Assembly: GCF_030867145.1 (NCBI RefSeq)
Contig: NC_134433.1
Location: 12,041,216 to 12,105,215, forward strand
Length of the DNA: 64,000 nt
Direction: 5' to 3'
From: Opisthocomus hoazin
Taxonomy: Eukaryota; Chordata; Aves; Opisthocomiformes; Opisthocomidae
Position 1 is the stretch's first letter. Every line of letters starts with the position of its first letter. The notes beneath the pieces were generated by a model that had not been told where the DNA came from, did not search any database, and worked only from the letters and a program-made list of their open reading frames with translations. A program made the position numbers and the translations under genes. This document shows positions 1 to 64,000 of the stretch, piece by piece.

Positions 1-1
1 A

Positions 2-432
2 CAAGTTGGGACGATTGTAGGGCCTGGCCAAAGCTTCAAAGGAGTATTTCTGGCTGTGCTTGAAACACATATGCTAGTGGTCAGTTATGAGACAGATGAG
101 ATACTACTTTTACCATGGGAACATATGCAAGAAATAGTAAAATCAACCCGCCCGAAGTCAAAAGCGATTTGAATAACTTTGTATGTGCCTCCTCTGAATT
201 TTCACTACACTAAAGCACTCTGACCTTTAATTAATTTTCTTTCTCCTTTTATACAGTAACATCCAACTCCAAGTTGTAATGCTGTACTGGTGGGAAACAG
301 GGATGAAGTAGCAGTCTGGGATATATCTCACGTTTCACAGTGCATAAATCTGCATGGTCATTTAGGAGATGGAGCAAAGGATGCTACAGCTGAACTGCAG
401 CAGTTAATAGCAGAGGCTAGGTAAATACAGCT
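2..432 (+). other. Two exon-like open stretches, unidentified
   Basis: Two short open stretches read as protein on the plus strand. The first (2-169) is open from the window edge and ends at a TGA after ...TRPKSKAI. The second (about 276-420) reads SCNAVLVGNRDEVAVWDISH and ends LIAEAR at AGG/TAAATA, which is either a stop or a splice donor. A very good polypyrimidine tract and acceptor (ttctttctccttttatacag) sits at 238-257 between them. However, the frame that is open in the second piece is not the one that directly follows this acceptor, where an in-frame TAA occurs. I do not recognise the family. It could be the 3' end of a gene entering from the left, an alternative terminal exon, or chance. 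Confidence 0.25.
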
Positions 433-439
433 TTGTCAT

Positions 440-3400
440 CAAAATCATAACTTGCCCAGGATATTAGGCTTACATTTGTCTTTTCAAAATGCAAAACAGA
501 CTCCCTAACCGTCACTGTAACATTCACAGAAGATACCATTTTCTTCAACAAGGTACTAAGAGGTGCAAACAAACATTCCTTCCTCCAAAGCATCCATTAT
601 CCTCGGGGCAAACTAAACCCACTTTCTTCCTCCATGCTCAAGCAGCTACTATAAAATACGGAACGGACTTACAGATACAAGTGTGCATGTTTTCATGTGA
701 ACACGATGGTATTAAGGCTAGTTCAGATGACTTCCACCCAAAGCAAACCCACATCAGCCCAGCGACTACCAAACTACAGGATGCTGTTAACACGTACCCC
801 AGTGGAGGCACCACTCATTCCCACCAACAGACATCCTCCATCCTTGTACGCGACTTCCTTCTGCCTTCAAGTGATAAGAAACCAAAATACACATTGACTC
901 CTTTCCCATAGCAGTTATAACCTCAACATCAACAGCAAGAACACACACTGCCTCGGTGTTATGTGCAGCTTTCCTACGTGTTCAATGTCTGGGAGAAGCA
1001 TGAGGTGCTAACTCTGGGGTTTACTTTACCACAAACGACATGCAAGAGCTGTGAGCTTCCTCATGCCATTCTTGGCCACAATTCCTCCCTCTTGACTTTC
1101 TTGCCTTCCCTGAACTGAAAAGGAAGCTTTTCTTAAGTACAGCAAACAGCTGCCTATGTGAAGGGGAAAGGAAACATGAAATAGTTCCCTCTCCAGTGGC
1201 TGCTTCACACAGATCACCATTATCATTATCTTCTCTCATTCCACACTTACTCTATAAAAGCCCAGAATTAAAGTCTTAATCATGACTTACAGAAATCCTT
1301 GTGGCTGCATATGACAGAAGGATGACAGTTTTTCCTTCTAAAATATCGTTAGAAGTTATAGATTCTGACAGTTCCCTGAGTGGGAAAGTAGCTATCTTCC
1401 CCTGTTTATTACAAGCTGATTATTTAAAAAAAAATAAAAAATTTCAGAGCTAACTTTGAACAAATTTTACCTCTATGCACCACACAAACAACAAAACAGA
1501 CATTTGTTAGGTATTGAAAAATACGCTTTGAGTCTGTTTTAAAAATAGAGTCGCTTGAAAATGAGAAATATTTGCATATAAGATGAGGCAGAATGAATTA
1601 GACTTCATACAAAACAAAAACCTAACTTGCATGTTAGGAAACGAAAAAGTGAAGTGACTCACTTGCAGACCAGGTGTGCCAGTGGTGTGTGAACACGGGC
1701 GGGCAGGCTCACAAGGGGGATGGACTTCAGTTTGCACTGGTTACGCATGTGTACCATTTTGACCTGTACAATTACACTGACAGTTGTTCGGTTTATTATT
1801 TAGTCCTTTGGATACTGAATTAAGGTCCCACCTGTGGTGAAATTTTAACAGCCCATTTACAAAGCAAGCAGAGAAACACATGACAGATTTTTATTCAAGA
1901 TACAAAACTTGAGATCTCTGTCTAACTGTGCGCAGTGCCAGAGCTTCCTGCCAGACCATGAACACATCAGCTCTTAAGACATGCATTTTACCATTTGTAA
2001 GGGCAAGATAAGACCTTCTTCTGTAGCTGGAGATATTGTGCAGCCTAGTGTAAAGATGAAAAGTATTCCAAGAACCTCAAACAGAAGCTGTGACACAAGT
2101 ACCAAACACTCACCAGCAGAAAATACAAGGTGAATACCAAAGAGCTGGACCAGACACTGGGATGGCATTTTCCCATCAACCTTCAGAATGAGGTGCTGGT
2201 GCCCCGCTGGCTTGTCCCGACACAGACCTAGTGTCCTTATCAGTCTTCCAAGAAACTCAAAGGCCATCTCGTAACAACTCAACAGAAGAAAGGACAAGAA
2301 ATACATTAATAGTGAGCTACTGTAAAAAGTCTCTGCTGTTCTCAGTGCTTTCCTGAGAAGCATGAAAAACAGCAGGGCTGGCAGCTCACAACAGCCATAG
2401 GGAAAGCAACATGAGCGTGCCAGATGCTTTCAAAATCTCTGCACACCACAAGCACCAGAGATTTTTGTCTGCAGGCCTGATAAAACACTTCAGCACAATC
2501 TCACCTGATTCCTTTAGAAGCTGCCAACAAATTGCTCTTATCCCAAGATTACATTCACAAAAGATTTGTTTTTTCACAATAAGTTTTACTGACTACAGGT
2601 GAGCAGGACATTTTTGTTTGCTCTTGTGCGTGCTTCCTCCTCTGCACTTGTCTTTTTCTTTTAAAAAAACCCAACATACACACCTGGCAATAAATAAATT
2701 GTATGGACAGGACATAGAGGCAGTTATAATTGTACCACAGTCAGCGAGGCATCCCTTCGCCAGGTAAACACAACCTGGTCGCGTGGGCGAGAAGAGAACA
2801 AACATTGCTACCGCAGCCCATACGAGCGTACCTCAACAGCAAACACAGCACAAACCCGCCCGCACGGGCGCTGGGCTCCCAGAAACCTGGGCTGTAACAG
2901 CCACGGGCAGCCCTGTCCTCCGCAGTGCATCTAGAACTAAAAGGCAGCACACCCCCTTGGAACACTGTGCCAGAGTCTGGTCAGGTGTAGACTCGAGACA
3001 GTTACTTGGGCAATTCCCAAAGTATCACTTGATTTTCATTTCCAGACAATTTGTCTTTCCGACCATGGAATTGCTACAGTCAACAAATTTAAAAGTAAAT
3101 TTTTCTACCTTCAATTTACTGCATTAGTAATGTTTATAACTATGTGATTGATAAATGCTCTACAGAAGCTGTAATTAATGTATTTTTTCCTTGGAACACA
3201 TACTGAACCCCTTGGCGCTCAGACACTTAATAAAAAGCAATTTATCAACTTGCTTTGAATAGCTGAATCTGACTCCTTAACACAGAGAGAAACACTTTGC
3301 TTTAAACATTACTACTCCGAAAAAGTAATGCATGCCACAACATTACAAATGCTATCAGACACAGTTTGGATTGCGATCAGGATGACAGCGACCAGAGTGC

Positions 3401-6400
3401 TCATCTCGGTGAGAAACTGGGTATGATTTAGCATGGCTTAGCTGGGATCCTCTCCCTCGAGATGCCGTCGAGCAGGAGATTTGCAGCCGTGCTTTTCCAG
3501 GATGGAGGTCAGGAGTGTCCTTTCAGGACAGCGGACACAGTTCCAAATTCTCCTGCGCCTGTGCAGTTGGGAGCCTTCACCGCTCCTTGTGTCGAGCAGC
3601 ACTAGCTCACTTGCTGGTGAAGCAGCAGCTCAGCGTATTTCAGCCTGGACCTGTGTTCAGCTGCTCACAAAGCAGACAAAAATAAAGTGCGTACGGAGTG
3701 TTTGAATGCTAATTTCTCAAATTGAGTGTTGCTTTGTATAGTTGACATATGCAAAAAAAAAAACCCCACGCATTTAGAAGGCTTGACATCACAGAAAATT
3801 TTATGTTGGTATTAACCGCTGTGGGGATTAACCAACCTTCAAAGCCTAAAATCTAAACTCACATTTCTGAGAGTACAGGCTACAGATTTCCAATACAGAA
3901 ACTGGTCTATGCTCCATGTGGCAGACTGAGCGTAAGGATTACATATTTCCATTGCACATGTAAGTCTGTTTTCCATTCCTGCAGTGTCTTGTTCTCTTCC
4001 ATTTGTCTTTTGATGCAGATAAAAGCCAACGCAGATTGCAACCACTGATATAGAGAACGGCACAAGACACAGTGCGCCTTTGGACTAAGGAAAAAAAAGG
4101 ACTTGGGTCCAGACTGCTCGAGCATGTCAAGAGATTGTCTTTGAAACTACAAAACTAGAAATGAAAGCGGTGAGTTTTTATTTGATTTGATCAAAGTGAC
4201 TGGAGGGGAGGGGGGAGAAATCACATCCTACAGATGCAGACTAAAATTTAACTACTTCACACATAATATGGGACCAGCTGATCCCATATAGACATAAATA
4301 GAGAAAACAAAGAGGTAAAGTCACTCTCACTCTGAATACACTGCTTCCACAGATCGCTGCCTCAGGGTCTGCCAAAGAGTAACAGGAACCCATTTCAAAG
4401 CCAGAAAAACAGAGCAGGCACATACCCAGCGCTCTCACCACAGGCACACATTTTCAGCCCCCACTGAAGAGCAGAGGAGCGAGCTCATGTCAAATAAGAG
4501 AAAACATACTCCAAACTTAACGGCTATTTGAATAAATAACCTATTACTCCCTGTGTGACACTGTTCCACCAATCTGACTACGGGATACCAGCAAACCGTG
4601 GCAATCTTCTGGAGGAGGGCTTTGTACTGCAAGCTGCAAAGGGACAAGACTGGAGCACGGGGAGAACGAGGCTTTGCAGAAGTACAAATCACACCACAGG
4701 CAGCAGCCCTGCAGATCCCAAATAGCAGCACAGCAGAAACAGATACCCATAGCTGCCATGCTCCCTAATAGACAGGATTTTAAATATCTGCTGGGTAGGC
4801 TGTGTGCTTACGGAAATTTCTAACTGCAGATGGTGAACCATTTAGATCGCCTCTGGGCTGAAATGATCTAGGTCTTTGCCTTTCACTAAAAATAAAGGAA
4901 AAATCATTTTAACGAGTGAGGCAGACAACAATCTTGCACAGGAGATCAAAAAGCTCTCCAGATGTTTATTTTAAATGAAATTCAGAAGCCAGTATAAACC
5001 AGATTTTAAATGCTGAAGAATCCTTACCATAATTTGCATGAGAAAAACTCTGAAACTCTCCAGGAACGTGCAGGGTTAGATTTTGTTCCCAGCCTCTTCA
5101 GATGAGAATCTGCAATATGAACAGCCCCATGCGGCAATCTGATGGCTGCTAAGCATGTTTACCTCCTTTGCTATCCGCTTTGATGGATGCTCCACACAGA
5201 CATATGGGGGCATCCCACGTGAAGGAAGCCTTTGACCTTCCTCACCAAGACTATTCAAAATTATGGATTGAAAAGGGTCTAAAAAGGTCAGTCCTAAATC
5301 TTAAACTTCTTCTCATCTCGCTGCTTCTTTGAAAGCCTCCTGATTGCGCAAAAGCAGAACATTCAGGCGTCAATCTAAGTAACTTGGGTGTTATGCTGAC
5401 AATGTCTCTGGAGAGAGGAAGAGAAGAGAGGACAGATTTCCAATAGCTCAGATGCTTCTCTGTAAGGAAAGCTGCTACACAGCAAGAGAGATAAATAAAG
5501 AGGGAAAGTAACACGCCAAAGAACTTTTACCAAGGTCACATCAGGATGCTGAACACTACCCATCTGCAGGGGGAGATTTAGATGTCTGTTCCACTACATA
5601 GATCCATTTGCTTATTGGCGACAACAGCCCTCATTCAACCAAACCAGTTCTAACCACAGAAGAAGGACATCGGGAAGATGGTATCAGCTAAAAAATACAA
5701 AAGGAAAACCGATAGAGTCAGTCCTGGATGGGTGCCCTTTGCAGGAAAACAGAACCCTGCGGCGTGAGCAGAGCCCCTGCATGACTCGGGCAGGCAACAC
5801 ATGGTGTCCTAGCCAAAAGGATGGACAGCTCTGCTCCAACCAATGCTAACGGCTTCTAGCTTACAGCAGAGAGGAGATTCTGCACCCGTTGGGGCAAAAG
5901 CAGAACCCGGATCCCGTCAGGAACAGGAGCTTTTATGACTTTGCTGCTACACAGGTTCATGTACTCATTGCAGTTCCTCATTGCTTTGAAACCAGGGCTG
6001 CGGACACGTAGCACATCACTGCAGACAGACCATACCACGAAGAAGGAGCCCTGCCCCCAAAATACTGTATCTCTTACTACTGTGCCCTTAACAAGCGTGT
6101 TTCTTGCCCGTTTCAGCAATCTGAAAGACACGCTGGGCAAAATTTCAAGCTCTGACAAAGTGATCTTATCACTTCTGTGCTGTTCTCGCTACACAAGCCC
6201 CTGATTCAGCAGCATGTAATAAAATCCTCATTTGCATGAAAAGCACTCTCTGATCAGAAAGTCTTCTGTTCGACAGTCCTCTTCCCATCTACAGTGTAAA
6301 GCTGCAAGCACCACCGTCATTCTGCTAGTGACTAAGGTGGAATATTTTATTTATGCTTTATTTGGAGAGGCTCTCCACATTTTAATACAGTGTCTTTCTA

Positions 6401-9400
6401 AAACTGCAACAGTATTTTTGAGTAACACAAAAGCTGCACACACCCAAACTATGTAAGCACTGCAAAGTTCACAAACTACGCTTTCACCTACACTTTTAAT
6501 AACCGTGCCACGTGAAGGACATTTCTTATCAGCACACGGTGACCATAAACAGCTCTAAAAAGGCTTTAGCATTCAACAAGACCAGTCTTTTCCAGTTTGC
6601 ATTTACAGTGTTCGGTGTCATGACACACAGCACTCACAGAGGATATATTTCAAAAGAAAGGAAGGTGTAGCCATGCAAAGAACAATGCTCTGCCTGCAAC
6701 AAGATTAACAGCTGTCATGGGAAACCAATATAAACAAGTATCTTGTTATCTTTCTTTACAAAGAGATTGTTAAAGCTTAACTATGTTAGGAAACCTTTTC
6801 CTTTGGACTAAATCACAAGCCCAATGTATGTGGGCAACACACATACCTGTATATGCAATTAACTGGTTCTCTCCTGATGCCGCGGGGAAAGTCCACTGTT
6901 CCGGAGGCAGACTGAAGCCTTCACACGACCAGCCCAGGCCCTCTCCCGATTAGAGATCTCTCACCAAGGCCAGCCCCAGCTCCCTGCCCCATGCCAGGTA
7001 ACACCACCTCCCATTTTCACCTGTTTGCTGAAGTTAATCATGTCCCATGTATACACCCCGAAATCACACCAGTCTCTGAGAAAACTCAGTCAAAACAGAA
7101 ATACCTCTTATCACGACAGAAGCGAAGTCCCCATTTAGAAATGTTTTCTTTCATGTTAATCCAGTGCCAAAACGTTACGATGTATGCTGTGCTGATCCAG
7201 AAATGCTGCTGATGATGCTGCTGCCTCCTGTCTGTCACCAAACATCTAATCTAGCGCATGGCCATGCAGTGATGTGCCTGTGACAACAAGCACTTTAAAT
7301 TGGGCAGCTCAGCAACGCCTGTACACTGAATTTTTGAACAAGCTATTCTAAGCTGCTTTGCTAGCAATTTCTGGCCTGTAGAGTTTGAAAGCACACGGTT
7401 CTGGCCCTCACAAAGAGCAGACCTGTAAATGACATCTTGAGGATTAAGCTGATTGAGATGCAATTTGCCTAGCAACCATTCATTAAGCAGAGTTCAGAAA
7501 CAGGCCAGCAATCTATTCCACCTCCTTATCTGAGCAGTAAACAGATAACAGTCTCTACTGTGTCCTCTATTCTCCAGTTCAGATACATTGTAAACAGATT
7601 TTTCAGAAGTTTGAACTCCTACAGTAAATCTCAGAGAACAATCCTGCTCTCCAAACAGGAGGGATTCAGTTTCACCAAGTGCCTTACAAGCATGAAACAG
7701 CTCTACAATGAGGATAATGCAAATCAAATTGCGAATGACTTTGCAGTTCCTGTGCCTCCAATATTTTCTCACATCAAGCAATAAGAGCCCATCCTAGTCA
7801 TTAAAAAAAACCAACCTTAATCACAAGCATTTGGCATTGCTATTCTGATCACTGAAAAAAACTCAATAAAAATCTTATTCCCTTCCTTCATCTGCTGGAA
7901 GGAATCGATCGGCACTTCCAAAGTCTTTGATAGAGGCTCCCCTCTTCAGAGCAGAAAACAGAAGTCACATCCTCCCTCCCATTAAGCATTTTTTCCTCAT
8001 AAAATAAGCAAGATGACATAAACGTCATCAGTGAAAATCAAACCAGCTACTTCATCTTCAGGAATTTATCTGGAAAGATTAAGGGAAATCATGATTTCGC
8101 GTAATTGTTTTCCTGCAAGAAACATCTGATAATATCCCATTCTGCTCCAAAATCAAACGACAAAGATCAGCATGGACATATTTAAGACTATATACCTGAA
8201 TGGTTTTCCTTTGGTGTACAGTTCTTCTGGGAAATCACTGTGACATACAGCATGCTATTACAATTAAATATGCAAGAAAGAAGAATTAAACTGACTATGA
8301 ATAATTAATACCCTATAATACTACTTCATAAGGAAAGTCTGGCTGAATATTCCCGCAGATGAGATATACCTAAATACAAGGCACATCAGAGCTGGAAGCT
8401 TTACTTTTACGCTGGAGTCTGAAACACTGAGTAACTTTATGGCTGCTACTCAATCCAAGAGAAGGTGCCAGCCATCCATGTCTCCCTTCTCCTGCTCACT
8501 GCCCATCAAGCTCCAGGAAACCTGGGGAAATGCAAGCGTTGCAATAGTCACTGCACTGCTCATCTACATCTGAGGTAACAGGCTTTCCAAACACTTCCCA
8601 TTAGACACTATAAAGCAATTATCTGACTTCTCAGTAGAGAGAATAAAACAAATATGATGCAACAATTATTTCTATGATAACATCGAGCCAATGTTGTGAG
8701 AAAAAACAATTAAAAAGGTTTGCAAGAGCTAAGGAATGCAGCTTACTTTCCCAGAATCTATCTTAATGAGAAAGATACCATCAACTTGCAGAGCAGACCT
8801 TCCTGTTTCAAGTTTACTGTTTTGGAGCCTACAGAACATCAACTGTAGCAAAGCCACAGCCGGTTGGCTGGGTACAAAGTCTGCATCTCCAGCACAACTC
8901 TCCTGTAATAGCCCCTAGTGAAAACAGCTACTGAAAATACACCTTTTTTTCCACCAACAGAAACCCTAAATCACTTCAATTAATATTTGCTGAAGTCCTC
9001 ATAAAATTGGTATTCAACTCTTGGCATTTTCCACCAGACACCGGTCAGGTCAGCTCTGTGCTAACTGACATACAATACACTTGTTGCACGTATTTAGCTG
9101 GAAATCCCCAGTTCCCCTCAGTTTATCTAAGCAGCACCGCATACAAACAACACCCGCCCGCAGAGCGCTACTTTTAGAGATATACATTTGAAATCCAACA
9201 AACATTTGTGATTGCTGAAGCAGAACAGGGCACTACTACTGTATCTGCTGAAGGTGACAGCCCTACAGTTACAGAGACACGTCCCCCAGCAAAAAATCCC
9301 ACGCGGCTCCGGCTGCTGGCTCTGCCACGAGGGTCTCACTCATGCAGGATCCAACACTCCTCTCCAAAGCAAACACAAATCGTGAGTCTTTCTGTGCACA

Positions 9401-12400
9401 GGCAAAGTCATGTTAGAAGTATGCTAGCTTAATATTAATTTTCTATTAAAAATTAATAGGATTAAATGAAGCTCGTGAGCCGGCAGGCACCAAGACAGTT
9501 ATTGTGCTGATGCACTCGCGGCCCGGAGGAGGAGCATGAGAAGGACGGGCGGCAGCGTTCCTGCAGGATGGTGGCCATGAGGCCCACATGCCGGGCAGGA
9601 GGGGTAGCCGGGGGCTCTTCCCCACATCCCCAGCAGGACCCCGGGTTCCACCAGCAAGTGGCTTGTCCCCCTGCCCAGAAAGTGATGGGGAAGGTGCAGC
9701 CCATGAAGAGATCATCCTGATGAAAACCCCAGCATCTTCTCACTTGAGGTGGAGCACTGGCTCTGATCCTCGCCTGTTTGCACGCATGCCCCTTTCTCAC
9801 TGCCAGAATTAATCCCCTTGCCAATAAGCATCCTGCAAATACCCAGAGTTTACATAAGCCAAGTTTAACCTTCATTCCCTATAAATGTTAACAGAATAGA
9901 AAAAATTAACCATGGCGCAACAAAAAATGTCTGTATCTGCATTTCTAATTATACAACAAAACACACAACTTGGCAGTATTTCTAAGCACCTTGCTGGGAA
10001 TAAAATAGTCAACGGACTACGGCTTCCATTTTGAGCACTGGATGCAAGAGCAACTGGCATTGAGGTTGTCAGCATTAAGGAATGAGGATGTGAGAATTAA
10101 GGAAAACAAAGTGACATACGTTATCATTGATAACAAAAATGTTAATAATTAGAAAACCAGTCACCTTAAAAATTTAAAATTTCATGATCTCTCCTACTTC
10201 TTAATGGCTTAGCCTACTTTTTCCAACCTAATTTGCATGATCAAAATTGGCCTCCTGCCAGGAAGCATTAAAATGGCAGCCCCCCATCGAGACAAAACTC
10301 CCTTCACCATATGAGACTGAAGGACTAATAACTATTCCTAACAACATTTAAAATCCATTAATATTGTTTGGTAAACATTTATTTAGAATTAGTGCTATCA
10401 GAATTTCCTTTATCACGCTCTACTAAAGCATTTTATAAAAGCCTTTGATGGAGGAGCAGGTACCCCCCCACATGACTGTACCATCTCCAACCCTCTCCAA
10501 AGAGCTGAGCACTCTCATGCTCCTGCTCTGCACGGCTCTGAATGTTCTCCATCCAAAAACCTCAAAGCATTCTCCAATATCAACCAAACAATTCCCAATA
10601 GCTCTTTGGGGTACTGGGCTGGGGAGCTGGAAGCATCCCACCAAGATGCACAGAGCAGGCAGGCAGAGTACACCAACCCCGCCGACCTCTAGACGCAGCA
10701 ATTAACTCTACTTGCTGGAAAAAAAAGAAAAACAAAACACAGGCTAGCACGATAGTAGTATAAATCTCAGTATTACTGATGTACTGAAGATTTGGATTCT
10801 GGTACAAATATACTGTGCTTTATACAAATTCGTCTGAGTATGTGTTATCCTTTCAGTGCCATCTGCACAAAAACAGAGTTTTATCTAAGTGCTGGAAACG
10901 AAAATAAATCATTTTCTCCATATCTGTGATCTTGTCGGAGACAGACGCCACAAACCTGAGAGTTGGCTAGTGCAGGCTTGTCTAGTTAGAAATAAAATCG
11001 TATCTGCATCAACATGATCTATTTTTAATAAAAAATAAGGCAAACCAGACCCTTAATATCAGGACAGTCTCAGCCAGCACCCTCCCAGCCCACAGAAGAC
11101 AATGTACGGTGTTAAATTGTCAAAATAAAACTGGGGCTGGCATTCTCATTTTCCCTAGTAAGAAACACCACAATCAAGAGATACATTTTAATTGCCACAC
11201 ATAATGAAAAGTAGCTGCTCATTCTCCACTTGCTGTATTTATTGCTAACACAATTCAGGACTGTAAGGCTTAGCAGGGTATTTTCTGGTATTATTAGCAT
11301 TTTGGCATGTCCGTGCCCTACCAGATCATTAAGAGCGAACTCGGCTCCCCAACACCTCGCAACAAACAACACATCTCTGTCTGTCCTGCACGAACCACGT
11401 GAGGTTCTCGGGTTGCATTTCTCAAAGCATCTCATCCTGAGCATCCCCGTGAGCAGGGGAACCTCACAGTAATTAGCACATTCTGATACTGGAAACTCAA
11501 GTAATATAAACGCTGATCCCTCAAGACAGTATAGCCCACGATCTGAGAAACGTGAGTCACAGAAGACTCCTTGGTTCTACCTTTGAAAGTCACCAAAGGG
11601 TAGTAAACAAATTATATTCTCCAAAAGCGCTGCAAACAAGAGAAATTCCTTTCTTCTATTTGAATACATTCTCCAACTAGCAGCCATGGCCAAAGGTTCA
11701 TAAATGATCACTGAAAACACCCAAACTGCTTCATTTTCTTATACAGAGTAACTGTTAACATCTGAACTCACTGCTGTGAGATTGCAATGGATTTTATTTG
11801 GCAAGTCAAGCCATCTAAAGCATAGATTACAAAAAATAAACACTAAACATTTTTAGATCTAACTTTCCTCCACAGATTGCGTTTTATGCACTTCCATTGG
11901 AATTGTAACATCAGAATCAAATCAGATTTAATTGGCTCTTAAATAACTGAACAGCCACTTTAATTTTATTTCAATAGCAATAATTCATAAATCAAGTAGC
12001 TGAAAATCTAGCACAGAATGACAAGTAAATAGAGCAGAACACACTGAAGGAGAGTATGAATGCCACGTGGTGAAAAGCAATTTTTCTTAAACTTCGTGCG
12101 TCGCCTTTTTATGGACATCGCAAAGCTACTGCCACATAAATACGCGGAGCTAAAATCTGTCAGACCCGGGATGCTACACAGTCTATCGGCAGCAACTGCT
12201 TAACAAAGAGCAACAGATGAGATGATCCCTGCCCAGCTGGAACTGCTAGGAGAATGGCTGGGATTTTAACTGTGGATGCAATTTCCCTCACACACACTAG
12301 ATGGAAGTATGCAAAACCTTAATGCTTTCCTGCCTCACCCTCAATTTAAAGTGGTTGAAATGTTATGTCGTACTGTCACATTTTGAGCAGCCTTTTTCTG

Positions 12401-15400
12401 GTTCTTCTTTAGCCAGTTCACTCATTGATAATCTGTAAGTAAGAAGAGGCCCTGAAATATTAAACTGTGTTGGAAATTAATAGTAAATACAAGCAAATAT
12501 AGATCAGAAATATTAAATATATTATTCAGGCTAATTTCTAAAGTACCTGCACTCCATTTCTAGAGTATTTAAATAATAATCACTAATGCGATCCTTCAGA
12601 GAAACTGACGTTACATTTTTTAAACATTCAGGCTATTTTAACAAATAACAATTCTAAAAATACCACCTTGTCAAGGAACAGAAATGGAATAGAAAAGGTG
12701 TAAAAGGCTTCATAAGTGCTGTTAGAGCTTTGACTGGAAAAAACACAAAATTTCTAGAAAATACTGGGAGAGGTACAGGGATAAACACCAACCTGAAGTC
12801 TCGCAGAACAAGCCAAACACAGATCAGAGCAGCAAACCTGAATGGGATTAAATTACACACAAATCTTCTGGAAACGATCTTAAAAGTGACTTGTTCGCAA
12901 ACAAGCCATTTCTACATTTAAACGCTGAAGAGTTCACAGACAGGAAAACCAAAAATCAGGCAACGGTGTGACCAGTAAAAAGGCGCTGGAAGAGCTATTT
13001 TCCCTTGCCTGCTCTGGCCTTTTCACATATTGATTTTCCTCCACGCTCATTCACAAATGCTCAACATAGTTGTGAACAATTTAAAGCCAAAGGATGCATG
13101 AATTACCAGCTCTAGGAACACATTACCCATTCTAGGCAACAGCTGAGGGCTTTTTGTATAGCTGAGGAAAAAAACCATAACCCAGTACCAGAACAGACTG
13201 ATGAGCTGGAAGAGAAGGGCAAGCAAATACCTAACTTTCCCTGTCCACAATGAAGCCAAAGCATGCGACGTTCCTCTAGTTTATAAAACCAAAACCTAAG
13301 AAAAACAGTGACAGAATAGAAGGATGAATGAAGAGCAATGCTGGACAGAAATGAGTAATAAACTAGGCATGAAGGGCTCCCCTTTCCAGATGTTAAAAAT
13401 GAATGCTTTTTCCATTCCAGATTTAAAAAAAGATTAGTAGAGGAGGACGTTTGCTTTGGAGAGTGGGAGCATCTGTGTCATGTTTTTTTGAGAAAGGCTG
13501 ATACAATGCTATTTCCACCCAACAGAATTTAAACTATTGATGTATACATGGTACTGGCTCAAGACAGTAACTGTATGACATTTTTCAAAGCGTTCTGCGT
13601 GCAGAAACTGCCTACAGAGAGGAACAAAATGCGTGGCAGGGCAACAGCTACAGGAAAGGGCAGGACTGTGATACACAAGTCCTCTAAAACGCTCGCTTGA
13701 GGTTTAACAACGCGAAGGCAAGACGAGGGAGAGCAGGATACAGCAAAGGATACGATGAGGTCAGCAAATGAAAAAAAAAAAAACACCTCACAGCATTTTA
13801 GCAAGTAAAAACACGCACAATTTTTTTGTTTTTTTTCTTTTCTCTTCCACTGCCCTGGGCTCTTCCTATAGCAGCAAATCATTTTGCCCTGCCAGGAGCC
13901 CCACACTCACCATATAGGCAGAAATCACCTGGGGGAGGCTGCATGTGGCTACCATCTTAGCTGCGAAGCACAGGACAGGGAGATTGCCCAAGTACGAGAA
14001 GCGAAATTACAGAAAACAGCTGGATGCTAGATCTACTCCGAACAGCAAAGCATGTCGTTTCACCTATTTCCACTTGCTCTCACGTGGTTCCCAAATTAGA
14101 AACAATCAGAATCCTGCTGGAAACAATATACGGCACTTTAATTGGGTTGGCTGCACTACAGACGTCAGCAACGTATCACTTCGTAGATAATTTCTTGACT
14201 TTTTTTTTTTTTAAATACTAAAAATAGCTTCACTTTCATGGTTCACCTTTTCTGCACCACATTACTACAGACATTGTAACAAATTAAAAAACCTTCTCAC
14301 TCACTGCACACCAAAGATGCTACAGAGCCCACTCCCGCTGGAGGTAGGATCCATCACCTAATTCAACAGAATTTTACTTAAAGGTTTGTCTCAAACATGT
14401 TGCATTTATAGAAAACGTGTTTTCTAACACATTTCCCTATAGTATACCCATCAATGCATCTATTTAAAAGCCTGGAGCAGTTCTGTTCTCTCTAAATACA
14501 TCAATAACCCAGGCTTTCAGCTCAACTGCTCCACATGTTCCAAGCACAATGCCATGCACAGACTCGGCAACACTGCACACGAGTTGAAAACTTGTGTTAA
14601 AAATCTCTCCCAGTCTTCATCCCAGCACACCCCAATACACCCCTGGTATTCCATACCACAGCCAGACTACAGCCAAACTACATTCTTGTGAAATTATTCC
14701 ATTAACAAAATCTCACCATTTTCCTCATGAACCCTGGGAACTTGGACTAATCTTCAAACACAGTATAAACAAGTTAAGCAATCGGAATACATAAACTATG
14801 CATAATTCCTGAGCACAATGGGAAAATAATTAGAGCAATGACATACCAAATACAAAATGAGCGTGGAGGCACGAACAGACACCCAGACAGAGTGTACTGA
14901 ATTAAGGAAAAGGGGGTCTTAAAGGGTCTATAAAGTCAGGTCAGCCATGGATCACAGTTTTTTCTAAGTGCCCATTTCAATCAAATTATTAAAACCATGG
15001 GAAGCGGCAGCCAAGGAACACACCAGTCTCTGCCAGCTCCAGGTATAGGCAAGACCAAGGCCAAGCTATACTTATTTGGGATAGTAAGCTTAGCTTTTGA
15101 GAAACAGAATCCAGTGGAAAAATATCTTTGGGCAAAGTTAAAAACAACTTTTCTGGATGCCAGTCAGCAGAATGCCTTTTCACAAGCTCCGTTCCTCAGC
15201 AGCTGAATCAGTATTTGGAAAGCAATTTTTTCTAGAAGGAAAAAAGATGATCAGTTTGACAAACTCATTTTAGCCTTCATATTCAAACTAACGATCTGCG
15301 ACTAAAAGAAAAATTGCTCAAAGACCGTTATGGCTAAGATTTTAATACGAGTCACAAAATACAATGAGAAAATGGGAACATGGCATATGACACAAGGAAT

Positions 15401-18055
15401 AAAAATTTAAATTATTCACTTAACTTCCCAGTTTGAAAACATTTAAAATGCTGAAAATTGAAAGCGGCGGGGTGATACACTCCATTACCAATGCAGAAAA
15501 TTGTGAAACCTTTACTCATCTTGAGGAGCATCTTACCGCACAAACAGCCTCAGAGGAGTCAGCAGGCCCTGGCTGCAGTCTACAACACGACAGTGACCTG
15601 TTACTCAACTCCTGGGTGTAGCATTTCAGTGAACTACTGGTTCTTACAGCATTTTAAAGTTCTGATCATCTGCTAAATAAATCACACAAGTCAGGCTGTG
15701 GCTATGTTCTCAGTGGTGTATTTAGCAATTCCATAAATCCCAGAATCCTAGAAGTTACCAAGCTATAGAGAAATACAGAATGGACATTACTTCATGGCCC
15801 ATCTTCATGAATCAGTAACTCTCCTCGCTGTCACCTCACCGAAGATGAGAGAGCCAGCAATATACAGGATACAAAATGTTTCAGCAATGGGGGCTTTGGG
15901 GTGGGGGCAGTCAGGGCAAAACCGAAGAAGAATAAAGATGACAGGACAAACCATGGTGAAAAATAAAAGTATTGCACTGGGGAGGAAACACCTACAAAAG
16001 TTTTTATCCCACGTCCAGGCATTTCAGCAAGCGTAGGTGAGGATACAAGCTAAGGTTCCTGCACATGGTGCAGCAGTCTTCGTTTCTGGGAAATACAGAT
16101 AATTCAGTCCTTGACAAAATCCTTACTTCGCCTCTTGATCTGGTAACAGTTCCCAGCAGCAATCGTAGATATAAAAACTTATCTATCAGAGGACAACTTG
16201 AAATAAATACAAATAAGACTTAAATAAGGCAAATATCCAAGATACAGAGATCATTAATTTTACATTTGTAGAAAAAACAATACTATGTGGACATTCTCCA
16301 ACCTATTTTTTAATGTTAGCAGAAATAACATCCCAAGGAGAAAAAGTGTGAATCTGTTTGCAATGTGAAGTAAAAGTGGGATCAAAAATACCATCTTACT
16401 AAATGATATTTATGTGGTGCCAAGTGCGTTATTTACTCATTTAAGAAGTTTACGAAATGACAGAGGGGTAACTGCAAGTAAGGTCACTACTTAATGTCAC
16501 TATCAAAGCTGATCCTTAACAGAATCTAAGCACCTACCTTTTCTTTTATCTCAGCACAAAATGAGATTTTTTCTTTTCTTTTTTTTTTTTTTTTTTCCAC
16601 ACTTCAAAAGCCATGTAACATACAAAATATTCACCAAGCACGAAGGAACAGAGAGCATGCCAGCATCTTTCAGCAATCATCTTTCCCTTGTCATCCATTA
16701 TGTCAGATTTATCTATTTTTGCTTAATTCTTGTTCCAGCGACATGCATCCTTCCTCTCTCTAGACTATCAGGCTGGCTGGGCTTGAACTCAATATGGCTT
16801 CTTAAAATAGTTGAGAAATATTGAAAATATTTGAAGCGATGCTTGTAAATTATAGCCTATTCATCAATCGATCTTCTAGCTCCAGCTCAACCTGCGACTC
16901 TGCCAGAGAAGGGTCAATCTCCGATTTCTTCACCTCAGAAATTCCACCCAACTGCACAGTGTAAATATAATTTAAAAAATAAACAGCCTTTCTTTTATGG
17001 AAGCATTTTTCCCTGAAAGCTTAGATCCTGTATTTACTGCAAATCTTACCCTCTGTTTGTTCTGATGCTTACTTGCTTTTGATCCAAACCTTCCTCCACT
17101 AAAAATTACCAATCAGTTAATTCATCGCTGTTTGCGCTCTGTTGTTGCTGCTTTTTTCCCCCCAGAGTTTTCAGATCCTCTGGACTGGCTTTACAAGACA
17201 CCGGACCCACCTGAATATTCTTCCTCGCATCCCTCACTCCCCAGGCTGCGGGCTGGGAGAGCCTGCTCTCTCCACCTCCGGTGTCTGTGATATGCTTCAA
17301 CACCGTCCTTCCCCACTGCTTTATGTATTTACTTAAACAAACGGACTCTAACAAGTTCAAATTCTTCAGGTGGAAAGAGACCTGATCAGAAATACATGCG
17401 CTGAAAGGAAAAAACAACTACCATCACTGTACTCCCTTACTGCCTACATAGCACCGATCACAGAATTTTCTCAGTCGGCTGCTGATTCAGACGAAGTTTC
17501 TACAGCACACACACGCAAAATCACGAAGCCCCACACCTCCAGTAAGATGAATTCAATCGCAAAGTCATCGCCGTTGCTCCAGCACAAATGACATCACTCG
17601 GGAACCCAACCTCATCTACTGAGAGCGTGCTCTCCAGGACAACAAAGAACTGGGGTGGTGCAATAAAAAGGTAAAAAGTATTGCTGTAAAAAGTTTTCCA
17701 AATAAACTTGTGTTTTCTCAAGACGTTGTGGTTAAAAGAAAGAAGTAATCAGGACTATGATAAGAAGTGAGGGCAATGGGTTATTACTGAACCAACCAAC
17801 CTGCAGTGGGAATTTATCTTAACACTTAGCCATCAGAGGCGATACCAAGAGGAGGATGAAACGTGTCCGTAAGCCCTGGCAGGTGCTGCTCTGGGAAGAT
17901 CACACGCTGCGTAACCGAAAGCGTTTGGGTACTTTGCTTGCACGAGTGGACCGAAAACAGCAAGTCAAGCTCCGCAGTTTTCTTCACGCTTAACACCCTT
18001 GAAAAACGGTGGGCAGGAAATAAAAGCAGAGAAACGCACTGACGGTACCTCTCGC

Positions 18056-18090
<35 letters not shown>

Positions 18091-18190
18091 TTTTCTCGGG
18101 AGGGAATTACACAAAGGATTTGCACCCATCGCAACCGCAAACCCCCTCCTTTTTCCTCGGCGCGCTTCTCTGTCGCGACGGCTGACGTAC
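440..18190. other. AT-rich non-coding stretch
   Basis: About 17.7 kb with no open frame that resembles a protein family. It has low CpG and scattered A/T runs, for example T-runs near 14,195-14,211 and 16,567-16,597 and an A-run near 13,770. I found no CR1 fragment, tRNA or hairpin RNA by eye. It lies 3' of the CpG-island exon at 18.6 kb on the minus strand, so the simplest reading is the long first intron of FAM222B, whose coding exons would lie left of this window. That is inferred from gene order, not shown by sequence. Confidence 0.45.
18058..18087 (+). repeat. Poly(A) run of 30
   Basis: Thirty consecutive A bases directly flank the left side of the CpG island. It could be a simple repeat or the tail of an old retroposed copy; the bases to its left do not resemble a known retroposon. 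Confidence 0.9.
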
Positions 18191-18950
18191 TATCGCGATT
18201 CCCGCTGCGGATTGGATCTCGAGGGGAAAAAGGGTATTTAAAGCTCCGGGGACGGGGGTTGCAGAGGGGCCTAGGCGGGCTGGATGCTCCCCCTCCCTCG
18301 TCTCCTCACAAGGGCGAGCCCGGAGCTCCGGTCTGAGGGGAGGAGGCCCCCGGGGAGGCGGCTGGGCCGGGGCCGCTCCCGCGAGGCGGCTGAGGGACGG
18401 GACGCCTCCCAAGAGCGGTCCCAAAGCGCTGTCGCGACAGAGGGAGGCTCGCGACAGCGGCGATACCTCACGCCGCCTCAGAGCCTTGGGGGAGGGGACA
18501 CCCGGGAAGGACAATGAGGAAGGGGGGGGTGGGCCGCGCCGGTCCCGCCGCCCTGTGAGGCTCCGGGCCGCTCGCCCCGCCCTACCTCCCTCCCGCCCGC
18601 CCGCCCGTCCGTCCGTACTTACTCTCGGTGCCCCTGCCCGGGCCTCATGGCGCCGTCGCCGCTGTGCCCGTACCGGCCCCGCCGCCGCCGCCGCCCGCTC
18701 CTCGCCGTGGTGGCTGCGCCAACGGCTCCCGCGCACGCGCGCTGCCCGCCAACGGCCCCCGCCGCCCCGCCCCCCCGCGCATGCGCGGCTGCCTCCTGAG
18801 GGAGGAAGGGGGGGTAAGGGCGGGGAGCGCCGCGCCGCCCCCTGGCGGCGGCCGGTAGAGCCTACAGCGCCGAGCACCGAGGGGGGTGGAGAGGAACGGG
18901 AATGCGGGGGGCGGCTCAGCCACGGCCCCCCTAGTCGGTTCCTGTGATGC
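18150..18950 (-). promoter_or_regulatory. FAM222B: CpG island with minus-strand first exon (probable FAM222B promoter)
   Basis: The sequence changes abruptly from AT-rich to about 75% GC with dense CpG. Reading minus, a consensus donor GTAAGT occupies 18,622-18,617, so a first exon ends at 18,623. It is preceded by an ATG in good context (GCGCCATGA, near 18,647) with only eight codons before the donor, so the exon is either 5'UTR or a very short coding start. In mammals FAM222B is transcribed away from ERAL1 with non-coding first exons, and position and strand here fit that. None of the conserved FAM222B protein is in the window, so the gene name rests on synteny alone. Confidence 0.45.
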
Positions 18951-18999
18951 CTGGACCAAGGAAGGCCTCGACGAACGCCCCTCACTTTCCCCACCTCCG

Positions 19000-21180
19000 C
19001 TGCAGGGAAGCGTTGGTTTCCAGCCATGCGATTGGCTTGCAGGGAGCTAATTAACCTAATTATCAAACCTCATTAAGGAAGAGGTTTGGAAGGCGAGAGA
19101 CTTCACCCCTTCCCACTTCTGGAGCGTTTCCACTCCCTTCAGGACCGGCCATCGCACTCCGCTCCATCCTTTCTCCCGCCTGGAAGAAGCCGGGGATGAA
19201 GCTCTGCGGGGGCACGGTAGGATCCTGGCCCCCTCCTGGTACCCTCGGCCGATGAAACCCCTCCAGCCCTCACAGCACGCTTACCCGGCTTTTTTCCCCC
19301 CACAAGGTGTAACCTCCAGAAGCCACAGCTTGGGAAACGGGATCTAAGCTGGGCTGGGAAGCAAGGAGGAAAGCCAGCGGATGGGAAGCGGCGGCTGCGA
19401 GGTCCGGCTGACGGGGAGGAAGAACAGAGGTGAGAACAATCTCTTGTGCTGGGACTTCGTTTTATTGCAAGGAAAATACAAAAGTCAGCTAGAAGCCTTG
19501 GAGGGACCACAGTGTGCCCTGCTCGGGGGGAACGAGGCAGGCCCCCGCGAACCCCACCAGGGGCTTCGCAGCCTGGCTCTCGGGTGATCGTGCATTCCTG
19601 GTGGCAGAACCCTTCAGCAGCTCACAGGCCTTTGCCGGTGCTGGTACAGCACCTCCAGAGATTTGCTCAACACCTCTGGGCTCCAGGCTGGAGCAGAGTC
19701 CCCAGCAGACCCCGCCAGATCTCTTCGCGTGACTGCCGGGGCAGCAGCCCGGGGTCTCCTCGCTCAGGGATGTTCATTTACAACAGCACAGGGGGATTTA
19801 CCTGGATTTCTGGCAGGGAGCTACCCAGTGCTCCAAACACCGGAGCGCAGTGGTGTACAGAGACAAAACTCAAGCCTGCAGTACCGGGTCCACGTGCGGA
19901 GCAGCAGGGAGGGCAGGGGCCCGGGCATGCACACATGGTGCCCCAGCCTTCCGCCCAGCCCTGCCCCTCCAGCCTCCACCCTGACCTCTGCCAGCTGCTC
20001 TTCAGCCCCGACACCCCATTAAACCCAAGCCGCAGAACCCACTGCTGTTCCCAGTTTGGGCTTTTCTTCAGCTGTGACAGCCTCTACATTTGCATCCACG
20101 ACTCTGGTGCAGAGAGTAATGACTTTGAAGTAACTTCGATGCAATAAACTATTCGGATTCCTAAGAAAGGGGGTCCACTCTGGTTTTGCGTGACAAACAA
20201 GTCATTCTGAAGATGTAAGTATCTACGAGATGCTCCTAAGAGCATCTTCAGACCTAGCAATTCAACATTCATTCATCAGCCAAACATCCAGAGGGGTGGA
20301 CAGGCAGGACCCCACTGGGCACCAGCAACAAGATGTGGAGAAGCAGAAGGACAACTCTTCCCTGCTCTGTTTCCCTTTCTCATTACCATGCTCCAGCAAA
20401 TGCCATTCTCTGACCTCCCTGCTCCTCTCACCGCGAAGCAGCTCGGATACACACCGAGAACGGATCACGGTTCCGTTTCTCCACTAATCCAATGGGTCAG
20501 AGGAGTCTGCGACCAGACCCAGGCCCTCTGGAGCGAGTACCACCTGCCAGGAGTAGCAAACTGCTTAGGAAGTTGGAGGAAAGGATGACAGGGGAAAGAG
20601 GAGCAACGAGTGTTTTTACAAACTACTGCACAGAAGAGATCAAAATCAAAGCAGCAGCTGGCAGGCATCTAAGAAGATGGTGCACGCAAGCATGTGGGAA
20701 AGGCTCGCACACAGGAGTTGGAGAACACTGGCCTTGAGCATCTACAGAGCGTTTGAGAGCTCCCTCTGTCACACCCAGTCTTTACAGCGTGTTTCTGCTG
20801 GCCAGCAAACTGCTCCACTCAGGCTGCCTGGGCAAAACTGACTCCCTACACAGTCACACACTCACACCCACGAACGTCAGCAGGGCAGGGAGCAAAGCCA
20901 ACGCGAGACCACCGCGTGGGCAGGGGCAGCCGCCTCCTCCTGCATCACCACTGCCGGAGTCATTCGGCCTTCCGAAGAGACGATAAACGTGTGCTGAGAA
21001 TCCTTCACTCCAACCCTTTCTCTGCTGAAAGACAGGAGATGCTCCTGAACTCCCAGGCACAAACACTTGGCAGCGAGGACAGGGGACAGCCCGAAAGAAG
21101 TGGATGACAGCTCTGCAAATGCAGAACTAGAATCGTGCGTGCAGCTGGTTCTCTGATGTCCAGCCCCAGCTTCCACACAA
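19000..21180. other. Intergenic gap between FAM222B promoter and ERAL1 3' end
   Basis: About 2.2 kb of mixed composition. The longest open frame (233 codons on plus, 19,446-20,147) is proline- and serine-rich, with no recognisable motif and codon use like random GC-rich DNA. I do not regard it as a gene. A plus-strand donor-like AGAG/GTGAGA occurs near 19,430, but no matching acceptor or open exon was found. Confidence 0.5.
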
Positions 21181-21205
21181 GGTGGTGCCATAGAAGGTCT
21201 GAGAT

Positions 21206-21211
21206 TTTATT
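21206..21211 (-). terminator. ERAL1: ERAL1 poly(A) signal AATAAA
   Basis: On the minus strand AATAAA lies about 180 nt past the ERAL1 stop, giving a short 3'UTR (21,387 to about 21,185). No other canonical signal lies between the stop and this one. Confidence 0.75.
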
Positions 21212-21387
21212 TCAGTTCGGGCCACTCCCCCAAAGAATAATATATTCTACTTCAGCCCGCTATAGTGATTCCATCATCATCTGTTTCTGGATTGAGCAAC
21301 GGTGCTAAAATATCCGCAGGGGAAAATGGCACCAGTTTCTCCACATGTCCAGAGAGCTCAAGGGCTGCTAAAACATACGCAAAGAGC

Positions 21388-24300
21388 TCAATCCTTCACC
21401 TTCACCTTGAGCTTCAAGCAGACATCACACAGGAAAACGTTCATCAGGTCCTGGCCAGCCTCCTGAGCAATCCTGCTGATGACCTTACCTCCTCTTCCAA
21501 TCAACATCATCTGTATTAAAACCCAGAGAGAAGATCATCATATTCATCCTTACATCGCTTAACTGCGGGGAGGAATCACCCCAGAAAACACCAGTACGGC
21601 CACAGAAGCAATTAAAAGGGATACAGCAGCTAGGGAAATCCCCAGATCAAACCATGGGCAGCTTCAGGAAGGTGTAAGCTGTGCCTGAACAGCCCGAGGC
21701 TGCGTCGGGCACCTGGCTCTTCCCAGCAGAGACCCCACAGCTGAGGGAGAGGAGATCACAGCAAGGATGCACACGGCTGGACCTCGGAACCTGCCTTCAC
21801 GCTCCCCAGCACCCCGTCTCTCTTCTGTTACTCACCATGTGAGACTTCCTTGGGACCAAGAGGTTCTGCATGATGACGAGCTCCCCGCTCGGTCCTTCCT
21901 CCCACATCTCCGTCACCTGCAACAGCAAGCATGAACTCAGCAGTTCTGCCAAGCGCCCCAGGAACTCCCGCAGAGACGCCAGCTCAGCTCCCCGACGCGA
22001 GCACGCACGCGTGGGCCCCTTCAAACATGCAAAGGGTCTCACAGCACCCGACGTGCAAGTCCCAAGCCACCCCGTAGGGCCTGTAAAGAGTTTCAAACTC
22101 AAACAAAGGGATTCTCATCACACAGTCTGATTTCCAATAAAACAGCTCGAAGGCAAGTCTGCTTGTGTGTGCTTCCCACCTGAATCACGCCATAGGGCAC
22201 CTCCAGGGGCAGGTACTCCAGTATCTTCTCCCTGATGATATTATCACAGATCTCTTGAGGTGACTGGCTGGTCAAGACTCCGCTGTGAAACTCCCAAGGT
22301 CCTGGCTTGGCTTGCATCAGGAGGTACTGCTGTCAGCACAAAACACACATCACGCCCATCAGCGGTCACACAGCACTCTCGTGGTGCCACCAAGCCCTGT
22401 GCTCACCTTGCAGCGAGTCGCTGTGAGGACGCCGCTGCGAGTCAGGCAGCAGTTTTGTGTCTTTGGTGGGGAAAGGAGAAAGGGAGGCTTCTGAAACTCA
22501 AACCCTGCTAAAGGGTCACACCTCCCTAAAGCTGTTTGTATGAGCTGTAAAAGCCCATAGTATCCCTTGTAGCTAAAAGATGACACATTGGGCAGCTTCA
22601 TCATCACGAACAGGCTGCTGCCTGGAGAGCCCCAGGCAAAAGTTCTGCACAGAAAACTCTGGAGATACAGTACGGACGTACTCCACACCAACAGACAACA
22701 CTTCCCCCCATGCACCCCAGGCCAAGAAGAGCAGCTCTGCCACTTCCTCACAGCAGATGAGGCTCAGTATGGAGTATCGGGGTCCCACAAGGGTAAGAGC
22801 CCACCAGTTTCAAAGCACAATGGAAGCTCAGACTGCAGTTACCTTGAGTGTATCGACCTCCTCCCCACGGCGAGCTGCCAGCATGAAGATCTCCTGGAAG
22901 CACGGCCAACCTTTCATGGTTTTCAGATCTCTGGGTCCATAGCGCTTTGGCCCTTCTGCTTCTTCTGTGGCAAGACTGGACTCGGAAGCCCTCACATCAC
23001 TGCTGTTGTCCAAGCTAGAGCCTTCTCGGGCTTGATCTGCTTCCCGCAGACAGTGAGACTCAGGGGCCCTGTTCTCAGGTGGAGAAGCCTTAGCGATCTG
23101 AAGAGGAGACTTTGCTGAAGAACTGGAATTATGCTTAAATGCAGATGCCACTTCCAGTTTCTTCCCATTTACAATTCCCTCTGTGAGGTCAGTCACTAGT
23201 TCCAGCAGGATGAACTTCTTCTTTAGCAGATCCACCTAAAGTGCGAGAGGGAGGTGTCAGGAATTTGTCCTAAATGAGGCTGGCACCTGGGCCCTGGATC
23301 CAAAGGAGCCGGAAGAAACCACCCAGGGGAGGCAGCTGCTGCAGGACAAGGCTTCTGCAACACAACCGGACAGATTTCCAACGGGAGGCCAAACCAGAGC
23401 ACGTCCGCAGTTCCAGTGCAGTCAGTCCAAACACCGTCAACTGGACACCAACCCCACTGCGGTGCCAGCTCCTGTCCCCGGGTTGATCCAAACCCCAGTC
23501 TGCAGCACACTGCTCCAGGGACGTGTGCGCATGCAACGCGTACACATACATACACGCTTAAATATTCTGGAGCCGAGGGGGAAACCGGTGTCCTTCAACA
23601 CAGACGGGCTCAGTGACATGAAAACACATTGCTGCGGATGCCGGGCACCATCTGAAGACGCCGGCATAACATGTTGTAGAAGGCAGAAGGAACAAGCTCC
23701 TCACTTACCTTGTTCAGAACGAGCACACTGGGTATCTGGGGAAACCGAGAAAGACACTGCAGCACCTCCTTGCTCAGACAGTTCCGCGTCCAGTGATCCG
23801 ATACGTCCACCAAAACCAGAACTGCCAGAAGAGAGTGAAGGAAATGTGATGAACTTGCATTTTCCAAAACGTCCATTTTCAGCTTCTCTACAGTCTACTT
23901 CCTTCCTGCTGCTACTTCTCTCTCTTCTACAGGTGGATGGAAGCAAAAAGGAGCATTTTAACGGTTAAACCAATAAAGTGCTGTTTATATCTGTCATCCT
24001 AATGACATCACACATGCTACAGCTCAACATCCAAGTCCAATTATTAACCCAAGCTGCCTCTTCTCAGCACCAGGAAATTCTTAACCCCTCCCCAGCTCAA
24101 TATTTCAAGACTTTTCGCTGCCCTTCCCTTCTACCTCACGTTCCCAGAGCTGCTTTTGCTGCCCAGTAAACACCCAGATGCCACAGCTATAGGGCCATAA
24201 ACTTCTGCAGTAGATAAAGGGTTTGGCTTGACCCAAGAGGGGCTGAGTACCCACCTAAATCTGCATGTTTCATGCTGTCCCATGGGTCTGTCAGCATGGC

Positions 24301-25815
24301 TTCATCTAATTTATGTCTGAAAGACAAATGCAAATGAGTAAGCCAGACACACTCGATCACAATCATCTTCCCTCCCCTCAAAGCGGGGAAAAAACAGTAT
24401 TTTCCATCATTCCAGCTGACACAAAGCTGCCTTACGGGCTGTGACATCCCTCGTTACATGGACAACCAAACATAACAGGGCTCAAGGGATTCCACAGGCT
24501 CTGTGTGCTACTGAAACTGCGACAACAAAAAACTTCAGAGACCAAAATAAGGCTAAAAATATGCATTCCTGTCGCTCCTATTTTACAAACTTTGCACAGG
24601 GAAAATCACCCTCCAGTTTTATTGAACCTCGACAGACAGGAGACCCCCGCTCTGCCCACAACAGCAATGATACCTTTTGGCTTTAAAGTGACTGGTGAGG
24701 CCAGGGGTGTCCAGAATGATCTAGAAAGAGGAAAGACAGATCTTGTAATATGCCTGCAGTTAGCGGCCAAACTAAAACTCATATTCGTGCAATTAGAAGT
24801 GAACCCATGGGATACAAATGAGAAAACCTCACATCTTCTGGGTAACACTGCCCACTGCCCCCAGCAGGAGCGGGTCTGGGAGCTTACCAGCTGTGTGTCC
24901 TCGTACGTGACAACGCCCTTGGCTTTGCATCGCGTTGTGTGCACTTTCTGAGAGACGGGGAAAACCTGTAAGAAATTAAACACGTTGCACAGCCAGAATA
25001 TGCCAAATAAGCGGTTTAGCAGCCTGAACGTGTTGCTCCACCCCAGCTTTACCTTTCTGCCCAAGAGCTGATTTGAGAGCGTGGACTTCCCAGCGTTGGG
25101 CGCTCCGATGATGGCAATTCTCAAAACCTTGGGGTTCTGGGGCTGGTCAGGCCGATGCCGTAACAGCCGGTCTTGTTCCTCTGCTCGGGGAGAGAAGGAG
25201 CTTGAACGCTGCTAAACCCCCACAGCAGGTCAGGACCGTCCGTCCCCGCGCTGGGACCGGGGCGGCTGCCGGCACCTTTGCCGGTGAGTACCTTTGCTGG
25301 TGGTAACGCCCGGCGGGTGCTGGCCCAGGGCGCTGGGCGGCTTCTCAGCGGGAATGCCCAGGATGCTGCCCAGCGCGGAGCAGCTCCCGCTGCAGCGGAC
25401 GGGGAGCGCGGCGGCCGGCGGGGCTCGGCTCTCCGGGAGATGGGCTGCAGGGACAGCAGCAGCGAGCGCCGCGTGTACCCGAAAACGCCCCCAACATCGC
25501 GTCGTCCCCTCCCCAGCCCCGTAGCGCCCGGGCAGCGCTCCCCGCCTCGCCCAAGGCCTCTGGGCCGGCCGCGGAGCACCGACCTCGGCCCGCCCCCGCT
25601 CCGCAGCGGCCCGACCACCGGGATCGCCCCTCCTGCAGCGGCCCGACCACCGGGATCGCCCCCCCCGCAGCGGCCCGACCACCGGGATCGCCCCCCCCCC
25701 TCACGGCCCCGGCCGCCCCCGCCCCACCTGGGCCCAGCAGGAGCGGCCCCGCCGCGGCAGGCCTCGCGGCCCAGCGCACGGCCCTCACAGCCGCCGCGAC
25801 GACGGGCGCCGCCAT
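21388..25815 (-). CDS. ERAL1: ERAL1, mitochondrial Era-like GTPase / 12S rRNA chaperone
   Basis: Eleven coding exons joined in phase: 25815-25728, 25444-25292, 25180-25053, 24965-24888, 24720-24674, 24316-24255, 23821-23709, 23235-22843, 22329-22180, 21916-21836, 21510-21388. Product 471 aa (human 437). The N-terminus is Ala/Arg-rich, as for a mitochondrial presequence. The Era GTPase core shows G1 GAPNAGKST (106-114), switch Thr in KVHTTRC (130-136), G3 DTPG (153-156) and G4 NKVD (222-225). G5 is MLAAR, where human has MLSAL. The C-terminal KH domain carries the GXXG loop as IGRGG (435-439). The family binds the 3' end of mitochondrial 12S rRNA during small-subunit assembly. A linker in exon 8, between GTPase and KH domains, is roughly 35 residues longer than in human and Ser/Glu-rich. 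The start is the only ATG giving exon 1 in phase. It is on the minus strand, parallel to FLOT2, whereas human ERAL1 is antiparallel to FLOT2. Confidence 0.96.
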
Positions 25816-26040
25816 CTTGCTCCGCCGCGGGGCAGGCTGGGAGCGCGCGCGGCGCCCGCCCTCATTGGCCCAAGCGAGGGAGCATAGAGAGGAGGCGGGC
25901 GGGACCAGCGCGCCGCTCCCCGCCGCGGGGGTTGTGGGGAGGAAGCGGGCGGGGCAGGAGCGTGGGCGGGGCGAGGGCGGGGCGAAGGGCGGGGATGCGG
26001 GCGCGCCCCCTGCCGGCCCCCCAGGGCGACGTCACCCTGA
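25280..26040. promoter_or_regulatory. ERAL1: CpG island, ERAL1 promoter
   Basis: Dense CpG surrounds the ERAL1 start codon at 25,815. The DNA immediately upstream on the minus strand (25,820-26,040) has several GGGCGGGG/CCCCGCCC (Sp1/KLF-type) boxes and no TATA box, typical of a housekeeping promoter. It is flanked on the right by a CCAGTGCTCC-rich tandem array. Confidence 0.7.
25603..25700. repeat. Three-copy tandem repeat in ERAL1 intron 1
   Basis: Three near-identical copies of a roughly 33 bp unit containing CGGCCCGACCACCGGGATCG, separated by C-runs of different length. It lies within intron 1, between coding exons 1 and 2, inside the CpG island. Confidence 0.9.
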
Positions 26041-26056
26041 GACGCAGACCGGCTCT

Positions 26057-26680
26057 CCCAGTGCTTCGGCCGCACAGCCCAGTGCTCCCAGTGATCCCAG
26101 TGCGTTCGCTAGTGATCCCAGTGCTCCCAGTGCCTGCCCCCCCGACCCCCCGCATTCCGGTGCTCCCACTGCTCCCACCACACAGCCCCGTGCTCCCAGT
26201 GCTCCCACCACAGAGCCCAGTGCTCCCAGTGTTGCTGCCACACAGCCCAGTGAGCCCTGGTACCTTCTATAACTCACTCCAGTGTGTCCCAGTGCTCCCT
26301 ACAACTCTCCCCAGTCTATCCCAGTGCACCCTGGGATGCCCAGTGCCCCCCACCACACACCCCGTGCATTCGACTACTCCTCCGTTCTTCCCAGTAAGCC
26401 CCAGTGCTCCTGGTTCCCCTCTGCAGTGCACCCTGTGCATCCCAGTGCTCCCCCCGCCATACACCCCAACGCTCCCTGCGTCTCCCCAGTCCCCCCCAAC
26501 ACACCCCAGTGCTTCCCAGTTCACCCCAGTGCCCCTTGCAGCACGCCCCGACGCACTCCAGTGCCCCCTGCACCCCAGTTCCGTGCCCGCACCCCTGTGC
26601 CCCCCTACACCCAAATGCACCCCAAGGTTCCCCATCCCTCCCTGCACCCCCTCAGCCCCCCTCAGTGCACCCAGTGACCC
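26057..26680. repeat. Degenerate CCCAGTGCT minisatellite upstream of ERAL1
   Basis: Dozens of short units of the type cccagtgctc / cccagtgatc, loosely nested into longer units, cover about 620 bp between the ERAL1 promoter and the miR-451 hairpin. All six frames stay open over long distances because of the composition, which creates spurious ORFs of up to 471 codons. Confidence 0.85.
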
Positions 26681-26728
26681 GGGGACGCGGTGAGGAAGAG
26701 GAGACAGAGCCGCGGTGCCGTAACCCCC

Positions 26729-26734
26729 TTTATT
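26729..26734 (-). terminator. Candidate pri-miR-144/451 poly(A) signal
   Basis: A canonical AATAAA on the minus strand lies about 125 nt downstream of the miR-451 hairpin and about 900 nt upstream of the ERAL1 start. It would end the miRNA primary transcript before the ERAL1 promoter. This function is inferred from position. Confidence 0.5.
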
Positions 26735-26764
26735 GCCCCGGGCCCCATCCCTGGGCTCCATCGC

Positions 26765-26855
26765 CTCGCCGTGCCACGCCATGTTGTGCTATGCCATGCC
26801 GTGCCGTGCCGTGTCATGTCGTGCTGTGCCATGTCGTGCCGTGCCACGCCGTGCG
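26765..26855. repeat. GCCGT/GCCAT pentamer repeat
   Basis: About 18 degenerate copies of a pentamer (gccgt, gccat, gtcgt) lie immediately 3' of the miR-451 hairpin on the transcribed strand. They are probably part of the primary miRNA transcript. Confidence 0.85.
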
Positions 26856-26859
26856 CCCG

Positions 26860-26920
26860 GCCGTCGGCAGAACCGTTACCATTACTAAACTCAGTAATGG
26901 TAACGGTTTCCCCGCCGGCC
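26860..26920 (-). ncRNA. MIR451: miR-451 precursor hairpin
   Basis: The minus strand folds into a short, nearly perfect hairpin with a tiny loop. The mature miRNA (26,909-26,888, starting AAACCGTTACC) is identical to human miR-451a over all 22 nt and runs into the loop. This is the known feature that makes miR-451 Dicer-independent and cut by Argonaute 2. The opposite arm reads GGTAACGGTTC; human has GGTAATGGTTC, so a G-U wobble in human is a G-C pair here. It lies about 160 bp downstream of miR-144 on the same strand. The pair is strongly induced in erythroid cells and supports erythrocyte maturation. Confidence 0.97.
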
Positions 26921-27079
26921 GTGGGTCCCTGGCAGCGCCCGGAGCCACCCGCACCTCGGGGTGCCCCCAGCCCCCCAACCTCCCCACCCCATCCCGCTCC
27001 CCGAGCCTGGTCCCGCGTCCCCGCGTGCCCCCCGTCGTCGCGGTCCCGCGTGGCGGCCGGGCTCGGGGCCTGTGGCGGC

Positions 27080-27160
27080 GCAGCCCGGGGGAGTACATCA
27101 TCTATACTGTAGTGTCTCATAGCCGACTTACAGTATACGATGATATCCTGCCCGGGGCGG
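27080..27160 (-). ncRNA. MIR144: miR-144 precursor hairpin
   Basis: On the minus strand the 5p arm (27,148-27,127, starting GGATATCATC) pairs with the 3p arm (27,111-27,092, starting TACAGTATAG). The 3p arm is identical to human miR-144-3p. The 5p arm differs from human at one base (ATCATCG where human has ATCATCA). A flanking CCCGGG on both sides extends the stem. Order and strand (144 first, then 451) match mammals, so both should come from one primary transcript. Confidence 0.97.
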
Positions 27161-27239
27161 CGGGCGGCCAGCCGGGGGGCGGCCGGAGAGCAGCGCCTGC
27201 GAGGGGGGAGAGCACCGTTAGGGACCCCAGCACCGGGAC

Positions 27240-27745
27240 CATCAGGGTCCTGATGGCTTCCCCACCCCAGCACCCTCCTGCTCCATCCCTGGTCCTGCTG
27301 CCCCAGAGCAGGGTGGAGGCTTCCAATGGTCTCCCCCTTCCAGCACCTCCCCCCCCGCCAAAAACCCTCCTTATCCTCCCTGATCCCCCCACCCCAGAGC
27401 AGGACGGAGGCTCTTGATGGCTTCCCCATCTCAGCATCACCCCTACCCCCTCCCTGTCCCCCCAGTCCGACCACACCAGAGCAGGACAGTGGCTCCCAAT
27501 AGCCCCCCAACCCCAGCAACCCCCCTACCCCATCTTTGTCCCCCCGGTCCCCCTGCCCCGGAGTGGGATGAAGGCTCCCAATAGCCTCTGCACCCCAGCA
27601 CCCCCTTACCCCTCCCTATTCCCCCTAATCCGGCCACCCCGGAGCAGGACAGAGGCTCCCAACAGCCCCCCCAACATCTCCCCTACCCCTTCCTTGTGCC
27701 CCCCCCCAATCCCACCACCCCAGAGCAGGACAGCAGCTCTTCAGG
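27240..27745. repeat. About 85 bp minisatellite upstream of miR-144
   Basis: Five to six imperfect copies of a roughly 85 bp unit anchored by ccccagagcaggac(g/a)gaggct...ccc, with anchors near 27,303, 27,393, 27,475, 27,556, 27,640 and 27,719. If the primary transcript starts near 27.78 kb, the array forms most of its 5' leader; otherwise it lies in the proximal promoter. Confidence 0.85.
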
Positions 27746-27806
27746 AGGTGGCACCTACCTATGGGGGTGGCACTGGGGCTTTGTGGGGTGCTGGGTCTGC
27801 GCCCGC

Positions 27807-27848
27807 CTTATAAAACCCACTCTGCCTCATCTGCATATCTCACATCTG
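27807..27848 (-). promoter_or_regulatory. Candidate pri-miR-144/451 core promoter (TATA-like box and two E-boxes)
   Basis: Reading minus, two CAGATG E-boxes (27,848-27,843 and 27,833-27,828; the TAL1-preferred form) sit 10-40 bp upstream of TTTTATAAGG (27,816-27,807). Transcription would start near 27,780, some 630 bp before miR-144. The TATA-like element also reads TATAAAA on the plus strand, so direction is not fixed by it. Confidence 0.4.
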
Positions 27849-28164
27849 CCCCGCACAGCTGGACGGGGCCCCTTAACCCCTTCATGCCCGGGAGGGGCAC
27901 AGCCCCGAGCAGCTCCACCCAGCCTGGCATAGCCCATGGGGGGCTTGGGGGCAGGGGGTTTGCAGGGGGGCCACCCCCCTGTCCTGTGCCTTGACCCCTG
28001 TGGTCACCAGGATTGTCCCTCCCCATAGGTGGGGGGGCTCTAAACTGGGAGCTACCCATTGCAAACTGGTTCCCGCTTGCTGGACTGGGGCTTTGGACAT
28101 GGCAGGGTGGCAGCCCCGTGGGGATGGGGTCTGGGCAGGTGGGGGGGGGACACATGTGGGTGTA

Positions 28165-28590
28165 GGGAGCTTGTGTCCCCCTGAGGCAGGTGGCCTCCAA
28201 AGCACTGTGTCCCCTGGCCATAGATGTTCGCTCGAGGGACATGTCCCCTAGCAGTGAGTCCCCCCCAAAACCATGTGCCCCGCAGCCTGCAAGGACGTGT
28301 CCCCTGGGGGTACCTGTCCCCTGCTTGCGCATACCTCCTCTGGGGGGGATGTGGCCCCTGGAGGGTTGTGTCCCCAGGTTGTGTGTCCCCAAAGGACATG
28401 GTTCCTTGGTCATATCTGTCCCCAGGAAGGCTGTGTCACCTCCTTGTGCATGACCCTGCTCATACTTGTCCCCTGTCCCCAAATGGCTGCAGCCCCCGGC
28501 CATGAGCATTGCCTGCCTGTGCATGACCCTGGTCATACGTGTCCCCCAGCCACTTGTGTCCCCAGCCCTGTCTGTCCCCATAGGGCCGTG
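28165..28590. repeat. TGTCCCC-rich degenerate tandem repeat
   Basis: Roughly 30-40 bp units built around tgtccccNNN...catgaccctggtcatacttgtcccc, decayed, covering about 420 bp. No gene overlaps them. Confidence 0.7.
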
Positions 28591-28653
28591 CCATCGCGCC
28601 CGGTTGTTTGTGCCAGGACACACCAGCGTTCCTGGAAGCCGCCTGCCGGGAGG

Positions 28654-28715
28654 TGATAATCCCCCGCCAGGACATTCTGCGTGGGGGCCCTGATAAGCAG
28701 CAGTGTCTGGCTATC
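28654..28715. promoter_or_regulatory. Cluster of three GATA motifs
   Basis: TGATAA at 28,654-28,659, TGATAAG at 28,691-28,697 and an inverted CTATCG at 28,711-28,716 fall within 62 bp, about 1.5 kb upstream of miR-144. GATA-1 is known to drive the miR-144/451 locus from an upstream element in mammals, so this is a plausible erythroid enhancer. No binding data are available from sequence. Confidence 0.35.
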
Positions 28716-28759
28716 GGGGACCCTGTCCTGCCACACAAGGTGTCCCCAGACCCGCTGTC

Positions 28760-29930
28760 ACCTCTGGGTGACAGAAACAGGGGCAGCATCACCCACGCAC
28801 CCCCCCAGCCTGGCCAGACCCTGCAGGAGGTGACGCAGGGTCGAGCCCTGGCACCAGCCTGTCCCCAGCACGAGGAGGGCGGGACTTGGGGGCTGCAAGG
28901 GACCATCCCCTCCTGTCTTCGGCCCCTGCTGTGACCCAGAGGTGTCAGGGGGTGGGGGGGGCCTGTAGCTCTCCTGAAACTGTGGCATAGTCACCCCAGC
29001 ACCTAGAGCAGGGACACGGGCAAAGTGTCCCCAACAGTCCCCCAAGCCCTCCCTGTCGCGAGTGAACCCCACGGCACCATCCCCACCCGAGCCGGTGCCT
29101 GCCAGCCCCACTGCCCCTCGGCACCCACAGCCCCCCTGCCCCGCGGGCAAAGGGGGCCCGAGCGTCCCCCAGGCCAGCACCACAGAGCTGGTGCGGGGAC
29201 ACTCGGGTGCCGCGGGGGACCCCCGGGCGCTGCAGCCCCCCTGCCAGCCGTCCCGCTCCGGGGCAGCGTGTCTGGCTGCAGATAAGGAGCCGCGGGGGGC
29301 TGCCGAGCTGTCCCCACCCGCCATATCTGCAGGGCCACCCTGCATGAGCCCCGTCACCGGGTGCCTCTGCTCCCGCTCGTGGGCTGACCCCGGGGACAGG
29401 CACCCACAGAGCCACCCCGTTGTCCCCCGGTGCAGGAAGGGTGCGCGGGGCTGGGACAGGGATGCCCACGGGGTGCCGTGGGTGCTGCCTGGTCCCCGTG
29501 GGTGCAGGGGGCTCCGGCAGCAGGGCGGGGGCGGGGGGCTGCTGCCGGGACAGAGCCCTCCGCCCACGCCAGCCCTGCTCCGAACCCCAGGGTGCCCCCG
29601 CCGCGATCAGCTCCCCGGGCTAACGAGGGCGACGCGGCGGGAGCTCGGCACCCACCCTCCATGGCTCCCAGCTCCACGCTCACCGGCGCAGGAGCAGGAC
29701 AAGGCTCCAATCCCCACCAGGGCCGGCCGGGAGCTGCCCGAGGGACAGGGCCAGGCGCCCACGGGGACATGGTGACACCACGTGCCCCCAGGAGCTTCGC
29801 AGAAGCAGCACGAGCCCTTGTTCCCCCACCCCAGCCGGACCTCCTGCCCACTCCGGGGAGCCCACGCCATGGCGGGTCAAGCACCCATGGGTGCTGCAAC
29901 GGGGAAGACGGGTGCAGGAGGTAGAAGACG
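28760..29930. other. GC-rich intergenic DNA between miR-144 promoter region and FLOT2 3' end
   Basis: Apart from the AGATAAGG site at 29,280 I see no gene, hairpin RNA or transposon. Long open frames on both strands reflect more than 65% GC composition, and none resembles a known protein. Confidence 0.5.
29280..29287 (+). promoter_or_regulatory. GATA motif AGATAAGG
   Basis: A perfect WGATAAG site in otherwise GC-rich DNA, about 2.1 kb upstream of miR-144. It is a second candidate GATA-1 site for the erythroid miRNA cluster. Confidence 0.3.
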
Positions 29931-29956
29931 AGAGCCAAGGCAGGCGGTGACAAGGC

Positions 29957-29962
29957 TTTATT
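29957..29962 (-). terminator. FLOT2: FLOT2 poly(A) signal AATAAA
   Basis: This AATAAA on the minus strand lies 1.36 kb past the FLOT2 stop, which fits my recollection of a long FLOT2 3'UTR in mammals. The 3'UTR would be 31,322 to about 29,940 and has no other clear canonical signal on this strand. Confidence 0.7.
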
Positions 29963-31322
29963 ATCGGACAGCAGGGCGGGTGGCGGGACGCAGGCATGCA
30001 CACGCACATGCAGATAGGCCGCCCTGCCCGGCACGCCCGCCAGCACGCGCCAGATCGGGGCCGACGGCACCATGGCATGAGCACAACCGGGGGGCCGATA
30101 ACCCGGTCCTGTCCCCCCCACCCCGGCACAGGGAGGGGGACGGGGTGCTGCCGGCCCTGTGGCACCCGTCCACGCTGGGTTCGGCTGCTACGGCCGCAGC
30201 GAGCCCGGGCGGGGAAGGGGCAAGGGGCAGCACAGGGCCCCGATGGCACCGTGGGGAGCAGGGGACACAGACAGGGGACAACCTCTTTCACATTGTCACT
30301 AGGGCAGCGAAGCCACTGGCCGTAAGAGGCAGGGGGACTGAGGGAGGTAGGGGCTTCTGCGCTGCCTGCTCGGGCAACCCCCGGCCAGCGCGGCTGCTCG
30401 TCACGGCCCCACGGCCACAGCACCAGCCCCAGGAGCGCTGGTCCCCAAGGAGCCTGTCCCCACCGCAGGACCCTGCCAGTCCCCCCATGACCCTCGCACG
30501 CAGGGGGTCAAGATGTACCAGGGCACTCGGACGCAGCAGTTTCAGGGGTCTTACCACCCCCCCCCTCTCCGAGCATGGGGTGGCTTTGGCACAGCGCTGG
30601 TTTTTGGCATTCTCGGTGGTGGGACCTGGCTCAGACTCCCTCCACCAACGCTCCCTCAGCCCCCCGGAGCTCTCCCACCTCCAGATCCTAGAAGGAAACT
30701 TCCCCGAGGGAAAGCACCGCGGGAGCGGGCACCGGCTGCAGCGGTGCCCGACTGTCACAGTCCCAGGGCTGTGACAGCCACCTCCGCGAAGCCCAGCTGG
30801 GGCAGGGCCACTGGCCCCATGGGCAAGACACTCTGATGGGGAAAACCAGCCCCAAAGCCAGGCTGCGGGCAGAGGCAGGGGCTGGGCAGTGCCCGGGAGG
30901 GCGGCTGAAGGAGGGCAGCGAGCCCGGGGAGGTGGGTCCTGGCTGTTCTCTTCCCACAGCTGCACACTCCAACGCTCCGTGTCCCGCTGAGCCTCTGCTC
31001 CCAGCTCTGGGCGGCCGCCCGAGGACAGAGAACAGCCAGGCACCGGGGTTGCAACACCAGACAAGTCGCCAGTCGGAACTGGGGATCGGATCCAGACCCT
31101 GCCCTGACAGTTAATTACAAAATAAATCCCCCGCCCACCCTTTGTAATAAAAAGAGCAGCTGATTGGACATGCAACTTTCTGGCCCTACAAAATAAGGCA
31201 CCAGAGCTTAAAAACGAAACTCCAATTGTCTTTGATATAAAAGGAATTCCCACGTGTTGAAGGCAGTTGATGTCTGAGTGCAGAACAGGGAGCGATCTTC
31301 ACTAGCTTTGGGTCGGCCAGCC

Positions 31323-34300
31323 TCATGCCTGGGCCCCGGTGGCTTTCTGGATCAGGGGAATCTGCAGGAGGGGAAGAGAGAAGCTGTTAGGGCTGGAGGA
31401 GGGGGAGGCAGGGAGCTGTCTGCACTCTGTGGCTGGGCAGGGCTGGGGAAGGGGAGGCTCCCCAGGAGCCTGAAAGCTTTCAGGCAAGTCCTTCTTCCCC
31501 AAGAGCCGCAGGCATTGCCAGCTGCTGGCGCTGGGCTCACCTTTGTGAGATCCACGCCGGTGATGGCACGCACGGAGGCGGGGATCTCGGCCAGCAGACG
31601 GTTCACCTCGGATGTCGTGTTGCTGCTCTCTCCGCTGAGAATAACGATCTCATCCACTTTGGAGAGGGGAGCGGCCACTTTGGCAGCAATCTGGGGAGGC
31701 AGGGAAGGTGGGCAGGATGAGCAGAGAGCCAAAGAGCTGCTCAGCAGCCTCCTGCCCAAGCTCGTGGGGCCTTTCTGGGCTCCCCGGAGACCTGGCCCAG
31801 GCTGGGAGCTCCCGACCGCTTGTTTGGAGCAAAGCTGCTCCCTCCTCACCTCAGGCAGCGCATCCAGCACTAGGGCCAGCTGGGCAGCTTCTCCATACTT
31901 CTTGAGCGCTTCAGCTTTCAGCTTCATCCTCTCGGCCTCCGCCATCCCGATGGCCTCAATCACAAAGGCCTCTGCTTCTCCGATCTTGCGGATCTTTTCT
32001 GCCTCCGCCTGAGCAATGAGGACTTGCTTCACCCTGGAAAGGGAAACCCAGCCCTCCAGCAGCCCAGATCCCCGCAGCGTACTCAGCGCCGCTTCCCTCC
32101 CTCCGCCAGCCACGTGCCTGCCCTGCCGAGAGCCCACCTCGCTCCCACCTCACGCCAGCCCAGCGTGCAGCAGGGCTCAGGGCTGGTCCCTCTCCGTCCG
32201 GGTCACGGGCTCACTCACTTCTCGCCCTCGGCGATCTGCTGGATGCGGTAGGCTTCCGCCTCGGCCGGCTGCTTCACAGTGGCTATCAGCTCCTTCTCCA
32301 TCCGCACGATCTCCTTCTCTTCAACATCGATCTGCTTCTTGCGCTGCACCACCTCAATTTCAATTTCCTCCTGGCGAATCTTCTGCTGCTCCCGGGCGCT
32401 CTGGAGCTCGTAGGCCAGCTGGGCCTCCACAGTCTGCTCGTGGGAGAGATGAGAAGAGGGGTCGTGGCCATGACCTCCTGTGCACAGACATAAGGACCCT
32501 CGGCAGGCCCTAACACCAGACGTGGCTCCTGCTCTGGACCAAACCTCCACCCAGAGGTGACGTCCCTGTCCTCAGACCTGCACTTGCTGTCCTTCCCTGT
32601 GCACTCTTCCCACAGTACTTGATCCCAACCAGCTCTGGGTCCAGCTTAGCTCACCCTCCCCATCCTTCCACCTACTTCCAGTCCCCTCTAACTGTTGCAA
32701 GCAGGAGAGGAATCTGCTGCAAGGTGCTCACACTGTGACACAGAAATCTGGGTTCTCCATCTTCAGCTCTCCTACCACATACAGGAGGAGGAAGCTGGCA
32801 AGTCCCAGAGCTACCAATACCATCACGAACCAGCCAGGGAACGGTGGTGGGCTGTCAGATACCTCTCACCTTAATGTTGACCTCCTCAGTGAAGGCAGCT
32901 TTCTGCAACTCAAAAGCCCGTTTGGAATCTGCTATTTTGGTATCGGCCATGAACTTGACATCCAGCATTTCTTTCTTGCACTCCGCCTCCTGCAGAGAGG
33001 AAACGGAGGGCAGAGCTCCAGGGTGTGCAGCTGGAGCAAAACAGGCTGCTCCGGGGAAGCCCAGCACATCTTTGGACTCACCCGAATGCCAGCATCTCGC
33101 TCAGCTTCTGCCACCCCGATGTCTGCGTCCCTTTGGACAGCCGCAGTCTGAGTCTTTCCCAGGGAGCTCAGGTAATCCACTTTATCATAGACATCCTGGA
33201 GAGGGGAAGATAAGTCACAGCCGCTTCCAACGAGCGACTCCATCTCACTCTCTTCCTGCTGAAGCTCAGAGCAACCACTTGTGGGCTTAGGCCAGGGTCA
33301 GAACGAGCCATGTCCGCCCGCTGCCAGACACAGACGTGACAGGGAGCGGCGGGCTCTCCGGACATCTTCCCTCCGGCTCCCTGGAGGCTCGGTTATCAGT
33401 GAGCTCTCTCCACGAGCCGTGTTTACGGAGGCAGCTAACCAGGTGCTCCTCACCCAGCAGCCTGGATACAGGACACGCTGCGGCGGCTGTCATGGAAACC
33501 CCCGGAGGGCTGGGGCAGGCTGTCAGCCGGCGCCTGTCAGCCAGCTGCAGCAGAGGAGCCAGGGCCAGGCTCTGTTGTGCCGCTCCTACAGCTCGGCCGC
33601 GTGCCCTGCAAGCGCAGCACCCTGCATCTGGGCGTACCTTGATGGTAAAGCTCAGGATCTCGATACCCATGCGACCCACGTCGGGAGCTGCCACCTCCCG
33701 CACCAGCTTGGCAAACTGATCCCTGTCCTGGTAGATCTGCTCCACCGTCAGGGTACCTGCAGAGGGAAGGAAGGGGAAGCACTCTGTTTGGAGCAGGGAA
33801 CGCACAACGGCATGGGTCCAAGCCCAGCAACATCCTCTTTGCCCCTGATCTCTTCAGGTCTGAGCATAAGGGCGTAATCCTCTATCCAGACCCTGCAGTG
33901 CAGACCGACATCGCAGTCTCACAAGCACAGCCACCACACCTGTAACCCACAGGGACTCAGACATCTCTTGTTGCAGGCACTGAAAACTCACTTATCACAG
34001 CACCCAGCAACACAGCAGGAGCTGCTGTAGGGGAGGAACGATCTAAGATGCCACCTCTGCAGTCAGCAGAGGAAGAACCCGTTGCGGCCGCTGCAGTGGC
34101 AACTGGGACCAGCCAGCAGAGAAGGCAGAAAGCTACTCAGGACACCTTCAAGAGCACAAAGCCCTCCGCACCTAGGATGGAGCGCAGATGCCCCTCCAGC
34201 GTCTGAAGGACCACATTCTTCACATCCTGCACGTTCTTCCCCAAGAACTGCTCACAGGCCACAGCCAGGAGCTCCTTCTCCGTCATTATCTTCACCTAGA

Positions 34301-37300
34301 GACAGGAGACAAAACCAAAAGGACTGAAGGCACCCGTCTGAAGAGGGACAGGCACCCAACAGCAGCAGCAGCAGCAGCAGAAGCAGCAGTACCACCACCA
34401 GGCTGCCAGGCCCCCGTGCTCCCGTGGTCCCTCCAAGGGGCCATGCTGAGCTGTCCCCACGCTGAGCCAGGCCACCGCACAGCCAGCGATCCCCTGCTCA
34501 CCGCCGCAGGTGCACGCAGCAGCGTCCGGGGCAGACACTTCTCCGAAACCCAACTGCAGCTCAGCATGGAGAGGTGTTCCCTGCCGCCATCAACCCCACA
34601 GCAGCGGCCAGTGGGTGGTGAGGGGACCGAACCTGGTCCCACAGGTCCCACCTGATGAAAACTCTATCAAAGAGCTCTGAATTACCAGTTCAGTCGCTGC
34701 ACCAATACCAGACCTAGGAGGAGAGGGCTTTCTACAACTGCCCCTGGCCAAAAGCCATTTTGTTACCTTTCTCTTCCTCCTCCTTCACTAGAAATAATCT
34801 TTCTGACACAGGAAAGGCAGGGAACAAGGGAGAGTCTCAAACGCCCAAGGAGCAGCTTGGGAACAGGGGCTCCACTCGGCGTTCCCTGCAAGGAGAGATG
34901 AGACGAGATGGCCGTAGCACACTGGTTTGTCCTGCTCATGGCTGGGTGCTCCCAGCCACCCTTTATGGTGACCCCAGTGTGCTGTGGCCAGGACCCAGCT
35001 GTCCCACTCCGCATGGTCCGTCTGGCAATGATCCCTAGAGGTGGGACACAGCTGCCCTAGTGCTGCTTTCACCTCCCACAGTCAGTGCCAGACGTAAAAG
35101 TACCCCCAAGTCCAGACAAGCCAGGGTCTTAAGATGGTCCTGCTGGTCACAGGGCTGCTTTTCAAAGGTAAAGTGGTTAAAAATCCCTATGGGGTATGTT
35201 AGGCAGGGGAAATGTGTGCTCATGGAGCTCTACAGGATTCAGCTATGAGGAGCTACAGCCCACCAAGGTGACAGCTCCTGGTGGCCAGGTTCAGTCTGAG
35301 GGCTTAGGCAAAGCCTGGACACAGGGACGTCTGTGTGTCTGGAAGCACCAGACAAGGGAGCAGAGCCATACCAGCACCTTTGGGCGCCGAGCGGGTCCCA
35401 CAGCACCCTCTCATGGAGACATCTGGGCTGGGCAGTGCCTCCTGTCCCCAAGACGCCGGTGGCACCCTGTGTCCTGCCCCACGGACCATAGCTGGACCTG
35501 CTGGTACCTGCGATGCCAGCATGGTCCTGGCTCAGAGACCTCCAAAGCTTCAGCCGCTGCACAGGGGCCCTCCGAGGGTCCCAGCACACGCTCTTGATGG
35601 GTTCACGATCTACCGACCTCATCCTGCCACCTACAAGACTGCTTTTCAGGGTCTATCTGCTGACAAAAGCAACACAGCTATTTCTTGAAAGCCTGGTCTG
35701 ATAGCCCACGAATCCAAAGCGGTCCCGCAGCCCAACCTCCAGAGCAGAAGAGCAGCACCCGGCCCCCAGCACTGCCAGAGAGCGGACAACTGGGATCAGC
35801 CACCCCCTCTAAGGGGACCGGACACCGACCGCATTAGATGCGATGAGCTGACCAAGACTCAGCTGCCACAACTCTACCCCTGGTAACGTGAAGGAGCACC
35901 AACCTGGGCCGAGCCTTTTTCCTGCCTTTGCTTCTCAGGCCAGATCTCCCAGTCAAAACACCAAACAACCTCAGGCAAGCATGGCAATCCTCTTCTGCTT
36001 TCTCCCCAAGACCTCTGGGCTCCTTACGGGGCCAGGCCACCAAGGTTTCTTCTCCCTGCACCCCAGGCCAGCAGCATGCACTCTCTACAGGAGGGGGAGT
36101 TGGGAGAGCTGCTCGTGCAGCTGCACCTGGGAGCGTGAGCCCTGCACAAGGCTCATCTTGCAGCAAACAGGAGGTTTTTGCAAACATCAAACCCAATTAG
36201 ACTCACCAGTAGCATTTACAGTGTGCATCTGCCAGCAGTTTCACCTCTCTAAACATTCCCCATCCTTCTGGAGCTATGGAGAGGACAGTCAGAGCACGGA
36301 GCGGGATGTTCGTTAAGAGTCCCTGCGGTACTTAACCGGAGCAAGGAACGATTCAGCCCCTGTGCATGAAGCCGGCCTGCAACCTGCCTGCGCTGGTGAA
36401 CCCTGGATAGCCCGAGCAGGCCTGGCTACCCGCTCAGTGTGGATGTCAACCTACAAAGCAAAGGTTGCACAAAACAAAACTGAGCTGAGCGATTTGCGCT
36501 CGGCTCGTTTGCAGGATTTCAGACAGGGCGCTGCGACACTCGGTGCTTCTTCAAATGTCATTCACATCAGACAGAGAGTTCAGCTGGCAGGAAATCAGAA
36601 AGCCTCCATAAAACAATCCCATCTGGAGGATCGATACCGCCGCGCCCAGCTCCAGCCAGCTGCAATCACAGCCAGGGCTGAGCGGAGACAATCCATTTAG
36701 TTTGAGGCTCAGAAAAATGGTACAGAAGGATACGAAGCCCAGCGTGGCCCAAGGCAGCAGCATCCCAGCGCGTCCCAAGCACCCAGCCAACACAGGAAGG
36801 AGGCTACTGGTGAGTACCCATTACATCGCTCTTCGAAAAAAGAACAGCAACCTTAGGCACATTAAGTGCTTCTATTCTAATGCCAAACATTTTTAAATGT
36901 GTTTCTCTAGTAACACTTTGTTTGCTCTTTTCCTTTTTTGCACAAGCTCTTGAAAGAAAAATGTTTGCCTCAAAAGTACTTCTGGAAAATTAAGGTAACC
37001 TCTGCCATGCATGACCTCAGCTGCCTCAAGCCTGCTTTCTGCATGGTAATTCCTTGCATCTCACAACCCTAAAGCTTTAAAATTAATTGACAGTGAAAAA
37101 AATGAACCATGAGAAGAGAAAATAACATAAATGAGATCAACTGGGAGCTGCATTTTTAAGTCAAGGCACCTGGTGATCCAGTCTTCTGCTAGCACACGCC
37201 ACTCAGCCTAGACCAATTCGCAGGCAATGGAAGGATGTCCCATAACTAGGTCAAAAAGGAATGCTGGCTTCACAGAAATACCTTTTCCAAATACAGCTGG

Positions 37301-40300
37301 AAAAGCTTATAAATTTATGAAATGTGTGTGAGGGGAGACACAGGTGCATGCATTTTGCCAACCACGCAAATGCCACTGTGGTTGTGTGACACATCAGCAG
37401 CGAAATGGATCTAAAGAACTGAAAAACTGAAAACAAGGATGCTGGTTCACACCATTCGCGCCAGGACGAGCCCCGGACGCTGGCTCCCGCGCCGGTGCTC
37501 TCACACGTAGCCCCTTTCCCCAGCGGCAGCAGGGCGATGCATGACCCCGCTGCTGAGTCACGGTTGTGCCCAGCCCTTCCGCCATGCGCGACAATCCAGA
37601 AACCGCTCCTGGCTGAATTCACCTCCTCAGTTACGCACGGCACACAGCTCCTCCGCAACGTCCGTTCAGAGCAAACCAACGAACCCAGGCGGGAATCCGC
37701 TGCTCTGCTAAGCACTGGGTGAAATCTGTCAAGTGCTTGGTCTTAAAAGAGCTGCAGCAGCCAGGGTGCTCTTCCCTGGGGGGGAGCCTTTTGATGCGTG
37801 TGGGATTTTGGTCACGTCACTGCGTCACTCAGCAGCTCCCCTCGGCTCCACTGCTCACCGCAGCGAGCGCGGCAGTCACCTCTCATGCAACAACTGACCT
37901 GCACATGCCTCGGGACACGCGGTGACCACAGCCTTGCCCGTGCTCCGGGAATTGCTGTCGGTTTTATACACCCAGAATGAGCTGTCAGGAGCAATTTTCA
38001 ACCAAAGCATCCGGTTGCCTATTCGGGGAGTCAAATTCTGTCGAAAGCTAACAATATTTTCCTCCCAGCATCCTCCCCAAGGCAGGACCTGGTCACAAGG
38101 ACAGGCTGTATCAGGGCAGCAGACCTCCAAGTCTAAGAAATGCAGGTGTTGAAGCGTACTACTACAAGCAGCAAGAGCTGCTTTTCACTTATGAAGAAGG
38201 CTTGAGAGAACAAAAATTCAGTTCAAGCCAGAAACTTTACACATAAATTTCAGTGCCTGGAGGGACCAAGTTCTTTCTTTAAGCTTTAACTCGTCGTGAA
38301 GAACTACAAGGTCCATGTGCTAATAATAATAATCCAAAGCAACATAATGCTCGGTACCATCTCAGGAGCGAATGGCTCGGTCCTGCAGGGTCACACACAG
38401 CTCCGAGGGCACCGCGGTACATCAGCGTTTCACAAACAGATCAAGTCACCCCCCCCACCTCATTTGCCATGTGAACAAATGAGACACCAGAAAAAGACGA
38501 ATGATTTTGGGGAGAGGAGGAGAGGTCACAACCCCTTTCACAACACAGGACATGCTGTAGTGTTTGAACCAATGAGGACAGTGTGGTTGTGTACACGAAT
38601 GTGTTTCGGAGCAGTTGGCTTCTGTTCCTGGACAACAGTAACCTCTTAAGGGGGAAAACCAGATGTAAGTTAGAGACATGCATTCCTGAAATGATGTTTT
38701 GGAGTTACTGTACCTGTGCCACACCTGTGACAGTTAAAGCTACCCCCTCCGCCGTCTCTACGTCCTCACACCTGGGCTGTAACGTCATTATCTCTAGGGA
38801 AATCCTGCCAAAAAACGTAAAATATTTGCACTTTTCCAGGTAACACACACTCAGCTCTTCCCTTTGCATCTCCTGCCCCGGGCTACCTGCCGCACTCATC
38901 ACAGGTAATGTAAGACAGGCGCAGAATGCAGCCAAGGGACTATGTCTGTGACTGGAGACAGACAAGTCGCCTTGGACAAGAAATAGATTTCCAGATAACG
39001 CCTAAAGGCAATTTACCAGCAAAGAAAGGCTGGGAGCCAGACTGGAAATAATACTGTGACCCTTTCCTTTCCACTGGGCTAGTGAGGTGGCCAGAAGCTA
39101 GCAGCTTCGGGACCCCAAAGGGCCCTCCGTCAGAGCTCTCGCTGGCTGGTGTCACTGGTTTAAAAGCACAGCACAGACCTGGGATGCTCCCACCCGCCCA
39201 CCCAGTGCTGATGCTGCAAGAAGCAGCCCTGCCTTTGCCCTCGCTGGGTTAGCATTAACACAGACCCACCCTCTGATCCGGTTCACCTCTCCCTCTGTCC
39301 CACAGATCCCGTGACCCAAAGGCATAGAGAAGCGAGTCTCCAGCTCTTTTGGGCCATGCCTGTACAGTATCAGGCACCCAGGAACAGATCCTGCAGCTCC
39401 AGAGCTTTCTCAGTCACGCAAGTTGGGCTTGAGGTACTTTGGCCGGACCCGGCAACCTGCAGGTCATGATTTGGTAAAACAAGAGACATGCTTGGCTGTG
39501 GCAGGTTCTGCTTCAGGAAGCAAAGCCTGGCTCTCGTGTCAGCTGTAATGAGCCGGGAAGGCATTGGGAGTCAGGACAGGGAGCCACAGGGCAGAGAGCT
39601 CATGTCAGTGAACATTAGGTCAAACATCTGAACCACTAACGGGCTGCACTGGGCTGCTGCGTGCACGCTGAGTCACTCCAGCATTGGCTGGAAGTGCTGA
39701 AATGTATCTCTGCAAGTTTGTGCCTGCCTTGGCCACTGTCCTAATGAAACTGGCATGCAAATCGGGAGCTGATAAACCAGATCCCACTGTCCAGGACATG
39801 CACAGGCTTTTTTTGCCATATGTGTTCACAGCTTTAATCAGCTAGTGTGGGATTTCAGCCTTCTGAAGACCTAATCTATACTTTGAATTTCATTTCAATA
39901 CACTGCTGCTGCTTAGCTGGCAAGTCACAGGGGTGTTTGGTAATTAATGTTACGCTGGTTCATAACTGCTCACAGTGCAAACGCTAGCCCTGTACGCTGC
40001 AACTCATTCGAGGTCTCTATGCTGTACTTTCAAACGTGACAACATCCAAAATGGGCACTGTCTCCACGTGGAGGACAAAGGGCTGAGTGGAAACTCACGT
40101 CTAAAACTGCAGAGCCAGGTACAGTTGCCATTTTCCACCCCAGGTGTTCATGTTTCCTTTTGAAATGGCACAAACCCTGCCTTCCCACCTGCCCCAAATC
40201 CTGCACAGAACCCAGCCTGGCCTGCTTGCCAAAAAGCAGGTGCCCTTCTGCTCCCCACCAAGCACACAACGGAAACAGTGCTGTCGAGGAAAGGGTTACA

Positions 40301-43300
40301 GCTGGAGCGAGCGTCTGCGCTGTTATCAGAAGGAATCAGTCCAGCAATGCTGAATTTGGAATTTGCCAAGCACGCATCTGTCTGCATTACCTACAAACTG
40401 TGGAGTGCGCCCCAGGGCAAGTGCCGGAGAAGGGGAAGGAGAGGAGGGTATCGAGATTTCAGCTGTCCCATTAGAAAACCATTAGTTTTTATGTTATCCT
40501 GCTGCTGCTGCTGCTGTTGCTGCTGCTCAAAACAGAGGGATAAACAGTTAGACACGATGTTAGGAAGCTGGTGGATTATTACCTGTGCAACCCCTGTTAC
40601 GTACAGTGGGACCCCCTCCGACGTCTCAATATTCTCACAGCGACAGAGGATGGTCATAACCTCCAAAGACAGTCTGAACAGCGAGGAATAAGGGTAGGAC
40701 AGCAAATATACAAAGCAGTTATCAGAGAGTAAGACACTCATTGCAAAGGACAGACGAGACTTTCAGGTTTCCGCTTTTCCCTGTTCAGTTTGCCCTTCTC
40801 CCAGGGCTCTGTAACGCTGGGCCAGACCAGCTTCCCTCGTCGTGATGGGGAGTTTACAGCGTCCAGCTGCTCCTTTTAACGAGGCTCAACGGGCCGGGGG
40901 CTCGTCTGCACCCTGCGGCCCATAAGTCACCGCAGACGAAACCGAACCGTGTATCCCACCTGGACTGCCGTCCTGGAGTCAGCTGGAATTCTCTGCGGGA
41001 GTGATCTTCACACACAGAAAATTCCTTTTTGTAATAATTTAGATGCTTCTATGCCAACATTTAAGAGGGGCCAGAAAAATGCAAATGCCAGGGACGTGGC
41101 TATGCGTTCCTGGCTAAGGCACTGACGAGAGAAGGCGTTTCCAAGTGCTGCCCTGAGAAGCTGAATAACACCATTTGGTTCCCCCAGCGACATGTCAGAC
41201 CATGCTGCCTCTCCCACTGCTTTTATTTCTGACCCTTAAAAAGGGACAGGATTTTTTTTTTCTTTCTTTTTTTTTTTTTTTTTCACCCTAGTCCTCAAGG
41301 TTGCAGCAGGATAAGAGCCCAGCACCCTGCCAGCTCTAACCGTTCCTTTTGTTCCCAGGTTAGTGCTGCCTGGCGGGATGCCGCTGACAGCAACACAATT
41401 GCTGCTGTCTCTCTTGCTTTCAGCACTGGCAGTTCCAGAAAAGATGTCCTAATTTCGGAGGAGGAAATCTGCCTCGCTCTTCATGTTAATGCAGCAGGCT
41501 CCATCTGTGGCACAGCTTACAGTATTTGGGAAAGGCTCTGTTTTCAAAAGGAGAATTAAGCCCCATCCCATGGCATGAACCGGGGGTATAGGTTTTAAAC
41601 TAAAAGATTTGTTTAGGTGCTGGCATTCCTGAGCCCTGTTTGCTAAATAATGCCCAGACCTCTATCATATGACAGCTCACTCCTGGCAAGCAGTTCTTGG
41701 CCCTGGGCTCAGCCTTTGCTTAACTTAATAAGTCAGCCTCCCGAATACATCTGTTATCTCCTGCACATGGCAGGTCAAGGTCCTGCACTGTTCTCTGGGT
41801 TTCTCACACAAGAGGAGGAGCAGAAACCATTTGTTCCAACCAGCAGTTCCCCCAGCGAGATGCCTCACAAAAAATCAGTAACGAAGCTCATCTGGATCAA
41901 ACGCAGTTCTTAAGCATTGAGCCCACAAGCCGGGCCTTTCCTTCCCCTCCCACCTCACACGAGCATGGCTGGAGAGGCCGGGCTAAAGCAGCAGGCGTTA
42001 GCTGAGACCTCTTCATGCAGCCGGAGCACTACGGTAGGCTCTCGTAGCAATCCTGAGCCCCAGCCACCTGGGAGAGGACCTGTGAGGTGTCGTGAGTCAG
42101 TTGCCAGCAGCAGCCAGGACCCCTCCGCACAAGGCAAGGTGCCTGAGCCCCGGGCGGACAGCAGCTACGGCAGTGAACCATCTGCAGAGCGAGGGCAGCA
42201 ACATGCTCGCTTTGTCTGCTGGTGGCAACATGTGAACAGGGAAAAGAGGTGGCAAGATCAGGCAGTAAGGGTTAACTACAACCCCTGGCCATCACTCAGT
42301 GCAAAAACCCAAAAGTCACATCTTTATCCTTTTTCCCTATTGTTATTTATACAGACGGAGGAAACCTGCATTGGTGAGCATGAGGAAGGTGTTAGGAGAG
42401 TAACATTCCTACAGGTCCTAAAGACAAAGAGCTACGTTAGCAGGACAGCAGCACTATCACAGCAGGTTAGTTCAGAGACCAGCGCGGTAAGAAGCAGCAA
42501 GCAAAGTCCACGACCGAGGAAAGGGAGAGAAAGGAAATCCCGTGGTTTCAAATAGGAACACAGTCTGCTCCCAAGGTGACAGCGGTCAGCATATCTTTAG
42601 AAAACGAGACTTGAGGAGCAGGAGGGGACACTGGCCCACTGCATGGCACAAACGTGTTTGCTGCTGGGTGAGGGTTTGGGCCATACTGGGCAGAACTCAG
42701 GTCCTGTTGTGAACTCATGGATGAGCCAGCCTGGCTGCCCAGTATCTCTGTGAGAGCTTCAGCTGCGGAGCACTGCAAAGGCAGCAGCAGAGGAGAGGGG
42801 GGCTCTTGCCTTGCTCAGCACCCACTGCACCAGCACAGGAAGGAACACACTGACCAGCTAGGCTACAGCCCTCTCAGCTTGGTGGGTTTTATGTAAATAA
42901 AACACAATCAACAAGGGGGAAAAAGACCCCATCAGATTACCTTGGGTTTGAGGAGAGGTGTGGACAGAGAGGCCATTTCAAAAGTATTTCAGCTAATAGC
43001 ACGGGATTTGTTTTTTTTCTTTTTTTTGTCTTTTGCACTGTGACACCCAGCTGTCCCCATGAAAACATTCAGCACAGAACTCCCTCATCCTGCGATCTGA
43101 TTTTGCACAGCATCGTTTACAGTCAGGTAAGCCTGCAATGACAGGACTCACCTCCTGCAGGCCCTGGACAACCTCAGCCCCCACCACCCAAAGCAGAGGC
43201 CAGCCAGAAGCTGGCACTCGGAGCCCATGCTCCAAGGCACTACGCAGGGCACGCGTCGCTCCTTCCAGCTGCTCACAGTGCTGCACGCCGGGCAGCCTCC

Positions 43301-46300
43301 CTTCAAACGACCAGGAGCTGGTGACAGTGGGCTGCGTTGACACTCATCTATAGTTTCTCATATGCAGTGCCCAGTCCTGCGTTCCTAAAGATACTGCTGA
43401 CAGCTCCACTGGGATGGCTTTGCCCAACTCCTACTCCAAAACCCACAAACAGCGAGGGTCTCCTTACCTTTGGGTGTCGGTAATGCACCACCAAGCCCAG
43501 GCCCAGCCTCCATATACATACTGCTTCACGTCGGAGCCGCAGCAGCCACCTGCAGAAAGCAGAGATGTAGGGATCACACATGGGCGCTTTGCTCTCAGCC
43601 AGGGAAAATCCTGCCCCCGGACCGAGTCACAAGCAGAACAACTTCATTGCAGCAGCCTGCGGGTGCTGCAGAAAGGGCATCCTGGGGGGTCAGTGGTTTC
43701 CCCAGCCCCTCGAAGCAGGGGAAGCACCTCGGCTCGGCCGCGTTACAGCAATCAGTGCTACCAAGCCGAGCTCTGTGACATGACCCGGAAAAATCCACGC
43801 TTGCTTCCAGTGTCTGATAAGTAACAAACACAGAAAACTCTTTCCAAGATCCACAACAGCCCTGGAACACCCTTCAGTTGGCCACGACGCAGACAGCCAC
43901 CTGGGAACCCAACGCTCTTCTCACCCCCACGGGCTTCACACCACAATTTTCCATAGGCAACCCATTTTTTTGGATTTGTCTTATAAAATTGAAAAATAGT
44001 ATTTGTAATAATTCAGTATGATGAACAAAACCACAGAAAGCGACCGTATTTCAAAGGAGGATTTTATTTTAGTTTTGTTAAGCAGTTTAAACACTTCTAG
44101 CAACCAGAATCATTGTAAGTACATGCTTCAGTACCTTAATTGTGATGCACCAGCTCCCTCATGGAAACACATGTAAGAAATTCACCTCCTTCCCCTCACC
44201 CATACTGCAAACAACCCTTAAACCCACCAAAAAGCTACAAGGTCAGCGTTGGAGGAGGGGAGAACCCTTGCGCTCCCCAAAAACATCTCCTCGTTCTGGC
44301 TCATGCCAGTACTGTGGTTCCTGAGGCTTTGACGGTCCACGACAGAGCTGCGTGTGCCCAGCGTTCGGGCAGCCTCTAGAACTCCTCTGACACATTTAAG
44401 ATTTGACCCCAGTGAAGCCAGAAGACGCTGTCTGGGTTCTTACATCTTTGATTCAAGGGATAAGATGCCTGCTGCCTTTCAAGAGAACACCCTGCCAGTG
44501 ACCAGCCCTGGGTTTCATGCCTGGCATGGGAGGAGCTCTGCACCTCCCCAGCTCAGAGCTCCGGTGTCTCAGCCAGATCAAGCCAGCAGGCCCTCCCGGG
44601 TCTGTTCTCCATAATCACACTTCCTACAGCAGCACCCAAGCGCCTCAGCAAGGCAAACACGGCACCAACAGAGCAACAGACAGTTCCAGCCCTGCGGGAT
44701 GTAACTGCGCAGGCAAGACGGAGCCAGTGCAGAGGAAGAGCAGGCATGCAGGGAAAAACAGTGTGGCTGCAGCGCTGCGGGAGCTTCGCACTGCGGGAGG
44801 GGAAAGGGAGAACTAGGAAGCTGGCAGACGGCAGCCACAGAAGATGGCTCTTGCAAGAGACAATGCTTATTAAGTTTGTTGCAATAGGGCAAAATGAAGA
44901 AGCAAAGGCAGCACACATCCAGGTCAGTGTGCCGGCAGGGGCCTCTGGGCCACAGGAAGGGACTATGTGTCCCCATCCTCCTCCTTCTCCCCATCCTCAA
45001 GAGTTTGGCCATCTTCTGCTATCAGCCAGGGATACCGCCGGCTCCACCAGTTTTCACACAATGCCTTTCACAAACCAATCAGCCCCATCTGCAATTCTTC
45101 ACTCTCCGATTTCAGCAGGAAATAAACATGAATGGCAAACTGAGTTACACACTTTTCCAGGTCTCCCGCGCTCTACAGCCTACAGGAACATTCTCCCGTC
45201 ACCTCTGAGACAGCCTCTGGACACCTTCTTCCCATAGCTGGCAGGCTCTTTCAGCCAGGTAAGGAGTTACAGAAGCTGATCATACAATATCCTGCAGCAT
45301 ATTAACCGCAATGCCTTTTAACTTTTCTTGGAGGACACCAGCCCAGTTAGCTCAGCCTTTTAGCCAGGCCCTTGCTTTCCAAGAACAGGAAGGGAGGTGT
45401 TCCTGGCAGCTCCGCATGGAAAGGTATTTTATTTCACAGAGTCTATGTGGTCTTTAACGTCTATACTGAACCTCTGGTAATAGTTTCATAATAATGTTTT
45501 GAGAAAACTCTGTGCCCTAAACCCACTATTGTTACGAGATTGTGCCTCTCCACATAGATGTTTCTTTTATTCTGCAGGCAAATCAAGGAAATACCTTATT
45601 TAGTAACACACCCATGCTTGCTTCCCAGCACTGCCCAACGTTGCTGCACAGCACAGTTTACTAAGCTAGATTATATGTTAAAAAGTGTTCAAAGCATAAG
45701 AAAAATCAGGGAAAATGAAAACATTAAACAGGAGCGGGATGCCAGCTGGTTGCTTTCATGCAAGCCGGACGTCTGAGCGCAGCAGAGCTCCATCCTGGTA
45801 ACACAAGTCAGATGAGCTGAACGCTCATTTTCCATTGCAGTCCTGTAGCCTCCTTCCCAAGTCGCAGCGAGCAAGTGAAAAAGGAACCAGCAAAGCGAAA
45901 TCCTTGCAAGGCTACAGAATAAACCCTCCTGCACAATGAGATTTGGCAGAGAAATTGCCTTTCCCAGCTATAATACGCCCACTGTTCTAGCAGCCCGGGT
46001 CTCGCAGCCGCTTGGCCGTCGCTCCCACAAACACCCACCGTGCCTCTTCCGGGGCCGTGTACAGTGGCCAGGCCCACTACAAACAGAGGATTCATAGCCG
46101 GGAAGCTGCCGGCCAGCTTGGCCTCTTCCCAAACCAAGGGGTCCCATGTTCAAGTAAGAATTCCTGGGGCCAGGAGAAAGCATGTTGTCTGGGGTTTTTG
46201 GTTTTGTTTTGTTTTTTTTAGTGGAATGAGATTAATTGCTTTGGAGTTTGTAGATCAACGGAGCCCTCAGCAGATGCAGGAAGCTGCTGCCCTGGTGGAC

Positions 46301-49300
46301 GGCATGCGAGGAAGCACAGGAGCCCAAACAGTTACGGGGACACAGGTCTCAAAACATCAAAGCTGGGACAGTTTGAGGTTGTGAACGAGCCCTGTGTTGT
46401 TTGCTCTCCCAAGGTAACTCGAGGCAATGAGCTTGTATCCTGGCAGGAAGCGGTGAGCGTTCAGAAAGCAGGTCGTGGTAAACAAGTTGCTATGATAACT
46501 CAGTAACTATACTCCTTCACGGAGACTGTTGCAGGCTGAACACAAGAACAGAGCAGACACCGCTGCCATCACCTGCTCCGAGGGAGCTGCCATCCACACG
46601 CCTCAGTTCAGGGCAATCTGGTGCCGGAGTCTCCTCCTCGAGGTGGACCCACCGCCCAAGCTGAGAATAAACAGCTCGGTCCAGGCAGACAGAAGCTGGG
46701 TTTGTCAGAGAAAGCGCCCTGTGCTGGGAAATGTCATGGGGTGCTAGCAAGTGAGGGCAGAAGACAAGGGAAAAACTGATAATTGAAACCAGTTACTGAC
46801 AAAAGGCAGAATGGAGAGGAGAGAAAAAGGCAAGGGCATACATAAAGAAAATCATGTAATAAAGCAGGGTCTAGACTAAAATCAGTGTCTGGTTCTTAGG
46901 CCCTGCTGTGCATATAAATTAAGCTTTGTCCACATGCAGAAATGGCACAAGGTTAACAAAAATTAATTTAAAAAGATGCAGGGTTCTGAATTGAATCCAT
47001 AAAACCCTTTGATAGTCACTACAGCAGACGAAAGCACATTATACTGGCTAGCTTGTTTTGGATGTAATCTATACCAAAATGACTTGTTTTAAGCTGTGAG
47101 TATCAATGCTACAAAGTGAGCTTAAAAACACGCATTTAGTTTAACTCACAGAAATCCAGAGAAGACAAAACCACAATGAAGTTACACAACAAAACTACAT
47201 AGATACCACCCCACAATTCTGCTTGGAAACCAAAAGCAAAGCCCCGAGGATACTCTGTCCACTTCCTTCTCACGCTGTGCTTTCTGAAGAGTAATTTGCA
47301 AGTCTTGGAGACTTAATGAGCACCTGACAAAGGAAATCTTGAGCCCCACCACCTGCAAAAAGCTGAACAACTACCTCCCGAGAATGAAACCCCACAGAGG
47401 AGCTGCATAAGTTGCCTGTTGTGCACGTGGTGAATAGCTGTATTGAGCACCGGCAATCTCACGCTACAAACTTGAGACAACCTGTGATGCTGCGCTCTGG
47501 ACAGCGACCACCGAGCATCACAAGCAGCATGAAACCGACCACAAGGAAAGAATTTTGGCTAGCCAAAACGAAGAAGGTAACTTTGTATGAGCACTCAGTT
47601 AAATGTGGCAGATGACAATCAGAGCCACTAGCAGCTTGCTGTGCAGCTCGCCTGGTGCGAGGGGTAGAACACCTCAATCTCAACCCTGGGGAACAGTTCT
47701 GAACTCCGGCTCCAAAACATGCAGACAAGGGCAAAACCCCACGTAAAACCCGGCAGAAGCTGCCTACTCCTTCGCACTAACTCCTATTGCTTTTGCGGCT
47801 GACGAGCTGGATCACAAGCAGCCAGCTCACACAGGCCTGGAAGCAGAGGGGCGGCCCCGATGCCATCAGTCCCACCACCAGCGTTAGGTCTCAGACGGCT
47901 CTTGCTGCTCACCGTGTCTTTCTGCAGGACACAGCCTGGACCATCTCCTCCCGTTCCATTTTCACGCAATCGACTGTTCTCACCTAAGTGTGGCTCTCTG
48001 CATTTCTCCTTATTGAACCGCATCGTATTTCTTTCAGACCACTCGGTCAATCTGTCGAGTGTGTTTTGATTCTAATCCAGCTCTTCAAAGCTCTCGAATC
48101 CATTCCCAGCTCAGTGCCGTCTGCAAATTCAATAAGCACATTCTCGATTCCATTATCAAAGCCAAAACAAGGAACTTACTTGATAAAGCCTTTCAGCTGA
48201 ACAGTGAGCCACTGTCCAGCTTCCTGGCAATGGTCTTCCAGGCAGTTTCATACTAGTTTTATAATATCTGCAAAATCAGTTCCTCCTTGCACCACGGACT
48301 GTAGGCCTCCTGCAGGAAGAGCTTGCAGAGCCTCAGGAAGCCTTTATTTCAGACTTTCAAAACTTAGACTAGTACCACAAAACCATCACGGTCTCACTGG
48401 CTCATAATCATGACCAGGAATAAGAAGGATGCAGTAACAGAACGCGAGATCTCAGAGGAGCTCCGGAAGGGTTAACAGCCCCTGAGTGCTGGGGTGCGGC
48501 AGGAAATGTTTACACAAAAAACTGGAATTAACTGCCGGCTCTTCTTTTACTTTGGCAGAGATCAAGAAGCCCCAAAAGGCACTGCACTGAAGTAAAGTTT
48601 GAGAAACTGGGCTGGACCCTGTTTCTCAAGCTGACTTCTGAGAAACTGGAAGTGCGTAACAAGCCTTAGGAAAGGTAACGTGCACAATAGCTGCTGCTTC
48701 TCCTCACCCCCTCGAGCGCGAACCCACCTGCGAGGGAAGCCAGATTAGCTGGACACGGGTCATACTCAGCAAATATGTGTAGTTGTTTCCTTCAGGGCGT
48801 TTACGAGCAATGTATTTCTTTCAATACTCTCCTAGGAAATAAAGTTAGGTTGACTGGGCTGCAACTCCCCTGACTTTTTTCCCTCCTTTCATACCCTGAA
48901 CTTCTGCTGAAACAGCAGTTTGTTCTGACCCAGAAACACGGTGGGCTGTGCCAGCCCTCCCCTGTCACCCACCTCCAGGTGCTCACCTCGAAGCTGCTGG
49001 ACCACTGCTGCGTGGTGCCAGCCTGCAGCTCTCGACAGCCAGGAGGAAAATGCCCCAACCTTAGAGATTTGGGCATGACTATACACTTCTGGTAACCGTC
49101 AGATGAGCATGGCTACTATAAAATACATCTCTTTATCAAGAGACTCTGTAGAAGTATTATAGCATTGTATTTCAAAATTAGCAGATTGACCCTTAGCTAC
49201 GAAAAGCTGCATTCAACCAGACTGTAACCCAAAACGAGCATTAGGCATCTGAGACAACCTATTTAGCTGGTGGGAATTTTTGGATATTGGGACCAACAGG

Positions 49301-52300
49301 TACTTTGTGCACCTCCCTGAAAACTCGCTGGCTCCAGCTGCGCTTGGGGAGGACTCGGTGCTGGGCCAGGCGCCTGCCAAAGCCCCCTCAGAGCTTGCAC
49401 CAAACCTCACCGGGAGGCTCCCAGCACCACCACCCTCCAGCAAAGTCGGACCCACATTCCAGAGACCATCATCGTCTCTGCAGGGCTATGTGGAGCATGC
49501 TGACCAAGCCTGAGCTCCACATTTCACGGACAGATTGGCTAACCAAGTGGAATTTCTTAGAAGGAGATTGGTGTTGCTCAACAGGGGAAGGATGCAAGTG
49601 CCAGTGGGAATGCTGACCCGTGCCCGGGAAGCAGCTTCCCAAATAAGGCTACGAAGCTCCCGCACACACAGACGTTCCCAAGGCACAGCCAGCTGCTCCT
49701 TGAGCATGGAGGAACTCAAGCGTCTCACAAGAAAGTGAAAAGAAAGAACATCACTCCTCAGAAAAAAACCCACATGCCGGGGAGGCACGTGACCAAACTT
49801 CCTTCAGAAGAGGCACAGGCTAAATTTACAATAACGAAAACTTTCAATCAGCTTCATGATTTGAAGGTGCCTTTCTGCAAAGTGAAGTCTTTTCAAATAA
49901 CAATTGTATGACAATTCAAGACTGCAAGCCCAAACTTGTTTTTAATACTATTTGCTGTTGGTTTATTGTTCCCTTCCCCCTCATTCCTCAAATCCAACCT
50001 AATATCATGCAAGTAAATGCTGGCTGCTGAGGTCCTCTCTGCTTTTTCCTGCAGAGACACGGCTCAAGTTCCTGGAACTACAACTGCTTGTAGTGACATG
50101 CCTCCCACTAATGCCCCGGCATTCACTCTGCACGTCATTGTGGAGGAGCTGCAGAGCTGTTGAGGGGTTCTGCAGAGCTCCCACCACCTCTCGGGCTGCC
50201 CCTCAAGCTCAGGGATGGTGCTTTCATCAGACAGCAAGCGTTCGCAGACCACGTTGGGCAGCGACAGTGGAAAGCCATGTCTAGTGGCAGCACTGAACCC
50301 AGTTCTGACTCGTGGCGTGACTGCGCTCCCTTCCCAGCACACGGCTGTACACTGAGGAGTGTCCTCGGCTCGCCGCTCCCGGCTGTGGGAAAGCTAAGGC
50401 TTGGAGCTGCAAGCAGATGCCACAAATTCCTGCTGGCTCATCCTGCAAGCCGTGTTTTGCAAACTTCAGAGCTGAACAGAAGCGAAACCAAACTTTTAAG
50501 ACTGAAGGGCATTCCGGCAAACCTGGAGCACGGCTTCCCGATTTCTCCCGTCGGATGTGGCATTTCACCAAGGGATGCTGATTTTGACAGGGGTCTCTTC
50601 GGAGGGAAGCGCAGCATCAGCTCTAGATCCCAGCTGGGAACTGAGAGATCTGCAGAAGACCAGGAAAGCTGCAAGAAATACTGCTGCTCCAGGCAGCTGG
50701 TGGGTGCGGTTTATACCTCCTTAGAAGCAGCCGACACAGAATTGCGGCCTGCTTCTGGGATCTCCTCAGTAATTCCCTTAAGGTCTGTTATCCAAGAGCG
50801 ATGAAGTGATAACACACCAGCCAGAAGCAAGTGCCACAGCCCACTGGAGTCTTTGGCTCCAAAAACGTAACAACACTGTTTCACACGCATGGCAGAGCTG
50901 CGATCGTAACACATCCTTGAAGTTCACATGCATTTTCTTCCAGGTGAGTTTAGGTCTGAGCGTCACAGCGCCTGCCGCAAAACTAGTCCAGTATTGACAG
51001 AAAGGACGTAACATGACCGAGGACACACGAAGTGACCAACACCTGTATCTAACCTGGTCATTACCCTGCACTTGGCCCCAGCCTGTCACACAGGAGCGGA
51101 GTATCCAGCCCTTACAGCAAGCCATTACATCAGCTAATGGTAATTAAGTCCTGTCCGCATGCAGCCTGGCCTATGCCAAAGTGCCCTCCGGAGCTTCGGC
51201 AGAGCGCTGGAGCAGCCACAGGTTGAATCAGACGCAGGGGATTTCACTGCTGGTTTATTTAACTCTCAGCAACCAGCTCACTTGATGAGAACACTACAAA
51301 TACCTGATGGGCCTGAACCGTGTCCAGTGCCACCGCGGCGGGAGGCCCAGCGACGTGATGGTAACGAAAGAGCCGTAGGATACGATGGATGAGAAGGGCA
51401 CTGCAGGGACAGGCCCATGACGCCCTGCCCCAGCGGGACGCTGGCACCCAGCTGCTCCCTCCCCAGCAAAGCCAACCTGCCCCCAGCAGCAGGGCGGCCT
51501 CTCGGCAGCGCCAGCCAAAGGCTGCTGGCGGCGGCCCAGAGCCCGGCAGCCTTGCCGGTGCCGCTGTCTGACATCACCCCAGAGCAGCAGCACCGGGGTG
51601 GGCCACTGGCGCTGCCAGCTTGCTCGCCCACCCCTCCCCACGCCGCGGGGACCCCAGCCCCGAGCGCAGGGGTGCAGGGGCACTGAGCTGCCTGCGCCCC
51701 AGGGCATCGCCTGGCATGGCCGGCCCCAGCGCCCGCCCGCAGCAGGGCACCCCCCGGGTGATGCTGCAAGGTCCCCCCGTGATGGGGACCACCCCGACAT
51801 CCCAGTGCTCCTTCAGGGGATCCATCCCCCCCCCCCCCAAATCACAGGGCACCCTAGAGCAGACACCCCCAAATACCTCCTCCAGATCCCACCCCCCCAG
51901 GCGGGGCCTCCCACTACCCACCAGCTCCCAGGGTCCCCCCAAGGCAGGGAGCCTCCCCAGTACCCCCCATGACAGGGACCACCCCCTCCCAGCATCCTCC
52001 AGTGCCCTCCATGACAGGGAGCCCCCCACCCAGCATCTCCTAGTGCCCCTCTATGACAGGGACCCCCCCCCCCCCCCCAGAATACCCCAGTGCCCACCAT
52101 GACAGTGAATCCCCTCAACGAGCATCCCCCAGTGAACCCCCATGACAGGGACCCCCCCCACCCAACACCGCCCATTGCCCCTCCATAACAGGACCCCCTC
52201 CAGCACCCTCCAGGTGCTCCCCCATGACAGAGACACCCCCCTCCCCCAGCACCCCCACATCGCAGGGCCCCACCTCAGTGCCCCAAAGCCTCCTCAGGAC

Positions 52301-52507
52301 AGGGACATCCCCCCCCCCCCCCCAACACCACACCCCACCCCACCCCACGACCGGGACCCCTCCAACCCGAGGACCCCCTCACAGCCAGGACCCCCCCTTC
52401 CCGCCGGGGTCCCTCCCCGCAGCCCCCACCCCACAGACCCCTTCCCCCTCAGCCCTACCTGACACCACCAGCGCCTCGTTGGGCCCCACCGTGTGGCAGT
52501 TGCCCAT
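31323..52507 (-). CDS. FLOT2: FLOT2, flotillin-2 (reggie-1)
   Basis: Eleven coding exons: 52507-52459, 43549-43468, exon 3 as 40673-40583 or 38804-38714, then 34295-34172, 33756-33638, 33195-33082, 32989-32870, 32433-32219, 32033-31850, 31690-31541, 31361-31323. Either exon 3 gives 428 aa, the human length. The N-terminus [18 protein letters not shown] carries the myristoylation Gly2 and palmitoylation Cys4, Cys19 and Cys20. An SPFH/PHB domain follows (to about residue 180), then the long Glu/Ala-rich flotillin coiled coil with repeated EAEA motifs (about 190-360) and the C-terminus [12 protein letters not shown]. Flotillin-2 hetero-oligomerises with flotillin-1 on the inner face of plasma-membrane and endosomal microdomains. 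Intron 1 is 8.9 kb. The start codon lies only 326 bp downstream of the DHRS13 stop, on the same strand. Confidence 0.97.
34360..34389. repeat. CAG microsatellite in FLOT2 intron
   Basis: About nine AGC/CAG units with one AAG interruption, in the intron between exon 4 and the exon-3 pair, 65 bp upstream of exon 4 on the transcribed strand. Confidence 0.9.
34400..38700. other. FLOT2: FLOT2 intron upstream of exon 4
   Basis: A 4.4 kb intron with no recognised gene or transposon. An NF-E2/MARE-type TGCTGAGTCA lies at 37,551-37,560. Confidence 0.6.
38714..38804 (-). CDS. FLOT2: FLOT2 alternative exon 3 (downstream copy, LQPRC form)
   Basis: 91 nt, entered in phase 2 and left in phase 0. The acceptor TTTTTTGGCAG and the donor CACAG/GTACAG are intact. 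It encodes [12 protein letters not shown]...[16 protein letters not shown], matching the human canonical flotillin-2 sequence as I recall it. It encodes part of the SPFH domain (about residues 44-74). Its partner exon lies 1.78 kb upstream in the transcript. Using both would add 91 nt twice and break the frame. Confidence 0.93.
40499..40528. repeat. CTG microsatellite
   Basis: About ten CTG units with one TTG interruption, 55 bp downstream (transcript sense) of the upstream alternative exon 3 donor. CUG/CAG tracts this close to a donor can influence splice choice; that is speculation here. Confidence 0.9.
40583..40673 (-). CDS. FLOT2: FLOT2 alternative exon 3 (upstream copy, ILCRC form)
   Basis: 91 nt with the same phases as its partner. 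The acceptor is TTCCTCGCTGTTCAG and the donor CACAG/GTAATA. It encodes [12 protein letters not shown]...[16 protein letters not shown]. 21 of 31 residues equal those of the other copy, with changes concentrated in the middle (ILC for LQP, NI for DV, SEGVPLY for AEGVALT). The frame is fully open and conserved residues are kept, so this is a functional duplicate exon rather than a decayed one. I recall fish flotillin-2 carrying a similar ILCRC version. Confidence 0.9.
43560..47770. other. FLOT2: FLOT2 intron 1, left part
   Basis: No recognisable gene, structured RNA or transposon. There are short simple-sequence tracts, for example a T-rich stretch near 46,195-46,220. Confidence 0.5.
47780..49080 (-). 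mobile_element. Decayed CR1 LINE fragment (reverse transcriptase region)
   Basis: Broken minus-strand frames retain CR1 ORF2 landmarks: [18 protein letters not shown] near 48,830 (like the PVSLTSVPGK block), FADGTELG near 48,120 (like FADDTKLG) and [14 protein letters not shown] near 48,010. The order is correct for one minus-strand insertion with internal deletions. Several frame breaks and stops make it non-functional. It lies in FLOT2 intron 1 in sense orientation. Confidence 0.75.
49100..51750. other. FLOT2: FLOT2 intron 1, right part
   Basis: No gene or RNA recognised. GC content rises towards the promoter. Open frames here are short and unlike known proteins. Confidence 0.5.
51960..52345. 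repeat. About 60 bp minisatellite in FLOT2 intron 1
   Basis: Six to seven imperfect units built on catgacagggaccccccc...cagcatcccccagtgcc, with long C-runs (up to 15). On the transcribed strand this is G-rich with many GGGG runs, so the nascent RNA and non-template DNA could form G-quadruplexes. It begins only about 110 bp after the exon 1 donor. Confidence 0.85.
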
Positions 52508-52830
52508 GGTGCCCGCGCCCACCGCCGCCTCCTCAGAGCCTCACCGCCCGCTCCCACAACCCCCCGCGCCGCCCCGCCCCGCCGCCATCTTGGGAAGGTC
52601 GGAGCCGCGCCCCGGGTGGGCGGGGCCGGGCCTCCCGCGCGCCGCCATGTTGCGCGCCAACGCGGCCGTGCGAACTGCGCGTGCGCGGAGGGCAGCCCAC
52701 CGCCCTCACACCGCGCATGCGCACCGCGGCCCCGGCGCGGGAAGCCGGGCCTGCCCCGCCAACATGGCGGCCGCCTCCCAGAATCCGGCGCAGGAGCTGA
52801 GGGGCGGCCTCCTCCCTTTCACCACCCTCG
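52460..52830 (-). promoter_or_regulatory. FLOT2: CpG island, FLOT2 promoter
   Basis: Dense CpG directly upstream of the FLOT2 ATG (52,507), with GGGCGGGG boxes, GCGCATGCGC (NRF1-type) palindromes near 52,680 and 52,715, and no TATA box. The DHRS13 3' end abuts it at 52,834. Confidence 0.7.
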
Positions 52831-52832
52831 CT

Positions 52833-52838
52833 TTTATT
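52833..52838 (-). terminator. DHRS13: DHRS13 poly(A) signal overlapping the stop codon
   Basis: The minus strand reads GAA CAA TAA AAG, so AATAAA (52,838-52,833) contains the TAA stop codon (52,836-52,834). No other canonical signal was seen before the FLOT2 start codon. Cleavage 10-30 nt later would leave almost no 3'UTR. Confidence 0.6.
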
Positions 52839-55656
52839 GTTCGAAACCGTGGGGGGCTGGCGAGGGGCTCCCCCCGGCCCCCCCGAGCCCCACCAGCCTC
52901 TCGCTGGCCTCCCAGAGCACCCGCGCCAGCCGGTCGTCGCGGCCTGGCGGCCATGGCTCCTGCAGGCGGCAGTCGGCGAAGTAGCGGCCGCTGAAGCGCT
53001 CGAGGCCCTCGGCCGTGGCACAGTGCAGGGGGGTCTGGGCGCCCTCGGATGCATCGAGGAAGAAGAGCCAGGCCAGGGGCAGGAAGAGCGGCTTCAGCCA
53101 GAGCGGCATGTGGCGGAAGAGCTGCGTGTTGACGAACCCTGCAGCGAGGGGAAGCAGCCATGTTGCAGCCCGGCTCCCGGCAGGGAAGGGCCCAGGTGGG
53201 AGCCAGTCGCTCTGCTGCAAGGAACAGACGTGGCTGCGCCAGGGCGGCCTTTGCACGGGCAGCGCTGCTGTGGCCTTCCCCGGGGGTGCTGCCCGCACCC
53301 ACTCAGGCCTTGCTAGGCCGGTGGCGTGTGGGGTAACGGTGCACGGTGCTCCGTGCAGGAGGTACACTCTGGGCAAGGACACGCCGTGCAGAGGGATGCT
53401 CCGTGCAAAGGGAGACACCATGCGAGGGGATGCTTCTACGAGGAAAGGTTGAGGGAGCTGGACTTGTTCAGCCTGAAGAAGAGAAGGCTGAGAGAAATGC
53501 TGATAAATATCTCAAGAGTGGGTGTCAGGAGGACGGGGCCAGACTCTGTTCAGTGGTGCCCAGCAACAGGACAAGGGGCAACGGGCACAAACTGAAGCAG
53601 AGGAAGTTCCAGCTGAACATGAGGAAGAACTTCTTCCCTCTGAGGGTGACAGAGCCCTGGAACAGGCTGCCCAGGGAGGTTGTGGAGTCTCCTTCTCTGG
53701 AGATATTGAAGACCTGACTGGACAAGGTCCTGTGCAGCCTGCTCTGGGTGACCCTGCTTCGGCAGGGGGTTGGGCTGGGTGACCCACAGAGGTCCCTTCT
53801 GACCCCGACGATGCTGTGATTCTGTGAATTCGTGCAAAGGCTGCACCGTGCACAAAAAGCACACAGTGTAAAGGCAGCTCACACACTGCATGACAAGGGA
53901 CACCCTGTGCAAAGAACACCCCCCACAAACGCCAACAACAAGCCCTCCCCGTCCCACCATCCCCAGCTCTGGGCCGCAGAGCCGGGTCCCTACCTGGGTG
54001 CGCGGCGTAGCACGTCACCTGGGTGCCCTGCAGACGTGTGGCCAGCTCCCGGGCGTGCAGCACGTTGGCCAGCTTGCTGTCGCAATAGTCCTGGAAGGTG
54101 GAGAGCAGCCCAGGGGGCGGCCGGCCCAGGGCATCGGGGCGCAGGCGGCCAGCGCGGTGGGCGCTGGAGGCGACGATGACCACGCGGCTGGGCGCGCAGC
54201 TCTGCAGCCGCTCCAGCAGCAGCTGGGTGAGCAGGAAATGGCCCAGGTGGTTCACCTGGAAGGGGAGGCTGAAGCCGTCCTCCGTCGTGCCCCCGGCGCT
54301 CACCCCTGCAGAGGAGGCAATGGCAGCCCAGGGTGGGTGTCGCGGGGGTGCAGGGGGTGTCGGGGAGGCGGGGGGTCCCGGCGCTCACCGGCGTTGTTGA
54401 TGAGGAGGTGCAGGTGGGGCTCCTGGCGCAGGAAGGCGCTGGCGAAGGCTCGCACCGAGCGCAGGCTGGCCAGGTCCAGCTGCATGAACCGCACCTCGGC
54501 GTTCCCCGACTCCTGCGGGCAGAGCGCAGCCTGGGGTGGGGGGCACCCTGCCCGGGGCGGGGGGTGGGGGGGCCTGTGGGGCTTGGGAGTGTCCCATGGG
54601 GGTGCCCCAAGGGTGCCCAGGGGCGTATCACAGGGGTCCCTCCTGCAGGTGCTCAGGGGATGTCCTGGGGGTCTCCCAAGTGTGCCCACGGGGGTGCCCA
54701 TGCAATGTCCAGGGGTGTCCCATGAGGTGCCTGGGGGTAGATCATGGGGGTCTCCCATGGGAGTGCTTGGGGGGTGTCCTGGGGGTGTCTGGGGATTTCC
54801 CAAGTGTGTCCTGGGGGTGCCCATGTGATGCTCAGGGGTGTCCCATGGGTGCCCCTGGGGTGCTGGGAGGGGTGTCTAGAGGTGTCCCAAGGCTGTCCAG
54901 GGGCACATCATGGGGGTAACCTGGGGTGCCTGGGGGTCTCCCAAGTGTGCCCAGGGGGGTGTCCTGGGGGTGCCTATGCGATGCCCAGGGGTGTCTGTGG
55001 GGATGTCCCATAGGGTGCATCATGGCAGTCTCCCACGGGGGTGTCCTGGGGGTAACCTGGGGGTGCCTGGGGGTCTCCCAAGTGTGCCCACCGGGGTGTC
55101 CTGGGGGTGCCCATGCAATGCCCAGGGGTGTCTTGGGGGTGCCTGGGGGTAGATCATGGGGGTCTCCCATGGGAGTGCTTGGGGGGTACCCTGGGGGTGC
55201 CTGGGGGTCTCCCATGTGTGCCCAGGGGGGTGTCCCATGGGGTGCACCACGGCGGTCTCCCATGGGGGTGTCCTTGGGGGTCTCCCAAGCGTGCCCAGGG
55301 GGGCCCCGGGCCGCGGCTCTCACCGTGCGGATGCGGCGGGCGGCGGCCTCCCCCCGCGCGGCGCTGCGGGCCGCCAGGACGACGCGGGCCCCGCTGCGGG
55401 CCAGCTCCAGCGCCGCGGCCGCCCCGATGCCGCCGCTTCCCCCTGTGGGACGGAACGGAACGGAGCGGCTGAGCGCGGGTGCCCGCGCGCCTCACCGGGG
55501 CCGCGCGCGGGCGCGCCCCCGCCGCTCACCGGTGACGATGGCGGTGCGGCCGCGGAGCGCGCGGCGGGGGCGGGGCGGCGGCGCGCGGCGCAGCCCGTGG
55601 CGCAGCAGCGTGTAGAGCGCCAGCAGCAGCCCCGCGCCCAGCAGCGCCCACCCCAT
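52834..55656 (-). CDS. DHRS13: DHRS13, membrane-anchored short-chain dehydrogenase/reductase
   Basis: Five coding exons in phase: 55656-55530, 55442-55324, 54512-54389, 54305-53994, 53138-52834; 328 aa (human 377). The N-terminal hydrophobic segment [18 protein letters not shown] is a likely signal anchor. The Rossmann-fold cofactor motif TGGSGGIG spans 42-49, NNAG 121-124, the catalytic Ser is in VASSAH (168-173), and YCDSK (197-201) supplies the Tyr and Lys. The full SDR catalytic set is therefore present, which suggests an NAD(P)-dependent oxidoreductase related to retinol dehydrogenases; the substrate is not known from sequence. I preferred the ATG at 55,656 over one nine codons upstream because it matches the human N-terminus ([12 protein letters not shown]). 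The acidic Ser/Pro-rich tail that follows the SDR domain in human is missing: the protein stops soon after [12 protein letters not shown]. Confidence 0.94.
53431..53829 (+). mobile_element. CR1 LINE 3' end
   Basis: A typical truncated CR1 insertion of about 400 bp. It contains the well-known gaggaagaacttcttccct block and the ccctggaacaggctgccca block, and ends in the CR1 terminal octamer pattern (tgtgattctgtga). It lies in DHRS13 intron 4 in antisense orientation. It is moderately diverged and has no coding capacity. Confidence 0.95.
54580..55305. repeat. GTGCC/GGGGGT minisatellite in DHRS13 intron 2
   Basis: About 720 bp of short units (gtcctgggggt, gcccatgcaatg, ctgggggtctcccaagtgtgcc) organised into a higher-order repeat of about 135-140 bp. 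The block ggtctcccaagtgtgccca recurs near 54,674, 54,936, 55,072, 55,208 (variant) and 55,277. It fills nearly the whole intron between exons 2 and 3. Confidence 0.9.
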
Positions 55657-55960
55657 CCCGCCGCTTCCGCGCCCGCCCCGCACCGGCCCCGCCTCCCCGG
55701 GGCGGGGTAAACGGGGCCGGGCCCGGCGCAGCCGCGGGAGTAGCGGGGGGCGGGGGCCTCCCTCCGCCGGCGGAGCAGCTGCGTGGCCCCGTGGGGGGTG
55801 GAGCGGAGGGGACGAGGGGCCCGCACCCGCCTCCTTTCCCGCAGGCCCCGAAGGGTGCCCGCCGGCCCCGCAGCCCAGCTCTCCCGCCCGGTAACGGTCA
55901 CGGGCCGGTCGGACCCCGTGGCCTCCGTAGGTCCCTTCCAGCCCACACCAATCTGCGGGT
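55310..55960 (-). promoter_or_regulatory. DHRS13: CpG island, DHRS13 promoter and first exons
   Basis: Very high CpG density over exons 1 and 2 and the upstream 250 bp, with CCCCGCCC/GGGGCGGGG boxes around 55,680-55,705 and no TATA box. The PHF12 transcript ends a few hundred bp upstream on the same strand. Confidence 0.7.
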
Positions 55961-56130
55961 CTACGGCCTCCCAGCCCCCCCTCCCCACGCCCTCCCGCAG
56001 GGCACCAGGCCCCTTCCCGCAGCCCGGGCTCTAGGAACCATCCGCTCCTACCGCCGGGCGCTGCGGGTTGCGGTGCGACAAGAGCTCAGACAGACAGTCA
56101 GAAAACAGAATGTGAAGTATTTTTTTTTGT

Positions 56131-56136
56131 TTTATA
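56131..56136 (-). terminator. PHF12: Possible PHF12 poly(A) signal (TATAAA variant)
   Basis: No canonical AATAAA was seen on the minus strand between the PHF12 stop and 56.1 kb. A variant TATAAA here, followed by a U/GU-rich stretch (TTCTGTTTTCTG), would give an 800 nt 3'UTR. An ATTAAA at 56,578-56,573 is an alternative for a shorter form. Confidence 0.4.
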
Positions 56137-56940
56137 TACAGAATACAGGAAAGGTTCTGTAAAGTCTAAAACGTTACAATTACTATGTACAGTGGGACTA
56201 GCGGTTCTGCTGCGGGGGGTGGCGGATAAACAAAAAGGGACAGACAGGTTACGACAAACGATCTGCTACAATAGACAATCTGAGGAACGTCATACCACAT
56301 GTAGCACTGTACACAGCTTTAAAACATTGAAAAAAATGCCATCACTGATGTATTTACACGGAATCCAACACTTTTCCTTATCTGAAATAAAAATAGGATG
56401 GACACCAGGAAAAGAACTCGTTTCTCACTGCCCGTAATACACAGTAGCTACTTGTAGTGCAACCATAGCAGGGAGGGATGGGAAGAAAATAACTGTGGGA
56501 AAAAGAGCGCTTCTTTACATTAAATAAAACAATGATATTGTATAGATTTGCTGTATGAAAACTGTATTTCTCTTTTAATATAAAACTATTGTCACTGGCA
56601 CAAAATAGAACAAGTTTCTGATTATTTTACAACTGCATGGGAACTACCTGTCAGAGAGAGTCCTCGAGTCAGACAGCGGTCGCCCCTCGCTCTGACGCGT
56701 CCTGCTCTCAATGCAGTTTTCCTTTTAAAATGAAATGTATAGTACAAATATATGTGCAAATGCCCCTAAAACTTGAGCAAAAAAGAAAAATTAAAAAAAG
56801 TTAAACGTTCTTCATTTCATGCAAACGGCGTGTGAACAGTCTCTGGGCCGACATAGAAAATCCCACCTCGGTCTGTACATTTTTGCATTGCAAGAGTCTG
56901 AGGGCCTTTTCCTTCCTCCAAAGCTCTCCTCCTAAAATTC

Positions 56941-59900
56941 CTAGGGAACAGAGTTGGACCGCAGCACGGGCACCTGGTGGGGTTTCAGCGAAAGCTTCTC
57001 CTCCAAGTCCATGTCTTGTACTAAGGCAGTGTCCCCCTTGGGCTGTTTGGTCGCAAATTCGGTAATGCTGAACACAAACTGCAGGCAGCCCAGCTTGATG
57101 TAACTGCCGTGGTGGAGCAGGGCCGTCCCCTCCCAGCCAGCCCCGCTGCCCCCAATTAAGCTGGAGCTGCTGGCTTTGCAGTTACAGGGTTTCCGATGCT
57201 GCCCTTGTGCCTGCGAATTCATCACAGCGGCTTCTTCATGCGGCTCCTCTTCTTGTTTTCTGCTTTTGTGTCGTTCTGCAAAAGAAAGAAACCACGTTAG
57301 ATTCGAGCAGGCTGGCGGCAGCTTGTTTTCATCAACAGGGGCTACTGCTGCAGTGCCTCGGGGGCAAGATGCTCCAGCCACAGCGAGCGGCTCCTGAAAG
57401 GGAAACGGGAATCTCCCCATGGCCCCGGAGAGGTAGAGGCACTTCCACATCTATTCTGGCAGCCAAAAAACAAACAAACAAACAAACAGAGGCAGGCAGT
57501 CAGGCGGACAGCAGGATTAAGCCGTGCAGGGATGGGATGGCTGCAGCGCAGCTCCGATCGCTCACTCAGACACGCACAGGGAAACCCCTCAGCCCAGCTG
57601 CGAGCCGGCTGCCTGCCGGAGCCGGTGTCGGGCAGCGACTTGGAGCCTGGCTAACTCCAGTACCAGAGGCAGGAGCGGGGTCAGCAGCGGAGCACTCCGC
57701 AGGCCCGCAGAGTCTTGTGTGACCCAAGGAGGGGCTCCTCTTTTTGCAAGGGGCGCACCAACCGCTGCAGAACAAGGGGCATCAACAAGGAATCGATTTG
57801 CACCCCCTCCTGTCCCCCCAGAAGCTTCCTGGGGTGTTACGTGGGGCTGGCGCTGCCTCAACACTCACTTATCACACTCTGCACTTTGGCAACAATACTG
57901 CTGGGAGGAGTGGGCGTCATCTTCTCCGAGAAGTCACACGAATACAGAACGTTGTCCACGGTCGTCCCATGCTCACTGTAGTTCAACAGCTCATAATGTT
58001 TCGTATTCTGAAAACAAGGGAAGAGGAGGGAATCAAGATACCGAGTCAGAAAGGCTTCTGCCCATGTGGAGCATTGAAACACAACCACTCTCTCCCTACT
58101 GCTGTTGATGGTTAAACAAGAGCAGTTAAAATATCCTCCAGTTTCGAACCAGCAACCTGACCCTCGTGCACAGCTCACGCTGGCAGAACAGCCGGCTCTC
58201 CAGCAAGAGCTGCTCCCCAGGACGCTTGCCGGCAGGGAAGGAGGGCCACAGCAGCTCTGAAGAGGAGCGAGTTTTACCTACCGCACTTGGACCGACAGAT
58301 CTTTTGGAAACAGGGGCTCAAGCCAATTCTCACAAAGTGAGTGCAGTGTTTTAACAGGCACGCTAGACGCGAGCTTGGCCCAAGCCGTGTGCCTAGCAGG
58401 GAACAGATGTCCTCTGGAAAGCAGACACAAGATGGCAAGAGGGATGTCAGCAGGCTGCAGCAGCTGCAAGACAGAGACAGCCTGGGACTTGCAGGCCTTT
58501 TGCAGATGCTGCAATGCCGGGAGACGTTACCGTGCCACGCAGCATTACACAAGCAGCGTCACGCTCAACTGAGCTTTGCGCAGGAAGTTGACAGAGCGGA
58601 GGAGATTTGAAGTTAGCTCAGAGGAACCATCTGAGGGTTGAAGACCTTGTCCCCCAGGGACTCCAGAGCTTTAACCAAGTTACACAAACTCCCCACGCAC
58701 AGCAGAGTGAGCTTTCAAGCAACCTGCTAGACTGCAGAGACCAGGGCCAAGCACGAGCTGCCAGCAGCCAGAAGCAGGAACAGCAGGCAAGAGGTAAGGA
58801 GGGGGAATTCTCCCTCCAAAGCGACCACAGCCATAGGAGGCCTGCTGGAGTAGGGAAGAAGTTCAGGGCCTAGAGCCTGATTTAGGATTGACCACTGCGA
58901 GGAGATGCTTCAACACAGATTTAAGGTCTGGATCCCATTACCGAGTGTGTTCTGTAGCTTGTAGTGCACCGGAGGAATGGCTGAAGCCGGCTGTGGGTTA
59001 ATCCTGGATCCTGCTCAGTGGCTGGTTGACAAATGGCGATATAAAAGACTCTATCTTGCTTCAAAGCCTGTTTCCATGCTAAGAGACATCTCCAGGGGCG
59101 CTTTTCCTGGCAGACCTGCGAGTCTATTTACTTCAAGAATAAGCTAATCTCTGGACTGTAGTTAGGGAGCAACTGTACACCTCTGTTTACGCCGAGAGCT
59201 TAACTGAAATTTTAGCCAAATAAATAATGTATAGAGAGTACTGCAGATGGCAGGAACACTCCGCACCACCATCACACCTGAAAGCAAGAGACTCTGAGCA
59301 GTTCCCTCCAGCTGAGATTCGATGCAGACACGTAAAGTTTAGCTTTGATTAACAACACAGCTGGATCAAAAAGTATTGAACCGTTTCCATGACTTTTTCT
59401 TTCCCTAGAGACCAGCAGTGACAGTGCTTACTTGTGGTCACTCTTTGTCCACAGGCAGTTAGCTCAGAGAAATCATGCTGGCAGAGCTCTGTGCTTCAGA
59501 AAAGGGCTTGACAGAAAACGCTGACGCAGCCTTCACTGGAGTGAAACCATTCACAGCCCTGGCTCTCACTTTGTAGTCCACAAAGGAGCACCACACAAAG
59601 ACAACCTGCTGCCTGCATCTCCAGCTCCCACTGCCATGCATTCCACATAATAAAAATAAAAGAAAAAAAAAAAAACCCAAACCCACCACTCGGGCACTCA
59701 CCTCATCGTAGAATATGCAGGCGTGTTTGCCAGACACATAGTTACAGTGACCATAGCTTGTAAGGCACACATCCATATCAGCCCCTGTCAATGCGGAGGA
59801 CAAAACAGGCTCAGTTCATTTCAGAAAAAAACTGTCAGGCAGCAGAGAACAACAGCCAGAATTAAACTTCAATTAGCAAAACAACAGGGGAGCAACTGCC

Positions 59901-62900
59901 TTTGTCCGCTCCCAGGACTGCATGAATAATGCTGCGATAAGCCACCAAGTTTCCCTGGGGGAAGGGACGGCTAGCAGCTCCACGAAGGCTGAAGAGCATT
60001 TCAGAGTTACTGGGTCCATCCAGAGCACCAGAAGAATCCAAGCAGAAAGAAACGAAACCTGCAAGCAAACCATAACTCTTCTCTCCATCAGTCAGGCCTT
60101 AATCTCCAGGAGAGCCGTTCTGCTAATTTTGATACCAGCCGGGTTACAAAGGTGCAACTCCACAAAGACTCAAGTGGACAGGGAGCTTCCACTGTTTCTC
60201 AGTAGCAAAGAATCCCAGTACAAGAGGCCACAATGGATCTGTTCGTCAACACCCACTTGGCAAACACTTCAGGAGGGTCAGGGAGAACCACCCCGATTCT
60301 GAAAGGGCAGGGCAGGAAAAACCTACTCACCTGTCCCAATGTAGAGGGTTCGATAGCACATGTTGACTGCACCCCCTAAGCCCATCAGAGGATAGAACAC
60401 CGCCCGGGCTTGCACCTCCTTTCTTTGCGCTGCAAGGTAAAAAAGGAATTATTTCAACAATGTTATCGGCTCCGAAGGCTGCTTGACCCCAGTGTCCCCA
60501 GCGCTTGACTCTCCAGAAAGCACAGATCCTAAGGAAAATGCACTCAGTTTTGGCCTAAACTCCAATTCCCAACCCTGTAGGAATGTTTGTGCATTAAACA
60601 ACTTTTTGACAGTCATCAGAGAAAAACTGCTCTCTCCAGTAACCCCGACAAGCCATGCAATTGGGGGGAATCTTAATGTGCAGCGTGCACAACCGAGCCA
60701 CACAGAGGAAAACACAGGCCTCCTACCACTAGCTTCTTTCTTAATCTCTTCCACTCCGGTTAAGCAAAGAGCTGAGCCTTGCCGCCAAAGTGACACTTAA
60801 AAAAAATTGGTGCTGGCGAATGTCACCAACTTCACAGCTGCGGTTTCCCTTTTAGCGCAGCTGCAGCAAAAACACACAGGTTGAACAGGGCTTGTCCAGG
60901 GACCAACCGAGCTCCTAGGACAGCATGGTTTAGCGAGCAGGCTCCTTCGCCCTCGGGCTGGTCCCTGTGGCACACTGGACCACGGCCACTCCGGCGCTCG
61001 GCCTCCAGAGCAGCTCCCTGGCAGCCAAGTTCCAATCACACACTCTCACATGCCCACATTAACTGGACAGAAAGTTGTCTTCTGTGGCACAGCTATCAAA
61101 CGCTGGTGGGCCACACAGGCCTAGCCAGGATTTCAGCAGCTGTCTTTTGGAGACAAGCGCAGAGTTTAGGCCTCTCCCGATACTACATCTGCAGGACAGT
61201 TGCGCACCAAGAGCGTGAAATCAAAGAACAGAACACGAGGATTACAAGAGATTGTTTGCAGAGCCATCTCCATTGACAACATCGTCCACCCCGAGCGGCA
61301 TCGCCAGACGCGCAGCACTCAACGCAGCTGAGATGTGCAGGTTCCCACCTCCGCCCGGCTGCCCCGCACAAGTCCTTTCAACCATCTGGCTCTGCTGGCT
61401 CATCAGGGCTCACTAAAGGCTTTGGATCTAATATTTCATCAGCAATGCCTAACAGTCAGCTGCATGTATCGTTCCTGCCCAAAACGGGTGATGGGTTAAG
61501 AGAGCACCAATCTGCCTTCTGAAAGGCAGACCGCTGAAGAATTTCCAGACCTCATCTGTTCGGAGCGGCACAGGAACACAGCTCATACCACAGCCTGGTG
61601 CCGTGTCCTACAGCAGTGTTCAAAAGAAGACTGAGAAAGCATTTAGAGAATGCTGTGATGCTACACCAGCAAGTGAGTAGGCAAGCACAGAGTGTCAGAA
61701 GAAGGTTACTGACAGCTAGCAGACTTCCAAAGATCTTAGCTTGGGTATTTACCCCCAGGCCTACCAGAAGGGGAGCAGACAACCGCTCCCACAACAAGGC
61801 TGCCCAGTCAGTGCTTGAAAGCAGATTAAACGGACTGGCTGCCCGTACACGAAGCCCCGTTCCTGCTGCAGCTTTGGGTGTCAGCATGCCAATACCAGTG
61901 ACCACAAACAAAGCCAATGCTGAACTCTGAAATCTGGAGATTTCCAACAGAAGCAGAAGTTGTTTTCCATTACTGGCTTTAGTTGCATTTAGTGTTTCAG
62001 CTTGACAGTGACACTATTCTGAACGGGCAATCGCAATGTCACGTGTATGTTCTGTGCCCCAATTCCTCCTGTTCGTGCGTTTGTCTTACAAGCAACTTCT
62101 CCAGAAAGAGGGAGCAGGAATTCATGTATTTCTCTTGCCCATCTCAAAGGTGAGGGGAAAAAACAAAAGCAGCTGAACCTTCCCATCTCTTGTTAATTCT
62201 AAGATGAATAAACCACAACGCCACTAAATATTTCCAGCAGAAAATCAGAAGTTACTGAAAGTGTTTTCATTGTCATAATCTGTAAATAATTAAGCAGAGG
62301 GACCTGAAGGAGTTTCTGGCCAGCGGGTATCCAGAGCAAGGGGATGAAAGGAAAGGAATGTGAAAGGCAGCGTCAGACAGATAGCAGAAGAGGAGGCAGA
62401 TCTCCTCTAGTGGATAGGCAAGGGAGTGACAAACCCAACTATTCTAGGGCTGCTCTTACCTTCAATGTGGTTCCCCACAGGAGATGGTTGATGGGAACTG
62501 ACACTGCTCGCTAGAGACTGAGCTTTGGAAGGAAAGAGCTGATGTATTCTCTGCAAGGCCAGAAACTTGATCAGCTGCTCATCCAGCATATTTATCTCAA
62601 TCTCTGTTAATAAACAAAAAGCAATTAGTAAGTTATTCATGGAAAGGGTGCAATCTGAGCTGCAGTGGATTTAACTGTCCCACTTTCAGACTTGCCATTT
62701 GCTTCAACAGCAAAGACGTGACAAATTTCACAATATCAAGAATCTTACACAGAGGTGATCTATTACTTCGTATCATCTCTTGAGAGCAGCGTGCGAGGAG
62801 AGTGCCAGCAACGGCCAGAGAGCTACAATTCACGCCACAAGCAGAAGTTCAGGGGAACAAGGACTGACAGAAGTTGTAGATCTGCTGTTTTGGCTCAGAA

Positions 62901-64000
62901 TCAACAGGTCTGCAGAGGCGGACATCGTGCCCCTTTGGGCAGCAGGTTGGGTCCTCCTTGAGAAGCTTCACTATCTAGTTAGAAAGTCTAACCCTACGTT
63001 ACAGAAGAAAGCTGTAACCACCTTTGAAGCTGCTACAGGATCATTCCTGAGTCACATGCTTTCATAGCAGCATCAGTTAAACCAAACAGGGCAATTCAGA
63101 CAATATTAATGAGCTTTAAAGCAGATCTGTTGCTGATAGCTTTGAAGTACTTACATTTGTAAAGCCCTACAGAGGTCTTTCTGGCTAACCTCTTCTTCCA
63201 AGAGCTTTCTCCACATCAACGACAGTTAAAACATCAAGCAGAAGCAGCAGAGCTCTAACGGCCTTTCCCAATAGCAGAGGGGTTGCCTGGGCAAGCTGAG
63301 CAGTCGGGGTTCACCCAAGAAAACAGGGTCACACTGGCAACGCCAGAAAGGCTGTTCTTCAGATGTAGAAGTCATCTCTAGCAACAGCCTCGCCATGCTA
63401 CTGATGATTGCTGTTCAGCAATCTCCTCCTCCTGAAGTCACTCCACTAAGGTTTGGCATTTCTTGCCAAGTACAACAAAAGGAAAATAAAAAACGGGCTA
63501 CTCTAGAAGACTGGCAGAAGCAGAAATAAATCAGAAAATTAACCGACCCATTAGAGCATCGTCACTCAGGTGACTGCTCGAGTACAAGATTTATTGTTGC
63601 TGGACTTTATGCCCGTCAGGAAGAGCTCTGGTTTGCAGCTAGCACCACAACACGGCAGGGCTGCAGGTTCCTGCATGTGAATTTCACCTGGCAAGCAGCC
63701 CGTGCAGAAGTGCAATAGCTTTGCGATCCTTCCCCAGAAGTGCTTCGGGCAGAAACACCTCATTGGCCGTGCTGCCTTGGCAACACTACAAGTAGGGAAG
63801 CATGTGACATATTTAAGGTAATGTATACCCAGCCCCACCCTCACCTGACTGCAACCCTTCTTTATCTCTGGAACTTTTCCTCCAGCAGAGTTGGTCTCTG
63901 CTCTAGGGAAGCAAACACACAGGGCTAGTAGAGACAGATAATGAACTGAATACTCACCGCCGTCCATAAATGCTTTCAGGGAACTGGTGAGGTCCAACAT
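56941..64000 (-). CDS. PHF12: PHF12 (Pf1), C-terminal part, partial
   Basis: The last six coding exons join in phase: 64000-63958 (partial, enters from the right), 62603-62460, 60429-60331, 59784-59702, 58007-57869, 57275-56941. Together they encode about 280 residues ending [13 protein letters not shown]. Conserved blocks include [40 protein letters not shown], the FHA-like module ([18 protein letters not shown] and [20 protein letters not shown]) and [23 protein letters not shown]12 is a nuclear PHD-finger subunit of Sin3-HDAC corepressor complexes. The PHD fingers and Sin3-interacting segments are N-terminal and lie outside this window. The basic linker after VQSVI ([11 protein letters not shown]) differs from the human RRRRHQKQDEE, but the charge pattern is kept. 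Confidence 0.96.
57465..57489. repeat. AAAC tetranucleotide repeat
   Basis: About six CAAA units in the PHF12 intron just upstream (transcript sense) of the last exon. Confidence 0.85.
58010..59700. other. PHF12: PHF12 intron
   Basis: The 1.7 kb intron between the two FHA-like exons. I see no nested gene, hairpin RNA or transposon. Confidence 0.55.
60430..62459. other. PHF12: PHF12 intron
   Basis: A 2.0 kb intron. The open frames near 61,598-61,930 and 60,881-61,276 have no recognisable motif and no splice context; I treat them as chance. Confidence 0.55.
62604..63957. other. PHF12: PHF12 intron
   Basis: A 1.35 kb intron with no feature recognised beyond the flanking splice sites (donor GTGAGT at 63,957-63,952, acceptor TTATTAACAG at about 62,604). 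Confidence 0.6.

Follow-up and report, generated by a model that had tools for sequence, protein, structure and literature searches.

Exon 3 of FLOT2 in this bird (Opisthocomus hoazin) very probably goes back to an ancient tandem duplication, both copies of which have survived in birds and mammals as alternative coding exons, an upstream one (3a) and a downstream one (3b). The gene lies on the minus strand of the window, the 64-kb stretch of DNA that was analysed, and has 11 coding exons with either copy of exon 3 (Table 1). Each FLOT2 pre-mRNA would be spliced with 3a or 3b, giving two proteins of 428 residues that would differ at 10 residues within positions 45–68 of the SPFH (Band 7) domain. 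Judging from the gene sequence, 3a and 3b are probably used one at a time, and both exons would be in use in this bird.

Tandem exons 3a and 3b of FLOT2

Table 1. Coding exons of FLOT2 and the intron between the two alternative exons, with positions in the window.
Feature	Position	Strand	Reading frame	Match to PDB sequence
Exon 1, coding part from ATG	52459..52507	(-)	spliced frame	aligns with start of 9l3g_a
Exon 2, upstream of 3a and 3b, common to both	43468..43549	(-)	spliced frame	
Exon 3a, upstream alternative, 91 nt	40583..40673	(-)	spliced frame	30/31 with 9bq2_A
Intron 3a-3b, 1,778 nt, GT-AG	38805..40582	(-)		
Exon 3b, downstream alternative, 91 nt	38714..38804	(-)	spliced frame	31/31 with 9l3g_a and 1win_A
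Exon 4, downstream of 3a and 3b, common to both	34172..34295	(-)	spliced frame	
Exon 5	33638..33756	(-)	spliced frame	
Exon 6	33082..33195	(-)	spliced frame	
Exon 7	32870..32989	(-)	spliced frame	
Exon 8	32219..32433	(-)	spliced frame	
Exon 9	31850..32033	(-)	spliced frame	
Exon 10	31541..31690	(-)	spliced frame	
Exon 11, coding part including stop codon	31323..31361	(-)	spliced frame	

The protein containing 3b was identified as Flotillin-2 rather than Flotillin-1: among PDB sequences it scored 822.6 bits against 9l3g_a and 376.4 bits against 9l3g_A, which is Flotillin-1. The domains PF01145 (Band_7/SPFH) at residues 6–187 and PF15975 (Flot) at residues 313–388 were found above the curated cut-offs in both isoforms. 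The Band_7 scores of the two isoforms were nearly equal, at 84.7 and 85.5 bits.

As the sequence-only reading had described, the gene contains two intact 91-nt exons of matching phase, whose peptides share 21 of 31 residues. Each exon opens by finishing an Arg codon that starts in exon 2 and closes on a complete codon, and each has an AG acceptor and a GT donor. The exons are neighbours and are equal in length and phase, which are the features of a homologous exon pair. When the exon-3 peptides were searched against the window by tblastn, each retrieved the other copy (E 9e-11 and 5e-11); the next match had an E value of only 0.46 and 0.77, respectively, so that the match to the other copy was far above chance. 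A 30-residue 3a peptide was also searched against the bird's own genome, an assembly of 1.48 Gb in 415 contigs. Two candidates were obtained and both were scored; they proved to be 3a and 3b themselves, each matching at E ≤ 0.001.

Counterparts in Flotillin-2 chains and age of the pair

Both exon-3 peptides have counterparts in public Flotillin-2 chains of the PDB, which the sequence-only reading had missed. The 3a peptide matched Flotillin-2 of 9bq2 at 29 of 30 residues; Flotillin-2 of 9l3g and of 1win bears the 3b version. The two versions of residues 45–74 in PDB Flotillin-2 correspond to exon 3a (9bq2_A) and exon 3b (9l3g_a and 1win_A), and the extent of identity over the full segment is given in Table 1. 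Over 402 residues, chains 9bq2_A and 9l3g_a are identical except at 10 positions (45, 49, 52, 53, 54, 58, 59, 62, 66 and 68), all of them within the exon-3 segment. Because of this identity outside the segment, both PDB versions are inferred to derive from a single gene with tandem exons.

The similarity between the two versions was the same in the bird as between the PDB chains, 21 of 31 residues. At nine of the ten variable positions, the pair of residues in the bird was the same as the PDB pair. The exception was position 68, with Tyr in bird 3a and Phe in 9bq2_A. Outside the segment, bird FLOT2 was identical to 9bq2_A and 9l3g_a at 41 of 44 positions in residues 1–44, at 117 of 119 in residues 75–193 and at 177 of 209 in residues 194–402; the exon-3 segment aside, it departs from these chains mainly after residue 193. 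Chain 1win is taken here to be from mouse, and the FLOT2 entries of mammals in sequence databases presumably list both forms.

PMC11260169 was taken to describe 9bq2, since the chains of its final model (Flotillin-1 1–422 and Flotillin-2 1–402) agree in length with those of the entry. That work was done with HEK293 cells to which no exogenous genes had been added, and a human origin is therefore expected for 9bq2. The text on model building in PMC11260169 names SPFH1 as an exception, so the exon-3 letters of 9bq2_A may have been taken from a sequence record and not read from the map.

The two bird exons were identical at 57 of 91 nt. Their differences fell at 12, 3 and 18 of 30 sites at codon positions 1, 2 and 3, respectively, with an NG86 dN of 0.25 and a dS that was not computable. 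By nucleotide search the exons matched each other at E 2e-5, whereas the 600-nt flanks on each side gave nothing better than E 1.1. These results argue for an old duplication under coding constraint. The age of the pair is further indicated by the fact that 3a and 3b differ far more from each other than each differs from its PDB counterpart. The suggestion that the duplication may be ancient is therefore supported, by the occurrence of both peptide versions in PDB Flotillin-2 chains, the divergence of the exons and the unlike flanks. In distant vertebrates, the pair was found at the peptide level only, in these chains. On the simplest reading, both exon versions appear older than the split between birds and mammals and have hardly changed since.

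Flotillin-1 (9l3g_A), the product of a separate gene, has a homologous SPFH segment, identical to 3a at 14 of 31 residues and to 3b at 16 of 31. As an outgroup it gave a tie, with a BLOSUM62 sum of 75 for both exons, and the ancestral form was left undecided by it.

Since both versions are already present in public Flotillin-2 chains, the pair appears to be an old feature that is largely known. Among the papers listed in searches of main texts, largely open-access ones, no description of the FLOT2 exon pair was found, and the exon-3 peptide strings did not occur in the literature searched. FLOT2 is absent from the main text of three papers on human exon pairs (PMC5740500, PMC4465641 and PMC9741552). 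The terms sought had no occurrence in PMC9741552, PMC7954323, PMC11775717, PMC4290089 and PMC5470226, and the available portions of PMC10940349, PMC11665568 and PMC12155273 hold nothing relevant to the pair. Like the human tandem duplicated pairs of PMC5740500, PMC4465641 and PMC9741552, the FLOT2 exons are neighbouring, homologous and equal in length and phase. Unlike in those human pairs, exclusivity in FLOT2 is predicted here from the gene sequence. According to the available text of PMC5740500, joining would disturb the frame in most human clusters, and folded domains contain most of the mapped exons; in that of PMC4465641, the exon pairs seen in proteomics are old.

Reading frame, splicing and rival explanations

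Inclusion of either exon 3 alone gave one open FLOT2 frame of 428 residues with a single terminal stop. When 3a and 3b were joined, a stop was reached after 86 codons, inside 3b; when both were skipped, a stop was reached at codon 45. The claim that double inclusion or double skipping breaks the frame was thus confirmed by the spliced translations. Because the early stops lie far before the last exon junction (1,078 nt in the joined and 1,022 nt in the skipped form), these wrong FLOT2 mRNAs would be expected to decay.

It had also been claimed that the pair is forced to be mutually exclusive. This was correct for the full-length protein, in which only one of the exons can be present, and too strong for splicing, which is not forced given the spacing of 1,778 nt and the GT-AG sites of both exons. 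The frame makes wrong exon combinations non-productive without compelling the spliceosome to choose. The AG-free zones ahead of the acceptors are about 61 nt long for 3a (to about -65) and about 24 nt long for 3b (to about -28), and since they are short, the branch points of both exons should be local. Steric or splice-type exclusion was rejected as an explanation on the spacing, the GT-AG sites and these local AG-free zones. In the human catalogue of PMC5740500, as far as its available text goes, potential steric interference was reported for 57 of 629 clusters and a U2/U12 mismatch for five.

Exon choice would be made by trans-acting splicing factors. The motif TGCATG, 31 nt past the 3b donor, was not distinctive, since it also turned up in overlapping background windows (fraction 0.187, n = 678). 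Four TCAT motifs in the 250 nt after 3b had a corresponding fraction of 0.024, which is unremarkable over 7 patterns and 4 regions. The search for nine splicing-factor motifs in six regions round the exons gave nothing firmer. No splicing motif near 3a or 3b stands out once the number of tests is allowed for, and no regulator is claimed. PMC10135431, a study of ageing, cites Flot2 as one example of the 12 genes of mouse hippocampus for which each of its two data sets shows at least two splice events; these may or may not concern exon 3.

The lack of a steric or splice-type barrier is also what would be seen if 3a and 3b were two largely independent cassette exons, with frequent joined and skipped mRNAs that lower FLOT2 output via nonsense-mediated decay. 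This explanation is considered unlikely. Joined and skipped products do both have early stops, and samples from human sepsis have FLOT2 among the genes under ES, which may concern this or another exon (PMC9205547). The evidence from human clusters with lengths not divisible by three cuts both ways: joining reads were reported for 83 of 377, so that such products occur, but most of these clusters had none (PMC5740500, available text). Pure output control, moreover, leaves the near-identical conservation of two different peptides unexplained. Control of output through decay could also operate beside exon choice.

The quality of the splice sites bears on a second explanation, in which one exon is constitutive and the other is a relic or a rarely used copy kept by chance. 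By eye, the sites of 3a and 3b are intact but not strong. Both donors (GTAATA and GTACAG) are without the usual G at +5, and the pyrimidine tract of 3b was judged by eye to be short. Against this, the frames of both copies are open, their splice sites are GT-AG and their phases agree. Bird 3a differs from its PDB chain at 1 of 31 residues and bird 3b at 0 of 31, and a relic would not persist in this state over the distance between birds and mammals. The relic explanation is accordingly regarded as quite improbable. Nothing was found in favour of a recent origin of the pair in this bird or of an error in its assembly, and the chance of either is negligible, given that the exons are so diverged at the nucleotide level, that their flanks are without similarity and that the same two peptide versions occur in PDB Flotillin-2 chains. 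An ancient duplication kept as alternative coding exons is therefore preferred.

Possible function of the switch and the FLOT1 gene

Both versions are closely conserved, which suggests that it is useful for them to differ, and the isoforms may differ subtly in function. Cysteines occur at 54 and 56 in the 3a segment and at 56 only in the 3b segment. The 3a segment is also more hydrophobic, with a summed hydropathy over 31 residues of 12.3 versus 7.5 for 3b. According to PMC11260169, SPFH1 domains sit in one membrane leaflet, and the face concerned has hydrophobic residues and cysteines. The exon-3 segment might belong to this face, and the two proteins may differ in partner or lipid preference, as the sequence-only reading proposed. 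For Flotillin-2, a myristoyl group on Gly2 and palmitoyl groups on Cys4, 19 and 20 have been described (PMC3215287). Changed membrane binding by 3a is plausible, and it is a reasonable guess that the 3a type of FLOT2 has an extra lipidation site, as the additional Cys54 could be lipidated, or closer contact with the membrane.

Two solved flotillin complex structures bear different exon-3 versions of Flotillin-2, and the main text of PMC11260169 makes no use of the word "isoform". No functional test of the difference between 3a and 3b was found in the literature searched. Descriptions of flotillin-2 mutants, antibodies and models should state which version of exon 3 is used, since 10 SPFH-domain residues and one cysteine depend on it.

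In human cells, the two alternating subunits of the flotillin cage are FLOT1 and FLOT2. When the bird assembly (1.48 Gb, 415 contigs) was searched with a Flotillin-1 query (the letters of 9l3g_A), FLOT1 was not found. Of 11 scored candidates, four matched at E ≤ 0.001, and all four fell on FLOT2 exons 4, 6, 8 and 9 of the window. Two control searches were made in the same genome. PF05301, a control for a neighbour of FLOT1, gave 0 matches, and also matched none of 14 control genomes; PF15975 gave 0 matches despite the presence of FLOT2, and matched 5 of the 14. Both controls are hence uninformative on FLOT1. Assemblies often lack bird genes that lie on small GC-rich chromosomes. For these reasons, the absence of FLOT1 is not evidence of its loss. 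As the query found no FLOT1 gene in this assembly, the two FLOT2 forms might be imagined as alternating cage subunits. The full proposal, that the switch alters the membrane hold of the cage through a lipidatable Cys54 and a hydrophobic SPFH strand in 3a and that the two FLOT2 forms could replace the alternation of FLOT1 and FLOT2, is a highly speculative one and most improbably correct as a whole.

Upstream of FLOT2, one of the seven peptides scanned gave a match to adh_short (short-chain dehydrogenase) at 54832–55488 on the minus strand, with 28 bits against a cut-off of 26.6. This match would be in keeping with the gene order in human, where DHRS13 flanks FLOT2 (PMC3445523, available text).

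Exon-3 versions in solved structures

Flotillin-2 is represented by different exon-3 versions in two solved flotillin-complex structures. The segment in PDB 9bq2 chain A was of the type encoded by exon 3a, and that in 9l3g chain a was of the type encoded by exon 3b, the other of the two alternative 91-nt exons. The paper presumed to describe 9bq2 (PMC11260169) never uses the word "isoform" in its main text.

FLOT1 in the hoatzin assembly

The 1.48 Gb hoatzin assembly was searched with a Flotillin-1 query taken from PDB 9l3g_A. The only matches were FLOT2 exons, which made up 4 of the 11 scored candidates. FLOT1 appears to be either absent or left unassembled; the control family searches (PF05301 and PF15975) were uninformative about FLOT1.

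Repeats and upstream reading frame

Repeats in the FLOT2 introns and a reading frame outside the gene were located. Judged by its match, this frame is perhaps the FLOT2 neighbour DHRS13.

Repeats and reading frame in and near FLOT2
Feature	Position	Strand	Remarks
Minisatellite	51955-52245		FLOT2 intron 1; 42-base unit, ~7 copies
CTG/CAG triplet run	40499-40527		~10 copies; ~55 nt downstream of exon 3a
Second, similar CTG/CAG run	34360-34389		~65 nt ahead of FLOT2 exon 4
Reading frame with short-chain dehydrogenase match	54832-55488	minus	Upstream of FLOT2
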